Origin: Paragyromitra xinjiangensis
Taxonomy: Eukaryota > Ascomycota > Pezizomycetes > Pezizales > Discinaceae
Length of the DNA: 64,000 bases
Assembly: GCA_038503065.1 (NCBI GenBank)
Contig: JBCAMK010000003.1
Location: 930,001-994,000 of the forward strand
Direction of reading: 5' to 3'
Shown piece by piece: positions 1 to 64,000 of the stretch. The notes below the pieces were generated by a model, which saw only the letters and a list, made by a program, of their open reading frames with translations, had not been told where the DNA came from and did no database searches. The translations under genes were made by a program, and so were the position numbers. Position 1 is the stretch's first letter, and each line of letters begins with the position of its first letter.

Positions 1-1972
1 CAACATGGATCTTGAGGTAGGAGATATAATTTGGACCCCACCCGACTTGAGACGAGATCTGGGGGAGGGGGTTGCTGGGCCGTTGATGTGGGATTTAATT
101 ACTACCTGGGTGAGCCTAGAGAACAAACTTATCCCCGGTTAGTATTTGGAGACCTTTCAAGGATAAAACCAAACTTGTTAATAACTAATTGGAGAGATTT
201 GCTATAGATACGCAATTTCGAAATTCGTTGACTGCGCCTGGAGTAGGCATCTCACGTATGTGTAGTATAAAGGTCGCAAACTTTAGGTTGTCTATGCTGT
301 TTTCGAGGGCACCTAGCAGTTTGTTTACTCACTATTGGATGTAACAACTTTTAATATATTAGCTGAGCCGAAGCTGGTCGGCCTTCGTGGTATGTGCGAG
401 TAGAGCTAACGCATAATATTCATGAGATGTCACTCGCTTTAATGATCTTCTCGGGTTTAAGGCTGCCCCGGTCTCATCCCTTCATGCCACCTCTTTGTTT
501 CTTAAATATTACTATGCTTTGGTCGCTCTTTGGTAGCTGCTTTGACTAGGGTGAGCTGAGATGAAATTCTAGGACCTTGAGTCATGATATATCACACCCA
601 TTGCGCGTGTGTGATATGAGCGATGGGTGATAAACTTTAATTTTTCAATGGATCGCTTTCAGCTGCTAGACTAGTCTCGTGCCATACATTTCGGTCGTCT
701 AGATTTTTTCGATATTTGACGTTCAAAATCTGTGTTCTAGGAGGAATCGCGTCAACCACCAAAATTAAATAGCGATTTTCCAAGAGGTCTGGAATCGAGA
801 CTACTGCTAGGCACGGCTTAAGAGATTGTAAACAAACAGTAAATGGGTAAGTTTAGCATATGTAGGCACTATGAACTTTAGAAAAGTACAAGTTTCATAT
901 GGCGATTAGGTAACAGCTTTGCCCAAAGATCTACCGCGGTCCGCGCGCGGTCAATAGTTCAGTGTGCTAGAGATTTGTGGTAATTTCCACCTATTAAGAC
1001 ATGTGTCCTTATGTTTAGAAATATGCATCTAATACCGCAGAAAAACTATCTTCAACCTTCCATACATCTTGAAATCATCGCGTTCATGATGCTCATTATC
1101 CGTAATCAAGTTTTCACCTTGCGGGGCTAACGGGGTGTCGGCGAAACTGTAGTCAGGAGATCGTGATTCGTCCCTTTGAGTTCTATGTGGTTCATCGAAA
1201 TGGTGGCTGTTGCGGATGGGTTTGATGCCGAGCTAGCACCCGAATTTCTCCCGAATTTCCGCTGAATCTTTCGTGCAGCTCCCAGGGAGAAATTTGCCGT
1301 GTCTGCACGCGGGCCACTAACCGCAACGCTATAAGATATCCGGTTACTTTTTGTCGAGCAAGAGAAGCATTTCGTCCTTGTTATTAGCCTAGTTTTTTAG
1401 TCAATTAACAGATACCCTTGTCACCTAATCCTGTAGAGTGTAGAGTCTGTACCCGCGGGAGAGGTTTCGTTGCATAAAGCTGAATCTCGAGATATTTTAT
1501 GACTATGGCTCGAATGGATAGCGACTTTATGCTTTTTCTGCATGCCATTATACTGAGAGGTAGAGATATTCAGTCTTTGAGCATGGAGGAGAAAGCTCAC
1601 CCCGTAATAGTTAATTGGATTAGGTTGAGGTAAGAACTATGTCCTTCCTACTCCCCATCTATCGAAGAGGGGTAACGGCGAAGTGTGTGTGGGCATGTAG
1701 ATTGCCGGTATTTTCCGGCTCCGGACTTGGATCGTATTTGGCCTCTGCTTCTGGGGTAAGGTTTATATCACGGGAATTATATGTCGTTGGTTATGCCTGT
1801 TTGCTGGAGGGAGTCAAGTAGGAGGACTGGTTGTAGATAGGGGTGGTTGGTGCTTTTGAAGGCATGAGACGATATAAAACCGATTGTAGGGTAGGCACTT
1901 ACGGAGGCCTTCTATGGTTGCAAATTCGTCTTATTGACTATTGGGGGTTTGTGAGAATAACACACTCTCCCT
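1..1972. other. No gene recognised
   Basis: I see no convincing coding region. Open frames are all under 75 codons and look random. A short hairpin (ATATCACAC / GTGTGATAT) lies at about 588-621. No RNA gene or larger element is apparent. Confidence 0.6.
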
Positions 1973-2119
1973 ATGAACCCCAGAGCCGCCATAGCTCAAG
2001 GGCTGGATGCGTGTATGAAAAATCTATCTATCTATCTATCTATGAACCCCGGACAGATAGATAGATATATTTTTCATACACGCATCTAGCCCTTGGGCTA
2101 TGGCGGCCCTATGAACCCC
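1973..2119. mobile_element. Mutator-type foldback MITE with 9-bp target duplication
   Basis: The element occupies 1982-2110 (129 bp) and is almost wholly two inverted arms of about 50 bp, reading AGAGCCGCCATAG on the left and AGGGCCGCCATAG inward from the right, with only a few mismatches. The centre has (TCTA)n. It is flanked by a perfect 9-bp direct repeat, ATGAACCCC, at 1973-1981 and 2111-2119. Long terminal inverted repeats with 9-11 bp duplications are the hallmark of the MULE/Mutator superfamily. There is no coding capacity. A third copy, ATGAACCCC, sits in the loop at about 2042-2050. Confidence 0.75.
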
Positions 2120-3356
2120 AATTGTAATTAGTAGTTAAATGTACTATATGCATATCCTTTGAACGATATTCTGGTGATAGGTCGAGAAGAAAGAAAGGAT
2201 GTCGGCGGTTTCACCTGGTTTTGGGGGCAGGAGACCCGTGAGCTTGATGGTGGAGTGGGCTACGATGCTCACAGCTAAGGTTCGATGAAGCAAGGGAGCC
2301 GGCAAGGGCTTCAACTGATGGTATGAATCTCACAGGTACCGCCATAGCAACAGCTCGAGTGACCTTTAATTGAACGATAGAAGGCCGAACCGCCTCAGCT
2401 GTATGATTGGGAATATAACCCGTGTTTCTATGTATATCTCCAAGCAAACTTGCTAGGATTCGGGGAATTCCTTTCTCCTCGTGGGAGAGCCTAGCTCTGT
2501 GGTTGGGTTGTAATGACAATAACCTCTGGTTTGAGAACACAGGGCTAGTGGGGGCTTCGATTGAACATAAGAAGACCAAAGGAAAAGTGAGGAGAAGGGA
2601 AGGGGATATCATAACAAAAGTCAGAAGCCATCAAGTAGGCCGGCATCTCGGGAATTTGGACATGGGTTAATCGTTTTCCTTCACGGGTTAGGGTTTCCCC
2701 GCAAAATTTGAGGCGAGTCTTGGCAAATTAATTTCCGAGCCCGCTTTACGGAATTTAACAACACCCAAGCCGCTGCACCTTTGAGCTAAAATCGGGCTCC
2801 CTACTCTAGGAAAAGAAGTCGCTGGGTCTACGCGTGTATACGGCTAGACTACGTATATCATGTTTTTTAGGGTGGGGTGTTAGAGATGAAGGGCACATCA
2901 GGCATCAGCGGTCGAAAAGCTTCCAATCCTTCTACTTACTTATGGAAGGAGCTTGTTTCCCCGCTTTGGAGCATTCAACCTGCTTCTAATGGACTTCGAT
3001 TACTGTATGTGGCTCTCAACCTAGAAAACCGTGATCGCAGACCGGATCAGTCGGCATGAACCAGCTACGTCTTTCTCACCGGAGAGCAATTCGCTTAATC
3101 CCGAATTTGGGTTGATTGCGGTAGCCCAAACATTTGCTTAGTTAGGACGTGGTTGGATATTCGCATGCCAACACATCACTTCGAGTGACTCCTGGTGACC
3201 CTTGACTTATTTCGCTGGAGAATATCTTTATTCATCCACTGCTGGTTCTTAGGGGATGAGGAGTACCCGGAGGTGAGGTTGATAACTTACGGGCCTGATG
3301 CTAAAACTTGGCGATATATTCGGAGTTTACAGGTAGTGATCGGGCATATGTATACG
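2120..3356. other. No gene recognised
   Basis: Open frames on both strands (the longest about 130 codons, minus strand 2211-2612) have no recognisable domain, no plausible splice partners and overlap each other. I would not call a gene here. Confidence 0.5.
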
Positions 3357-3358
3357 TA

Positions 3359-4194
3359 TCCCCTAGACCGTCACCGACCCATATATGGGTCGGTTTTTGC
3401 AACTCTAATCAGTTTTCTTAAGATATAAATTGAACCATCCTAAAGACACCCCCTTAAATGTATAGCCCTATAAACCTAAATGTCTAGAGAATATTTTAAT
3501 TTCAAGAACAGGGGTTTTGTGCCATTTTAGGAATTTCTAGACTGATCTTAATGGGGGTAGTTGGTTTATGCCAAGCCAACGCATTTTGTATGAGATTTTC
3601 TGCCATGGTAGCTTTCCAATAAGCCTTAACCATAAAAAATGGCCTTTAAAATTTCAGGAAAATTGTCAAGTAAAACACATATATCTTCTCTCTTGGTGAT
3701 AACTCTCCCACATTTTTGCTTCTATTGTTTGTTGCTCCATGTTGCTTGTTGTGAATAAGCCAAATCTACATTATAAAGGGTTGCCGAGAAACTGCCAAGC
3801 CTTGGAAAGTAGTGTAGTTTCAGCCTCAAAAATTACATACTCTACTCTCTAGAGATAACACGACAGTTTTTGATAATATTTATTTGTATAAGAAATATAA
3901 TATTGGTAATCGGGAATAAGATTCACCAGCCCTTTAATTTCTATCATTGTATGGGGGGTGCTGGTAAAGTCACAAAAAACTGTGGGCTCTCCAAAAAGCG
4001 CCAAGATTATGAAATATTAAGCACCTCTTATCCAAGATATTCTTTTTAGTAGCTCCAGCTATATATATATTCTCCCCAGTATGTCTAGATATATGACTAA
4101 ATTATTCAGATTTTTAGAGGGTTATCCGGTGGTGGTAGAGTAGGTCTGAAAACCGACCCATATTGGGGTCTATAACGGTTGACGGTTTAGGGGA
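3359..4194. mobile_element. 836-bp non-autonomous DNA transposon with TA duplication
   Basis: The left end reads TCCCCTAGACCGTCACCGAC and the right end, on the other strand, TCCCCTAAACCGTCAACCGT. Both arms continue to a shared ATATGGGTCGGTTTT block about 40-46 bp in. The dinucleotide TA flanks both ends (3357-3358 and 4195-4196). TA duplication is characteristic of the Tc1/mariner/pogo superfamily. The interior is AT-rich and has no transposase frame, so this would be a cut-down derivative mobilised in trans. The left arm also contains an internal palindrome ACCGACCC/GGGTCGGT. Confidence 0.7.
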
Positions 4195-4196
4195 TA

Positions 4197-6709
4197 CGGA
4201 GGTGATGACGACCGCGCATATCTTTAAAGGAAGGGGAGATAGAATAACTCTGGGGGGGGAGTAGTCCACTTAGGCTTAGAACTTTTGTGCTTGCTCTGAG
4301 AAAGCCGAAATTTCCGGGAGAGTAATATGATTGCCTTGCTAATCACTAACACGGTAGTAATCTCGGTTTAGGGATTCTTGATAGGCATCTACATGTAATA
4401 TTGCTATACGCGACTATCGCCACCTAGTTCATTTATTTAAGAAACTAATCGTAATCGAGGTCCAACCAGTACCATTGATGAGATATGTAAGCTCAAAAGA
4501 TGTACATATGGATGTTTCGGTTCTCGGTTTTCTAGGCTAGCTCTACTACTTCCGAGAAAACGTTTAAATAAGCGATTATCTAATTAACGTATCCTTTTCT
4601 ACTACTCTAAAGTTGAAGTTAGGAATCTAGAATAGATTTATTGAGCTCTGGCAGTAATTCAATGTAGTAACATAATAGTTTGTTATCCATAATGAGGCTG
4701 TATGCTTATTACAAACATTTGCTGCGTTCTCCGCTGCGGTTCAATTTAGCCTACATGCCCCATGCCCCCAACCTCAATCTTCCATCCCCGCAAGTAAGGT
4801 TGACTTTTGTCCAGACTTTACAACTATTTCCAAGCCGCTTGCAAATCACGGCCAGGTCTCGAACGCACACCCATCACGCCGAATATAATAACCCCCCCGC
4901 CCAGCTGCACAAAGACCATCACCATCACCGCAATGCTTAGCCCGAGTAGGCTTTGTTTAATCTCTTCACCTCCCATCTTTGTGCCCCCATTACGGATCAT
5001 AAGGCCTGACGCTTCCTAGAATATACGAGCACAGCCGGTCCTACGTACTATCTCCAAACGGCTTCAACAATCTATTCACCCATATGATAAAGAATCTATC
5101 ATGGTCTAGACGATTCTTCGTGATATGCCAAGCATGGGAAGAACAGTTCTGAATTCACCCATCGCTCAATTTTCCTTTTTTTTCCCGCACTTTCCGTTTC
5201 TTGTTTCTCCCGTCTCTTCCCGCGAAGGGTATATCGTTTCCCCCGCTCGTTGCGCCTGTTTTGTTTTCATCCGCTTATTTATTTCTCGCGGATATACCCT
5301 CGCTCTTACCGCGAGAGTTTCACATCCTGCAATCTAAATTTTTTATATTATCATCTCTACCTTGACTATTCCCCTCACGATATATTCCCCGCATCGAGGT
5401 TACAAACGCTCAGGCCACGACGTCATGTTACCTTTTCCGGAACGGCGGCACCTCACTCCGCCCCGGAAAAACTCTACTCCCCACAAAACCCCACGACCGA
5501 CGGGATCCCGGGCTGTAGCCCCAATACCAAGACATTTGTTGAACTGAGACACATACCTTAAGCAAGGGGGATGGGGAAGATACTTGCACATCCGCTCTCG
5601 GTTCCACAAATCCAAGGCTCCTTACTACGGGATCATCACGGCTCCCAGTTGTCAATCAATATAGCACCGGTCATCGTGCCATACCTAGCGCATTAATATC
5701 TTTTTACTTCGTGGAAGGCTAACCTTGAAATCTCTGTTTTTGGCTCCTTTGAGCTTTGAGAGCGACCAGGCGCATAACGAGGTCTCAGATCTTAAAACCA
5801 TATCTGCCAATTTTTACTAGAGCTGCGCCTAGTGGGGATTCGATCTGGCCATCAGGAGGATTCTCCGCCGGATCAAGATCTCCTTCCGGACTGGAACTAA
5901 ATTCCAAATTATTCTGGACTGCTGCTGTCAAGAATAATTTGGAATTTAGTTCCACACTTCCCGTCAAAGGCATCTCCACGTCAGCCTCCGTTTCCTTTCG
6001 GACCGTATTGATTGCACGCTTTATTTAGGTCACGACATAATGACGAGACTATTGATTATCCGCGAAATTTCTTTTTCTGCACGAACAAAATGGCAGCACA
6101 CTATGGCGCTAGTTCTCATCCCTTGCACTAACTAACCAACCAAGAAATACTAAGCATATCTGCAAGAAAGACATCCCGACATTATCCCGCAAAAGAGATA
6201 GAAAAAGAAAAGGCTCGCTCGTTAATATGCGCGGTTGATATCGATATACTAACCAGGAGGAAAAAGTCGCTCGCAGAAACCAGAACCGAAGCGGTTGGGA
6301 TCAGCGGGACGGTATGCAGACTCTTACTGAGGATGGGTACCTCAATATAAGAGGAACCTAGGGTATCAAAGAAAACTACTAGAAAAGCAATGAGGAAAAA
6401 ATACGCCAAAATCCTTCCACGCCAATGAAAATCATAAACTCCGGTGCACGGAAAAAGAAACCTAATCATAAAAGGAAAATATACAAGAAATAACCGTAGA
6501 CCGAGAGCAGGTGCGGACTGGATTTGTATGTCGAATGCGAGATATTAGGGAGTGAACATCGAGGAATGAAATCCGGGCCGCATTTTGGATAATGGGAATT
6601 TTTTTGCGCATACAGCTTTTTTTAAACAAGTGTTCATAGCCTAGTGAAATCCAAGATTGTCAGTCACACAATCAAAAACAAAAGTTAATGATCAGGATGT
6701 ATCTCACCT
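4197..6709. other. No gene recognised; contains one perfect hairpin
   Basis: No frame here shows a recognisable domain or intron structure. The only structured feature is the 24-bp-arm hairpin at 5892-5954, listed separately. Confidence 0.5.
5892..5954. repeat. Perfect 24-bp inverted repeat (hairpin)
   Basis: Arms 5892-5915 and 5931-5954 are exact reverse complements, beginning TGGAACTAAATTCC, separated by a 15-nt loop. I found no flanking direct repeat, so transposon origin is unproven. Confidence 0.85.
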
Positions 6710-9179
6710 CTACCACGAGAAGCTTTCTTCCGAGAAGTCTATGGCAGCAACGTCCACAAACTTCCGGGCAGCTGCTCTAACAGAGTCACTGACACCTCCA
6801 CCACCGCAAACATTAACCGCCATAGCACCAACCCGCTTTTTGACAACCTTTTCGATAATAACCTCAAAGTCTGGCCGCCCAACGTAGAGACTAACCACAC
6901 CACCTCGCCCAGACCAGTTGCTGGACGTAGCTGATTCACTTGGTCTTGTGATATAGATATCCACCTCGACGGCTTGTCTCACATGAGGCATTCGTAAAAT
7001 TTCTTCAAGCCAATCAGCTGCCCATTCGATGTTTTCAACTTTCCGTATGACCCAAACGAGCTTGATTTTCTGCATCGCAGAAATGCCTTCACTATACCCC
7101 TGCAACAAATGCTTAACGTAGCCTATGCAATGGGTGATACCGACGCCTCCAGCAACAAAGACGGCTGTTCCGTAAGAGTCATAAGAGTGATGTCCTCCGT
7201 AAGGTCCTTCAAACATTCCCACTAATTGTAGCGGAGCTCCTTCACCCTTCTCGTTGTCACTGCCTTCAGCCTTTTCTGCCGCCTTGTAGAGTGCTTGAGT
7301 GAATCCAGAATGCTTAGAGATGATGAAATGCATCGTAGTTTTTTTAGGTGCATTCGAAGTCACGAGTTCGCGGTGATGAACTGGAAGAGCCATAGAACGC
7401 TGCCCCCGGAAGGTATTTCGTGGGTTGTTAGGGCTGGCAAGGCTTTGTCTATTGTTATGTATCTCCGGAAGCGGGTGCTGGGAATGGTAACCATCAAAGG
7501 GATTTGTTGAGTGTTCACCCCCCGGCGTAGCTGGTGCAGAAGAAAGCTGGGCCGCTCGCAAAAACTGTCTTGGATCTTGTTTTTCACCAATTTCTGCCGC
7601 AATCACTTGACTTCTCCGTGCCAGATCTTCCGCAGTAAGCCCGCGAATTGTCGGTGGTGACTCAGTCATTTGCATAGACTCTTCGCTTGAAGCCCAAGCA
7701 ATAGAGAAAGGATGAGACTGCCACCAGCCAACTCTTGGGATATAGATGTAAGCCTAAAAATTTGAGGTCAGTTCACGTGTTTGCATCACTTGAAAGATAT
7801 GAAGGGTAAACATACATGTTGACCTGGCTTGAAGTTCCAGGGACGAGCTAGCTCCACGCTGACCCTGACAGCATCCGCGCCCTTCAAAGGTGTTATCTCT
7901 GCAATATTGCATGAAGCTCGACCGTTTTTCCATTTGATATTGCGATAGAGAATCCTCATAATCCTCATCAATCTATCACTAACCCAGATAGCAATAGTGA
8001 TATTCACATAGGTGATTTGTGGCAATTTATCGATAACAATGTGCCAGTAGACGCCTGTAATAAAAAACACGACGAGGATCTGGTGCAATGACAAGAAAAA
8101 CTCATAGTTTGCATGTCGTAGCGGTGAGGCAGATGCTATGGCAATCAAAGCCAGTGCAATTTCAGCCTGAATACAAGTTAGAAGCCTATCATTCAAGTTG
8201 GGGAACAGGGGTAAACATACCATCAAACCAACTTGTAGGAATGGTGAAGACTTATACACTTCACCAACTCCTTTCCACCCAGCTTGATCAACTTTATTAA
8301 CAGTCCAGGCACCCATGTGCGCAAAGGATTCGAGGACAATGATCCTGCCAATCCAGCGGTGGAACAAATTCCATGTATCGAAACCAACCTCAATAGCGTC
8401 TCCGATCCAGTTATTGCGAACCATGCAAATAAACAAAGGAATCATATTAACGGTTGCCATTACACCAGTACGGCCACGGAACTCGGCCACTAGCGATGCT
8501 TTCGTAGGTGCTCTGAATTTTCCCTCAGGGCCGATCGAGCCGTTCCATGGGAGGTAGAGAGTGCAGTACAGAACGTTTGAGAGCACGTAAAGAAAGATGA
8601 AGATGAAATGAAGACGGGAAGGGAGAGTTCCCAGATGGATTTTGATGGATGTAATGTTGAGGACCCATGGGTTATTATGCCGAAGCTTGTGAAGAGGTGC
8701 TAGGATAAGATGACGACGCAGCCAGGCAAACTTCCTTGACGGTGGAAGAGAGTAGAAATTAGAAGCGGTACTGGTGTATGATGAGCCAACCGTGATGGCC
8801 AATCTATTGTGATTGATACTGTGGATATAGATACGAAAAAAGAAAAGAAGGCCCAACGATATTCCGAGCGTCGAGAATAGGTACGTTCTAAAATCGGAGG
8901 CTGGTCAGCGAATATTCAACCCAAGAGCATCCATTTTCATCGGGAAAAAATGATGACTTACGAAAACATCAAATTCTCGAAATTATCAACCCCAGTCAAC
9001 CCCCAGGTGAAGTTTACAATGTCGGAACTCATCCAGTTAACAGTGGGAATAGGCTCGCCCTTGAATAATACTTCTCGTGGTTCTAACTCCACTGGCGTCG
9101 CTGATGTCGCTGCTACAGACGGAGCGAGTAGCGGCAGGAGAAAGAGGGGCAATGAAAATAGATGATTTAGATTCCCCAT
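6710..9179 (-). CDS. Ferric reductase (FRE family metalloreductase)
   Basis: The protein reduces extracellular Fe(III) (or Cu(II)) with NADPH-derived electrons, for high-affinity iron uptake at the plasma membrane. Exons are 9179-8962, 8887-8221, 8166-7816 and 7753-6710, with all phases consistent, giving 759 aa. It begins MGNLNHLF with a hydrophobic signal peptide; an upstream in-frame ATG at 9215 is possible. The six-helix ferric reductase domain has the two bis-haem pairs: HRWIGRIIVLESFAH and HQILVVFFITGVYWH, each His pair spaced by 13 residues. The FAD-binding region has PGQH and HPFSI. The NADPH site has GGVGIT, and the C-terminus has CGGGG and ends FSEESFSW, as in the family. Length fits fungal FRE proteins (about 700-780 aa). 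It stands alone, with no siderophore or oxidase partner nearby. Confidence 0.93.
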
Positions 9180-12100
9180 GGCGCTACCAGAGGGTATTTG
9201 TTTATTTCGACGCATCGCTAGTGTGCTGGAGGTCTCCACAGTAGAAGCAGGGAGATTCAAGCTTTGTTGTTTGGAATGGATGGTGGGTGGAATGCTAAAA
9301 GCAGAAAGTAGTGAGTAAAGGAGATGCTACTAAAGTGTAGTAGTAAGGTACCAAAACCTACAGATTTTTCTCAATATTATGTCTTTTTCCTTGTATTCAA
9401 TTTGCAGACTTCAAAACGTCAAAATGGTTGCGGCACCTTTTCTCGAATCAGTAGTCTATTTCAAGTGGCCCGCATATTTCTATTCAAGTTTAACTCACAG
9501 CTGCAGGTCTCAACCGAATTTCTTTTACTCCTCGTGACCAAACACGGACTAGAAGAAGCGTATTCAAAGTATATATGTTCGTCTAGTGACCCTCCAATGA
9601 CTATGACGATAGTGCTGGTAATAGCCCCAATGAAGCTGAGCAGAGTGCGATAGTGGCGAAGATGGAAGTTTATGCTGTGGGAGGCAAGGGGTTGGGGAAC
9701 TTGACACTGAAGTCCACAGAGGGATATGAGGTTAGTATATAGGCATAATAACCCCTCCCCGTATACCCGCAGAAGTCCTCCCTTCCCCGTGGTTTTCCTT
9801 TTTTTTACGTCCAGTTCGAGTGATGGAACCATGTCGTACGATCGTGTAGCACATCATTCACGTTTTCCCTAGCGTTGCAGTACGTCTTGCTTGATTTTTC
9901 ACAGAATCATATTAATTTTCCTTTTTCCCGGTCCCAGCCACGAATCGCTGCAGTACCACAACTTGTCCATCAGTTGTTTCTCACGCCAGTTATGTTTCCA
10001 TGGCCAGGGTTCATATTCGTACATGTATGTACAATTCTATGCCCCCTCCCTGGCCTGACCCTGCCAGAATAATCCTGGATAGAAGAAATAGTAACCCATT
10101 AGCGTAGCTTGGGACTTGATGCTTCTCACCTCTTGCGCCTTGCAAATATTCACAAGTAATCTCGATATTGATTGTTACAGGGTCACGTCTCCTTCTTTGA
10201 TACCTGCCTGTGTCCTCCTTAAAATCTAATTTCAAGTACAAATACCCGTGCCCAAGGTCCGAGCCCAAGCGTTTAACGGAGTCCTATATAACTGGTTCAT
10301 CGCATCAAATAACTTTTCTCTCTTCTCCTCGGCTATGGCCGTAGAGATAAGAATGTCTGCGTTAGGAATTCTTTGTTGGGTGTATATACAATGCATTGCA
10401 CACCTTGCGCCGGGTTCAGTCAGGGCACCGAACCGCTATCAAAGGCCACCGGCAGGAATAGCCCCATGGTTGGGTATTGTATCTGTGAAACACTCGGAAA
10501 CGTATGATAATTCTGAGCTCATCATTCATCTATCACGTCGCATCTGTGTTCGCTTCCTCTTTTGTGCGATGCGTAATATGTTCACGATGATTCTATTGTG
10601 AGGTTTGTGTTCCTTGCAAGGAGGTTTGGTCAAGGGATGCTTGCACAGCCAAACGCTGCACATCCCAGGATCTTGGCTTCCGCTTGGTTTTCGCTTGGCG
10701 TACAAACCCAAATCTTCGGAATAACCGCATGCAGATCCCCACAAATCTCAGCCGCGCGGGCTATCGGTCCGTATCTACTGGAGACGAATACCTAGAGGCG
10801 ATGAAATTGTGCAGGACCGCCAAGGGAAGCTGCCTTTATGGTTCTTTGATTTCATCCCCAGCCCCAGGGGAAAAAATTGAATACGTCTGAATATACGTGA
10901 CTTCGAACACATATTGGCCAAATATAGGATTCCGATATTCAGGAACAGGATTTCCCGTGACCCTCGGCGGCACGGCCCTCCTTCCGTGCACTCGGAACAA
11001 TAGATTCTCCGTTCCCGGGAAAGGGTCGCACGCGGCGTTGCCGGGCCTTATTCCAGAAGGAGACAAAAGTAGAGTATTATTCTCCGTACTCTCCGCTTCC
11101 GCCGTAGCCGCAAACGATCCCCGTGCTCTCGCGATGCGGGGTTTAGATCACGATCCACGATAGTTTCCGTTTAAGGATAGTTGAACACGCACTTAACGTC
11201 GATTTGAAATTACCATGCGTAGACCCCACGACCTACAGCTAAGAGCCTTACATATAACTTTTAAACCCCTGAGGAATACTTGGGTCTACTTTGACATCGG
11301 GTAATTCTGCACCCACCCTGATAGTGCTCCGCCACTAAATCAGAGAATTGAAACGAAAAGGCAGATGATCATCGAAAATCACTCGGAAGGCACTGAGGTT
11401 GATATGACAGGCGTCATTATCCTCAAACCTGATTCCCCCAGATCCATACGGCTAGCTATCGGTAAGCTATCAGGCTGCAGATTTTGTTCTCACTTGGGTC
11501 TCTCGCCTACATGACGCAACTTTCGCATCATGAGTCCGTGTTTTCCCCACCGGTCCAGATCTCAAACCTACTTTCGCCGTAATCCACTTAATTTCCGATC
11601 CCCAAGTCACCCTCCCACCTTGTTCTTCCCGTCGCGCCTTGTGCTGTGGGGTACCGAGTTCGGAAGGCTTCATGAGGGCTTTTATAGACAATGATGCACT
11701 AACGCATTATCAAATTTATAAGTATCACTCGACGCCGAAACTCGTCCCCTGATCTTTCCACAGTAATTTTTATTTGGAGAAATATGTTACTCTTTCCTCA
11801 AAAATAAGATCGAGAAAGCTTACGAGTTTCATTTGGATCCTCAGATGTAAAAGAGAGCTCCTCCCATCTGGTGGCTTGAGGAAGTCAGCAAGTCAGAAGT
11901 ACAAATCTGACATGCAAGACTTTATCCGTTGACTCGAAAATCACATCATGATCAGGTCAGTGTCAAAACACCTGTTCCTTGCATGAGTGATTTTCAATGA
12001 TGGGTTCATATCGTGAACACAGAGGATTTACACAAAAAAGAGGATCCTTCCCCCACAATTTGTTATTTCTACCTAGTACCGCGTTCTTTTTTGTTAGGCA

Positions 12101-15100
12101 CACTTTCATGAATTTACAGTGCTAAGGTTGATTTGTTCTTGGGTGCCGAAAGCCCATTGTGGGGTGTTTGTGGGGTGTTTCGTGAAGACCCTCGTCTTTG
12201 TTAAATTGATGAGGTTTTTGAACGATTTCCGTTTTGGGCACGATGCAGTAATTTTTCCCTATCACAATTTCTGTTACTTCGCACTCTACTAATCAGCCAC
12301 CACCTAATATCGCGGGTGTCTCCTAGGAGTTCACAATCTTGTCATCGAGAATCCCCCCCTTCGCTACGGTCGGCGAGAAGATGGACCCATTTCGGTTCGC
12401 TTACATGCTCGTTTCAGATGAATAATTACGAATCGGGCCTCACATGACGGTTATTCGGCTAAACCAATGGATGCAGCTGTTTCAGCATAATATCCATTAT
12501 ATGATCCGCGAACAGGACAAGAGACTTCAGACGAAACTGCAGCCTTATTACAAAACCGGGGTGCGTATGCACGCCAGCCGGATCACAGGTTTCAACATTA
12601 GTACCCATGATAAGTTTTGAAATTGTACCAATATTACGGAATGATTCTACAGCTACAATAGATATAGCATGGCCCAACGATATGCGATCCGAACGAAACC
12701 GTTTAAATTATGGCTTTCTTATCAGTAACGAATGAGAGCGGAAATCTTGCGAGGCTTTTCTGACTGCGCACAGACTGCGTAGCGATGAGTATAGTACGTT
12801 AGTTCTAGCTTTCTCCCATATCTATTACCCGAAATAGGCAGGGCTTGCCAAGTTGACATTTCCTAGAACTTTAAATGTAGTCAGATGAAGATACCATCCA
12901 AAGCAAAGTGCGCCGGTTCCGATGGGGATACTTGAATTTTAGGCGCTGAAAATACTCAATTCTGGATAAGGATCTTGGATGCACCCGCTTATGACGAATA
13001 TTAAGTTTCAAAATGGTTTAAATTCATCCGAATTGTCTTGAATCGTCGGGGAGTTCTCAGTCTCAAAAGATCCAAGTTCTTGGTGCTGATTTCAATTCAT
13101 GGGGTTAAACGACTACGTATTTGCCGTTTGGTGTTGCGCGGCTTGAACTCGCTTATAGGACCAGGGAAAAAAATATTAAGATTTTAGCAACGGAAGTACC
13201 CGTATGCAAGCGCAATAGCTATTGGTTGATTCTTGCTGCGTTTAAATTAAGGGAATTGCTGGTAGATCCTGTATTTCAGGTGCGGCAGAGTCCTCTATCT
13301 CGAACATCCGTGCTCCACTGTAAGAATGGTGGATATTAGGTAGCATGGTGCGATAACTATGGTTGTATATACGAAACAAATACGAAATGAGTTGATAAAT
13401 TAGACATGCGATAATTATAAAACAACCAACTGGTAACTCAAAGTTATTCTCTAGCTTACGAGCGATGAACATCCGTTAGCCAATTTATATCGTATAACTC
13501 CAGAACCTAAAGATCTTCATATACAACTTGCTACCCGTCGTGAATGTTGGGTTGACTGCGAGTGATATTCTATGTTCAAATTTTGTGATGAAATACTGAA
13601 TGACATCTGTGGTTTTGGTGTTGTTCGGTCTGTGTAGTTTTTTGGGCCGCAAGCCTTAGGGGATGTAGACTTCCCAAGTATGCAGTGCTGGTATACGTAA
13701 ACTGTAACATACGGCCAGTAAAGACTGGAAGGAGAAGGGGAATGGGGGTTATAAGCTATTGAGATAGGAGCTTTATCTGTATGTACTGGCAAGGTTATCG
13801 ATATCTGGGAGAGGCTTTAAGCGGTTCAAGTTGCTTTCCGTCAGCATTTACCTCAGTTTTCAGCTCTTTTATGACATCTTGGGATCGTACGCCTCTGACT
13901 GATCCGTTGCTAGGTCCCATCGCTGTGATTCGTTGACTACGTGCCATTTTAATCATCTCTTAAATAATTTGAGGAGGTAACACATGTAGACATAGTGGAG
14001 CAGTACTGTCTACAATTGTCTCGAACCAGACTCTGACAAGAAATACACTAAGCCTATGGCTAATGGGGTTTGGTTCGAGACAACTGTCTACAACTCGTAT
14101 GGTTATTCATGTCTTGTAGTAGCTACATATCTCTGGCCTAGCCAAAAGATCTAGTGTTTTCTTGAGAAGATCGGAAGGATGGTCTAGAGTGTTTTTTTAA
14201 GAGAGAGGGTTTGAAAATTTGCGTTATTATTTGAGTGGGCCCGTTTTGGCGCCTTGTTTTTCAACTTTACGTTAATTCTCGATATTTCAAAGTGAATACG
14301 ACGTTTGGGTTCATGTCCATAATTCATCTTGAAACTTTAGAGATCCGGGCAGTATGTAGATGAAAAGGCGTCAGACCGATGGGCACGATCCTAGATGTCG
14401 AATTTAGGTAACTTGATCAACTCGAAAATTTCAACAGTGTCATTTTGTAAGAACATTGATGGTATATAAAGAACAGCGAAGTATCTATATTACTTATTTC
14501 ACCACATAGTACCCAGTTTGACTAGCCGAGATTGAGCTTCGTGAAAGTAAAATCCTCAATTTTTGATAAGTTAAACAATCCGAAATATCGAATATCATTT
14601 GGACTCGCTATTTCTGCCCAGATAAATCTACTTATCAAAATGCCGGTTTACCCACACCCCAGGGTTACAGCCCGCTATTCACAAGTTTTCAGGAAGCCAC
14701 GTTCTCTGTCCGAAAGAATTCGCGAGGTACTCCTCCCCTCCTCTGTTACTAAAAACTCCCAATTCTCTAGAAATCTTAAATAGCAGCTAACCTACAATTT
14801 TACCAATAGATGAAACGGTCTATAGCCCAGTGGACCTGCTTCACTCCTCTTTCAGCCCCACAAGATGCATCCCCTCGGCGCAGTCTCACGTCCAGCTGCT
14901 AGGGCCATCTCTACTTAACACACCCACTCTTGAAACCACTCTTACGGAGATTCGAGCTCACATTGATGTTCTTGGGGGGAAAAATTTTGTTACGGCACCT
15001 ACTGGGAAGTACTGGAGAAGTGGGCCTTTAGATACAATTTATGAGAACAAATAGCTCTTGAAAGGTGATCAGGGCGGCCTCTGGGCGGGCTTAATGCGAG

Positions 15101-15500
15101 TTGAGAGGACCTAGCTCACACTATAGGTTGCAACAAACCGTCCTGGATTATACTCATGAACAAAGTTTTCATGAGAACTTTGCTGGTACTATCTAAAGCC
15201 GGACGGGTTCATTTCCAAAATACTATTGATAACACGTTTTTCTCGTTAGCAGCGCTAGCCGGTTTAGAGTTTTATGACTTTCATCTTCCACCGCAATAAT
15301 GTGTAGCATGTTTTACAATAGAAATCTACAGCAAACTTGGCTAATTGCTTTTACTAGTTTCAGGTTTCTGAAGTTGAAGAATCTTTAGTATTCCCCTAAC
15401 GATCATAACCACTGAACCATTCACTTATTTAAATATAGACTAAGAAAAATTTGAAAGCTTATTCTCTACAGCCGTGGTTAATGAATCAATTTACACATTG
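9180..15500. other. 6.3-kb gene-poor stretch
   Basis: Apart from the ferric reductase promoter side and a small foldback at 14005-14093, I see no coding region. The longest frames (about 90-120 codons) are frame-shifted fragments without recognisable similarity and are not split by convincing introns. Base composition drifts to AT-rich, consistent with old decayed repeats. Confidence 0.5.
14005..14093. mobile_element. Miniature foldback with 11-bp flanking direct repeats
   Basis: A 67-bp core (14016-14082) has inverted ends, TGTCTCGAACC and its complement GGTTCGAGACA. It is flanked by the direct repeat ACTGTCTACAA at 14005-14015 and 14083-14093. The size of the direct repeat would suit a Mutator-type insertion, but the element is very short and could also be a chance rearrangement. 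Confidence 0.4.
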
Positions 15501-15504
15501 CCCA

Positions 15505-15545
15505 CTACGGGGGCGCGTTGCTACCAAAGTCCAATTAAGGATTTT
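15505..15545 (+). repeat. Left terminal inverted repeat
   Basis: 41 bp beginning CTACGGGGGCGC. It is preceded by the CCCA duplication at 15501-15504. It pairs with 21157-21197, with mismatches only at four internal positions. Confidence 0.9.
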
Positions 15546-15732
15546 CCGAAAATCTCGCTTAGCGACCTTAGCAAAAGATGTAATGAACTATTTTCGCTTT
15601 GCTAGCGACTTGTAGCAGCATGTTAGTCAAAGAATATATATTTGATATACTCCAGGGTTGAATATTTTACTGGTCATGGTGGGTATTTCTAATTTCTTGA
15701 TTTATTGCGGTTCCCAACCCCATCTGTGACCA

Positions 15733-15860
15733 CTACCTGCCTCCACTACCTGTCTCCACTACCTGTCTCCACTACCTGCCTCCGCAACCACGCAACCACA
15801 CAACCACGCAACCACACAACCACGCAACCACACAACCACGCAACCACGCAGCCACGCAAC
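15733..15860. repeat. Tandem repeats upstream of gene A
   Basis: Four to five copies of a 14-mer (CACTACCTGTCTC plus one base) are followed by an array of CAACCAC(A/G) heptamers running to about 15860. The array lies inside the transposon, ending about 30 bp before the gene A start codon, so it occupies the promoter or 5' leader. Confidence 0.85.
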
Positions 15861-15892
15861 TACCTACCACTGGCGCAACCACTGGCACAACC

Positions 15893-17283
15893 ATGCCAGA
15901 AGCTTTTACTTATTTTGACATGCAGAGGATGATTTCTTCACAAGTACCCTTTGATAAATATGTCTTGGAACTTCATCCTCGCTGGCACAGGAAGGTGTCC
16001 AGTAAGATAGCTACTATAGAAAATCCTGGGATTTTGGAAGCGATCAAGGGAAAAGCATTTTCTTTTCAGGGCTCAGATGTTCGATTTCATGGAAAACAGT
16101 TGGGGATTCCTCTGATAGAGGGGGTTTGGCTACGAGTGCAGTTTGCCCTGCACGGACATGCTCTACCTGCCTCTAGAGAAGAGTATGACACCATGATTGA
16201 AGCCTGGGATAAGGAAAAGGACAAGAGGAAACACATCTTCATTCAGGGGGCAATCGTGGGGTCTAAAATGTGTATTATCTTGGTGGACCGGTAAGTATTC
16301 TCACAGGTCAGTTAATTTAATGAGTACTAATATTTTTTTACAGAAATAAGCTTATGACCATCACCGCTATACAAACTACCATCGCTTCTATTTGGTACAA
16401 TACCTCTTGGGCACCATGTCCGATCCAGGAACCTGATGCTTTTGAAAAAAACCTACGCTTTTCCAGCGCTCTACGGTCCCCAAAAAGAACCTCAGCGATC
16501 TACAAAGAAATGACCAATTCCTCCAACAATGATTTATGGAACGGTATTGGTACAAGCCACGCCGTTGAGATACTTCATCGAGCCTACATCCACCCTGAAC
16601 ACCACACCAATGACATTTTTCAAAAGTTTGAGTTGAAAAATAGACTTTTGGCAGCTATTCAATCGTTCTTTGAGATAGCCAACTCTCAGGAATACAAACA
16701 ACGTGTCCCTGCAGGAACAACCTCCGACCAAGCTTTTGATTTCTCAGATTCTGTCACACGCTACATCAATTCCCAGTTCACCAAGGCTTATAGGAAATCT
16801 GAAGTTGGTCTATCGCTTGCAGATTATAATATGCTACAACAAAACAACTTATTGCACCCTGATTGCGAGCCATTGAAGGAAGGATGGGAGGAAAATCTCC
16901 ATACAAGCACAGGAAGACTTGTGAAAAAAATTGTGCCTATTTACACGATTGAGCTAAGGAGTAAAAAGGGAGGAAAGTTGGATCCTGATGAAGATGAGGA
17001 AAATATTGAAAAAAAGGGCAAAGCTAAGTACACCTATACCTGCATTTTTCCTCAGGCCGGAGCAAAGAATGGGAGGATTCTTTCAAAAGAAGAGGCAGAG
17101 AAAAAACAAAGATATTTAAGCAAGGATGGGAACAAAGCTGAGATAGGAATTGCTAGTTTCATGGATACAATCCTGCAGATGCGTTTGAGAAAGGAAATAA
17201 CTGTTTCATCAAGTCATGTAGTAGCTATTCCGTCAGGTAAAAGAGGAAGGCCTAGGAAAAGAAAAATAACTGAGGAAGATTAA
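15893..17283 (+). CDS. Transposon gene A: 445-aa protein with C-terminal AT-hook-like basic tail
   Basis: Two exons, 15893-16290 and 16344-17283. The 53-nt intron has a GTAAGT donor and TTTACAG acceptor, and the total is 1338 nt. I do not recognise a domain. The N-terminal third is a mixed alpha/beta sequence with several aromatic residues (ELHPRWHRK, GVWLRVQFALHG). The middle is helical and Asn/Gln-rich. A strongly charged acidic/basic segment (DPDEDEENIEKKGKAK) follows. The C-terminus has KRGRPRKRK, an AT-hook-like GRP core that suggests minor-groove DNA binding and nuclear location. Its stop overlaps that of the convergent integrase gene in a shared TTAA. Being inside the inverted repeats with an intact frame, it probably serves transposition, for example end recognition. 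That role is inferred. Confidence 0.8.
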
Positions 17284-19089
17284 ATATCCTCGTCTGTAGT
17301 ATAACTATTATTGCTGTTAGTATCTGATATGTCATTTTCATCTTCTCCAAAAAATTCAGCCTCAATTTCTACACGCTTTGCTGTTTGATTTTTCCCTTCT
17401 TTTGGCTTGGGTAAAAGCGATAACGTAGGAGCTCTGTTTCCTTTAGCCACGTGTCTTCTAATATGATGACGTAAAAAGCAGTACATGCTGTAATGAGCCT
17501 TTTCTCCAGTTGGTAGTTTTTCCTCGTAACTAATAGTGAGCGGAAATCCTGCTTTTTTTAACAGGGCTTCACAGTACACCATAGTACTATCCGGCAGGTA
17601 GGCATCATGATCTAATTTATTCAGTAAATATTAATATTACTGGAGCTTTTATTACTTACCGTATAATTGACCGGTATCCATGTTCCTCAGTTTTTGATCC
17701 CTAATTTGAGCTATTGTTGTGCGTGAGGGTTGAGAGCCATAATCTGGAATACCGTCGGGAGGGAAATAATAGTTGTAATAGGGCTCTCCTGTCGGAAGAC
17801 TTGGTCTGTTGGTTTGTTTTCTGATTTTGTGGTCATTCCATCGTTCAACGAATTGATGTAATTGTGCTCGTAATAGTGGAAGATAAATATATAGAAGACA
17901 TATAGTATCTTCCATGTTATCCTCATCAAATAACCCGTTTTGTTGCAGCGCCCTGAAGTGTTTCTAGGTATAGGTATTAGTACGATGAGAATTCTGAAAA
18001 AATTAACTTGAAATATACTTACTTTCCAATCCGCTGTGGCCCCTTTGGTCAACTGCCCCCACCAGCTTTCAATTCTAACGTTTCGAGTTGAGGTTCCATA
18101 CCAGAACACCTCAGGGAAAGTAACATCCGCTTTATCCACCTGATGAAGCTTCCAGAATGATTCTGCTACCATCATTGTTTCAGTCCCTCTATCAGCTCGT
18201 AGATGTAATGGAATAATGTTATGAATCTCTGCAACCTGTAGAAACTGACTTAATACGCTAATCCCGGTTTTACCTGACACCCCACAATAAAACCATGTTA
18301 TATAACGTGAATAGGAATCTATTGCGGCATATATCTCGATGCCAAACATCTGGAGCTTCAAATGACCATCAATTGACCAGCACCAATTAGGTCCTGGGCA
18401 TACAAAATGTGTATGATGTCTATTGACTCCTCTCCATCGATTTTCTACACCCACTGGGTCCACAATCCTCAACGCTCTCCCAATCCTATGCCTATACTGA
18501 AGTTAGCTAGTTGAATAGGTTGTTAAATCAGAAAAATTATGATATACCCGGAAGCTAGGACACCCATGTTTCGTAGGTGTATCCAGACAGAGCGACGCCC
18601 AGAAAGAGTAATATTCCCTTTTTCTAGCTCCTTTTCAATGATAGTCTGTAGTTTGGCATCTGCTGCTACTCCTAAATCCTTAGAGCAGAGTCGTCTAAAC
18701 ATTCCCATTGATTTGCGGATGAGAACCAGTCGCCGATGTTCAATTTGGTAGCCATTGATTTGTAGAACCTGTAGTATCCTAATTAGTAATTACTACTAGT
18801 AGATGGTAGCTTTTATACTTACCCGCAGGATTTTTTTATCACTTAAACACTTTTTCCAAAACAAAAAGGCCAATTCTACACGGAGAGAGGATGTATCTTG
18901 TGTAAACTCATGTTTATTAAACTGCCACTCCTTTATATATTTCATGAATGAAGAGCGTGAACATTTGATATTTTGCGCATGTAGAATGTTCAATGTATCT
19001 GAGACTGTTTTATTTTCTTCCACGTAAAGATGATATATGTTGTATTTCTGTTGTAGTAGTTGTTCTCGTACTGAGGATATGCGGGACAT
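17280..19089 (-). CDS. Transposon rve-family DDE integrase/transposase
   Basis: Five exons: 19089-18823, 18768-18548, 18491-18023, 17963-17660 and 17611-17280 (1593 nt, 530 aa). All junction phases agree. An upstream in-frame ATG at 19122 would add 11 residues. Residues 1-60 look like a helix-turn-helix (LYVEENKTVSDTLNILHAQ, then SSFMKYIKEWQFNKH), resembling Clr5-type N-termini. The rve core follows: PGPNWCWSIDGH with Asp at about 204, LRADRGTET with Asp at about 263, and RIESWWGQ with Glu at about 304, the expected DDE triad. After it come FVERWNDHKIRKQTNRPS and a C-terminal tail with a basic Lys/Arg patch and acidic end. The GPN..W.IDGH signature belongs to a eukaryotic transposon integrase group distinct from retroviral and Gypsy integrases. 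It should cut and join the CTACGGGG ends. Confidence 0.88.
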
Positions 19090-19649
19090 TTTGTAGGATT
19101 TCGAGTGATATTGGATGACCAAGAATGTATATGATCAAGTGGAAAAATGTAACGATTTGAGGATTGATATGTATATATATCAGGGAGGCATTAAAGCCCA
19201 AGCCAAAGGTCTAAGACCCTTTCATGTATGGTTATCATATTAAAATAATTTATGTAACGAGTTTTGTTGATATCTATAAGACATTTACTACTGCAGCACA
19301 ACACAGACCCACCACAACAAAAAAACCTATCCCGTGTACTAGTATGTCTGTGATTTAAGTGCATAAAATGACTTGAATATGTAGGAATAATCAATCCTTT
19401 AAAATGCGGCAGTACTTACTAATTTGGTGACTTTCGCATAAGTATTCTAGATTGATACAAATGCAGTTATTGTGCTATAAGCCTCTATAATTATCCTATG
19501 CTCTATAATACCCACAACACCCCCCAGGTTTACTTAGTTTTCCCTGAACGCCTATTATTCCACTGTCACCCTATCTCTCTTATTTTTACATCTTTTTACA
19601 CATCTTCGGTCTATTTTATCCACATTTACTACCTCCATTCCGAGTCAAA

Positions 19650-20701
19650 ATGTCTACCTCACACACTCTTCCAACTGAATACTGTGGACAACGTGAAAAT
19701 ACTATCCACCACCCTACCACTGATAAAGTTTTTCGTTGTTGTGGGGAAAGAGTCCCAGTATATCTTTGTGAACCTGCTCCTGCCCCTGTACCTGCAACTA
19801 CTGGTGCTAGTAGTAGTAAACCCCTCACACGCAACAACAACCAACAACCCAAAAAACAGAAAAGGCAAAGTAATGCTCCGGAGACAATTATAATTTCTAG
19901 TCCTATAATGTCTCCTACTAAATCAACTTTTGTTAAAGCAGGTCAGTTTACTCATCGTCAAATCGTTGAACTTTACAGAAAAGGATCTATAACAAGAAGC
20001 TCTGCAGAAAAAAAATTAAAAAATAGCTCCACGTATGGGATCTCAGCAGCTATATCTGCTCCGGTTAAAAATGTGAAACAACCTATCCTGGCAAGAGATT
20101 CTCGGAAGATTGTGGTTTATGTGGGATCTACATCTGATAAATGGTCAGCATTTAAAAACCTGGGTAAGTGATTCTCTTTCTTAGTTTTATTAGACCCACT
20201 GGCAGCGGTGACAGTAGTATTAAATTGATTTCTCTAGGTGTTTCTTCTAAAGTATTTGATGACTTTGAAGAAACAATATTTGACGTGTCGGATTTTGCCC
20301 AATCGCTGCTGGAGTCATCACCAAACTGGATAGACGCAGAGGCTGTTAATGTTGATTATTTGAATATTCAACAGATAATCCCTGCAACTTTCTTTAGTGC
20401 TAAAGAGGGGCCACACCGATTGGAAGTTAGAAAAAAACCTATTACCGTTGGTGAATTTCTACTGGACTTTCCAGGAGGCGCTGCTACAAAAATCTATCTA
20501 ATAGTAAAATATTGGACGGCTAAGGATAGAGAGCAAAATCATCAGCAGCAAAGAGATGTTTCTCAGGCTTTCATGCGAAAAGTTAAAAGGGAAACTGGAT
20601 TGGATTATCTCAGTGATTCTGATATGGAAATAAAAGAGGAACCAGGTACTAGATACAGAATGCTATCTGTAGGGCACGAGGTAAAAAATCACCCTAAATA
20701 A
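19650..20701 (+). CDS. Transposon gene C: 325-aa protein of unknown function
   Basis: Exons 19650-20163 and 20238-20701 (978 nt). The intron runs from a GTAAGT donor to a TCTCTAG acceptor; it is the only acceptor among several AGs that keeps the frame. I do not recognise a domain. The N-terminal 30 residues hold a Cys/His cluster (EYCGQRE, IHH, FRCCGERVPVYLC) that might bind zinc. A Pro/Ala/Thr-rich linker and a basic stretch (NNQQPKKQKRQ) follow. The second half is an acidic/aromatic globular region including SSPNWIDAEAVNVDY and GEFLLDFPGGAATKIYLIVKYW. It is transcribed divergently from the integrase across a 560-bp intergenic region that probably holds both promoters. Confidence 0.78.
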
Positions 20702-20751
20702 ATAAATATAAATACATACTAATTAGCATTATAACAAAGAAGCCACAGCCG

Positions 20752-21087
20752 ATGAAAAGAACAGCCTCTGGTCGACATATTTTTGAGGAAGAAGAAGATT
20801 CTCAGTCCCCTCCAGCTACCAAACGGCATAGAATGGAATCCCCTGATTTGCCGGTACTTCCTGTTCTTGAGTACTCCTCTCCACTCAGGTCTGAATCACC
20901 AGTACTACCACCTATTCCTTCGTCACCTCCCCATGTTCAACAAGCACAAGCAAAACGAATAATAAAAAAAAAAACTTTGGAGACTCAGACCGAAAAGGGA
21001 GGAAGTGAAGGAGAGCCTGAGGCTGAAGAGGTTGAAAAGGCCCCAGCAAGGATTACTAGGCTGCGAGTCAGAAAAAAGACAGGCTAA
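20752..21087 (+). CDS. Transposon gene D: small basic, proline-rich 111-aa protein
   Basis: A single open frame begins MKRTASGRHIFEEEED. It contains ATKRHR and KRIIKKK patches resembling nuclear localisation signals, a Pro/Ser-rich centre (VLPPIPSSPPH) and a basic end RLRVRKKTG. It lies 50 bp after gene C and 70 bp before the right terminal repeat. It may be a separate gene or a further exon of gene C, since the gap is intron-sized and ends in CCACAG just before its ATG. No known family is recognised and the protein looks largely disordered. Confidence 0.55.
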   Translation: MKRTASGRHIFEEEEDSQSPPATKRHRMESPDLPVLPVLEYSSPLRSESPVLPPIPSSPPHVQQAQAKRIIKKKTLETQTEKGGSEGEPEAEEVEKAPARITRLRVRKKTG

Positions 21088-21156
21088 TTAATTTTTGTAT
21101 TTTTGAAATTCTCTAATTTTTATCTTTTGGTGTTCTCAATTTTCGTTGCAATGCCC

Positions 21157-21197
21157 AAAATCCTTATTTGGACTTTGGTAGTTATGCGCCCCCGTAG
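21157..21197 (-). repeat. Right terminal inverted repeat
   Basis: 41 bp read inward on the minus strand from CTACGGGGGCGC. It is followed by the second CCCA duplication at 21198-21201. Confidence 0.9.
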
Positions 21198-21269
21198 CCC
21201 ACACAAATATGGTGAGTAAATGTGCAAATAAATGTGCTTTTGGGGGATGAGTGTGGTAAATGTACTACC

Positions 21270-21500
21270 TGATTCATTTCCCAACCCCTAATACACATTG
21301 CCTGATGCCTTTCTTGATGCCTTTCCTCAGTATACATTTGCTGATGCCTTTCCTGATACTTTTGTTATACACATTTCCTGATGCCTTTGCCAACTACACC
21401 CTTCCTGATGCCTTTCCTGATACTTTGCTATACACATTTCCCGATGCCCTCGCCAACTACACATTTCCTGATGCATTTCCTGATGCATTTCCCAAAAGAT
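21270..21500. repeat. Tandem repeat, about 63-bp period, built on TTTCCTGATGCC
   Basis: Units of about 63 bp containing CCTGATGCCTTTCCTGATAC, then a TATACACATTTCC segment and GCCAACTACAC, recur two to three times with degenerate ends. The array lies about 70 bp outside the transposon right end. It is open in one frame (FPDAF... repeats), but I do not regard it as a gene. Confidence 0.75.
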
Positions 21501-21744
21501 TTAGCCCAGATATTCGCTTATTAAACGACCATTTTCCAGTAATCTATACAGAAGCTAGTAGTGTAGGTGTTAAAGACTGATCTAGAGCGAAATATATACA
21601 CCACACAGGTGCTGAACATGCTGAGTTCAATCCCCCAAGATCCCACTTTTTAGTGGACAGTTTTTTTCATTTTGGAATGGGTTAGGGGTGGAACTAGGTT
21701 GGAATTGGGGGGAGGGAAAGGCATCGAATTTCCCTAACTACGAC

Positions 21745-21995
21745 TTTCCTGATGCATTAACTGATGCCTTTACTGATGCTTTACCCATACAAATATTTTG
21801 CAGGTAAATTGATTCATTTACTGATGCTTCATCCCATACAACACTCTGCAGGCAACATGATTCATTTACTGATGCCTTACCCATACAAATATTTTGCAGG
21901 CAAATTGATGCATTCTGTTGATCCATTTATTGATGCTTTATCCATACAAAAATCTCTTAAGAAAAATGATTCATTTACTGATGCATTTACTTCCC
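21745..21995. repeat. Second tandem repeat block, about 60-63-bp period
   Basis: Three to four units contain TTTACTGATGC, a CCCATACAAATATTTTGCAG core and an AATTGATTCA end. The shared ACTGATGC/CCTGATGC core suggests common ancestry with the block at 21270-21500, about 245 bp upstream. Confidence 0.75.
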
Positions 21996-22366
21996 TTGTA
22001 GAGATTATCTGTAATAAATAGGTACATCATTCTATACTAGGCTCGTTCCCATCCCCTGCTGTCTGAGGCTGCTGTCCTATAGTGCGCAATAAGCTGCGTA
22101 GTATGGGCTGGGCGCGAGACTAATTCTACACTACATGTACCCTAATTATAACCGGGTCGGATTGGTGCATGTTCATTGAATAATTCTGGGATTTCGTATT
22201 CCACTGGGCCACATGCATGAGTACAAGTTCGAGCTATGATAAAGCGGTGTCTCATAAGCTGTTTGCATTTTACTGGGAGGTTATTGGTTTTGATGGTCTG
22301 GCTCTTGCTCGGAGATGCTTTTTGCGACCATAGTATTGATAGCAAAAGCAGAAAACATCGCAACCT

Positions 22367-22984
22367 CTAATCAGTAGTGTCATGATCAAGCCACCCAATC
22401 AGCTTCTCTCTATTGAATTGTTTTGCTTCGTACTGTAAAACCTTTGCCTCCTGCAAGGCTAGGCACTGCATTAGATATTCGACTAACAAAGGCCTAGCCT
22501 CCCGAAATACCGGATAGTCCTCTTCGACACCAGACTTCAGGAAGTCTTCTATCTGGCCTATACGTTCGCTTACGGCAATGACATTCTGCATTGAATCCCT
22601 CTTAAGATTCTGGATCCTAAGAAGTGATTCCACGCTCCCAATAGCCTTCAATCTGCTCAGGTTCGTCGTGGCCGCTAACCGCTGCGTTGTATCGTGGTGT
22701 TCTCTTTCAGTAACCATCATCCTTTCTGCGATGAGCAGCTGTCCAGAGTAACGACTCCTCGCTTTCCGTGTGTTTTCCCTTACGGCTTGGGTGCGTGAGA
22801 ATAACTCATTGCGTATAAATCCAATTAATTCGTTGTCTTTTTTCGGTCTGCGATTTCTTACTAGATTTCTTGCGTCTGCCCAGATTTGAAGTAGACGGCG
22901 TAAAGAAGAAACGAGTGTTTCTGAGGATGTTGCCGCATTCGTAAGTTGAGCAAGGATCTCGATCACTTCCTCCGTCCTTGACAT
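22367..22984 (-). CDS. Hypothetical alpha-helical protein, 205 aa
   Basis: The start chosen is MSRTEEVIEILAQL. The frame stays open 42 codons further upstream, but that part is Pro-rich and less coding-like. No known domain is recognised. The protein is almost entirely predicted helix with heptad-like hydrophobic spacing (SLRRLLQIWADARN, IEDFLKSG, LVEYLMQCLALQEAKVLQYE) and no signal peptide or membrane segment. It is single-exon. It could be a gene of the resident genome or a remnant protein. No neighbour on the same strand helps. Confidence 0.5.
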   Translation of the reverse strand: MSRTEEVIEILAQLTNAATSSETLVSSLRRLLQIWADARNLVRNRRPKKDNELIGFIRNELFSRTQAVRENTRKARSRYSGQLLIAERMMVTEREHHDTTQRLAATTNLSRLKAIGSVESLLRIQNLKRDSMQNVIAVSERIGQIEDFLKSGVEEDYPVFREARPLLVEYLMQCLALQEAKVLQYEAKQFNREKLIGWLDHDTTD

Positions 22985-23908
22985 GGTTAAGTATTCTTGA
23001 GCTGTATGGGGAAAGAGGGGTACAAAGGGCTCAGTGGGCGGCTGTGGGTCAGTTTTTATGTTTGGTTTCGAGCCATGTAGTAGAACGTATGCCAGCACAC
23101 AGCGGAGCATGTGCTATCCAATGCATAGCTGCATGCAGTTGTTTGCATGTCCTGGTGTTTAAATCCTCAGAGCCTATTGGCTTTAGATATTTTTGTATAA
23201 CATCAATTCAAGTCCTATTAATATCGGGGTGTCGCGTGCCATTATAAAATATTTCAATCATACATGTACACGGTTTGGAGAAGTAAAATTTCTGGTCTGT
23301 ATAGTCATTACATATGGTTAGCCCAGCTACTACTAAAACCTTAATTGCATGTGCTCTCTAATTCGTGTGTATGAACCGTCAAAACTATATTTTTGGGCGT
23401 TTCGTTCACGCCACCGGCTAGGAGAAAAATGCAAAACTTTCCAATTAATTTACTATTTTTACTAGCTCTCAGCCGACCTATTATGTAAAATTCCTACTCC
23501 CATTATGACGGATTGGGTGTTTCTTGCTTCCAATCAAGGAAGTTATTTTCCGGTAATTATGGCCCGTAAAAAACACGGGTACAACGAAAGCTTGATATTC
23601 AATTTGTACCAGATACCTCCTAATTCAGCCCTGTAAATGGAATACTAGGTATTCTGCTGGACCCCAACATGGTAGCACAAGTATCACAAAGTCTGGACCC
23701 CTGTCCAACCATGATACTCCACGCGTGTTACTCACACACGCTACTCACATACCAGTCACAGTATTAGTCAACAAAGCTGACTCTTCCCCACCCTCACGTG
23801 GCAATGAGGATCCCGCTAGCGAAAGCACATAATATACCGATCAGGTTGGGGTTTCGAATTCCTTCCTCAAAGTTTAGTCTCCCACATTTCGAGTTCACCC
23901 ATACAGAC

Positions 23909-25695
23909 ATGTCCGTCGTCAGCCAACATTCATCCGCTTCTCAATTAGTTACCCTAACACAGAAACGCGATCCCTTCGCTGCTCTGGGTGATCTGGAAAT
24001 TACTCTCATCCTTAGCTTCCTTTCAGTTAAAGAAACAATCGCTATTCGTGGTGTTTCCACGTTATGGAAAGCATGTGTAGATTTTCGTCTGACCAAAGCA
24101 GCCATTGGTCGTCATTTTCCTGCTACCGAACAAGCGATTTCTATGTATCCTAATTGGGAAGAGGAATCTTTGGCGTTTAGGAAGCTGGGTATGAAGCTTT
24201 TTTTCCTTCTTTCCTGAATCGTATTTTTTGTCTTTGGTTTTCTAGGTCTCACAAGATATTCAGCCTACGCCCGTGGGACTCAAGCAAAACCAAGTGTAGC
24301 TCGGAAATTTGAAGTCGGGGCCACCGGGCAGTGGTGTATCTGTAACCACCATATGGTGTGGGTTGACGAGACCCATATCAATTTCCAGCGATTATGGGAC
24401 CCGAACACCCCAGCACGCGACATATTTCCAGTGACAAGAAAAGACCTAAAATTGATACAACTTGAAGATAAACCAAGGAGGTTTAGGTATCCTAAAGTGG
24501 CATGGATTGCGGGAGACGATGATACTGGAGTTATTGTACTTTACCTTCGAGTTCCTTTTAGGGAAAACCCGACACACCCGAAATGGTTTGTTACCCTTTT
24601 TAGCTTTTCTCTCTTCGGGTTGGTGGCTTACTTTAACCACCCACATGCAGGCTACTTGCGGTATCTGTCACAGGAAAGGTCCTCTGGCATCAAAAACACA
24701 TGTACACGATTCGTCGCCCAAGCGTCGCACACTCTAAAATGAAAAATACCTTCGTATCATTTGGCCAGGGGAGACTTTGCTTCGTCGATTCGGGAGACCA
24801 CCCGCTTGACCACAGTCGCTGCGTGACACACTGCATAGCGCGTAACTTCGATCACCACTCCCTTGTCGTCATCAACCTACGGTCTGGTATCCAGGTGGTT
24901 CGAAAATTACTGCCCGCTAATGACCGGGCAATAGCACAGGGGCTCTCTGGGGGTGGCTGGGCTGATTGTTTCGTTGCCCACCCTATGCGCCCGGTTTGCT
25001 TTTTGTGGGTGGGCCAAGAACTGTCGGTCTTCTCAACAATAACAGGAGATCGGATAGAAACCCACACCGTCCCTTTGAATCCACCGGGTATGGATCCCAG
25101 GATCCCATGGAATAATGTTTATTTCCATTTCGGAAGTAGTGGGCAGACTTGGCTATTAGCTGAAAGGAAAAATTCGATTGTGGGTTACCAGCTTGAGCTC
25201 GAGAAGTACCAGATTGCTGAACAACGAACCTGGAACCTGGAACCCAACGATAACTGTATGAAGAATTCATCAGGAACCCCGCGGGAATGGAAGTGGGGAA
25301 TTTCGTGGTCGACAAAGTTAGATCCGATTAGCGGTGTTTTGTATGTCGTCGAAATGGAAGAGGAGAATGACAGCAATTCGATGAGAATCATGGCTGTTGA
25401 GTTTGAGCCTACAGAGGGAACATCTAACTATTATATCAAGTCCTGCGAATCTTTAACTTTGCCCCCGAAAAGAAAGATCCCAACGGATGAGACTAAGGGG
25501 AAAAGGTACAAGCTTCGCGAGGAGCCAGGAAAGACAAATAACGAAATCGAGTTACCGAACGGTAGAAGGGAATTTGTGGTTCCCCTAGAGTTGTCGGGGT
25601 GGCGATTATTCTGGAGAACGGGGCCTTATTTTATGTTGGAAATGAGTACTTGGAATCATTGGGTTTGTGTATTTGGGTGCGTGCCGCGATGGTGA
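23909..25695 (+). CDS. F-box protein with C-terminal beta-propeller-like region
   Basis: Three exons: 23909-24188, 24246-24585 and 24651-25695 (1665 nt, 554 aa). An alternative start at 23798 adds 37 residues. Residues about 27-70 form an F-box (GDLEITLILSFLSVKETIAI followed by STLWKACV), which would bind Skp1 in an SCF ubiquitin ligase. The remainder has repeated beta-rich stretches with WCICNHHMVWVD, VTGKVLWHQ and SSGQTWLLAERKNSIVGY, as in fungal F-box proteins whose C-terminal region binds substrate. The last 100 codons are uncertain. Using a possible intron 25506-25588, the frame continues as VAIILENGALFYVGNEYLES to a stop at 25925, which looks more protein-like than the unspliced end. 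Confidence 0.78.
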
Positions 25696-25925
25696 TTTTG
25701 GCATCCCTCCTGTTATTGCCTTCTCAGTATGTTGCCTCGGCTGTGGTAACTTGTCATTCGCCATCACTCGGTTTTGTTTCAACAGAACTGCTGGCCATTT
25801 TGTATTTCAATAGGTTCTTCCTTTTTTTTTTTCTTTACATTTGTATCCCTAGAGAAGCCCTCAAAGAACATCAGGTATTTCTTATGATGCACATGTGGGG
25901 TTGTTTGCCTTTCTGTCTGTCTTGA

Positions 25926-26550
25926 CACCCAACGAGGTATTAGGGCATCGATTTCTTGTTTTAATAAGTAAAGTATCAGGGTTAAGAGGGGTATAACTAT
26001 ATTAAGGCGTAATTAACCTGAACGTTCTTGTAGGCCTCTAGGTGAGGACATCGGGAGTCCCGAAGATGAAGAGCTTTCACGGGGCTGAAGTCTATATATT
26101 AGGTCTATGCTACAGTCGAGTGGAATTAATCAAGTCACGATCTCTATATTCAACAAAACGGGGGTGAAGCAGGCTGAGTGATAATCCATGATTGTGAAAA
26201 CGTCCCAACGAACTTTCATACCGTGGCTCCATATGAGGAATTTTGATTGTTAAGATTTATTTTGATTGTAGGACACAAGATTTCCAGGTTATAGCATAGA
26301 TTGTTTTTGCGTGCTGTAGTAAAATGAAGAGAAACCAGGAAGTAGGAAAAGGGAAAAAAATAGAAAAGAATAAAAATACTAAAGACACATGTACAATATC
26401 CAAGTGAGTGACGAGTCCTTTAAGCAGCGTTGAAGCTGTTTTAGGACCCTTTACAGAATCTTATGTCGGCATAACAGTTCCATACAGCCCATCCCCGCAT
26501 ACCGCTACAAGGTCATATATGTCCCTCTTGACCGACAAGTATCGCTTCAT
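25926..26550. other. Intergenic, nothing recognised
   Basis: This 0.6-kb stretch between the convergent F-box and membrane-protein genes is AT-rich. I see no structure in it. Confidence 0.6.
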
Positions 26551-26596
26551 CCTAGTTCGCTTCTTCTGGGTTTGCTAAAACGTGTTAGAAAAAGCA

Positions 26597-28831
26597 CTAT
26601 ATGATAGTAGTGGCTAAAAACTCACGAGTTGGTTTATTGACGACCACCTTACGTGCTCCATTCTTCGACTTCCACCACAACTTTCGCCACAGCCATCCTC
26701 CGTCCAAGTAGCATTCCCGGTTATGGTCCTTCTCGCGAGGTATCGGCCCTGTGAACCCGAGATGATAGACGCCGTCAGGGCCTTTTATGACTTTAGGAGC
26801 AGCGAATAGAGCATATTGAGGAAAGGCTGAAATATCCGCTGCTGTAGTGACTGCTTCTGCTGTGCCAGCTCCCTTTCCAGACTTCGTTGTCTCATGTCTT
26901 TGGATCTCCGTATCTACCGTGCTAACCCCCCCCGTTGTTTCTTGCTTCTGGGCCTCTGGTGTATTTAGGTCCGGGTCTGACTCCGTACGGGGTACTAGCA
27001 AAACTGGGCGAGCTTTCTTAATATACGGTATGACTCCCCGTCTCCTGACCCAGTCATTTCGATAACTGCACACTTCCTCGTCTAGCAGTCTATACGGCTG
27101 CACAGGCTGGAGGCCGACCGCTCGTAAGGTAAGCCGGGAGGTAAACCGGGAGGTTTTCCTACTGTTTTTGTGGGTAGGTCTGATGAACGTGAAAACAATT
27201 CGAACTACCCAAAAGAACAAACAAATAGCCGGAACTAGGATTAAAACATTGAATGACAGTGTTACGACATCACTGCTATCAATCACGAAGTCACCCACGC
27301 CTGGTTTAATTGCGCCTGTGTTATCGTAGATGCTATTATCGAGCCCAGAAATATTACTTGCCAAGATAGTATTTCGCAGGACATTCTTTGTTGCGACATA
27401 TGATGCGAAAATTAGTCGTTCAAAATCGGCGGTGTAGCTGGGTATACTTGCGTCGAGAATTCCGTCCGGGGTACCTGAGGAAGAAATGAGGATTGATTTG
27501 CCAAGCAAATATGCTACGTCGTATATCATTGGATCAGCCAAACGAGCTGGCATGAGCTCATTCCGAATCGCATACGGGATATTGAGCCTGGGAAGGCTCC
27601 CTAGATCAGAAATCAAGTAGGTTGTATTTCCTCCATAGGACCAGGAGTCGCTTTCCCAGCATGAGAGTACCGGTCGTTGAGATTCCACCACATACGCGTA
27701 ATCTAGGGAGCCGTTCGAATCGAGTGTCTTATACCATGGATCAATTGATTTGGCATTACTGGGGCGCCCAGCCGTATCGGGGATGATAGCATATGATTTA
27801 TTTGCTCTTGAGCTATCGACTTGATAGGGGTTTGCCCAGATGCTCCCGCCCATGGGTTTCGAAATATCGCCCGGGTGAACGTATACTTCCATGCCATATA
27901 TATTATATACGTCGGCATTATCGATTTTTGATTGGGTGGCGTTATACCACCCATACTCAAGGGTACAAGCTCCTTTAACGTTCATGACGAAGTTGACGGC
28001 ATCCATGTGCTGTAGGCCGAAGTCTAGGCCTGTTAAGCTATAGCTGTACACAATTCGTTCGATTGCTTCACCATTAGGCCCGTTCCAGGGCATTATCTCA
28101 TTGGGAGATATATGGACTCTTTTCTGTAATTCCCTCTTTTGAGACACGGCGATTGCTATCGCTATCTGAGCTGTTGACGCTCTAGACTGGATATCTCTCG
28201 CGATCTGTGTGGTTTGATTCACGTTTGGGTCCGAGCCTAGGATTGAATAGAAAATGCTTGCAGGATTGGCTGGGGCGGCGGTGCCGATTTGGAGATATGC
28301 TGGAACCAGTACACCAGCTGCAATGGTAGCTAATCCTACTAGTAGCGCAGCAATTAAAACAACAAGATCGCAAGCGCCTGTCGGTCGGTTGCTAGCCTGG
28401 AAACACATAGAGAAAGTGTGCTGAAGAAGCTGTATCATGGCAATCCATGGATTGGAGGCATTCCAAACTGCGATAAGGGCGACATATCTATTGGATTTTC
28501 GTTTGCGGACTTCGAGTAACACCTCCCCCCTATCCTTTGGCGATGCATTGGGGTCGGGATGAACGCCATCTTTGTCTAGTTGACCCTTCGTCCAAAGCAA
28601 CCCTTCGGTTGGATAAAACAAGAGAACGAGGTAAATGACGATTTGCCAGACGAATCCGAAAATTACAGAGACGATGAGCGCATAGGCGGAACTCAAGTAC
28701 GCAAATTCTGTGACGGTTACTGCTATGGCTCGTTTACCGCCTGTTTCGGTTGGCAGTATGAAGAGCTGCTTTAAGAGGTATGTGTCGCTAGCCGGATTGA
28801 CGAAGGTGTTCATGGTTGTCGTATCAGGCAT
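26597..28831 (-). CDS. Large fungal membrane protein with extracellular glycosylated domain, 744 aa
   Basis: A single long open frame, with a second possible ATG six codons in. Three strong hydrophobic segments lie at about residues 46-73 (SSAYALIVSVIFGFVWQIVI), 155-182 (DLVVLIAALLVGLATIAAGV) and 555-583 (SFNVLILVPAICLFFWVVRI). Between the second and third is a domain of about 370 aa rich in N-glycosylation sequons (NQTT, NATQ, NTTY, NISG), Trp and Tyr. The tail is cytoplasmic, basic and Pro/Thr-rich. This arrangement is common in ascomycete proteins of unknown function. The annotated end (TREFLATTII) may instead be an unspliced intron: a GTGAGT donor and TTTTAG acceptor would give the ending NKPTPNPEEAN, stopping at 26552. 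Confidence 0.85.
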   Translation of the reverse strand: MPDTTTMNTFVNPASDTYLLKQLFILPTETGGKRAIAVTVTEFAYLSSAYALIVSVIFGFVWQIVIYLVLLFYPTEGLLWTKGQLDKDGVHPDPNASPKDRGEVLLEVRKRKSNRYVALIAVWNASNPWIAMIQLLQHTFSMCFQASNRPTGACDLVVLIAALLVGLATIAAGVLVPAYLQIGTAAPANPASIFYSILGSDPNVNQTTQIARDIQSRASTAQIAIAIAVSQKRELQKRVHISPNEIMPWNGPNGEAIERIVYSYSLTGLDFGLQHMDAVNFVMNVKGACTLEYGWYNATQSKIDNADVYNIYGMEVYVHPGDISKPMGGSIWANPYQVDSSRANKSYAIIPDTAGRPSNAKSIDPWYKTLDSNGSLDYAYVVESQRPVLSCWESDSWSYGGNTTYLISDLGSLPRLNIPYAIRNELMPARLADPMIYDVAYLLGKSILISSSGTPDGILDASIPSYTADFERLIFASYVATKNVLRNTILASNISGLDNSIYDNTGAIKPGVGDFVIDSSDVVTLSFNVLILVPAICLFFWVVRIVFTFIRPTHKNSRKTSRFTSRLTLRAVGLQPVQPYRLLDEEVCSYRNDWVRRRGVIPYIKKARPVLLVPRTESDPDLNTPEAQKQETTGGVSTVDTEIQRHETTKSGKGAGTAEAVTTAADISAFPQYALFAAPKVIKGPDGVYHLGFTGPIPREKDHNRECYLDGGWLWRKLWWKSKNGARKVVVNKPTREFLATTII

Positions 28832-29215
28832 GGAGACGTCGGTGTATAGAAAATACCGCCTTAGCTTTAATTATTACACTTGTTAGGAACGGAAGAGCGA
28901 AACGCGGGGATGATCATCTCTACTCACTCGGGGGTATTCCCTTAGCTATAGGTGTTTGTGAATATAGTCGCAAAACTTATAAATCTGTCGATAGAGCTAA
29001 GAGTGTAATAAAGATTTGGTAGTTGTAAAGGATGGATAGTGCACTGACAAAATCTCAAATAGTAGCGATGATCAATCGGTTTACGATGGATTTCTGCTTG
29101 GTTGCTAGTATTTACGTTAATATTTCCTTGGCATTGCAAGGGCACTAGATATCACCGGGGAATTAGGTCAAGTGGAGCATGCGTAGCAGCGGCTAGACTT
29201 GTTCTCTCCTGCCAA

Positions 29216-29670
29216 CAGCGTGGTCTACGAGGCAAGTTTACTCGAGGCTTCGCCTCAAGGCAGTATGAGGCAAGGCAGGCTACAAGCACAGGGTGCCTCG
29301 AGGCTACGATCAGCCAACATAGATATCTACGGTACTCCGAACTTCTATCAACTATCACATTGCCTGCTGCCACATCTGCAAGCAAAAAAACTTCCGAGTC
29401 CTGAATAGTTATTGATGGCATTTAAATGATCCGAAGATTATACACATCAGGTGTCTATTGAAGGTTGGATTCCTCCCGAAATAAGTCTTATTTATACTAC
29501 ACGTATCAGTAGTTAATATACTTAGTATTTTTTACATGTACTTAAAAGTGCCTTTATGCTTCGAGGTACCTCGAGTGATCCAATGCCGACCCCCTACGAG
29601 CACGAGGTGCCTCGAGGCATACCCCTCCGCTCGCCTCGAGCTGCCTCGAGCTGCCTCACGGACCACACTA
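29216..29670. mobile_element. hAT-like non-autonomous element, 455 bp
   Basis: The ends are CAGCGTGGTCTACGAGGCAA on the left and TAGTGTGGTCCGTGAGGCAG inward from the right; every difference is a transition. The subterminal regions are packed with the palindrome-prone motif GCCTCGAGGC in both orientations, as in hAT elements. The 8 bp on either side (CCTGCCAA, CTCACCAA) match at 5 of 8, again differing only by transitions, which fits a decayed 8-bp duplication. There is no coding capacity. The element sits about 390 bp upstream of the membrane-protein gene that starts at 28831. Confidence 0.6.
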
Positions 29671-29678
29671 CTCACCAA

Positions 29679-30599
29679 TTGAGAGTTGCTGCGTATCTAC
29701 TTCAAACCTGATTCCAGCTCTGATTTATTTTGGGTTTGTATGGCTTTACGCGCAGCGATGGGCGTCCAAGTGCTTTGGAGCACCACACCTTTCCTGTGAG
29801 TTTACCATTTATGAGTTTTTCCCCATATCGTAGGCAGACCCCAAGGCTTTACCTTCAACCGAATGGAGCCAAACAAACCGTCGAGGTCTCCTAGAAGCAC
29901 ATACCGTAGTGTCAAGGCGGCTTTTCAGCACCTAAAGTTCTGCAAAATGCGAAACAAGATAAGCATCTTAGCGACACGCCTAGCAGTGCTCGGCGAGGTT
30001 CAAAACCAAGTATGCGGGGCGTGAAAGGTGATTGGAGGGCTGAATAAAGCTTGACCATCTTCTTTCCACGTGCTTCCCGCCTGCCCCAAGCTCAAAATAC
30101 TCTACCCTACTTGTATTTGAATGACGTTTCCAAGCCGAACCAGGCTCGCATGAGGGTGCATACCAGTAGAACCGCAGAGAATATCGGCGGGAAGTAGAAT
30201 TTCAGCCAATTCAGTAGCCGCTATGGAGGTTTATGTGACCTGCATAGTCAGAATCGAGTCTTAAAACCATGCATGGAGGGTTCAAAGTCTCCTAAGATTT
30301 AGCTTCGCCGTTAACAGTAACCCCACTAATTTACCACTCTGTTCACTATTCGATAACCTTCTCCCAACTGGTTGATTTCCGTTATTTCCAACCTCTCTAC
30401 TAGTATGCACCCCCACGCGGACCCAGTCCAGTCCAAAAACATCATTCAAATACGAGTAGACGTGTGTTGACACAACCGGCCTACTAACGTATAATACGGT
30501 AAAACCGCTCACGACAGGGATTCCGCTCGGCTTGGCGCTGCGAGATCGAAACCCCGCCCACAAGAGAACTCGGGGTGTAGTAGAGCAAAGCACATCGAT
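29679..30599. other. No gene recognised
   Basis: The stretch runs from the hAT-like element to the transposase remnant. A 103-codon minus-strand frame (30282-30593) has no recognisable domain. Part of this may be the 5' non-coding portion of the pogo-type element. Confidence 0.45.
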
Positions 30600-30992
30600 A
30601 TGCCTCGCCTAAAAGGTAGACAGCAAGAGGAACGCGAAAAGTTTATTCAGTTAGCAATTACCGAGTACCAAAATGCACCTAAACCGTCCCTGCGGGCCTC
30701 TGCTGAAAAGTATGGTATACCCTAGACCACCCTAAGGGACCGCATGAATGGGGCCCAAAGCCGCCGAGAAAGCCACCGCCAGCAGCAGCTACTGTCAGAG
30801 CATGAAGAGAAATCGATTGCGGCATGGTGTAAGCGCATGGATGACTGGGGTTTTCCTCTAAGATTAGATTTGGTTAAAGAGATGGCCGCCTACCTAGTCA
30901 AAAAGCGTCAAATTGGCCGCAAGTTAGGCAACATCAGTAAAAATAATTGTGCCAATAGGTACATATTCCGCCCGACTGCCTGCGCCATATGA
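30600..30992 (+). pseudogene. Pogo/Fot1-like transposase fragment (N-terminal DNA-binding part)
   Basis: From ATG 30600 the frame reads MPRLKGRQQEEREKFIQLAI and then AEKYGIP, a psq-type helix-turn-helix. It is interrupted by an in-frame TAG at 30723-30725 where the family normally has a lysine or arginine (GIP-stop-TTLRDRMNG). It then resumes with the CENP-B-like second domain (LLSEHEEKSIAAWCKRMDDW, LVKEMAAYLV). Similarity ends near 30950 and the DDE catalytic domain is absent. It is therefore a truncated, inactive relic of a Tc1/mariner-superfamily element. Confidence 0.75.
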
Positions 30993-31095
30993 TTGATCCG
31001 CTGCCTGAGCTTCCGCCGCCTCCGCCACATGGTTGATTCGCTGCCTGAGCTTCCGCTGCCTTAGTCAACCGATCGATTCGCTGCCTGAGCTTCCA
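30975..31095. repeat. Tandem repeat, three units of about 45-50 bp
   Basis: The core GATTCGCTGCCTGAGCTTCC occurs three times (first copy GATCCGCTG...), linked by Cys/Pro-type CCGCCGCCTCCGCCACATG sequence. It directly follows the truncated transposase and may mark the deletion junction. Confidence 0.7.
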
Positions 31096-31133
31096 TAGAA
31101 CCTATTTTAGCTGCGCCCTCGATATTTGTACTA

Positions 31134-31367
31134 CGGGTGTAGGGAAAAGTCTGTCACCAGGTGGCGGTGCTAGCGCCGGTTCTTCCCTTCACCCTTGACA
31201 CTCTGGGGCTCTTCTTTCGTTAAGTAACCTTTAATCTTCTTTATCTCTGAAGCCTCTCTACTTTCTGTAAGGTTGCCGTACAATTTTAAGTTTTGAGTTG
31301 AGTTGGCGGTCAAGTCACTGCTAGCATGGCCGCCACCTGGTGACATACTTTTCCCCACCCCCCGAAG
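31134..31367. mobile_element. Mariner-like MITE, 234 bp
   Basis: The inverted arms share GGGAAAAGT, then GTCACCAGGTGGCGG and GCTAGC (about 32 bp; one or two mismatches and a small gap). TA flanks both ends (31132-31133, 31368-31369) if the outermost G-rich bases are included; the exact end at the G-rich terminus is uncertain. There is no coding sequence. Confidence 0.65.
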
Positions 31368-31537
31368 TACATAGATATATAGATAGATACATAGAATAAA
31401 GCAATTGTCATGCTCCGTCTCCCCTTCACTTCACCCCCTACATTTGCACCTTCCTATTCCGGCCACCTAACCTCCTCACTTTTGTGAAAATTTTTTCACC
31501 ACACCAAAAACCTCAGCTTCACTCCTAGCATACAGTG

Positions 31538-33043
31538 ATGGCTGAATTTCCCCCGGTTGCCCTCCCCCCCCCCTCCTCCAGGGCTCCCTCCCGAACCACT
31601 TCCCCCCTCAACTACAACCAACCCACCAACAGACCATCCACCCCTGACTTGGTTCCCAAGACAGTCCTGGACTCTATCTCTGATGTCCTTCGCGACTTCA
31701 CTCATCACCAAGGCTTTTCTGACTCCCCCGTCGCTAGCCTTCTCTCCCAGCTTGATCTGGCAGAGCCATCCCCCGTTGAGGCTATTCTCCTCACCATCGC
31801 CCTTTCTACCGCCAGCCAACTCGCCAATCTCTCTTCGAGAGTCACCAGCTTCGAAACAGCCCTTTTAGGGCTCCTGAACAAGCCCCACTCTCCCCCCCTC
31901 CCCTCCAACACCATTTCACAACTTCAAACCTCAGTCGCGCTTCTCTCCGACCAGGTTTCCCTCCTCCCTAAGAACCTCAAAAATCCTGCCCCTCCTCCTG
32001 CCCCCCCGGCGGCAAAAAAACCTAAAACATTTGCCGATGCGGCCAAAGCTCACCAACAATCCGAACCTCAGGTTCCTAAGGCAAAAAAGAACGCCACCAG
32101 CAAAGACGGTAAAGAAAAGGAAAAGAAATCTCCTCTTCCCACTGCATTCAGACGTTTCTTCGCCACGCGCAACACACCTGAACCCTTCGATGACCCTGCT
32201 TCCCTCGCTGCTTCCCTCCCCATACACCTTGGTCGCGCCCTCAGGGCAGCCAACTTTCGTGATGATCTCTCCGTTTCCCTCTCCGTTACTATTAACGCGA
32301 GAGGTACCATAACCCTCCTCGCCGACCCCTTCACCCCAGCCCTAGAATTTATCCAATATTTTTCCCTCCTCACTAAAGTCCTGAACGAAAACTGCCCTGT
32401 TAAGGAAAACCCGTTCTTGTCCCTCAGATCTGCCCCTACCGACGTGGACCTTGCCATCCACAACATCCCCATCCATGTCCTCCCCGCTGATGACATAACA
32501 ACACTCATGTCTGACGCCGTCCTCTTTGCAACAAACGTTCAGATCACCAAAGCCCGCTACCTCAAACCCAAACCCTCAGATCGTGAAGGGAAAAAGACAA
32601 CCTCTGTTGTTATCTCTTGCTCTCCAGAAGACGCAAAAAAGATAGGTTCTACTATCCGCCTCTTCTCCAGACCCCGCAAAACCCACCTAATGTGGTCCGA
32701 CTCCCCCACCACCCAATGCCATTTCTATCAAAAATTTGGCCACTCCGACATCCGCTGCACCGAAGTAAAGAATAAAGGCATTGGTCAATCAACTGCCACT
32801 TGCTCAATATGTGCGGGCCCTCATCCCACATCCGCCCACCGCTGCACCATCCCCACCTGCCCCGGTGGTGGCTTCATTAAACGCATTCCCAACTGCTGCC
32901 CCAACACTCCAACCAAATGTGCCAATTGTCAAGGCCCTCACCAAGCAACCGATCCATCCTGTCCCACCCGCAAAGCTGCTTTCGAAAAAGCCCTTTCCCG
33001 CAGATCCCAGGCTGCCCCTACTGATACCAATATGTCTATTTAA
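31538..33043 (+). CDS. LINE ORF1: gag-like RNA-binding protein with zinc knuckles, 501 aa
   Basis: It begins MAEFPPVALPPPSSR. The N-terminal 150 residues are Pro/Ser-rich with a helical segment (LTIALSTASQLANLSSRV). A basic linker (AKKNATSKDGKEKEKKSP) and a globular central region follow. The C-terminus has three knuckle-like motifs: CHFYQKFGHSDIRC, CSICAGPHPTSAHRC and CANCQGPHQATDPSC. The first has Tyr in place of the second Cys. ORF1 proteins coat LINE RNA and escort it to the nucleus. The stop TAA at 33041-33043 overlaps the ORF2 ATG as TAATG. Confidence 0.9.
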   Translation: MAEFPPVALPPPSSRAPSRTTSPLNYNQPTNRPSTPDLVPKTVLDSISDVLRDFTHHQGFSDSPVASLLSQLDLAEPSPVEAILLTIALSTASQLANLSSRVTSFETALLGLLNKPHSPPLPSNTISQLQTSVALLSDQVSLLPKNLKNPAPPPAPPAAKKPKTFADAAKAHQQSEPQVPKAKKNATSKDGKEKEKKSPLPTAFRRFFATRNTPEPFDDPASLAASLPIHLGRALRAANFRDDLSVSLSVTINARGTITLLADPFTPALEFIQYFSLLTKVLNENCPVKENPFLSLRSAPTDVDLAIHNIPIHVLPADDITTLMSDAVLFATNVQITKARYLKPKPSDREGKKTTSVVISCSPEDAKKIGSTIRLFSRPRKTHLMWSDSPTTQCHFYQKFGHSDIRCTEVKNKGIGQSTATCSICAGPHPTSAHRCTIPTCPGGGFIKRIPNCCPNTPTKCANCQGPHQATDPSCPTRKAAFEKALSRRSQAAPTDTNMSI

Positions 33044-35636
33044 TGAATAGTACAACCTCAACACCACAGGAATTTAAAACCTTTTCAATCATACAACACA
33101 ACACTGCTGGGAGCTCGTCTGTGTTTCACTCCTTTTTCTCATCAATTGATCGCTCCACCCCGATCATCTTAATTCAAGATCCTTTTCTCTGGAATCACAA
33201 ACCACTTTGTGTGCCAGGGTATAATGTTCTCTATCCACCCGTCACTCAACCCAAAAAAGTCAGAGTGTGCATCTACATTAACATTTCCTTTGTTCAATTA
33301 TTAAAAATATCGTTTCTTCCCCTGTTTTACGATAGAGATGACATGGTTGGCATCATGCTATCATCCACTGAAGGTTTCTTTTCTTCCAACAACAAACAAC
33401 TTCAAATTATCAATTTATACAATCGCAAACGTATAGATTCACCCGGTCACCATATACACCCCTCCCTCATCTTTCCAGAAACAAGTATCCCTACTCTTAT
33501 TGCGGGCGACTTTAACATTCATCATTCCTCAACAGATCCAAACAGAATCCTTTCCCACAATGAAAAAACCCAATCGGACAAATATTTCTCCGCCGCTTTT
33601 TCATCCAACTTCACTGCCGTTAACAACCCCGGGAGCTTCACCCGCTTCCCATACGATTCCCATTCCAGACCAAGCGTAATTGACCTCACATTTGTCAACT
33701 ACTCCCTTCTTCCCTTTTTACTACAGTGGTCCAACGACCTCCCTCCTTCAGGCTCTGATCACACTTGCATCAAAACAATTCTCTCCCCCCTCTTTTCTTC
33801 TTCTTCACCTCCGATTCCGAATTGGCCATTAGCCGATTGGAGTAGCATAATACCTGCACTCCAACAAGTTACTATTTTTCCCCCAACTAATCCTGATATT
33901 GATTCCTGGTTTACCCATAACCTCTCTCAAATCACCACTCCACTTCTCCTTTACACACCAAAAAAACGACTCACTTCTTGGTCTAAGAAATGGTGGTCCT
34001 CTGAAATCTCAGAACTCCGTCGCATATTTCATTCAGTCTCCCGGGCCCATAGAGCCCGCTATCATCATCAACGTCCCCCCCCTTCTGAAGAAGTCAAAAA
34101 GGCGAAAAATGCCTATTTTAAAGCAATCTCGCAGGCAAAGAAAGCCCATTGGAACAACTTCCTCTCCAACGCCTCCCCCGCCAATGTTTGGGCCGCTAAA
34201 AGACTCAAAACGGCTAACAACATCACCCAACTTCCCTCCCTCCCCAATGCCACCACTCCACAGGAAATTAATTCTTCCCTTCTTAATCATTTTTTTCCCC
34301 CCAGAATTAACCCCTCTCCCCCCCTTCCCACCTTTTTTCCCGAACATCTCCCCATTTCTCCTGATGAGGTCAGTGCCGCATTAGCGAAATCCTCCAATTC
34401 TTCCACTCCAGGCCCCGATTCCATCCCTTATTCTGTTTGGAAAAGAATCAACCGTCACCTGCCTTCTCTTCTTCCGTTGCTCCTCACTCCACTCATGCAA
34501 TTCGGATACCACCCCATTTCCCTTAAAAAGGCCAATGGTATCGTCCTCCCCAAACCAAATAAACCAACTTATTCTCTTCCTTCCTCGTTTAGAGTTATAG
34601 TTCTTCTCGAAACTATCTCCAAAATTCTCGAACGCATTGTTGCAAATCGCCTAGCTAACATCGCACATCATCTTTCACTCATCCACCCTGGGCAATGCGG
34701 TTCTTTGAAACGCATCTCAGCGGCAGATGCCGCTACGGCTCTTATTCAAGATGTTCGCACCCTCCAAGCCGCGGACCTCAAAGTTTCTACTCTTTTCCTC
34801 GATATCAAAGGGGGCTTTGACAATGTCAACCCCATTATTCTTCAAGCTCGTCTTCTTTCCCATGGAGTTCCTCCATATCTTGTTTTTTGGATTATTTCCT
34901 TTCTTTCTCAACGTGAATGTCGCCTTTTATTTCAAGGTGCTGCTCATGATTTTCATCCAGTTTCAGTAGGAGTACCCCAAGGGTCCCCTATCTCTCCTTT
35001 ATTATTTGTTATTTATGTTTCTCCTCTTCATATTTTGTCTTCTTTATCTACTATTGTTCTTTCATATGTAGATGATTTTGCCCTCACTGTCGCAAGCAAA
35101 TCCATCCACACCAACATCCGACTACTTGAAGCTGCCGCCTCCGATATCGAAACCATTGGGGCAGCAATCGAAGTACCTTTTTCCATTCCCAAAACAGAAC
35201 TCATCCACTGGGTTACCGCTCGCAACCGACTTCCTCCTTCTTCTCATAACCTCCCCATTATTATCCAAGGAAATTCCTTCCCTCCTCAAAATCTTGTCCG
35301 CTGGTTGGGGTTCTGGTTTTCTACTAACATGAACACCGACGCACACTTTCTTCGCCGTCTCCAATCAGCCCAAAAAGCTTTTTTCGCCATCAAATCACTT
35401 GCTCCACCAGGAGCTGGTTTAAACTCCCTCAACTGCCGTCGACTAGCTCAAGGCCTCATCCTTCCCATCTTATCTTACGGAATGGCTATTTTTACCCCCT
35501 CCTCCAATAGTTTATCTAAAATCAACCCCTTCTGGAACTCGGTTCTAAGATGGGTCACAAATTCCTTTAGATCCACCAATATTGCAGCCCTCACTAGAGA
35601 AGCTTGCCTTCCTCCCATCCTCCCTTTTAGCCTCTA
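33043..35636 (+). CDS. LINE ORF2, 5' portion: apurinic-type endonuclease and reverse transcriptase
   Basis: The ATG overlaps the ORF1 stop. The exonuclease-endonuclease-phosphatase domain spans about residues 10-245, with QHNTAGSS, IAGDFNIHHSS and the C-terminal SDHTCIKT. The reverse transcriptase spans about 440-760: LLETISKILERIV, FLDIKGGFDNVNP (catalytic Asp), GVPQGSPISPLLF, LSYVDDFAL (YVDD active site at about 674) and WLGFWFS. It nicks target DNA and copies LINE RNA from the nick. At 35636 the frame runs into the Gypsy long terminal repeat, which adds a short false C-terminus (to 35673). The true continuation is at 46108-46888; together they make 1124 codons. Confidence 0.92.
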
Positions 35637-36668
35637 TGTAAGACCGGTACTTCGCACCACTACTGAATTCTAAGCGAAGCTTTAGATAGCTCTCTAGACT
35701 CTGTAACTCGACCGGCTACTATCCGTAGCACAATACCCGAGCGCACGTCCTGACAACTTCTTATGAACCGCACAAAGGCAACGATAGTTTAAGCGAGATA
35801 AGGGTCGGGGCTGTTCCGTTGAAAGAACTTTCTCAATAGGAAGGACACGAGTGTTGAAGCGCGGCTATGCTTTAAACAACTCGATACGATGGAGAATTTA
35901 TCACGGAACAAAGTATGTTGGTAACAAAATAATATTGATAAGGCTCGTTCTTCCTCGATGATGATCGACTCAGAATTGACGTCCAATGCAAGAGTATTTA
36001 TATCCCGTCCTCTTTACTACTGTGTGTTCTTTGTAGCTTGGGTCGACGGACTAAACTATCTACTATTACAAATTGAACTAACTCGCTTATCCATTTATCC
36101 GACATCCTATCTGCTGCTCGTTATCTCCAACTTCCGACGCTTACCCCTCGTTCAGTAATCTTCGGATCGCCGTGGCGATGATACGGTTGTGACGGTTGCG
36201 TTCGCCCAATCGAGTAGGTGGTTACACGATATCGTTTTGTTGCGACAGCTGGTGTTTGGAGCCCCGTAGCGTGGGCAGGAGACCTCTGATGACTAATCCG
36301 AATAGCCCACGTGACTTGGCGCCCCAAGTTGCCCTATGAAGACCTCTCATACATACCCTCCGGGTCACGTTCCGCGGGAAGGGCGCCGTTGACGACCAAA
36401 GGGTTACTTTTAGTCTCCGGGACGCGGATATTTTGCGGGTGTCCCCCCTTCTCGATCCAGCGCTGCCAGCAGCGCAAGCGAAGGCAGGGTAACGGCCGGG
36501 TAACCGGGGAAGGCAGGGTAACTGCCTGGGAATAGGCTGGGAAGTCAATAGGAAGCCACTGGGGGGTCCAACGAAGACGGGAAGGTGACCAAATGGAAGG
36601 TAGGGTAACTCCCTACGTAGGTAGGGTAACAGGGAGACCACTGCACGCCTATAGCCATAGGTATAACA
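35637..36668 (-). repeat. Gypsy 3' LTR (left copy), 1032 bp
   Basis: In element orientation it starts TGTTATACC and ends CCGGTCTTACA-type (here GTACCGGTCTTACA), so TG...CA. It matches 45076-46102. By eye its right part (36120-36668) is identical to the other copy, while the left part carries about a dozen small clustered differences. Confidence 0.93.
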
Positions 36669-36820
36669 GTATCCCCCTCCTAGGTTAGTCGTCCCGAATA
36701 ACAGTATGAAAAAATACAAATGAATCTGTGATACAGCGAGTCCCTTAGCGTCTTGGGTACATAAAATCCACTGCGTTTGCTTGGCCACAGTGGTAAAAGT
36801 TTCCCCGCATCTAAGGACGT

Positions 36821-39800
36821 TCAGTAGAAAAATACAACATCTAAAACGCAAAGAAAATAAATTTGCAAACAGAGCATGCGCTGTTGGGGGTAGAGTCTAT
36901 GAAAATCGGCAACAGCTTCTGCGGCATTCCCAATTCGCCTCCCGGTTCCTGAGTTTTCATCATCCGAATATCCCACCCATTTGACAAGGTAGAACATCCT
37001 AAAGCCACGGCGGCGGCCACTTCCAGTAGGTCGTTTTTCGCTTCTGACTATATATTCCACCTCATACTCGAGTTGTCCTTCAATGTCGTCTGGCGGCGGT
37101 CTGTCTTGATTTCGTCCGGCCCGTATGCTGTGTCGGTAAGGTTCTAATAGGGAGACATGAAAGGTGGGAAATATTTTCCACCGTCCCCCAAGATCGAGGG
37201 TGCATGCTCTGGTTCCGACACGGGTAATGGGAAAGGGGCCATAGGATTTTGGTGCTAGTTTCCGAGTTGGACGCTTGGTTTTGATGTTACGTGCATCCAG
37301 CATTACTAGATCGCCGACCTTGAATGAAGGTTCTTCTTGTCGCTTTTTATCGAAGTATTTGTTCATGGTTGCTCGAGTTGCTTTGAGGGAGGAAGTTGCG
37401 AAATCATTAACTGTTTGAAGCCAGTGGGCGTAAAGTTTGGATGCAGGGTTCTTGACTTCCCTGTCTACTGTGAAGGTGGTTCGTGGATGGAATCCGTGGT
37501 TTGCAAAGAAAGGACTGATGCCGGTTGCAGAGGCTTCTGTATTGTTGTACGCGAACTCCGCCAAAGGTAAAAGGTCATACCAGTCGTCCTGATCGTAATT
37601 AACAAAATTTCTTAGGTAGGCTTCGAGTACTTGGTTGACTCGTTCGGTTTGTCCATCAGTCTGGGGGTGGAAGGCTGATGATTTGCTGGACTTGATCTCT
37701 AAAAGTTTGCATAGTGAGGTCCAGAATTCACCAGTGAATTTTGCGTCTCGATCAGAAACTATCTCCTTCGGCAGTCCATGCAACTTCCATACTTTATCCA
37801 CAAACGCCTTCGCCACGTCACTTGCCGTTGCTCTTTCTTCTAATGGGATGAAATGCGCCATCTTGGTGAACCGGTCGACCACTACACAGATGCAGGTATA
37901 TCCTGACTCAGGTAACTGGACAATGAAATCGGTTGATATCGACACCCATGGGGCGTACGGGGTCTCGCGGCTGCAGGAGACCATACTTCTTGTGACGAAC
38001 TGATTTGTTATGTTGACACGGGTCGCATTGAACGGACATAATCCGTTATCCAGGCGGTCATTCGGGGCCAGTAAAAGTTTCTCCTGGACTAGTTCAATTG
38101 TTTTGTCTATGCCGAAGTCTTGGCGACTTTTGAGTCGTGTTCGTTCTCTAGGATCAATGTTTTTAATTCTTCATTGTCTGGTACCGTCAACCTGTTTTTC
38201 CAAAAGAGGAGTCCATCCTTCACTGTGTAATGTTGGGATTTCTTGTCTGTGCTGCCTTGCGTTACCGATTGAAGGACTTCCTTGTATCCTTCATCCAACT
38301 CTACTTGCGAACTAACTTGCTCCAGGAAATCCGTGTCGAATTTTAGAACCTGAAGCGCGGTGAGGGAGGCTGTAGAAATGAGTAGCTCCTCACGAGGTGT
38401 ATTAGGATTAGAATTATAGTGGTGGTGGTTGCCATTGGAGGCCAGCTCCGAATAGCTCGTTCGTTTACCGTTTTCATAATTTACACCTGGGTCATCATCG
38501 TCTCTATGAATTAAGGATACGACAATTGACTTACTCGGGCGGCCAGTCATATCGAGCTGGCCGGTGCGCGAACATAGCTTCAACAGGCTGTGTTGTATCC
38601 CCTCCTTAGGGCGATACTCGGACGCCTAGACAGTGCGTCGGGCTTTCCTCCTGACGTTCGGTCGATAAATTATTTTAAAGTCGAATGACGACAAATATTC
38701 CGCCCATCTGGCCTGTCGACGGTTGAGAATTCGGGTTTCCTTCATAAAGTACTCGAGATTCTTGTGGTCGGTGTAGACAATGGCCTGAAGTTTACTTCCT
38801 CGAGGTAATGTCGCCATTCCTTAAAGGCGGTCACTATTGCTAGTAACTCCTTGTCGTGTACTTCATAATTCAATTCGGCTTTATTGAATTTTCGGGAGTG
38901 GAAAGCCACGGGGTGTAGCTTTTATCGATAATTTGGGAGAGGACGCACTTAAGGCAGATAATCTGGAGGCGTTTCCGGTTTCAACGACAGTCTGGCGTTC
39001 CGGCGCAAAATGGCAAAGGATGGGGGCGGTCGTGAAGGCTACTTTAAGGTATTCGAAGGCGATCGCTTGTTTATCTCCCCAGGTGGAATTGTTTGGGAGT
39101 CGCGCTTTGGTGAGCGAGTCAGGACTGGCGACTTGCGAGAAGTTTTCGATGAAACGTCGGTAGAAATTGGCAAAACCGATAAAAACTTGTACGTCGCGAA
39201 CGCTTCTTTCTTGCTTTCCCATGATAGGATTGATTCAACCTTTGCCAACGACATGGCCACACCTTTGTCTGAGATAATGTAGCCCAAGAATTCAACTTCC
39301 TTGGTATGAAAGATACTCTTGTTTATCGCTACAGCTAGTCCCTCCTCTTGCAACCGCTGCAAGAGTTTGGTTCTGGGACCTCATGTTCCTCACTGAGGCT
39401 AGAGTAAATGAGGATATCATCGATGTAAACAACGACACCCTGGTCCAAGAATTCACGGAGAACCTGTTGCATCATATCTTGGAAGGAAGCTGGCGCGTTA
39501 GCCAACCCGAAAGGCATAACGGTGTACTCAAAGTGGCCATAACGAGTGCGGAATGCAGTTTTCCACTCGTCTCCTTCTTTAATCCTGGTCAGGTGAAAAC
39601 CGTCGCGAGGTCCAGTTTGGTGAAGACTTTCGCCCCGTTCACCCTATCACGAAGCTCGGACATTAGCGGCAGGGGGTACCGGTTCTTCACTGTTACCTTA
39701 TTCAAGCCACGGTAGTCTACGCATAAGCGTAGGCCTCCGTTTGGTTTCGGCGCGAACAATATGGGAGATCCGGCAGGTGACTTGCTGGGTCTGATCTTCC

Positions 39801-40023
39801 CTTCGGCCACCATTTTGTCCAAGTACTTACGGAGAACCTCGAGTTCCTTCTCCGAAAGCTTATATATTGGACCCCACGGGGCGGTTGTCCCGGGTTCGAG
39901 GTCGATCGCATGATCAAATGGCCTGTGCTCAGGTAGGCTTCGCTGGAGAGGGGTACCAAAAAGATCCACAAATCGGTGGTAGGGAGCCGGGAGCTGCTTG
40001 AGTAACTCTAATTCCATCAGCAA
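36821..40023 (-). pseudogene. Gypsy pol: reverse transcriptase, RNase H, integrase, chromodomain (frameshifted)
   Basis: Read on the minus strand the domains come in order. RT has [32 protein letters not shown] and [11 protein letters not shown]. RNase H has [14 protein letters not shown] and [19 protein letters not shown]. Integrase has STDFIVQLPESGYTCICVVV, IVSDRDAKFTGEFW and FHPQTDGQTERVNQVL, with the KLAPKSYGPFPITRV module. The chromodomain has EYEVEYIVRSE, FYLVKWVGYSDDE and AVADFHRLYPQ, marking a chromovirus. Frames change at about 39.5, 39.3, 39.2, 38.8, 38.6 and 38.1 kb. Where I could infer the expected reading (the 38.6 and 38.8 kb sites), the breaks are losses of one base in short runs. 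It is not functional as given. Confidence 0.85.
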
Positions 40024-42130
40024 AAATAATTATTTCCTCCCTCAGCTCCAGGAGGCTCGGGAGGCTCGGGAGGCGCTGGAGACTCCAGGAAAAAATGTGC
40101 CTACCTGGAGGAGCGAATGGTGACCAACCTCCTTCAGGAGGCACTGGGAGGAGCCAGCAAGCACTCCGGGAGACTCTAGGAGATCGATATAGGCACTCCT
40201 AACGTGGCATGGAGAGCTGTGGAGAAGCATAAGTTATACCTGTCACCCTACTCAATTCACTGATGTCACGCTGTCACTCAGGTTTTGAAAATTATTTTGA
40301 CTAATTATTGACTATCTAATGGATCTATATACATCGAACGAGTCCCCGCATCCTCCTGCTTGCCCCGCTGCATCCTACTCCTCCTACTCCTCCTATTCCA
40401 AGCCTGCTGCTGAGCTTGCCCTGGAGTCAATTCGGAGGCAGAAAAGCACGGGATTCGGAGTCTATTCAGCAGTCAATTCAGCAGGATTCGGAGGCTTAGA
40501 AACAGCTGATTCGGAGTCTATTCAGGAGTCAATTCGGCAGTCAATTCAGCAGGATTCGGAGTCGATTGGGAGGCTTGGAAACAGCCGATTCGGAGTCTAT
40601 TCAGCAGTCAATTCAGCAGCCAATTCAGCAGGATTCGGAGGCTGCTCGGGAGGAGGTTCGGGAGTCGATTCGGAGGCAGGAAAGCACGGGATTCGGAGTC
40701 AATTCAGCAGTCAATTCAGCAGGATTCGGAGGCTTAGAAACAGCCGATTCGGAGTCGATTCGGAGTCTATTCAGGAGTCAATTCAGCAGTGGATTCGGAG
40801 GCTCGGAAACAGCCTATTCGGAGGCAGGAAAGCACGGGATTCGGAGTCTATTCAGCAGTCAATTCAGCAGTCAATTCAGCAGGATTCTGAGGCTTAGAAA
40901 CAGCCGATTCAGAGTCTATTCAGGAGTCAATTCAGCAGGATTCGGAGGCTTAGAAACAGCCGATTCGGAGTCGATTTGGAGTCTATTCAGGAGTCAATTC
41001 AGCAGGATTCGGAGGCAAGCAAGCAGCTGCTTCGGAGGCTGCTCGAGAGGAGGTTCGGGAGTCGATTCGGAATCTATTCAGGAGTCAATTCAGCAGGATT
41101 CGGAGGCTCGGAAAGAGCCTATTCGGAGGCAGGAAAGCACGGGATTCGGAGTCTATTCAGCAGTCAATTCAGCAGTCAATTCAGCAGGATTTGGAGGCTT
41201 AGAAACAGCCGATTCAGAGTCTATTCAGGAGTCAATTCAGCAGTCAATTCAGCAGGATTCGGAGGCTTAGAAACAGCCGATTCGGAGCCGATTCGGAGTC
41301 AATTCAGGAGTCAATTCAGCAGTGGATTCGGAGGCTCGGAAACAGCCTATTCAGAGGCAGGAAAGCACGGGATTCGGAGTCTATTCAGGAGTCAATTCAG
41401 CAGTCAATTCAGCAGGATTCGGAGGCTTAGAAACAGCTGATTCGGAGTCGATTCGGGGTCTATTCAGGAGTCTATTCAGCAGTCAATTCAGCAGGATTCG
41501 GAGGCTATTCGGAGTCAATTCGGCAGTGGATTTGGAGGCTCAGAAACAGCCTATTCGGAGGCAGGAAAGCACAGGATTCGGAGTCAATTTGGAAGTCAAT
41601 TCAGGAGTCAATTCAGCAGTGGATTCGGAGTCTATTCAGGAGTCGATTCGGAGGCAAGCAAGCAGTCGATTCAGCAGCTGTTTGGTCGTTGATTTCGCGG
41701 GTAAGGGGCCTATTCAGAGTTAGCTACTGTGCACACGTCTATGTTGGAGATGCAGGAGGAGAGGAGGTATGGGCGTCGCAAAGGGGGTTAAAAGGGGTGG
41801 GTGGATAGGGGTGGGTGGATAGGGGTGGGCGTTGGGGCAGCAACGGGGAGTTGAAAGAAATTCTTCTAAGTCCCTAAGCGAGATCCAATAGTCTGCGATT
41901 CAGGGAGTCTCTGGCAGTGGTGTTGAGGTCCAGGAGTGGGGTGGAGGCTCAGCATCGTGCCTTTGGCTCATGGAGGATAGAGCATATCTCAGGAGAAGCC
42001 ATATCCTCCGGGAGATGCAGGTCGGGGTGCTCGTGCCTCCAGGCGCCCTGGGAGCGCACGGAGCGCCTGGAGGAGATTGCCTCCCCGGGAGACATGCCCA
42101 TGCTCCTGGAGGTGTTAATTATTTTTGCTG
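40018..42130. mobile_element. 2.1-kb insert in Gypsy pol with 15-bp inverted termini
   Basis: Both ends read CAGCAAAAATAATTA inward (40018-40032; 42116-42130), followed by a shared CTCCAGGAG motif. Flanking dinucleotide AT lies at 40016-40017 and 42131-42132. Excision restores the protease-RT frame. The same junctions can be read as A^TC...CTGA^T, the Helitron rule of insertion between A and T, so the class is ambiguous. It encodes no recognisable protein; most of it is tandem repeat. It is evidently non-autonomous. Confidence 0.7.
40424..41720. repeat. 1.3-kb minisatellite inside the 2.1-kb insert
   Basis: Short modules recur in varying order: GGATTCGGAGTC, TATTCAGCAGTCAATTCAGC, GGAGGCTTAGAAACAGCCG and AGGCAGGAAAGCACGGGATT. 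Larger composite units of roughly 100-250 bp are visible. Because no module contains a stop in some frames, long repetitive open frames (150-230 codons, Ser/Gln/Glu or Gly/Phe-rich) arise. They overlap in different frames, and I do not treat them as genes. Confidence 0.9.
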
Positions 42131-42648
42131 ATGTCTTCTTCGACCGCGGTTACCATTCCGATTATCTTTGCATTTTCATCCAGCCCAAGCCATTCATCAT
42201 ACTCGATATGATCGAACTCATTAAGAGGAGCCGTCGTCACCGAGCACTGGTCACAGCAACCAGGAGATTCGAACTTCCAGTTTGCGTGGTCATAAGGGTT
42301 GCTCAACCGATGATCCGTCAACCACCAACCCCCTGGCACTATTATGTCTAACCCAGCCTCGACAGGTCCAATCTCACACGCTATCGTGCTTGTATGATTA
42401 TTGCCCATAATCATGGTAATACTATTAGTAAAGGCTTGTCCCGCGCCTGCCACAACTCCGCCTGCGAAGTTCTTCACTGCAACCGGGACGTCTCTTTTCA
42501 CCTGTGGGACCGACCATTTTTCAACAAACAAAGGAGACATGAGAAATACATTACTTAGAATCCAAGAAACATTGGCCACTACCTTCCGCCATTCAACACT
42601 AGGAAAACCTGGCCACGCGGCCTGACGAACACTGTGGGTTCGACACAC
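42115..42648 (-). pseudogene. Gypsy protease region, cut off by the 2.1-kb insert
   Basis: The minus-strand frame includes NNHTSTIACEIGPVEAGLDI, then IVPGGWWLTDH, as in the protease-to-RT linker of fungal Gypsy elements. It ends abruptly in the insert terminus (VEEDISKNN). Skipping 40018-42130 with one AT copy continues as VEEDMELELLKQLPAPYHRF, a normal entry into the RT domain. The catalytic Asp motif upstream is not clearly preserved. Confidence 0.65.
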
Positions 42649-43197
42649 TTCTTTTTGTTGGAGGTTTAAGAGTCCGCCGTTTTGCGCTTTAAATTGTTTT
42701 TGGGTTTTTCGGTCTCAGGACAGAGACAATTCTATCTTCAATTTTCGGGCTTTCGAATGTTTGGTTAACGTCTGCTACTTACCGAACAGGTAGTCGACAA
42801 GGAAAATCACGACATTTCTTCGTCGGAGTACATGTTGGTGTACAAGTTAATAGGGGTTTTGGAGCTCTGTCCCTTTGGAACAGAGACTCATTCGGTCTCT
42901 CCGCCGAAGACACTGTCGCGGTCCTCGTCTTGGCGCACTAACTTCATCCGCTTTCTAAGGCTGTGGTGGCCTCCTCGTTGGGTTTGACCCACTTCCGTTT
43001 GCGAGTCAATTCAGCTTGAGACTGTTCTCGGTTATTCATGTCGCAAGTCTTGAGTGGCACTCGGTGCGTCCGCGACGGGTGCAGGCTTTGCTTTTCGCCT
43101 TTTCTGATTAGATCCTTCGGGACACCGTAGTGGAGCTTCTTCCAATCCGGGTGGGCTTCACGAGTGTTAGTGGGTTTTTCCTCCTGGGGGCTTGTCC

Positions 43198-44880
43198 TTA
43201 GATGGTCCAGACTGTGGACTCATTCTTAAAGCGGCTATTGAAACCCTTCTCCCTGACTTTCCTTTTTCTTTTCCTCCGCTTTCCCTCGGCTGTCTGTGGC
43301 GGGAGTCCACGGTTCTCTAGTTTGACATGGTAATCAAACTCTTCTCTTGCCTTCCAACCTCCCGCAACTGCTCTATCCACCGCTCATCGTCATAGATCTT
43401 ACCAAAGGGAAAGATCATCTCCCCGGATCTTCACAGGGACCTTCGATTCCACCTTCATCCTCCACAAAATTCCTGTCATCCTAACCAAGGTTAAGACTAC
43501 TCATCTTGATAGGTAGTCTTCGATGGTGGTGTAGGTGACCTTGTCCATAGCATGGACTGCGTCACGTTGTTCGTCAGGATCCGAAAATTTCGGTCATCTT
43601 TTCGACGAAGTTCACCCAGTACGAATATGCGGGATACGGGCGTATCCTTCCGCTCCATCCATCTTGTTAGTATACATGATGACGTAGGGTCTAACCTTGG
43701 GTCCATCGCAACGCCCTGCTGCATAGTGGATTTTATACTTTGCATCGAGGTCCACATAAAGCTGTTTACCTCAAGTAAACTTCGAGGCTTCGAATCCAGG
43801 TTTTCAGGTCCTGGTTGGTGGCGGCGGTGAACTTTTACGGTTGATAGGGATTTTGTGATGTCTGGCGCCACTAGGAGCGGCTGCGTAATAGTGGTTGTGG
43901 ACCGCTGGGCCTTGTGGGTCCACTGGGGGAGGTGGAGGTTGGTGATTGGGGGCAGGGGTTTGGCTTATACTACGCCGTCTCTGGTTTTCTTCCCAGGCTA
44001 GTTTTCCGGCGGCTAAGCGTCTTCTATCCTCATGCATTCTGGCTAGCATGGCTGCTTGTTCGGCTGGACTTAGTCCTACCACAACATCTCCTCCGGCTTG
44101 CGAACTGTGAGAACTTGCTGGTGCAATGGGAACCCATGGGGATCTCGGTGGTCCTCGTCCTCCGTTCCCTTGGGTCCCTGATGGACCTGCGGTAGTTTGG
44201 GGTTCCCGATCCTTTCCTTTCTCACTCCTTGTGAGACGTCGGGTTGCTTCCGCCGGGTGGGAGTCGTCTTGTTGTGAGCGAGCACGTTGAGCTTCACTGA
44301 TTCTGCTGTCAATGACGTCGACAAGGGTAGTAGTGAGGTATTCGTCCACTTTTCGCTGGGTATGAGCAATCTCTGCATCCAGCCCGTGCTTGACCTGCTC
44401 GGTGACTCTACGGTGTTCCTGTTCACGTTGTTCAAAATGGGTGGCAACGCTTGCGAGACGTTGGATGTTTCGGATTTCCATCTCATCGATCGCCTCTTGA
44501 GCCGCTACCTCAAGACCTTGGACACGTCAATCTCGGTTAACTCGCCATCGGCGTATTGGTAGCCCTGCTCGATGTTCCTCTGAACCTCGGCTAACTGAAT
44601 GTAGAGCGCTTGATTCTCTTCGCTAAGAGCCTCCACTCCTACACTAAAGCCTACTGCTGCTTGGTCTTGTCTTTCGACTATGAACTCGAATGCCGCTTGG
44701 ATTGCGTGCATGACCTCCACTTGACGTGGGGAGTCGTTTATGGTCAACCGTGGAATCTCCGTAGCTCCTTCGATTTGGATCGGCCGGCTGGCTGATCCTT
44801 GGTCGATGGTTGGGCGGGGGAGAGTGTTCCAAAGGCCTGTAAGACCTGGACGTGTACGGCTGTGGCTTCTGAGCAGACAT
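43198..44880 (-). pseudogene. Gypsy gag (frameshifted)
   Basis: Starts MSAQKPQPYTSRSYRPLEHS near 44880. Coding then moves between frames: IQAAFEFIVERQDQAAVGFS around 44.7 kb, a 225-codon stretch rich in Gln/Arg/Pro (44481-43804), and ELRRKDDRNFRILTNNVTQS near 43.6 kb. This arrangement (helical capsid, Pro-rich linker) suits a Gypsy gag. At least three frameshifts are needed. I could not find an intact CCHC knuckle. Confidence 0.65.
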
Positions 44881-45075
44881 ATGAAGTGTTATGGCGTGGG
44901 CGATTGCGACATTTGTGAGGATGTGATACTTGCTACTCGGCCAGTTGACCTAGTAGTAAGTTGATGACGAAGGTCTCCGTCTTGGAGAATGTCGAGGTGG
45001 TCTGACATCTCCGTATCGTGGTGACTACTCGTGGTGTCGAGAGTATCGCCGGTATTGATATGCCTATCAATATCT

Positions 45076-46102
45076 TGTAAGACCGGTCTTGCGCTCTACT
45101 GAATTCTAGCGAATGAACTTTAGATAGCTCTCTAGACTCTGTAACTCGACCGGCTACTATCCGTAGCACAATACCGCAGCGTCACGACAACTTTATGAAC
45201 GCATGAAAGCGACGATAGTTTAAGCGAGATAAGGGTCGGGGCTGTTAAGTTGAAAGAACTTTCTCAATAGGAAGGACACGAGTGTTGAAGCGCGAAGCTA
45301 TCTTTAAACAACTCGATACGATGGAGAATTTATCACGGAACAAAGTATGTTGGTAACAAAATAATATTGATAAAGCCGTTAACTTCCTCGATGATGATCG
45401 ACTCAGAATTGACGTCCAATGCAAGAGTATTTATATCCCGTCCTCTTTACTACTGTGTGTTCTTTGTAGCTTGGGTCGACGGACTAAACTATCTACTATT
45501 ACAAATTGAACTAACTCGCTTATCCATTTATCCGACATCCTATCGGCGAAGCCGTTATCTCCAACTTCCGACGCTTACCCCTCGTTCAGTAATCTTCGGA
45601 TCGCCGTGGCGATGATACGGTTGTGACGGTTGCGTTCGCCCAATCGAGTAGGTGGTTACACGATATCGTTTTGTTGCGACAGCTGGTGTTTGGAGCCCCG
45701 TAGCGTGGGCAGGAGACCTCTGATGACTAATCCGAATAGCCCACGTGACTTGGCGCCCCAAGTTGCCCTATGAAGACCTCTCATACATACCCTCCGGGTC
45801 ACGTTCCGCGGGAAGGGCGCCGTTGACGACCAAAGGGTTACTTTTAGTCTCCGGGACGCGGATATTTTGCGGGTGTCCCCCCTTCTCGATCCAGCGCTGC
45901 CAGCAGCGCAAGCGAAGGCAGGGTAACGGCCGGGTAACCGGGGAAGGCAGGGTAACTGCCTGGGAATAGGCTGGGAAGTCAATAGGAAGCCACTGGGGGG
46001 TCCAACGAAGACGGGAAGGTGACCAAATGGAAGGTAGGGTAACTCCCTACGTAGGTAGGGTAACAGGGAGACCACTGCACGCCTATAGCCATAGGTATAA
46101 CA
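45076..46102 (-). repeat. Gypsy 5' LTR (right copy), 1027 bp
   Basis: It pairs with 35637-36668. On the minus strand it starts TGTTATACC at 46102 and ends CTTACA at 45076. CTCTA follows at 46103-46107. The U3-side 549 bp match the other copy without a difference I could find. Confidence 0.93.
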
Positions 46103-46107
46103 CTCTA

Positions 46108-46888
46108 CCTCAAAAGAAGGCACACCCTACGTCTTATTTCTCTCATCACTTCCGCCAATCCTGCGGCAGCCCGGCTTCCTCCTTCTTTCCCCGCTTATCC
46201 TACTCCGTCACCACTTCTCCGCACTCACCTTCGAGGGTTGGGCCAGAAAAGACCAAGACCATGGAATTCTAAAGCCATATCCAGGGTCAGGCCCCTCCCC
46301 ATCGATCAGATGTGCTATGATATCTCTCCTTTTCTCTCACCTGAAATTCATCCTTTTTTCTCCGGGTTGATTATTGATAAACCCAATCTTACCATTGAAA
46401 AAGCGGCTGTGGCCGCTCTCCCTCACGTTCGAAACAGTCTAATAGAGGACTGGAACGATATTCTTCCTTCTCCCGAATATTATCCCTTTCCTACCACTTT
46501 AAAACCACATCTCTTTATGAGTCTTCCAAGGTTCGCCTCAGGACGAATTCATCAAATGCGCGCCCACAAAAGTTATCTCAGAGCTCACCCCGACTGGGCC
46601 CACTCCCTCCCTCCCTTATGCCGCAGATGCAAATTAGATAACGAAAATATGCATCATGCCATCCTCACATGCCCCCAACGCCAAGAGGAAAGATCCCGAC
46701 ACATTCCCAACATTGTGTCTCTGTCTCCTGACGCCCCCGTCTGGTCAAATATGCCCATGATTATTTCGCTTTCCGAATATATTAAAGCATCCCATACAAA
46801 TTACCCGCCCTCTTGGAACAACTGGGCAGATTTCGTATCAACATCTAGACCCTCAGATATCTTATCTTCGGTGTCTGTTTCCATTTGA
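46108..46888 (+). CDS. LINE ORF2, 3' portion (beyond the Gypsy insertion)
   Basis: This continues ORF2 in the same frame once one copy of CTCTA (46103-46107) is discounted. It has no start of its own, so it is a severed fragment. The most recognisable part is a C-terminal zinc-finger-like motif CRRCKLDNENMHHAILTC (C-x2-C-x8-H-x5-C), near residue 1035 of the joined protein. Similar terminal cysteine motifs occur in many LINEs and are needed for RNA or target recognition. The protein ends PSDILSSVSVSI. Confidence 0.88.
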
Positions 46889-47173
46889 GTTTTCTTACGT
46901 CTTCTTTTATTTACTTTTTAACATTGTTGTTGTTGATTAGTATAACTTCTTTTCTCGGTTGGTTTTATAGGTTATAAGTTTAAATGTTGGTTGGAAAATT
47001 TAAAAAAGTTTTATTTTTTCTCTTTTCTTATGTTAGTTTTGATTTTTTTAAGGAGGGTTGTTGGTTGGGTTTTATTAACGCCATAACTTCGGTTGCATGC
47101 GATATTCTTGTACCTTAAACAATGAAACTATGAGTTAACAAAAAAAAAAAAAAAAAGAATAAAGCAATTGTCA

Positions 47174-49953
47174 ATGATATTGGTTCCATACAAGTGATTC
47201 CCGAATATTCCAGGCTCTACAAGCATACTGTGCAAATCCATTCTACAGGGCGAACTGCTGCCAAAATCCTGCGGCAGCGAGGGACCACCCGCGCCCAGAA
47301 GCTGCCCACTACACCACTTGCTACAGGAGGAAACGACCTCCTCCAGGCGGCCGGGGCGGCTTTATCGATTTTTGCTGATGCAGCGTTCCCTCGGTAACGG
47401 CGCGGCGTTTGGGCCACTAAATTTTAGAAGCACTAAAAACAATTGTAAAAATCTGAAAAAAATTCAGGTTGAAGAGTAATATTAGTAAAGTAATATAGGA
47501 GAAAATCTAATGTGTGCAATTGTTTCTGGTTGCAATAGCCCAGATCTGGTGTTAGGGTTTTGTGCCAGCTTGTGTTGAGGGCTGCGACCAAAATACTTGG
47601 CTGCAAGAATAGAGACACAGCACCAAGCCCGAAAAGTTTATGCAAACCGAACCCAGTAGAGTATACACCAGATATTATACTATCATGCTATAAATTTTCA
47701 ACACATCCTGCTAATGTTTGTTGGGAAAGTTCGGGCGTTGCAATCTGGTCGAAATGCTGCGACGTTACTAAGGGAGCGCCAGTAGGTAGGGAAGCACTGT
47801 ATGTATCTAGAGTAGCAAGTATTTTAGAAGTACACACAAGGACAAAAAAAATAGTTACATGTGTATAAAGGTTTGAGTTACTTACACATTAGCGCATGCA
47901 TCCAGATGCACCTTAATTAGTTTGGGAATGTCACAGGATTACGAACAGGAGCTCTCGCAGCTCGGGTAGACTCGGGCTCGGTACCAAAGAAAACCTAGAT
48001 TTCCGCCAGGGTGGACGGAGAAAAATAAAGTACCTCGAGAAAAGTGCACTTTATATGCAGATCAAATTTTTCCGCAACTCTGTAGAACAGACAATTCTGG
48101 ATGAAGATAGAATATGCGGGGGAGTCCAGCAGCGAGTGAGTGAGTGATTTTGATGCCACACCCGGCGCGCTATGGATTGAACGTTTCGGATTGAACTATG
48201 ATTAGCTGGAGTCTTTTATCTGGTATGAGTAGGTACCTACCTATTGTGGCCTTGAAGGTGCTGCATATGTCCATGTCGACGTAAGATAAAAGAATATGTG
48301 CTCCGGTGGAGCGCTTACGCAGAAACCGGCGAGTTTCAAGAATGATGCGAACTGTCGTGGTCGTGAAAGTTCCGTATTTCGCTGGATTGGCTCTTCTTGT
48401 GGAGATCTGACACGGAATTGAGTTTGTGCTCGGCAGTCAGCTGCTCAATTGTGACAAGTATTTGAAATAGTGACACCAGATAGCTTGGCGGAGTATATAT
48501 AACACTAGCCATCCATGACAGCCTACAGGTTTTCGAGTTCTATTCCATGCAGCTTCTGAATCGGTAAAGCCGCTGATCACACGGGTGAGGGATGCTTTAC
48601 ATGAGTTCAGAGTTCTGTTCGATATGCCAACCTCGGGACGCCAAGAACACCTCACTCAGCGCTTTGGTCAGGTGCATCATTGGCAAAGCATGAAGTATTA
48701 CCCCAGAGTCGTCCGTGCGGTACAGGGAAGCGAAGATATCAATTACTTCAAGCAAAATCCATTCCAGACTCGCGATATTGTTTTGCGGGGTCGGGCTGGG
48801 GTTTAGGATAAAAATTAGAAGAGTTCGTCGCCCCGAATCCCGAGGTTACCGCGGAACAGCCCGGGTCGTAGCTAATCGCTAATTCATTGTTCCGCAAAAC
48901 ATCCGTAAATGGGTTCTCAATCAGCCGTTGGTCTCGGCCTAACCCACATGTATGCGCAAAGTATAATACGTAAACTGACGTCGCAATTGGATGGACCATC
49001 ATTACATCAACCGGTAATCTAGTTGCGGGCAGTAGACCCGTTGATCTACAATGCCGTTTAGTGTTTAATATCGATGCTAGAAAGAAATAATAAGCAAGAA
49101 AATGTGAGTGAAAGATAAGAGAGGGAACAAAAACCTCGAGTTTATTTTTTCGCGAGATGGTCAGTCAAGTTTTCAAAGACTCCAAAGCGATGCGATTAGA
49201 AAAAGCAACTGGGAAAAGCAAAACTCTAAATCAACCTCCATTATGACGATGGAAGGGGTTTAGTCAGTTAGCCGCACAGGGCAACTGCACCAGATCGTAG
49301 ATATCCCACAGCTTCCGCTGAGACAGTGACTGGAGTAGAGTGTGAGACGTTGGTGTGAGACGTCGGGTGTTACCCCCTGTGCTCACGTAGATGTCGGATA
49401 AGCCGTGAAGCCAAAACGTTTCCGGGAAGGTCCGATGTGATGTGGAGTGCTGCCGGCGCCAACAGGGTTCTGTAGATGACCTTGACAAGAATTTCCGACT
49501 GCGGAATCCTCGTTAGTTCCCATATATACCTGCCAGTCCGTTCTTCCCCCGGAGACCTTGACCACTTACTTTATTTATTCGTTACTCAACGACAGCAATA
49601 GACAACGACTCTACGGGTAGTCGCATTTCCCCTCATAGAATATCTCCAATCCTGTCATTCATCTCGCAGTATATATTCTAGAAGCTTCCCCTCGCTACTC
49701 GCATCATTGCATCACTGTATTTAGGCTTTCTTGCTCGTCAAACGCTGCCTAGCACGCTGGATCACAACTACCTAAGCTCTTTCATCCAATTTCGCTTGTA
49801 ATTCTGGAGCTCCTCCACTTCGCCCCCTCGGAAACAAAATGAATTGTCCTACAAGAGATCCTGAACCCACTGGTATGAATGGGATAAACCCGTTTCCTTA
49901 TCCTCTTTTCAACCTCATCAATAAACTACTATCAATCAAGTCCCAGCCCTAAC
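47174..49953. other. No gene recognised
   Basis: This 2.8-kb stretch between the LINE and the ZIP transporter gene holds only short frames. A minus-strand region at 49264-49565 has two overlapping 60-75-codon frames that look somewhat protein-like, but I cannot connect them to a family. Confidence 0.5.
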
Positions 49954-51535
49954 ATGTCTAGCGTTCTAGGGAATCCATGGTTCAACCAGAGCCCACCAGC
50001 CTTCGATAAAGCCCTCACGACAAGATCTTCGCTCGTCTGCGGTTCTGGCCGTATTGAAGATGAAAAATACAACCTGGGCCTCCATGTCATGGCCCTTTTC
50101 CTCATCTTAACCCAAAGTTCGCTCGGTACGTATCCTACCTCCTTTATTCCTTGCCAAGACAAACAAACACAAAGAAAACTCACTAACAAACTCTCCAGCA
50201 TGTGCATTTCCAATTATCGCCAAAAAGTTCCCCCGCCTCCGCATTCCCCCCTCCTTTCTCTTCGGCGCCCGTCACTTCGGTACGGGCGTTCTCATCGCTA
50301 CCGCCTTTGTGCACCTTCTCCCGACCGCTTTTATCTCCCTCACCGATAGTTGTCTTCCGGCATTTTGGAATAAGAAGTACCCGGCTATGGCCGGCGCGAT
50401 TGCCATGCTTGCCGTCTTCTTCGTCACGGGGATCGAAATGCTGTTTACACGTGGCCTTTGCAAGGGTGGATTCTCGGAGTCCGACCACCGCGAGGCAACG
50501 CTCGAGTCTGGGTGCAGGAACAATACGGAAGGTACTGATGAGGCCGATGAGAAGGAGGGTGGGAATGCGGTTGCGGGTACAAGGGCGGGGGTGACGGTGG
50601 TGGTGAATGGGGGCGAGGAGATTGGTGGTGCGGGAGGTGTTGGGAATATTGGGTTTGGGATGGCTGGGAGGAGAAGGAGCAGGAGTCATTCGATGAGCCA
50701 AGGGCTGCAGATGTATGAAGATATGGAAAAGGATAAGAGGGAAAAGGCCAGAGCTGCGCTTGGGCTCGGTGGGGGAATGCTCGGTGCAGGGATGAGATTT
50801 AACAATTCGTCGGATACTATTGCTCAAGTGGATGAGTGTGCAATCGACGACTGCGAGGAAAAAGGAGAATGTGGTATTGAATGTGAGAAGAGGGAGGCGA
50901 AAGAATTTCATGAGGCTGCTACTGCGATTGCTAAGAATGAACGTATTCCTGGAATCAGCGAAAACCTGACACCAGAACAGGTGCACAAGAAGGCATTGCT
51001 TCAGGTTGCGCTTCTTGAGATGGGAATCTTGTTTCACAGTGTATTCATCGGGATGGCTTTGAGCGTCACTGGCGGATCCGGCTTCATCGTTTTGCTGATC
51101 GCTATTACCTTCCATCAAACGTTCGAGGGTCTTGCGCTTGGAAGTCGTATCGCAGTTCTGCAATGGAAGCCAAAGGCGGCACAGCCATGGCTCATGGCTT
51201 TGGCCTATGGTCTTACGTCAGTTTTCCTTTTCCACTGCGCTGGGTATAATTGAATTTGGCGCTAATAGATAAACAGTACCCCTGTTGGCCAAGCCATCGG
51301 TCTCGCAACCCATACTCTCTACAGCCCCCAAAGCCAAACAGGCTTGCTCATGGTTGGAATCATGAACGCTATCTCATCTGGCTTATTGGTGTTTGCCGGT
51401 CTCGTGGAGCTACTCGCGGAAGACTTTCTGAGTGACGAGAGCTGGAGGGTGTTGAAGGGAAAGAGAAGACTTTCGGCTTGCTTTTTTGTGTTTGCGGGTG
51501 CATTTGGTATGGCGTTTGTCGGAGCTTTTGCTTAG
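49954..51535 (+). CDS. ZIP-family zinc/iron transporter, 482 aa
   Basis: Exons 49954-50125, 50199-51216 and 51277-51535 (1449 nt). It moves Zn(II), possibly Fe(II), into the cytosol, probably across the plasma membrane, as in the ZRT1/ZRT2 group. N-terminal helices include NLGLHVMALFLILTQSSL and GVLIATAFVHLLPTAF. The metal-binding helices are GILFHSVFIGMALSV and FHQTFEGLALGSRI (HS..G and HQ..EG signatures). The last helices are PVGQAIGLATHTLY and FAGAFGMAFVGAFA. The variable loop between helices 3 and 4 is unusually long (about 190 aa), rich in Gly, Ser, Arg and acidic residues with a Cys cluster (DECAIDDCEEKGECGIECEK) that may sense or bind metal, in place of the usual His-rich run. Confidence 0.93.
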
Positions 51536-52625
51536 GCGTTTTCCTTATGAGGAGATTTTATTTAATGGGAGAAAGGGGAGGACGAAGTGGTAGTATAGTA
51601 CTGGCAATACCGTTACTTAAGGACTTTTTTCTCTTTTCCTCAGGGTCCTTGGCTGCCTAGTCTACACATAGTCTCTGGGAGACTAGAAGGCTTTGGTGTC
51701 CATGGACGCGGCTGTAGCTGTAGGTTATTATCATGAAAAATACGCTAGAATTAGCATATCCTTTCGTCTGATTTCATGGATACGGTGAATAGTGCCTAGT
51801 GCGTAGGTTGACAGATCCTCTAGTCGCTATTTGATAATCGTAGGGTTAGGGTTTCTCGGATCACATGGCCGCTTCACCACACCCTTCCCCCTCCACTCCG
51901 AAGTAGGTCCTCCGCTTTACCAGAAGTTGACATTCTTATCACTGGCTAATTAGGAGAGCGCCCTCTGGGATATTCCTTCTGTTATAGACTGTTTTACTTG
52001 CTGTTGAAAGAAGAGTTAAGGTGGCTGTTCGATTTGACTCATTATATTAATGGATAGCATTTGATATAGTCCTCTTTGCCGCTCAGTCTCTGCAGCTCGA
52101 TCTCGAAAGTTTTCTCACGATTGGCTCCTAGCGGACTGTTTGGGGTGGCATAAAAATTCTCGTATAGGACATCTTTCGTTACCAAGATATTTTTCATAAG
52201 CGATTTTATATGGAGGCTGTATTTCTAATTACTCTGAAGCCTCCAATATGAGGGGATTAAGAATCTGCACAGATTAGGTGCTATTGCACATGTAATTTTA
52301 TTAAACCACACGCAAAACTAGTGTCTAAGTTCTAGGGAGCTACACATTATGGCGCCGAGTGATTACGCATGATCACTAGTGTCTTAGTTCTTTCCACAGC
52401 ATATTACTGTTCGCTTAACATCACATGCCGTTGGAACGGGTGTTTGCAAATGCAGTAATAGGGGATGTGTCAAAAAAAATCTTGGTTCGTAAAAACGCGC
52501 TTGGAAGGCTCAGAATGTAGTCATCTTATATTTCTTTATTTTCTTTTCTTTACTGGTTTGTGGGGCATATGAATATCATGTATCAAGGCTAACAAGCTTC
52601 TGTTTAGCCTGTAAATTAGCCGAAA
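51536..52625. other. Intergenic, no gene recognised
   Basis: AT-rich. A near-direct repeat ACTAGTGTCTAAGTTCT / ACTAGTGTCTTAGTTCT occurs about 55 bp apart around 52320-52395. Nothing else is recognised. Confidence 0.55.
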
Positions 52626-52627
52626 TA

Positions 52628-52852
52628 CTTAGGTGTTCATTAAATACTGGGAAATTTTGCAACAAGCCACCACCAAACATCATAATGCAACCCCAAATGA
52701 ACAAGATCGATCATGCCATGAAATCTAAACAATGGTTTGTGCTTGATGACCATCGGCTGTGCGTAGTTGCTAGTATCTCGCTGTTGCCTTGAAGCGATTT
52801 TTGGTGGGGCGGGCTTGTTGCAATATTTCCCAGTATTTAATGAACGCCTAAG
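52628..52852. mobile_element. Mariner-like MITE, 225 bp, in the promoter of the next gene
   Basis: The inverted ends are CTTAGGTGTTCATTAAATAC on the left and CTTAGGCGTTCATTAAATAC inward from the right. They continue with GGGAAAT(T/A)TTGCAACAAGCC to about 45-50 bp, with very few differences. TA flanks both sides (52626-52627, 52853-52854). There is no coding sequence. The right end lies 62 bp before the ATG of the F-box/ankyrin gene, so it must lie in that gene's 5' leader or core promoter. Confidence 0.82.
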
Positions 52853-52914
52853 TATGTGTAACCTTAATTTGTACATCACAATCCCAAAACCATCTCCGTT
52901 GCCTCTACGTCGCG

Positions 52915-53529
52915 ATGTCACTACTCTCGTTTCCCAATGAATTACTCCTCCTAGTCGGCGGCTATTGCGACTCTAAAACCCTTCATTCCCTCATTCTTTC
53001 AAACCGCCTATTACACGTCCTCCTCATTCCCGCCCTCCACGAACTCGCCCCACAAGACAAAGGTCATTTCACAGCTCTCACATGGGCAGCATCCCGCGGA
53101 TACCTGCCACTCGTTAAACTCCTCATTGAGCAAGGAGTCGATCTCGAGTGCCGAGACAGTTTTGGGACAACAGCACTTCAATGGGCAGTGATAGATGGAA
53201 ACGAAGCTATGATCAGGACGTTGATTGATGCAGGGGCAGATATACATGCACGTGACCAACATTGGCTGAGGCCAATCGACCGCGCAAGGCAATATGCAAG
53301 GTGGGGTTATTCTAGAATAGATATATACGCATGGGACAAAAGTTATCCGCGGGGACCCCATGACCGCTCAAAGTTGAAGAAAATACCGTACCGGGAGCTC
53401 GGAGGAGCCATCACAAAGTTATTGCTTGAGAGTGGAGCAGACCCTGCGTCGCCGCCACCACCACCGAGAGTTACTCGGCGTCAGCGATTCCGTCGACGGC
53501 TTATGCGACTTTTTGATCGTATCTGCTAG
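52915..53529 (+). CDS. Small F-box/ankyrin-repeat protein, 204 aa
   Basis: It starts MSLLSFPNELLLLVGGYCDS, an F-box-like N-terminus (LPxELL-type) continuing into LILSNRLLHVLLIPAL. Two to three ankyrin repeats follow: TALTWAASRGYLPLVKLLIE, TALQWAVIDGNEAMIRTLID and a diverged third ending AITKLLLESGADP. The C-terminus is strongly basic (RVTRRQRFRRRLMRLFDR). F-box plus ankyrin proteins are an expanded family in ascomycetes and presumably act as Skp1-linked adaptors. It is single-exon. The MITE immediately upstream may affect expression. Confidence 0.85.
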   Translation: MSLLSFPNELLLLVGGYCDSKTLHSLILSNRLLHVLLIPALHELAPQDKGHFTALTWAASRGYLPLVKLLIEQGVDLECRDSFGTTALQWAVIDGNEAMIRTLIDAGADIHARDQHWLRPIDRARQYARWGYSRIDIYAWDKSYPRGPHDRSKLKKIPYRELGGAITKLLLESGADPASPPPPPRVTRRQRFRRRLMRLFDRIC

Positions 53530-54094
53530 AGAGAATACTTCCGAGGGAACTCTGTTCCTTGCATACGAGACCGTAGTTTCGAGCCTGGATCTTCGTTTTC
53601 CGCGAGCCGAACACTAGGAATCGGCTTCGCTTCAACAACTTCGCCTTGCAATATCGACTTGAGCTAAATGCTCTTGGGTTTACTCCCGGCTCGTGGTAGA
53701 ACGATGCTGGATTTGCTATACTGGGTGTAGCAATTGTGTACGACTATGGTGGACAGTTAAACGGAGGTGGGGACCCTGATTCTTGGCGTAGAGGTGGGTC
53801 AGGGTCGTTTCAGGGTTTGTGGGTACTATATTAGAGTTCGTAGTTGAAATTTTATACTTGGTGTCGGGTTGTGAGGGTGTCTTGTCGCTTGTAACTAATC
53901 TTGGATTTGTTCTTGCTTGTACATGTAGTATTTGGATATTAATCATAAGAGTTTATCATGCTTGTAATCGTACATACATTTATAAATGTTCACACCTGTG
54001 TAAATCTAGCTTCTTCTTCCAATGATAGATCTATGGTAGTAGATTTTATACCAGCGAACGAACGTATCAGCACATCACGAGAGATGCAACGTTA
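53530..54094. other. Intergenic, nothing recognised
   Basis: The spacer lies between the convergent ankyrin gene and ATP12 and contains no visible structure. Confidence 0.6.
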
Positions 54095-55212
54095 TCACCT
54101 ATTCCCCGCAACCAGCAATATCGACGCCCCCAGCTGCCTCTTCAGATCCTCTTTCTCTACATCATGAGTATCCTCGACCTCCCCCCATCTCCCTGTCTGA
54201 AACCTCACCTCTACACTCGCCGCCGCCGCCGCTTCGTTGACCCCAAAGATCTTACTTCTCCCCCTCGAGAAATTCATCTCCTCGCTCCACTCCGCAACCA
54301 ACCTCGCCGCTATCAATAAACTCTTACTCGCCAACACAGCTCTCTCAAGTCCAATAAGATCCCAGACTCCCAGCGTCATCACCCACGACTTAATTACATC
54401 TCTCGTCTCCTTCGGCTGCTCCTTCACAGGGATCAGTCCATCATCACCATCAATCGGCACTAGTGTGACACCAGGCCACACATTTATTGTCAAAAACGAA
54501 GTAATAGGCCTCGCGGACTCCTCCTGAAGGTCTCGAAGCGACTTTCTCCCCTCCTCTGGGGGCGTTGTTGGAGCAAAGCAAAGCAAAGTATCAGTATCCA
54601 GATACCGGAGGAGATTCTCAACAATCTCCTCCCGGCTCGCAACACCGCCACTAGCCGCATCTGCGCCGGGGCTTTCTGATGCTTCTAGATCGATTACACG
54701 GGAGGCGAGTTGTGTTAATGGAATTAAGTAGCCTTTTAGTGCATCCGCTGAAGTCCTCAGTCGTGACCATTCCACTGCGATTGCGCCGGCAAGTGTTGGT
54801 TTAGAACGTGGGATCATGAGTGGTCGTTTTGTAGGAGTTTTTACAGGACGTGTGTCGAGGTTTATACTAAGGCCATCTGCGGTTATGATAGTTAGCAGTG
54901 GAATTTGGTGGGTGGCGGGGGTGAAGAACCGTTTGTTTCAATAATTAGTACCTCTTTCCAGAACCGCCCCTTGCCCGCTTGCCCCTTAGCGGCGAGGTCT
55001 TGAGCGGATTCGAGTTTTTGCCGACGTCGCATGTCGGCGATTTCGCCGGCAGGGAGAGGTGGTTTGGGTGGCGGGCCATGAGTTGTTGTAGGGTGGGCTG
55101 TTGCAGCGATGGGGGCGGAGATGTGGAGGCATTGGAAGGCAGAAGGGCGGAAGATACGTATCGAGGGAGAGAGGCGGGTTCTGGTTGAAAGGCGGGGGAG
55201 CAGTCGCGACAT
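54095..55212 (-). CDS. ATP12: ATP12, mitochondrial F1-ATPase assembly chaperone, 354 aa
   Basis: It binds unassembled F1 alpha subunit in the mitochondrial matrix so that the alpha3beta3 ring of ATP synthase can form. Exons 55212-54930 and 54876-54095 (1065 nt). The 53-nt intron uses a GTTCTT donor, the only one keeping the frame. The N-terminus MSRLLPRLSTRTRLSPSIRI is Arg/Ser-rich and amphipathic, a typical matrix-targeting sequence. The family core follows: GRFWKEV, NDGLSINLDTRPVKTP, AIAVEWSRLRTSADALK, IVENLLRYLDTDTLLCFAP, SWVMTLGVWDLIGLERAVLA and LIAARLVAEWSEE. The length fits. The upstream frame extends further without a splice site but is not needed. Confidence 0.93.
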
Positions 55213-55681
55213 GATGAATAGTATTTTGTGATTGTTGGTGGTTGGCTCGGGATTCGATAGTGGAGTTTGGAGGTTGAAAATGTTAACGCACGTCATCTGC
55301 ATGCCAAGACGCCAAGGACGTCGATCACTTTCATGGCTTGTCACTCGGCATTGATTTTCCTTTAGTTGGTGGAGAACTTTTTTCCCTTGTACTTTGGGAT
55401 TTACTCGTTCCCTACTCCCCACTAATAAGTATATTGCTTTGCTTTTCCTTTCATTTTTCGCCTTCGTGACCGGGACCTCGACCATCATCCTGATATGTTG
55501 AGTTGTCGAAATCCTCGAAAAGGGTTTGATCTGTTTCACACGACGCCCATGTCCGCACAGAGCCGTCCAAGTGGCATGATGAATGGTAGTTGATAAAATC
55601 CTCAATGTTTAAGCCTAACCCTATGGGTTTGGTTGAGTCCAGTCTCCTCTCGAATTCACCTTTTAAATAGTTAAGTCTTCA

Positions 55682-56164
55682 TCAAAGTGTTACAAGATCG
55701 GGAAGAGATAACTTACCACACCCTCCTCCGTTAATTCCCTCTAGTGATCTCTCTGTATTGTCGCACTCCCATCCCCTTGCTTCTTCAAAGCCCCTCGCAA
55801 GTTCCACTTTTACCTCACGAAAATCTCTTTCTTGTTCTTCTATCCAAGCTCGTACCTTTTCATATGCCCTATCCAGCTCTTCCTGCCGTATCCATGCGCA
55901 TGCCTCAATGCTCTCATTGGTTATTTCAATCTCGGCCCATACACTATCGATTTGTTCGATCAGTGTGTCGCGCTGAAATTCGGTCTGGGTTATTTCACAT
56001 CTATAGACTTGGCGGAACACATCCCTGAGCTCCAGGGCTTCATTTTTGAGGTATTCGAGGTGGCCAACTAACCATTGATATTCGTCGAAGATAGCCCTTT
56101 CATACGATGAAGATGACTCTGGCGGTGAATATAGTTGGACGGGTGATGAGGGCTGACTGCACAT
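55682..56164 (-). CDS. Hypothetical coiled-coil protein, about 160 aa
   Basis: It begins MCSQPSSPVQLYSPPESSSS, a short Ser/Pro-rich lead. A long charged helix of about 100 residues follows (DEYQWLVGHLEYLKNEALEL, EEQERDFREVKVELARGFEE) with coiled-coil periodicity. No family is recognised. Near the end a GGTAAGTT donor-like site at about 55713 suggests the last residues (GKLSLPDLVTL) may be intron read-through and that a short final exon exists downstream. Confidence 0.6.
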   Translation of the reverse strand: MCSQPSSPVQLYSPPESSSSYERAIFDEYQWLVGHLEYLKNEALELRDVFRQVYRCEITQTEFQRDTLIEQIDSVWAEIEITNESIEACAWIRQEELDRAYEKVRAWIEEQERDFREVKVELARGFEEARGWECDNTERSLEGINGGGCGKLSLPDLVTL

Positions 56165-56192
56165 CTTGGTGGATGATTAAACGTCGAGTTAG

Positions 56193-56438
56193 ATGGGAAA
56201 GAATAATGGAGCTGTATCGAATTCTCTTGTAGCTTGTGCTTTTTACGCCTGGTGGAGGTTTTTGGAAGAGTATGTGAGGTGCTGGCCGTTGAGCCGGGAG
56301 AAGCAGATGGAATACACAACAAGAGTTAGGTCAGTCCGAAGTAGAATGCTTGAAGAAAGCGAAAAGCCTTTCGAGGGGTTTTTTACTAAATGGGAGTCTT
56401 GGTATCGGCGGCTTGGTTTAAAGGCAGGTGTAGTTTAG
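56193..56438 (+). CDS. Possible small protein, 81 aa (weak)
   Basis: This frame lies divergently opposite the coiled-coil gene. It has a protein-like aromatic and charged composition (FYAWWRFLEEYVRCWP, FFTKWESWYRRLGL). There is no recognisable domain, and the frame lies in what should be the promoter or 5' leader of the neighbouring gene, so it may be fortuitous. Confidence 0.25.
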   Translation: MGKNNGAVSNSLVACAFYAWWRFLEEYVRCWPLSREKQMEYTTRVRSVRSRMLEESEKPFEGFFTKWESWYRRLGLKAGVV

Positions 56439-57343
56439 GACAGATCGGCGGGAAATGGCTGCATTATATTAGAGCTGGTTTTTTGGGGCCGTATCGCGTG
56501 CGCTATATAATAAACCCATTTTCAAAGGAATCGATAAGTCTGGGAATAGAATAAATGATATTTCCCGATATTTCCAGTACGTTAGGGTAGCTAGATAATT
56601 TTTCATGGGTGTAGTCTTTCAATTGTGGGTATTAACTCATTCTCTGATAAGGCTAGGCTGTAACAGTATTAAACCGAACTACATGTAGCTTTGAATATCA
56701 AACGGGTAATTTTCGGGCGCGCTATGAAGTGTAATAAACCTTAAATTCCAGTCTGGTAAGTCTCGCTAGCGCACGCCCATTATATGATGTGCACCTTGTT
56801 TCCTCCAACCTCTCTTTTCTTTTCAAACGAGACTGATTTAAGATTGATCATGCCACTAGAAAGACTAGTTTACTACATTTTAATTACTTCTGGGATTCTA
56901 GTTACCTAGTATTTTTAATGGGGTGGGGCTCCGTGTGGGCTTGCAGTCACAATTGCAATCCTACCATAGTACGTGTAGTTTACTGAATCTTACCGTGTCT
57001 CTTGGCGGTTGCTTGGGATCTTGCGTTGAGAGTATAGAATGTCTACTCTTTGTTTTTCCCATAAGGTTCCATTCTATGGAGGATTGGGGAGATCGTGGAC
57101 AGATATTAATTGTAGTACCGTGAAACTTCTCACATAAGCCATAAGTTTGCCTGAGGGCACTAGGGGCTGGCCACAATTTCAATCAGACGGGAGACCAAGC
57201 TAGTACAGAACCTCGTTTTTAGCATCCGATGGGTTTTTTACTGGACTGGTTTTTTGAGGGACCTGGTACTATCTCGGGCGCTCTTATCGAAATTTACCTA
57301 ACACGTATATCTAGAAGGCCCAGGCATCTTAGCAAACAACATC
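56439..57343. other. Intergenic, no gene recognised
   Basis: AT-rich. Open frames are short and overlapping, and no repeat structure was noticed. Confidence 0.5.
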
Positions 57344-57352
57344 TATATAAGA
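57344..57352 (+). promoter_or_regulatory. TATA box candidate
   Basis: CTATATAAG lies 141-149 bp upstream of the ATG at 57493. It supports starting the gene there rather than at the upstream in-frame ATG at 57229, which would precede the box. Confidence 0.5.
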
Positions 57353-57492
57353 CTGCTGCTCTTCCTGATTCCCCCCCCCAAACTTATAGCGTTCGTATAG
57401 ATAATTTACTGCTTCAAAACACCACACTTACACACATCCTTAAACATTCCTATCAACCTCTTCTCTCATACCAACTCTGCCCTTCGATCTCT

Positions 57493-58273
57493 ATGTCTAT
57501 CCATAAGCTTACCAAATCTGTGCATAAAATGTCTTTGAAAAGAGCACGCGAGAGCGAAGAAGCGGAGGTTGTGGACCAACAAGTCCTCAAACGCCGGAAG
57601 CGGGATCCCCTCTTTGGCATGTACAATCACTCCCCTATTACCACACCAAAGATAATGATTTAGGTGTGCTAACGAAGTATCTCATTAGATTTGCTATACA
57701 AAATCTTCCCTGAAGAAGAAGTGAATTGCCATGAGGACAAAGTCCGGTCTATAACCCAGTCGAGGGAAAGTCTTCAAGGTATTAACTAATCTTGCATGTA
57801 GTGTAAAGGCGCTAACTCAGAAATTCACTAGTTGATGAAGGCATTCAAATGCCCTTTGACGATTTCACGACAGCTGACGCTTGCCTTAATCGTAAGTAAT
57901 AGCTCTCCAAAAGCCTGTAACATAGGAGAGACACTAACGTAGTAACCCGTTAGCCTACCCATACGATATATCCCGCGAAGTGGGTGCTACGGAAGTGTCT
58001 GGCGAAAACGCAACTGCCGAGCTCAATCCGCAGACTAGGGTCCCTGAAACTCACTACATCTTCTATGATGAGAAACCTCACAATATATTTCCAATCTACG
58101 GGCTCTCCCGGATCGCCACGGAAGAACCTGTCAAGTCGCAGTCTGAAAGCTTCGATGAGATTACATGGTTTTCAGGTCCTGAAACCTCTCTGCTCGAGAT
58201 GCAGGAGATATTTATCGAGTTGAAGATCGATGACAGTGATTGGGTTATGGTGGGACACGATGAGTGCTTGTGA
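57493..58273 (+). CDS. Hypothetical nuclear-looking protein, 197 aa, four exons
   Basis: Exons 57493-57616, 57689-57778, 57832-57891 and 57954-58273 sum to 594 nt with consistent phases. The first intron would be GC-AG (GCATGT donor), with a perfect TGCTAAC branch point and CATTAG acceptor. The others have GTATTA and GTAAGT donors. The N-terminal 40 residues are basic with a bipartite-type signal (KRARESEEAEVVDQQVLKRR). The rest is acidic: LLYKIFPEEEVN, MPFDDFTTADACL, FYDEKPHNIFPIYG and ELKIDDSDWVMVGHDE. No known domain is recognised. Confidence 0.6.
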
Positions 58274-59434
58274 TGTGGCTTTCCTTATTTCTTACTTTAT
58301 ATCTATTGCATTAGCGGGTGGTACTGCAACTTTGGTAGCTACTTAGCCTTTCTATTATTATTTCCTTTATACATATTTACAATGAAGTTATAAATCACCG
58401 CTTTTCACTGCAGCTAGCTAGGGATTAGTAAAATATGCCTTAGGCGATACATATGTTATTAGGATTCTGAAAACAAAGAGTTGTGTTACCAACAATGATA
58501 TTGTGATGCTTAACCAACGATGCTAAATCCGCTTCCAGAATGCTACTAGCTAGTAGTTATGGGGAATACCAAGCTATCGAGCTCGTCTCCTCTCTAGCTA
58601 TGAAATCACGAAGTTTATTACGTGTAGTTAATTAACTTGGCTAGTGATAAAGGAACCCTAGGAGCGAACACCCCGAAACCCTAGCTTTGATCTAAATCAC
58701 AAGCCAGCACTCGGCAGATCCATCCCGCTCCGCGGCTTCCCCGAGGAATTACCCCGCTGACGAGATATACGCAACCTGAAGATTTATAATTCCGTTGGCT
58801 TCACCTAATCTTTAGATTGGCTGTTAGAGAGCAAGAAGCCTGCTGATAGGTAAATTTAAGGAGTGGAAATTTGATCGGAAAGAACAATCCACTAACACAA
58901 ACCTTTCACCGCTCCCTATTGTGTAGGGACTTACCGGTTAACTACGTATAATATATATAAAAAAGTGTATTTGTCCCGACCAGGAAAACCCGCACCTACG
59001 GAATAGCCCCGCCCTTCTAGTTATATTTAAGGAAACCCAGTCCTTCCGTGAAAAGAGATAAAACAAGAAAGGAAAAGGAAGAAAGAAAGAGAAAATAATC
59101 TCAATAAAACAAAATCGAATTAAATGAAAGCCAGTAGAGGTTTAAAAAGGAATAAATGAGAAAAATAGATACTCCCCACACGCCGCCCTCTTATTTGTTG
59201 TGCGACGTGAAGTCGCAGCTATGAGATCCAAGTGTTCAAACTTTGAACACTTGTGAAACCCTAACCCTAAAAGATGGTTATGCACGCAACAGCCAACAAA
59301 AAAAAGTGAACACAGGATATTATCCATACATTCATACACAAGCTGCCCCGGGAAAGAAAACTGCTAATGGCCATGCAAAAAACCTTCGAAATAAAAAATA
59401 GGGAAATACCACCACCGCATCGCGTCGGAGAACT
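58274..59434. other. Intergenic between convergent genes
   Basis: AT-rich. It contains a perfect 25-bp palindrome (59229-59253) followed by two telomere-like CCCTAA units at about 59258-59270. No gene is recognised. Confidence 0.6.
59229..59253. repeat. Perfect 25-bp palindrome with adjacent CCCTAA pair
   Basis: CAAGTGTTCAAA and TTTGAACACTTG are exact complements around a single C. AACCCTAACCCTAA follows within 5 bp. The feature lies downstream of ATG27 on its template side and may form a hairpin in a transcript end. Confidence 0.8.
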
Positions 59435-60704
59435 CTAAACAGCGCTGTACCCACCTCTCCCGCCGCTCCTACCCTGCAATGTACCGATAACCCTTCTTAG
59501 CCAGTCCTTTAGGAGGTATGGAATGTCCCTGATCGTGTCGCTGTGTGGAAGCAGGTCCCAGCTACGGTTGCTCAGGTTAGTCGTGAAGCCTCTAAGGATA
59601 GGAGTTAAATGTGTTCGACTTCAAACTAAAATGGCTTCATGTATGGGGGATGTGATGGGAAGAAAGAAAAAAACCGGAGGGAGGAAAGGAAATAGGGATG
59701 GTACCCTCTCGCTCCGTAGCGGTTGTAGTTCAACCATGAGCCAAAGATTAGGTAGGCTGCGACTCCGAGGAATAAACTGTTTTGAATGGTTAGCACTTTG
59801 ACTGCAGGAATGGACATGGGTATCCGAGACTTACATGATAATAAACCAAGTAAAGAACCCCCAGCTGCTGCCCTGATCCGGGGTTCTGTCTCCCCCACTC
59901 ACAGTCTCACAAGCATACTTCGTCTTCCACTCTAGCTTGAGCACATGTCCCTTCTTATCATTCTCCTTAGAATAGCTGATAAACGTTAAACTTTTCTTGT
60001 CCTTCTCTTTCTCCTCCTCCCCTTCCATCCTTTTCTCCTTGCCTCCATCCTCGCTAGTTTCATCCCCCTCAAGTCCTGTCCTGTTTGGGTCGCAAACAAA
60101 GTCGATAACTGCCTGTTGCTCATCCCCTTCATACAGACCCCCACCAATAGTTACCCGAAGTCCTTCTTTGCCGGTATCGTAGGCCTCGCCAGAAGTTTTG
60201 AGACGTTGCACTCGTTCTTCTGCCTTGCGGCCTTCGATGTCGCCAGCTACAGGCATAACGATAACTTTGACGGCTTCGTCACCCAAAGATACGCGTTCGA
60301 CTCCACATACTGGACGAGGAATCTAGTTGTCAGCAGGGGCAAAAATAAAGGGGGGAAACTTTTCACTGAATACCTTGGGTTCCAGATGGGCACTGTTCTT
60401 TCGACGGTGTATCTTTTTCTTTGCCTATGGGTCCGCAAGGGTTTATGGTCCAGGTAGTGTTTATTGTCTATCCGTCACAAGGTTAGTATTTCCCTCCCTC
60501 CCACGTCTTCATTTCCTTCTTCGCACTACAGGCAAGGGCCCTTACTAGTGGGAAATCATCTCTTGGCGGAAGTGTTATAGAATGTGGACCCTCCAGCGCC
60601 TTGAAGTTGAACGTAAAACCGTCTTGTGTGGTTTCACAGTCGAAGTTGGCGAGAGCTAACGACGGAAGAGCGAGCAGCGAGTGCAGGTGACGGGCGTACC
60701 GCAT
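59435..60704 (-). CDS. ATG27: ATG27, autophagy-related type I membrane protein, 308 aa
   Basis: Exons 60704-60546, 60467-60374, 60309-59835, 59776-59705 and 59561-59435 total 927 nt, in phase throughout; intron 1 has a TACTAAC branch point. Atg27 cycles with Atg9 vesicles between Golgi, endosome, vacuole and pre-autophagosomal sites and is needed for efficient autophagosome formation. A signal peptide (MRYARHLHSLLALPSLALA) precedes the mannose-6-phosphate-receptor-like lumenal domain. Visible are FDCETTQDG, NTTWTINPCGPI, GTQVCGVERV, VIVMPVAGDIEGRK, VIDFVCDPNRTGLE and LEWKTKYACE. A single transmembrane helix (FFTWFIIILFLGVAAYLIFG) and cytosolic YNRYGARGWDLLPHSDTIRD follow. The final four residues, YSAV, match the tyrosine sorting motif known at the Atg27 C-terminus. 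The lumenal region has a Lys/Glu-rich insert (EEEKEKDKK). Confidence 0.93.
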
Positions 60705-61095
60705 TTCGGCAGAAAATCACTGATAGGAGTTGCGAGATAGCGGGGAATATAGCTAACTGATGGAAGCTGGTGGGGTAGAAGATGAGTGATGTCGTTGGAG
60801 AGCCTGGTGAGGTTCGAGTTATACGTAGTCCAGTTGCAAACAGCTGCCCAAATGGAAACAACGGCGGCTGATCGCTGAGTAAGCAACAGCCTTGGCGAAA
60901 ACGTCACTGACGCCTTGATCTACGGCGTCATGCGCGTCGGTCCCCTGTGGCAACGTAACAGTCTCCCTTTTGGGATCTCTTGTGGAAACACAGATTTAAG
61001 TTTAATTCAACCTTACATCTAATGTGTAGTCAAAGCCAGACCTAGAATATCCTACATACTGGAACAATTTTCCTCTTTCCCCCAGTACTTTACGC

Positions 61096-62407
61096 CTAAA
61101 CCTCTACCTTAAACTGCCTCAAGTACTCGTAATCCTCAAGGTTGGCTTTCACTGTATCCCTGATAAGGTCTGCGCCTTCTTTACCGTATTTCTCGACCCA
61201 CCCTCCGTGTTCCTCTTCATCGGACTTCTCCTTCTTCTTCGCCTCGTCACAATAATTAGCCTAGCCACGTAACACGGGGTATCAACGGGTCCTTACATGC
61301 TCTCTAGGTTTCAGCCCAACGCTCTCGATCGCATCATTATGGAATCCTTTCCATTTATCAAACTTACCGCAACCCTCTCCGCCCTCCCCCCACCCTAACA
61401 TGCTCTCCTTGAAATCCAAACCTACGCTAGTGCAATATTTTTGCATAACTTCCTTCGGTTTATCAAGCAAGTCATCTGCATCGATAACACACAGATTCTC
61501 CTTGGCGACGAGGCCCTTCTCGCGGACATATTCAAAGAATATCCTCAGTTCACGATACCCAGCTTCAGAAGGGAGGAAGTGGTCAAACCCAGTATCATCC
61601 GAAAGAGGAGGGATGCAACAACGGTAATAGGACGGGATTGCCCGACGAGGATGGCGGATCAAGAATGTGAATTGGTACCTTCTGAGAACGTGGAGTGGGA
61701 GGACTGTCGGATTTCCTACATCCTCATCCCCTGAAATTTTGTGAGCGTTCTTCTCGAAGCCATTGGTGACCTTATCGGTGCCATATCCCTTTCTCTTATG
61801 GATCCCGAAACGTAAGGATGGTGGAACTCTGGCTGGGTTCTCGGTGGGGTTTGGCGGTAGGAGGTAGTGTGTTATATCTTTGATGAATATACGCTTATTT
61901 TTCTGTCATAAGAAATTGTTAGTGGTCGTTTCTCCTCGTAACACCAATTGGCATAACAACCTGCAGGAATAATAGTATTACGAGATGGATGTGCTAGGAT
62001 CTTGAAATCTCGGAAAACAGCGCTTAGAGGAGGAAGAGAGAAGAAAACCTAACCAAATTCCCACCCCAACATACTCTACAGGATACACAGAATACAAATC
62101 CACAAATCCAGTTAAAAGAACGTAGGCGACCAACCTTTATAGCTTCCACCCTCTCTGTCTCAATCCTCTCCACAACATCCCCAAACGTAACATCCTCAAA
62201 CCCACTATTTGCTCTCGCCTCTTTCCCATCATCCCCTAGAAACCGCTCCCCCATCCTTTCAGGTCCATAGTAAAACGCATCACCGAATGGCTCGTGGATG
62301 CATACCAATGCATCATTCGAGCGGGTCATCATCACCCTCTCAAACGCAGTTGAGCATGAGCGAGGGTGGGTCGCAAGGAAAATAATTCCTGAGGACGTAT
62401 TAGGCAT
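61096..62407 (-). CDS. Sulfotransferase-like P-loop protein, 347 aa
   Basis: Exons 62407-62135, 61902-61297 and 61260-61096 (1044 nt), all junctions between whole codons. The first intron is long (232 nt, GTTGGT donor). The 5'-phosphosulfate-type loop is visible at the N-terminus (FLATHPRSCSTAFERVMM) and the 3'-phosphate-binding strand/helix at FLIRHPRRAIPSYYRC, as in PAPS-dependent sulfotransferases. Conserved downstream pieces include LCVIDADDLLDKP and FDKWKGFHNDA. No signal peptide is present, so it is probably cytosolic. Fungal members are mostly uncharacterised and often sit beside metabolic genes; none is adjacent here, and the substrate is unknown. Confidence 0.8.
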
Positions 62408-63921
62408 ATTGTCAAGTAAATGGGTATATTCGCGTGGAAAGAGTAAATATGGTTGGGTTTTCAGAAAGGAGATGGATGAAGTTCAATCTGGACGCCTGAC
62501 AATATATACTCCACGCTAGTTACAATATTTAGTGCCGCTGAACTTGAAAACTAGAACTAACTCGACCGCGTGCAGTAGCTTGGTGTATTTTGGGGGTATA
62601 TATCAGTTCTGTGAAATCATGATATCATTGAAACTGGGGTATTTGACAGATAATAGGAGCTAAAGCGAAAAAATCCAGGGATTGTGCCGGGGTTCCTGCG
62701 GCGATCTTTAGTAATCGCTAATTATTGGCTTGAGGATAGGGTTCGAAAACAGTCATCGTAGCCATTTTCGCTTTGGGGGTCCCGTTATTTCAGCTGCGGG
62801 TTGTGATCTCCCAAAGTTAGCTTAAAATCAGCTGGGGCACGTTCACGTGAGTACGAGACTAGGGTTATCGTATCTTTCGAGAAGAAATTATCCGCATATA
62901 CCATAGGAATCGAGGACATGGAGTTTTTATCTTTGATACAAGGTTTACTCTAATCAGAATGATATCATAGATTAAATGTACTACATTGCGTTGTAGTTGT
63001 GGGTGTATTTATTTACTGGCAAACAAATGTTTTTAGTGTGACGGGAGTTTTGGTTAGTGTTTTATGCACTGCGCTAGAAACCTCAAAAAGCGTCTCGGGT
63101 ACTAGCCCCCAAGGGCTGATTTGGCCAAGGTCTAATATGTGAAGTCACAAGTTATCACTCGGATTTTAGTTGAGTGGATGAAGCCATCGGATTCAACAAG
63201 CGAACAGGAATAACCAAGGTTTCTGCGAAATTGGATCTTGAAATCCTACCATATTCTCTTTTCGTTGGCCCCACTCCATCCCGATAATGAGTTTTAACTC
63301 GCTTTCTCTATAGTTTACTCGCCAGATTCTTCACGCAACTGTGATGTCGTGTTCAACTTGGGATTGGATTGGAGGAGGCGCTAGCTAAGGGAAACGACAT
63401 TCGAACTGGTCTTTATTACCTACTTTGGTATAGTTTGACGCCACCATTCGCCGAGATTTCTACACGATATCTTTTCTTATTCGCGGCTCAAGACGGTTTA
63501 ATACGGTCTGCAGATTTTCGTAGGGTAATTGATTTAACTTGTTATTGTGCTTTTGCTTCCGTGATCAATTTGCCGTTACTCGTACGTCATTCTTAATTTT
63601 AAGGCTCGCCAGTGGGGGTTTGCCTTAGAGTAGTCTAAATAAATAATTGGATATGAGAGCTGGTGCTTAGTCGCACAAAGGCTGAATGTCGACATATGAT
63701 CGATTCTGACGCAATCGGCGAATATTTTATTTCTTTTGGGATATCTACTAGGACTGTAAGTAAAACATCCTATCCTAAGTCTAAGCGGCAAACTGCGTAG
63801 CAATCAACATCGAAAATGCTCTCTTCATGGTCAAAGCTGGCGCGGCGGTTCTTCAACCCCCGTCCCAGAACCCATCAAATCATAGCTCCTGCTGCCACCA
63901 GTACAAGATAATCGATAGACA
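62408..63921. other. Intergenic, no gene recognised
   Basis: AT-rich 1.5 kb. One 75-codon plus-strand frame at 63369-63596 has a protein-like ring (DGLIRSADFRRVID) but no start context, intron or family. I leave it uncalled. Confidence 0.5.
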
Positions 63922-64000
63922 CTAGCACTTAGCTAACAACTCATCCAGATCGTCAAAGTCACGGAACTCGCAACCTTCGCCACGGTAGGTTGCCGGAATG
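63922..64000 (-). CDS. 3' end of a gene extending beyond the window
   Basis: On the minus strand the frame enters from beyond 64000 and reads ATYRGEGCEFRDFDDLDELL, then AKC and stop TAG (63924-63922). The acidic, well-formed C-terminus looks like real coding sequence rather than chance. The protein cannot be identified from 26 codons. Confidence 0.45.
   Translation of the reverse strand, partial: IPATYRGEGCEFRDFDDLDELLAKC

Follow-up and report, generated by a model that had tools for sequence, protein, structure and literature searches.

Results and discussion

A transposon insertion and its relatives in the genome

The window examined here, a 64,000-nucleotide stretch of Paragyromitra xinjiangensis DNA, contains a 5,691-bp element, TACGG..CCGTA, at positions 15506–21196. 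Its left terminal inverted repeat (TIR; 15506–15545, forward strand) starts TACGGGGGCGC and its right one (21157–21196, reverse strand) finishes CCCCCGTA. The repeats are about 40 bp long and 90% complementary, as measured over the 41 nt first delimited (15505–15545 against 21157–21197). The target-site duplication GCCCAC flanks the element at 15500–15505 and, in identical form, at 21197–21202. A preliminary description of the locus had given 41-bp inverted repeats, a perfect 4-bp duplication CCCA and a length of 5,693 bp. The inverted repeats are present, but the outermost C/G pair was assigned to the duplication because the base outside TACGG varies in several other copies. Each end accordingly moves one base inward to give 5,691 bp, and the duplication is the 6-bp GCCCAC.

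When the two flanks were joined and compared with the genome, they matched 18 places in addition to the flanks of the element itself, and 17 of these matches cross the junction. Three of these 17 sites were aligned and showed 74, 74 and 64 identical columns out of 80 around the junction, with the target present once in each (GCCCAC in two, GCCCAG in one). The locus is thus the site of a transposon insertion, and its sequence before the insertion can be recognised. Empty sites and further copies with target duplications had been named beforehand as tests; the copies were found in the same genome, mostly with 6-bp duplications, and empty sites were found too, but as paralogous repeats rather than at orthologous loci. 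The insertion is hosted by a small dispersed repeat (window 15464–15505 plus 21203–21300, 18 further genome matches).

The search for ends, with TA plus a near match as the query, covered 26 host-genome stretches, including the window, and returned 33 ends, which formed 15 two-ended copies on 11 contigs and left 3 ends without a partner. Two further pairings, of 17 in all, were set aside as joining ends of neighbouring elements. TACGG occurs at both ends of all 15 copies, in part by construction since the search itself required TA plus a near match, whereas the duplications are independent of the search: 12 copies have a perfect 6-bp duplication, one on C14 has a 7-bp duplication (CCCCGTG), and two, both on C4, match crosswise only. 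The original proposal of a complete DNA transposon held: the ends are exact, there are multiple copies, the transposase is of the DDE integrase type and the genes are open and spliced.

The copies fall into three subfamilies, A, B and C, to all of which the TIR sequence is common. Genes 1, 2 and 3 are present both in subfamily A (the window and copies on C10, C15 and C11), where the window and C10 copies are 97–99% alike, and in subfamily C (C21, C11, C9 and C6). Subfamily B (C2, C9, C13, two on C4, C14 and C21) gave a transposase match alone; six of its copies measure 2.66–3.17 kb and one 5.36 kb, and perfect 6-bp duplications flank four of the seven, with a 7-bp duplication at one more.

Several of these copies have particular arrangements. 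The two on C4 (133017–136183 and 141802–144969; L023 and L034) are inverted subfamily B copies that are 99.9% alike. Their 6-bp duplications pair up crosswise only, as TCGGAG/CTCCGA and CATACG/CGTATG, the pattern that would be expected from recombination between the copies inverting the intervening 5.6 kb. At C11:1096531–1129401, a subfamily A copy has ends 32.9 kb apart, with the duplication TGAAAC at both, and is interrupted by long non-element stretches that are likely to be later insertions. A subfamily B and a subfamily C copy lie 20 bp apart at C21:137868–151978, each with its own perfect duplication. Elsewhere in the window, long open frames at 31529–35673 and 36821–38170 look like a LINE (endonuclease/reverse transcriptase) and an integrase of Ty3 type whose end resembles a chromodomain, from a reading of the translations by eye.

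The transposase and the class of the element

The preliminary description had reported open, mostly spliced genes. Open frames with GT-AG introns, the splice sites being predictions, were found, and we count three genes, with products of 445, 530 and 434 aa for genes 1, 2 and 3, respectively. Gene 2 lies on the reverse strand and was predicted from five exons: 18823–19089, encoding the transposase N-terminus with a Clr5 domain (E 2.8e-6); 18548–18768; 18023–18491, with most of an rva_4 integrase core (E 2.2e-32) and residues D204, D263 and E304; 17660–17963; and 17280–17611, which includes the stop codon and, running tail to tail with gene 1, overlaps that gene's stop codon. Across 30 rows, made up of the window and all 29 homologue matches, each residue of the triad is present in 29, with 58 and then 40 residues between them. 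An rve DDE integrase had been proposed here; the core is indeed of the DDE integrase type, but the domain is rva_4, with rve falling under its cut-off (E 0.005). No H2C2 or GPY/F motif and no Pfam zinc-finger match was found in gene 2.

According to the available text of Kojima and Bao (2023; PMC10045372), IS3EU/GingerRoot has been in Repbase since 2013 and is distinguished by TA..TA ends, usually 6-bp duplications and the lack of an HHCC domain. Among Pucciniales members the ends read TAYGG..CCRTA and the TIRs exceed 30 bp (PMC12730594). The element shares the TACGG..CCGTA ends, the 6-bp duplication, a TIR above 30 bp and a DDE transposase that is free of an HHCC finger. Judged by its termini, target-site duplication, TIR and transposase domains against these published descriptions, it is a member of IS3EU/GingerRoot. 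The preliminary description had instead seen an undescribed superfamily or a new branch of Ginger-like elements. Ginger1 and Ginger2 do have in common with the element an integrase-like DDE core, and the sub-cut-off rve match could be read in the same direction; they are described with TGTNR ends, 4–5-bp duplications and a zinc finger (PMC2836005). All three features are absent here, where the ends are TA..TA, the duplications 6 bp and the core rva_4 rather than rve, with neither H2C2 nor GPY/F. Ends and integrase thus match a named family, and we rejected a Ginger branch or new superfamily as having scarcely any chance of being correct.

IS3EU-type elements with accessory genes have been described before. 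Those given in the available text of PMC10045372 are TET/JBP and alpha-kinase genes, and a Fpg/Nei glycosylase is not among them there. Styx of Zymoseptoria is likewise IS3EU-related, with a 36-bp TIR and four ORFs, and its authors searched with a 6-bp duplication; unlike the present element it is 7,927 bp long and has accessory ORFs of GATA, CCHC and DUF3577 type, the word glycosylase being absent from its main text (PMC10853768). The TET-bearing IS3EU elements of Tuber indicum and Pucciniales carry a supposed eraser of DNA modification, as the element may. Theirs is a dioxygenase with an alpha-kinase gene alongside, ours a predicted glycosylase, and the accessible text of that paper names a glycosylase once, thymine DNA glycosylase (PMC12730594).

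Gene 3

Gene 3, on the forward strand, comprises exon 1 (19650–20163), exon 2 (20238–20680) and exon 3 (20740–21087), the last encoding a charged tail that had been taken for a separate fourth gene. Two in-frame introns join these into a 434-aa frame, the second being GAG|GTAAAA..AACAAAG|AAG at 20681–20739, so that the four genes of the preliminary description become three. A canonical GTAAGT donor stands at the homologous place in all three subfamily C copies on C21, C11 and C9 (L020, L021 and L024), whose in-frame tails finish in a TRLRARK-like sequence as in the window, and the Morchella gene model P0029 likewise extends beyond the intron position. Two copies depart from this pattern: in L010, of subfamily A, the exon is cut short by an earlier stop, and in the C6 copy an in-frame donor is followed by a different tail.

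Three homologues of gene 3 were found, all in Morchella, and in Morchella importuna the nearest transposase and one relative of gene 3 bear neighbouring locus numbers (LAJ45_08978 and LAJ45_08977). No PDB profile match of gene 3 was better than E 0.4, and its structure model has a pLDDT of 41. From its charged and basic tail, the product may be nuclear.

Gene 1 encodes a predicted Fpg/Nei-family protein

The three genes beside the integrase had been described as matching nothing recognisable. This is borne out for gene 3 to the extent that it matches Morchella proteins only, but gene 1 does match Fpg/Nei. Its exon 1 (15893–16290, forward strand) encodes the N-terminal part of a predicted Fpg/Nei-type glycosylase with an MPE start, which supplies Pro2 and Glu3, and a beta-hairpin GK containing Lys68; from the motifs of the family and the order of the alignment, we take this residue to be the hairpin lysine of Fpg. 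Exon 2 (16344–17283, forward strand) encodes the H2TH region (NGIGTSHAVEILH..IHPE) and an AT-hook-like GRPRKRK tail. Matches of the single protein to the Fpg/Nei domains of Pfam fall under the curated cut-off. Through its family profile match and its predicted fold, in which an H2TH domain and the overall Fpg/Nei architecture were found, the gene 1 product is nonetheless a divergent Fpg/Nei-family protein by prediction.

The likeness to NEIL1 and Fpg (MutM) consists of the predicted fold, the N-terminal Pro-Glu, the hairpin lysine and the H2TH domain, at about 14–18% identity in structure alignments. The differences are the AT-hook-like tail, the location on a transposon and a threonine in place of the H2TH asparagine: in 26 of 28 rows of the gene 1 family, Thr stands where NEIL1 has Asn after the GIG of H2TH. 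Asn at this position is usual in Fpg/Nei proteins; it does not define them. Most of the C-terminal part is modelled at a pLDDT below 50 (residues 338–368, 370–403 and 409–441), as is most of the region of the zinc or zincless finger hairpin.

Other identities were considered for gene 1. One source names P0004 a GIY-YIG endonuclease, and no such Pfam match was obtained. Recent capture of the Fpg-like gene of the host finds no support, the sole noteworthy alignment spanning 54 residues at 30% identity. Weak Pfam matches under the cut-off (Desmo_N, DUF6280, SLBP and others) had no second support and were treated as chance.

A catalytically dead protein that binds DNA through its H2TH domain and AT-hook tail, and so aids the transposase or regulates the element, would account for the GRPRKRK sequence, for an AT_hook match in 4 of the 28 family members and for the threonine at the H2TH asparagine. 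It leaves unexplained why catalytic residues, needless for a mere binder, are retained: Pro2-Glu3 is present in all 18 of the 28 rows that reach the N-terminus, and the beta-hairpin lysine in 18 of the 19 that have that position. We therefore regard the loss of catalysis as improbable.

Comparison of subfamilies A and C exon by exon gives amino-acid identities of about 55–69% for gene 1, 53–86% for gene 2 and 45–66% for gene 3 apart from its last exon, which reaches about 31–33% over its whole length and 64% along a short stretch in C6. The dN/dS ratios that could be computed, which are rough because synonymous sites are near saturation, were 0.10–0.15 for gene 1 exon 2; 0.04–0.06 for gene 2 exon 3 and 0.14 for its exon 4 (one pair, against B); and 0.10–0.15 and 0.36–0.39 for exons 2 and 1 of gene 3. 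The window was compared with B or C copies 22 times, and in 8 cases, among them all three for gene 1 exon 1, dS was not computable. Some C copies have stop codons in the tested exons: gene 1 is affected in L021, and exon 3 of gene 2 in both L020 and L021.

What gene 1 may do for the element

Taken together, these features led us to a joint reading, which we consider about evenly poised between right and wrong: an IS3EU-type element with a DD(40)E transposase, a Fpg/Nei (NEIL1-like) glycosylase that would act against silencing or mutation, and a helper gene. The transposase encoded by gene 2 would likely move the element by cut-and-paste, and gene 3 would be the helper.

Gene 1 might instead serve transposition itself, by trimming 3' ends that are abasic or blocked, or by aiding gap repair after insertion or excision. 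Two diverged subfamilies carry it alongside the transposase, under strong constraint, and genes 1 and 2 end tail to tail. Subfamily B, however, has a transposase match only and yet shows perfect 6-bp duplications at four of seven copies and a 7-bp one at another. Such clean duplications indicate that insertion proceeds without gene 1 in cis, and genes 1 and 3 thus appear dispensable for it, at least with the help of other copies, which points to an accessory role. A part in transposition is accordingly rather unlikely.

In the host genome, three loci encode methyltransferase domains, and there are also four TET/JBP matches, two of which are above the Pfam cut-off, and one separate H2TH gene. 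The TET/JBP dioxygenase matches lie at C6:1157158, C15:1341155, C1:3431858 and C12:824328 (L029–L032). No match to gene 1 or 2 was found within the approximately 3.4 kb fetched around each, so that any pairing of TET/JBP with gene 1 would be in trans.

The four copies of subfamily A, with three short fragments left out of the count, show C-to-T changes at 52 per 274 CpG cytosines against 39 per 1,997 other cytosines, a 9.7-fold excess. For subfamily B, overlapping sets covering six of the seven copies gave 30 per 108 against 73 per 881 (C9, C2, C13 and C4a; 3.4-fold), 20 per 103 against 68 per 867 (C9, C2 and C13; 2.5-fold) and 2 per 145 against 15 per 1,033 (C4a, C4b and C14; no excess). This decay of subfamily A, along with the methyltransferase domains of the host, could suggest that gene 1 works against deamination, whether RIP-like or linked to methylation, and removes the resulting uracil, thymine or 5-hydroxymethyluracil before replication makes the change permanent. 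In the A and B sets, however, CpG decay is no lower in gene-1-bearing copies than in transposase-only ones, and Fpg/Nei enzymes are not usual G:T or uracil glycosylases. Protection from CpG decay is thus unsupported by the comparison of copies, though dead copies decay either way, and we judge this role to be unlikely. Fpg/Nei enzymes mostly repair oxidised bases, and a general repair role is therefore possible too.

A more specific proposal, which we put forward tentatively as possible rather than probable, is that of a fungal IS3EU lineage with its own base-excision eraser, paired with the TET/JBP enzymes of the genome against host silencing. CpG methylation would act on the element, and the resulting 5-methylcytosine would be oxidised by TET/JBP enzymes whose genes lie at other places in the genome. 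The gene 1 protein, through a presumed glycosylase/AP-lyase activity, would then excise an oxidised product, such as 5-carboxylcytosine (5caC), and cut the backbone, after which host repair would put cytosine back. NEIL1 is reported to act directly on 5caC and not on 5fC, the human enzyme excising 5caC. The benefit to the element would be anti-silencing, with modified or damaged bases removed from its DNA, and gene 1 would constitute the excision half of active demethylation, borne by selfish DNA.

Conclusions

The superfamily of the element, IS3EU, was known already; what is new, as far as our searches reach, is a glycosylase gene on one of its members. A search of 5.39 million open-access papers, a range that excludes Repbase as well as most subscription papers and preprints, gave no listed match reporting a transposon-borne Fpg/Nei glycosylase. 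Among the matches listed, nothing was nearer than PMC12730594, which was also the sole match for Morchella together with IS3EU. A glycosylase gene in an IS3EU element is thus unreported within the range of this search, and a named Repbase entry for this family may exist.

Genes that fall under Pfam thresholds in elements described as a transposase plus unknowns can be identified by family profiles combined with fold, as for gene 1 here. The TET/JBP dioxygenases of fungal transposons would start active demethylation, and gene 1 is a direct candidate for the enzyme that finishes it. If this reading is true, base excision repair would join the weapons of mobile DNA against silencing.
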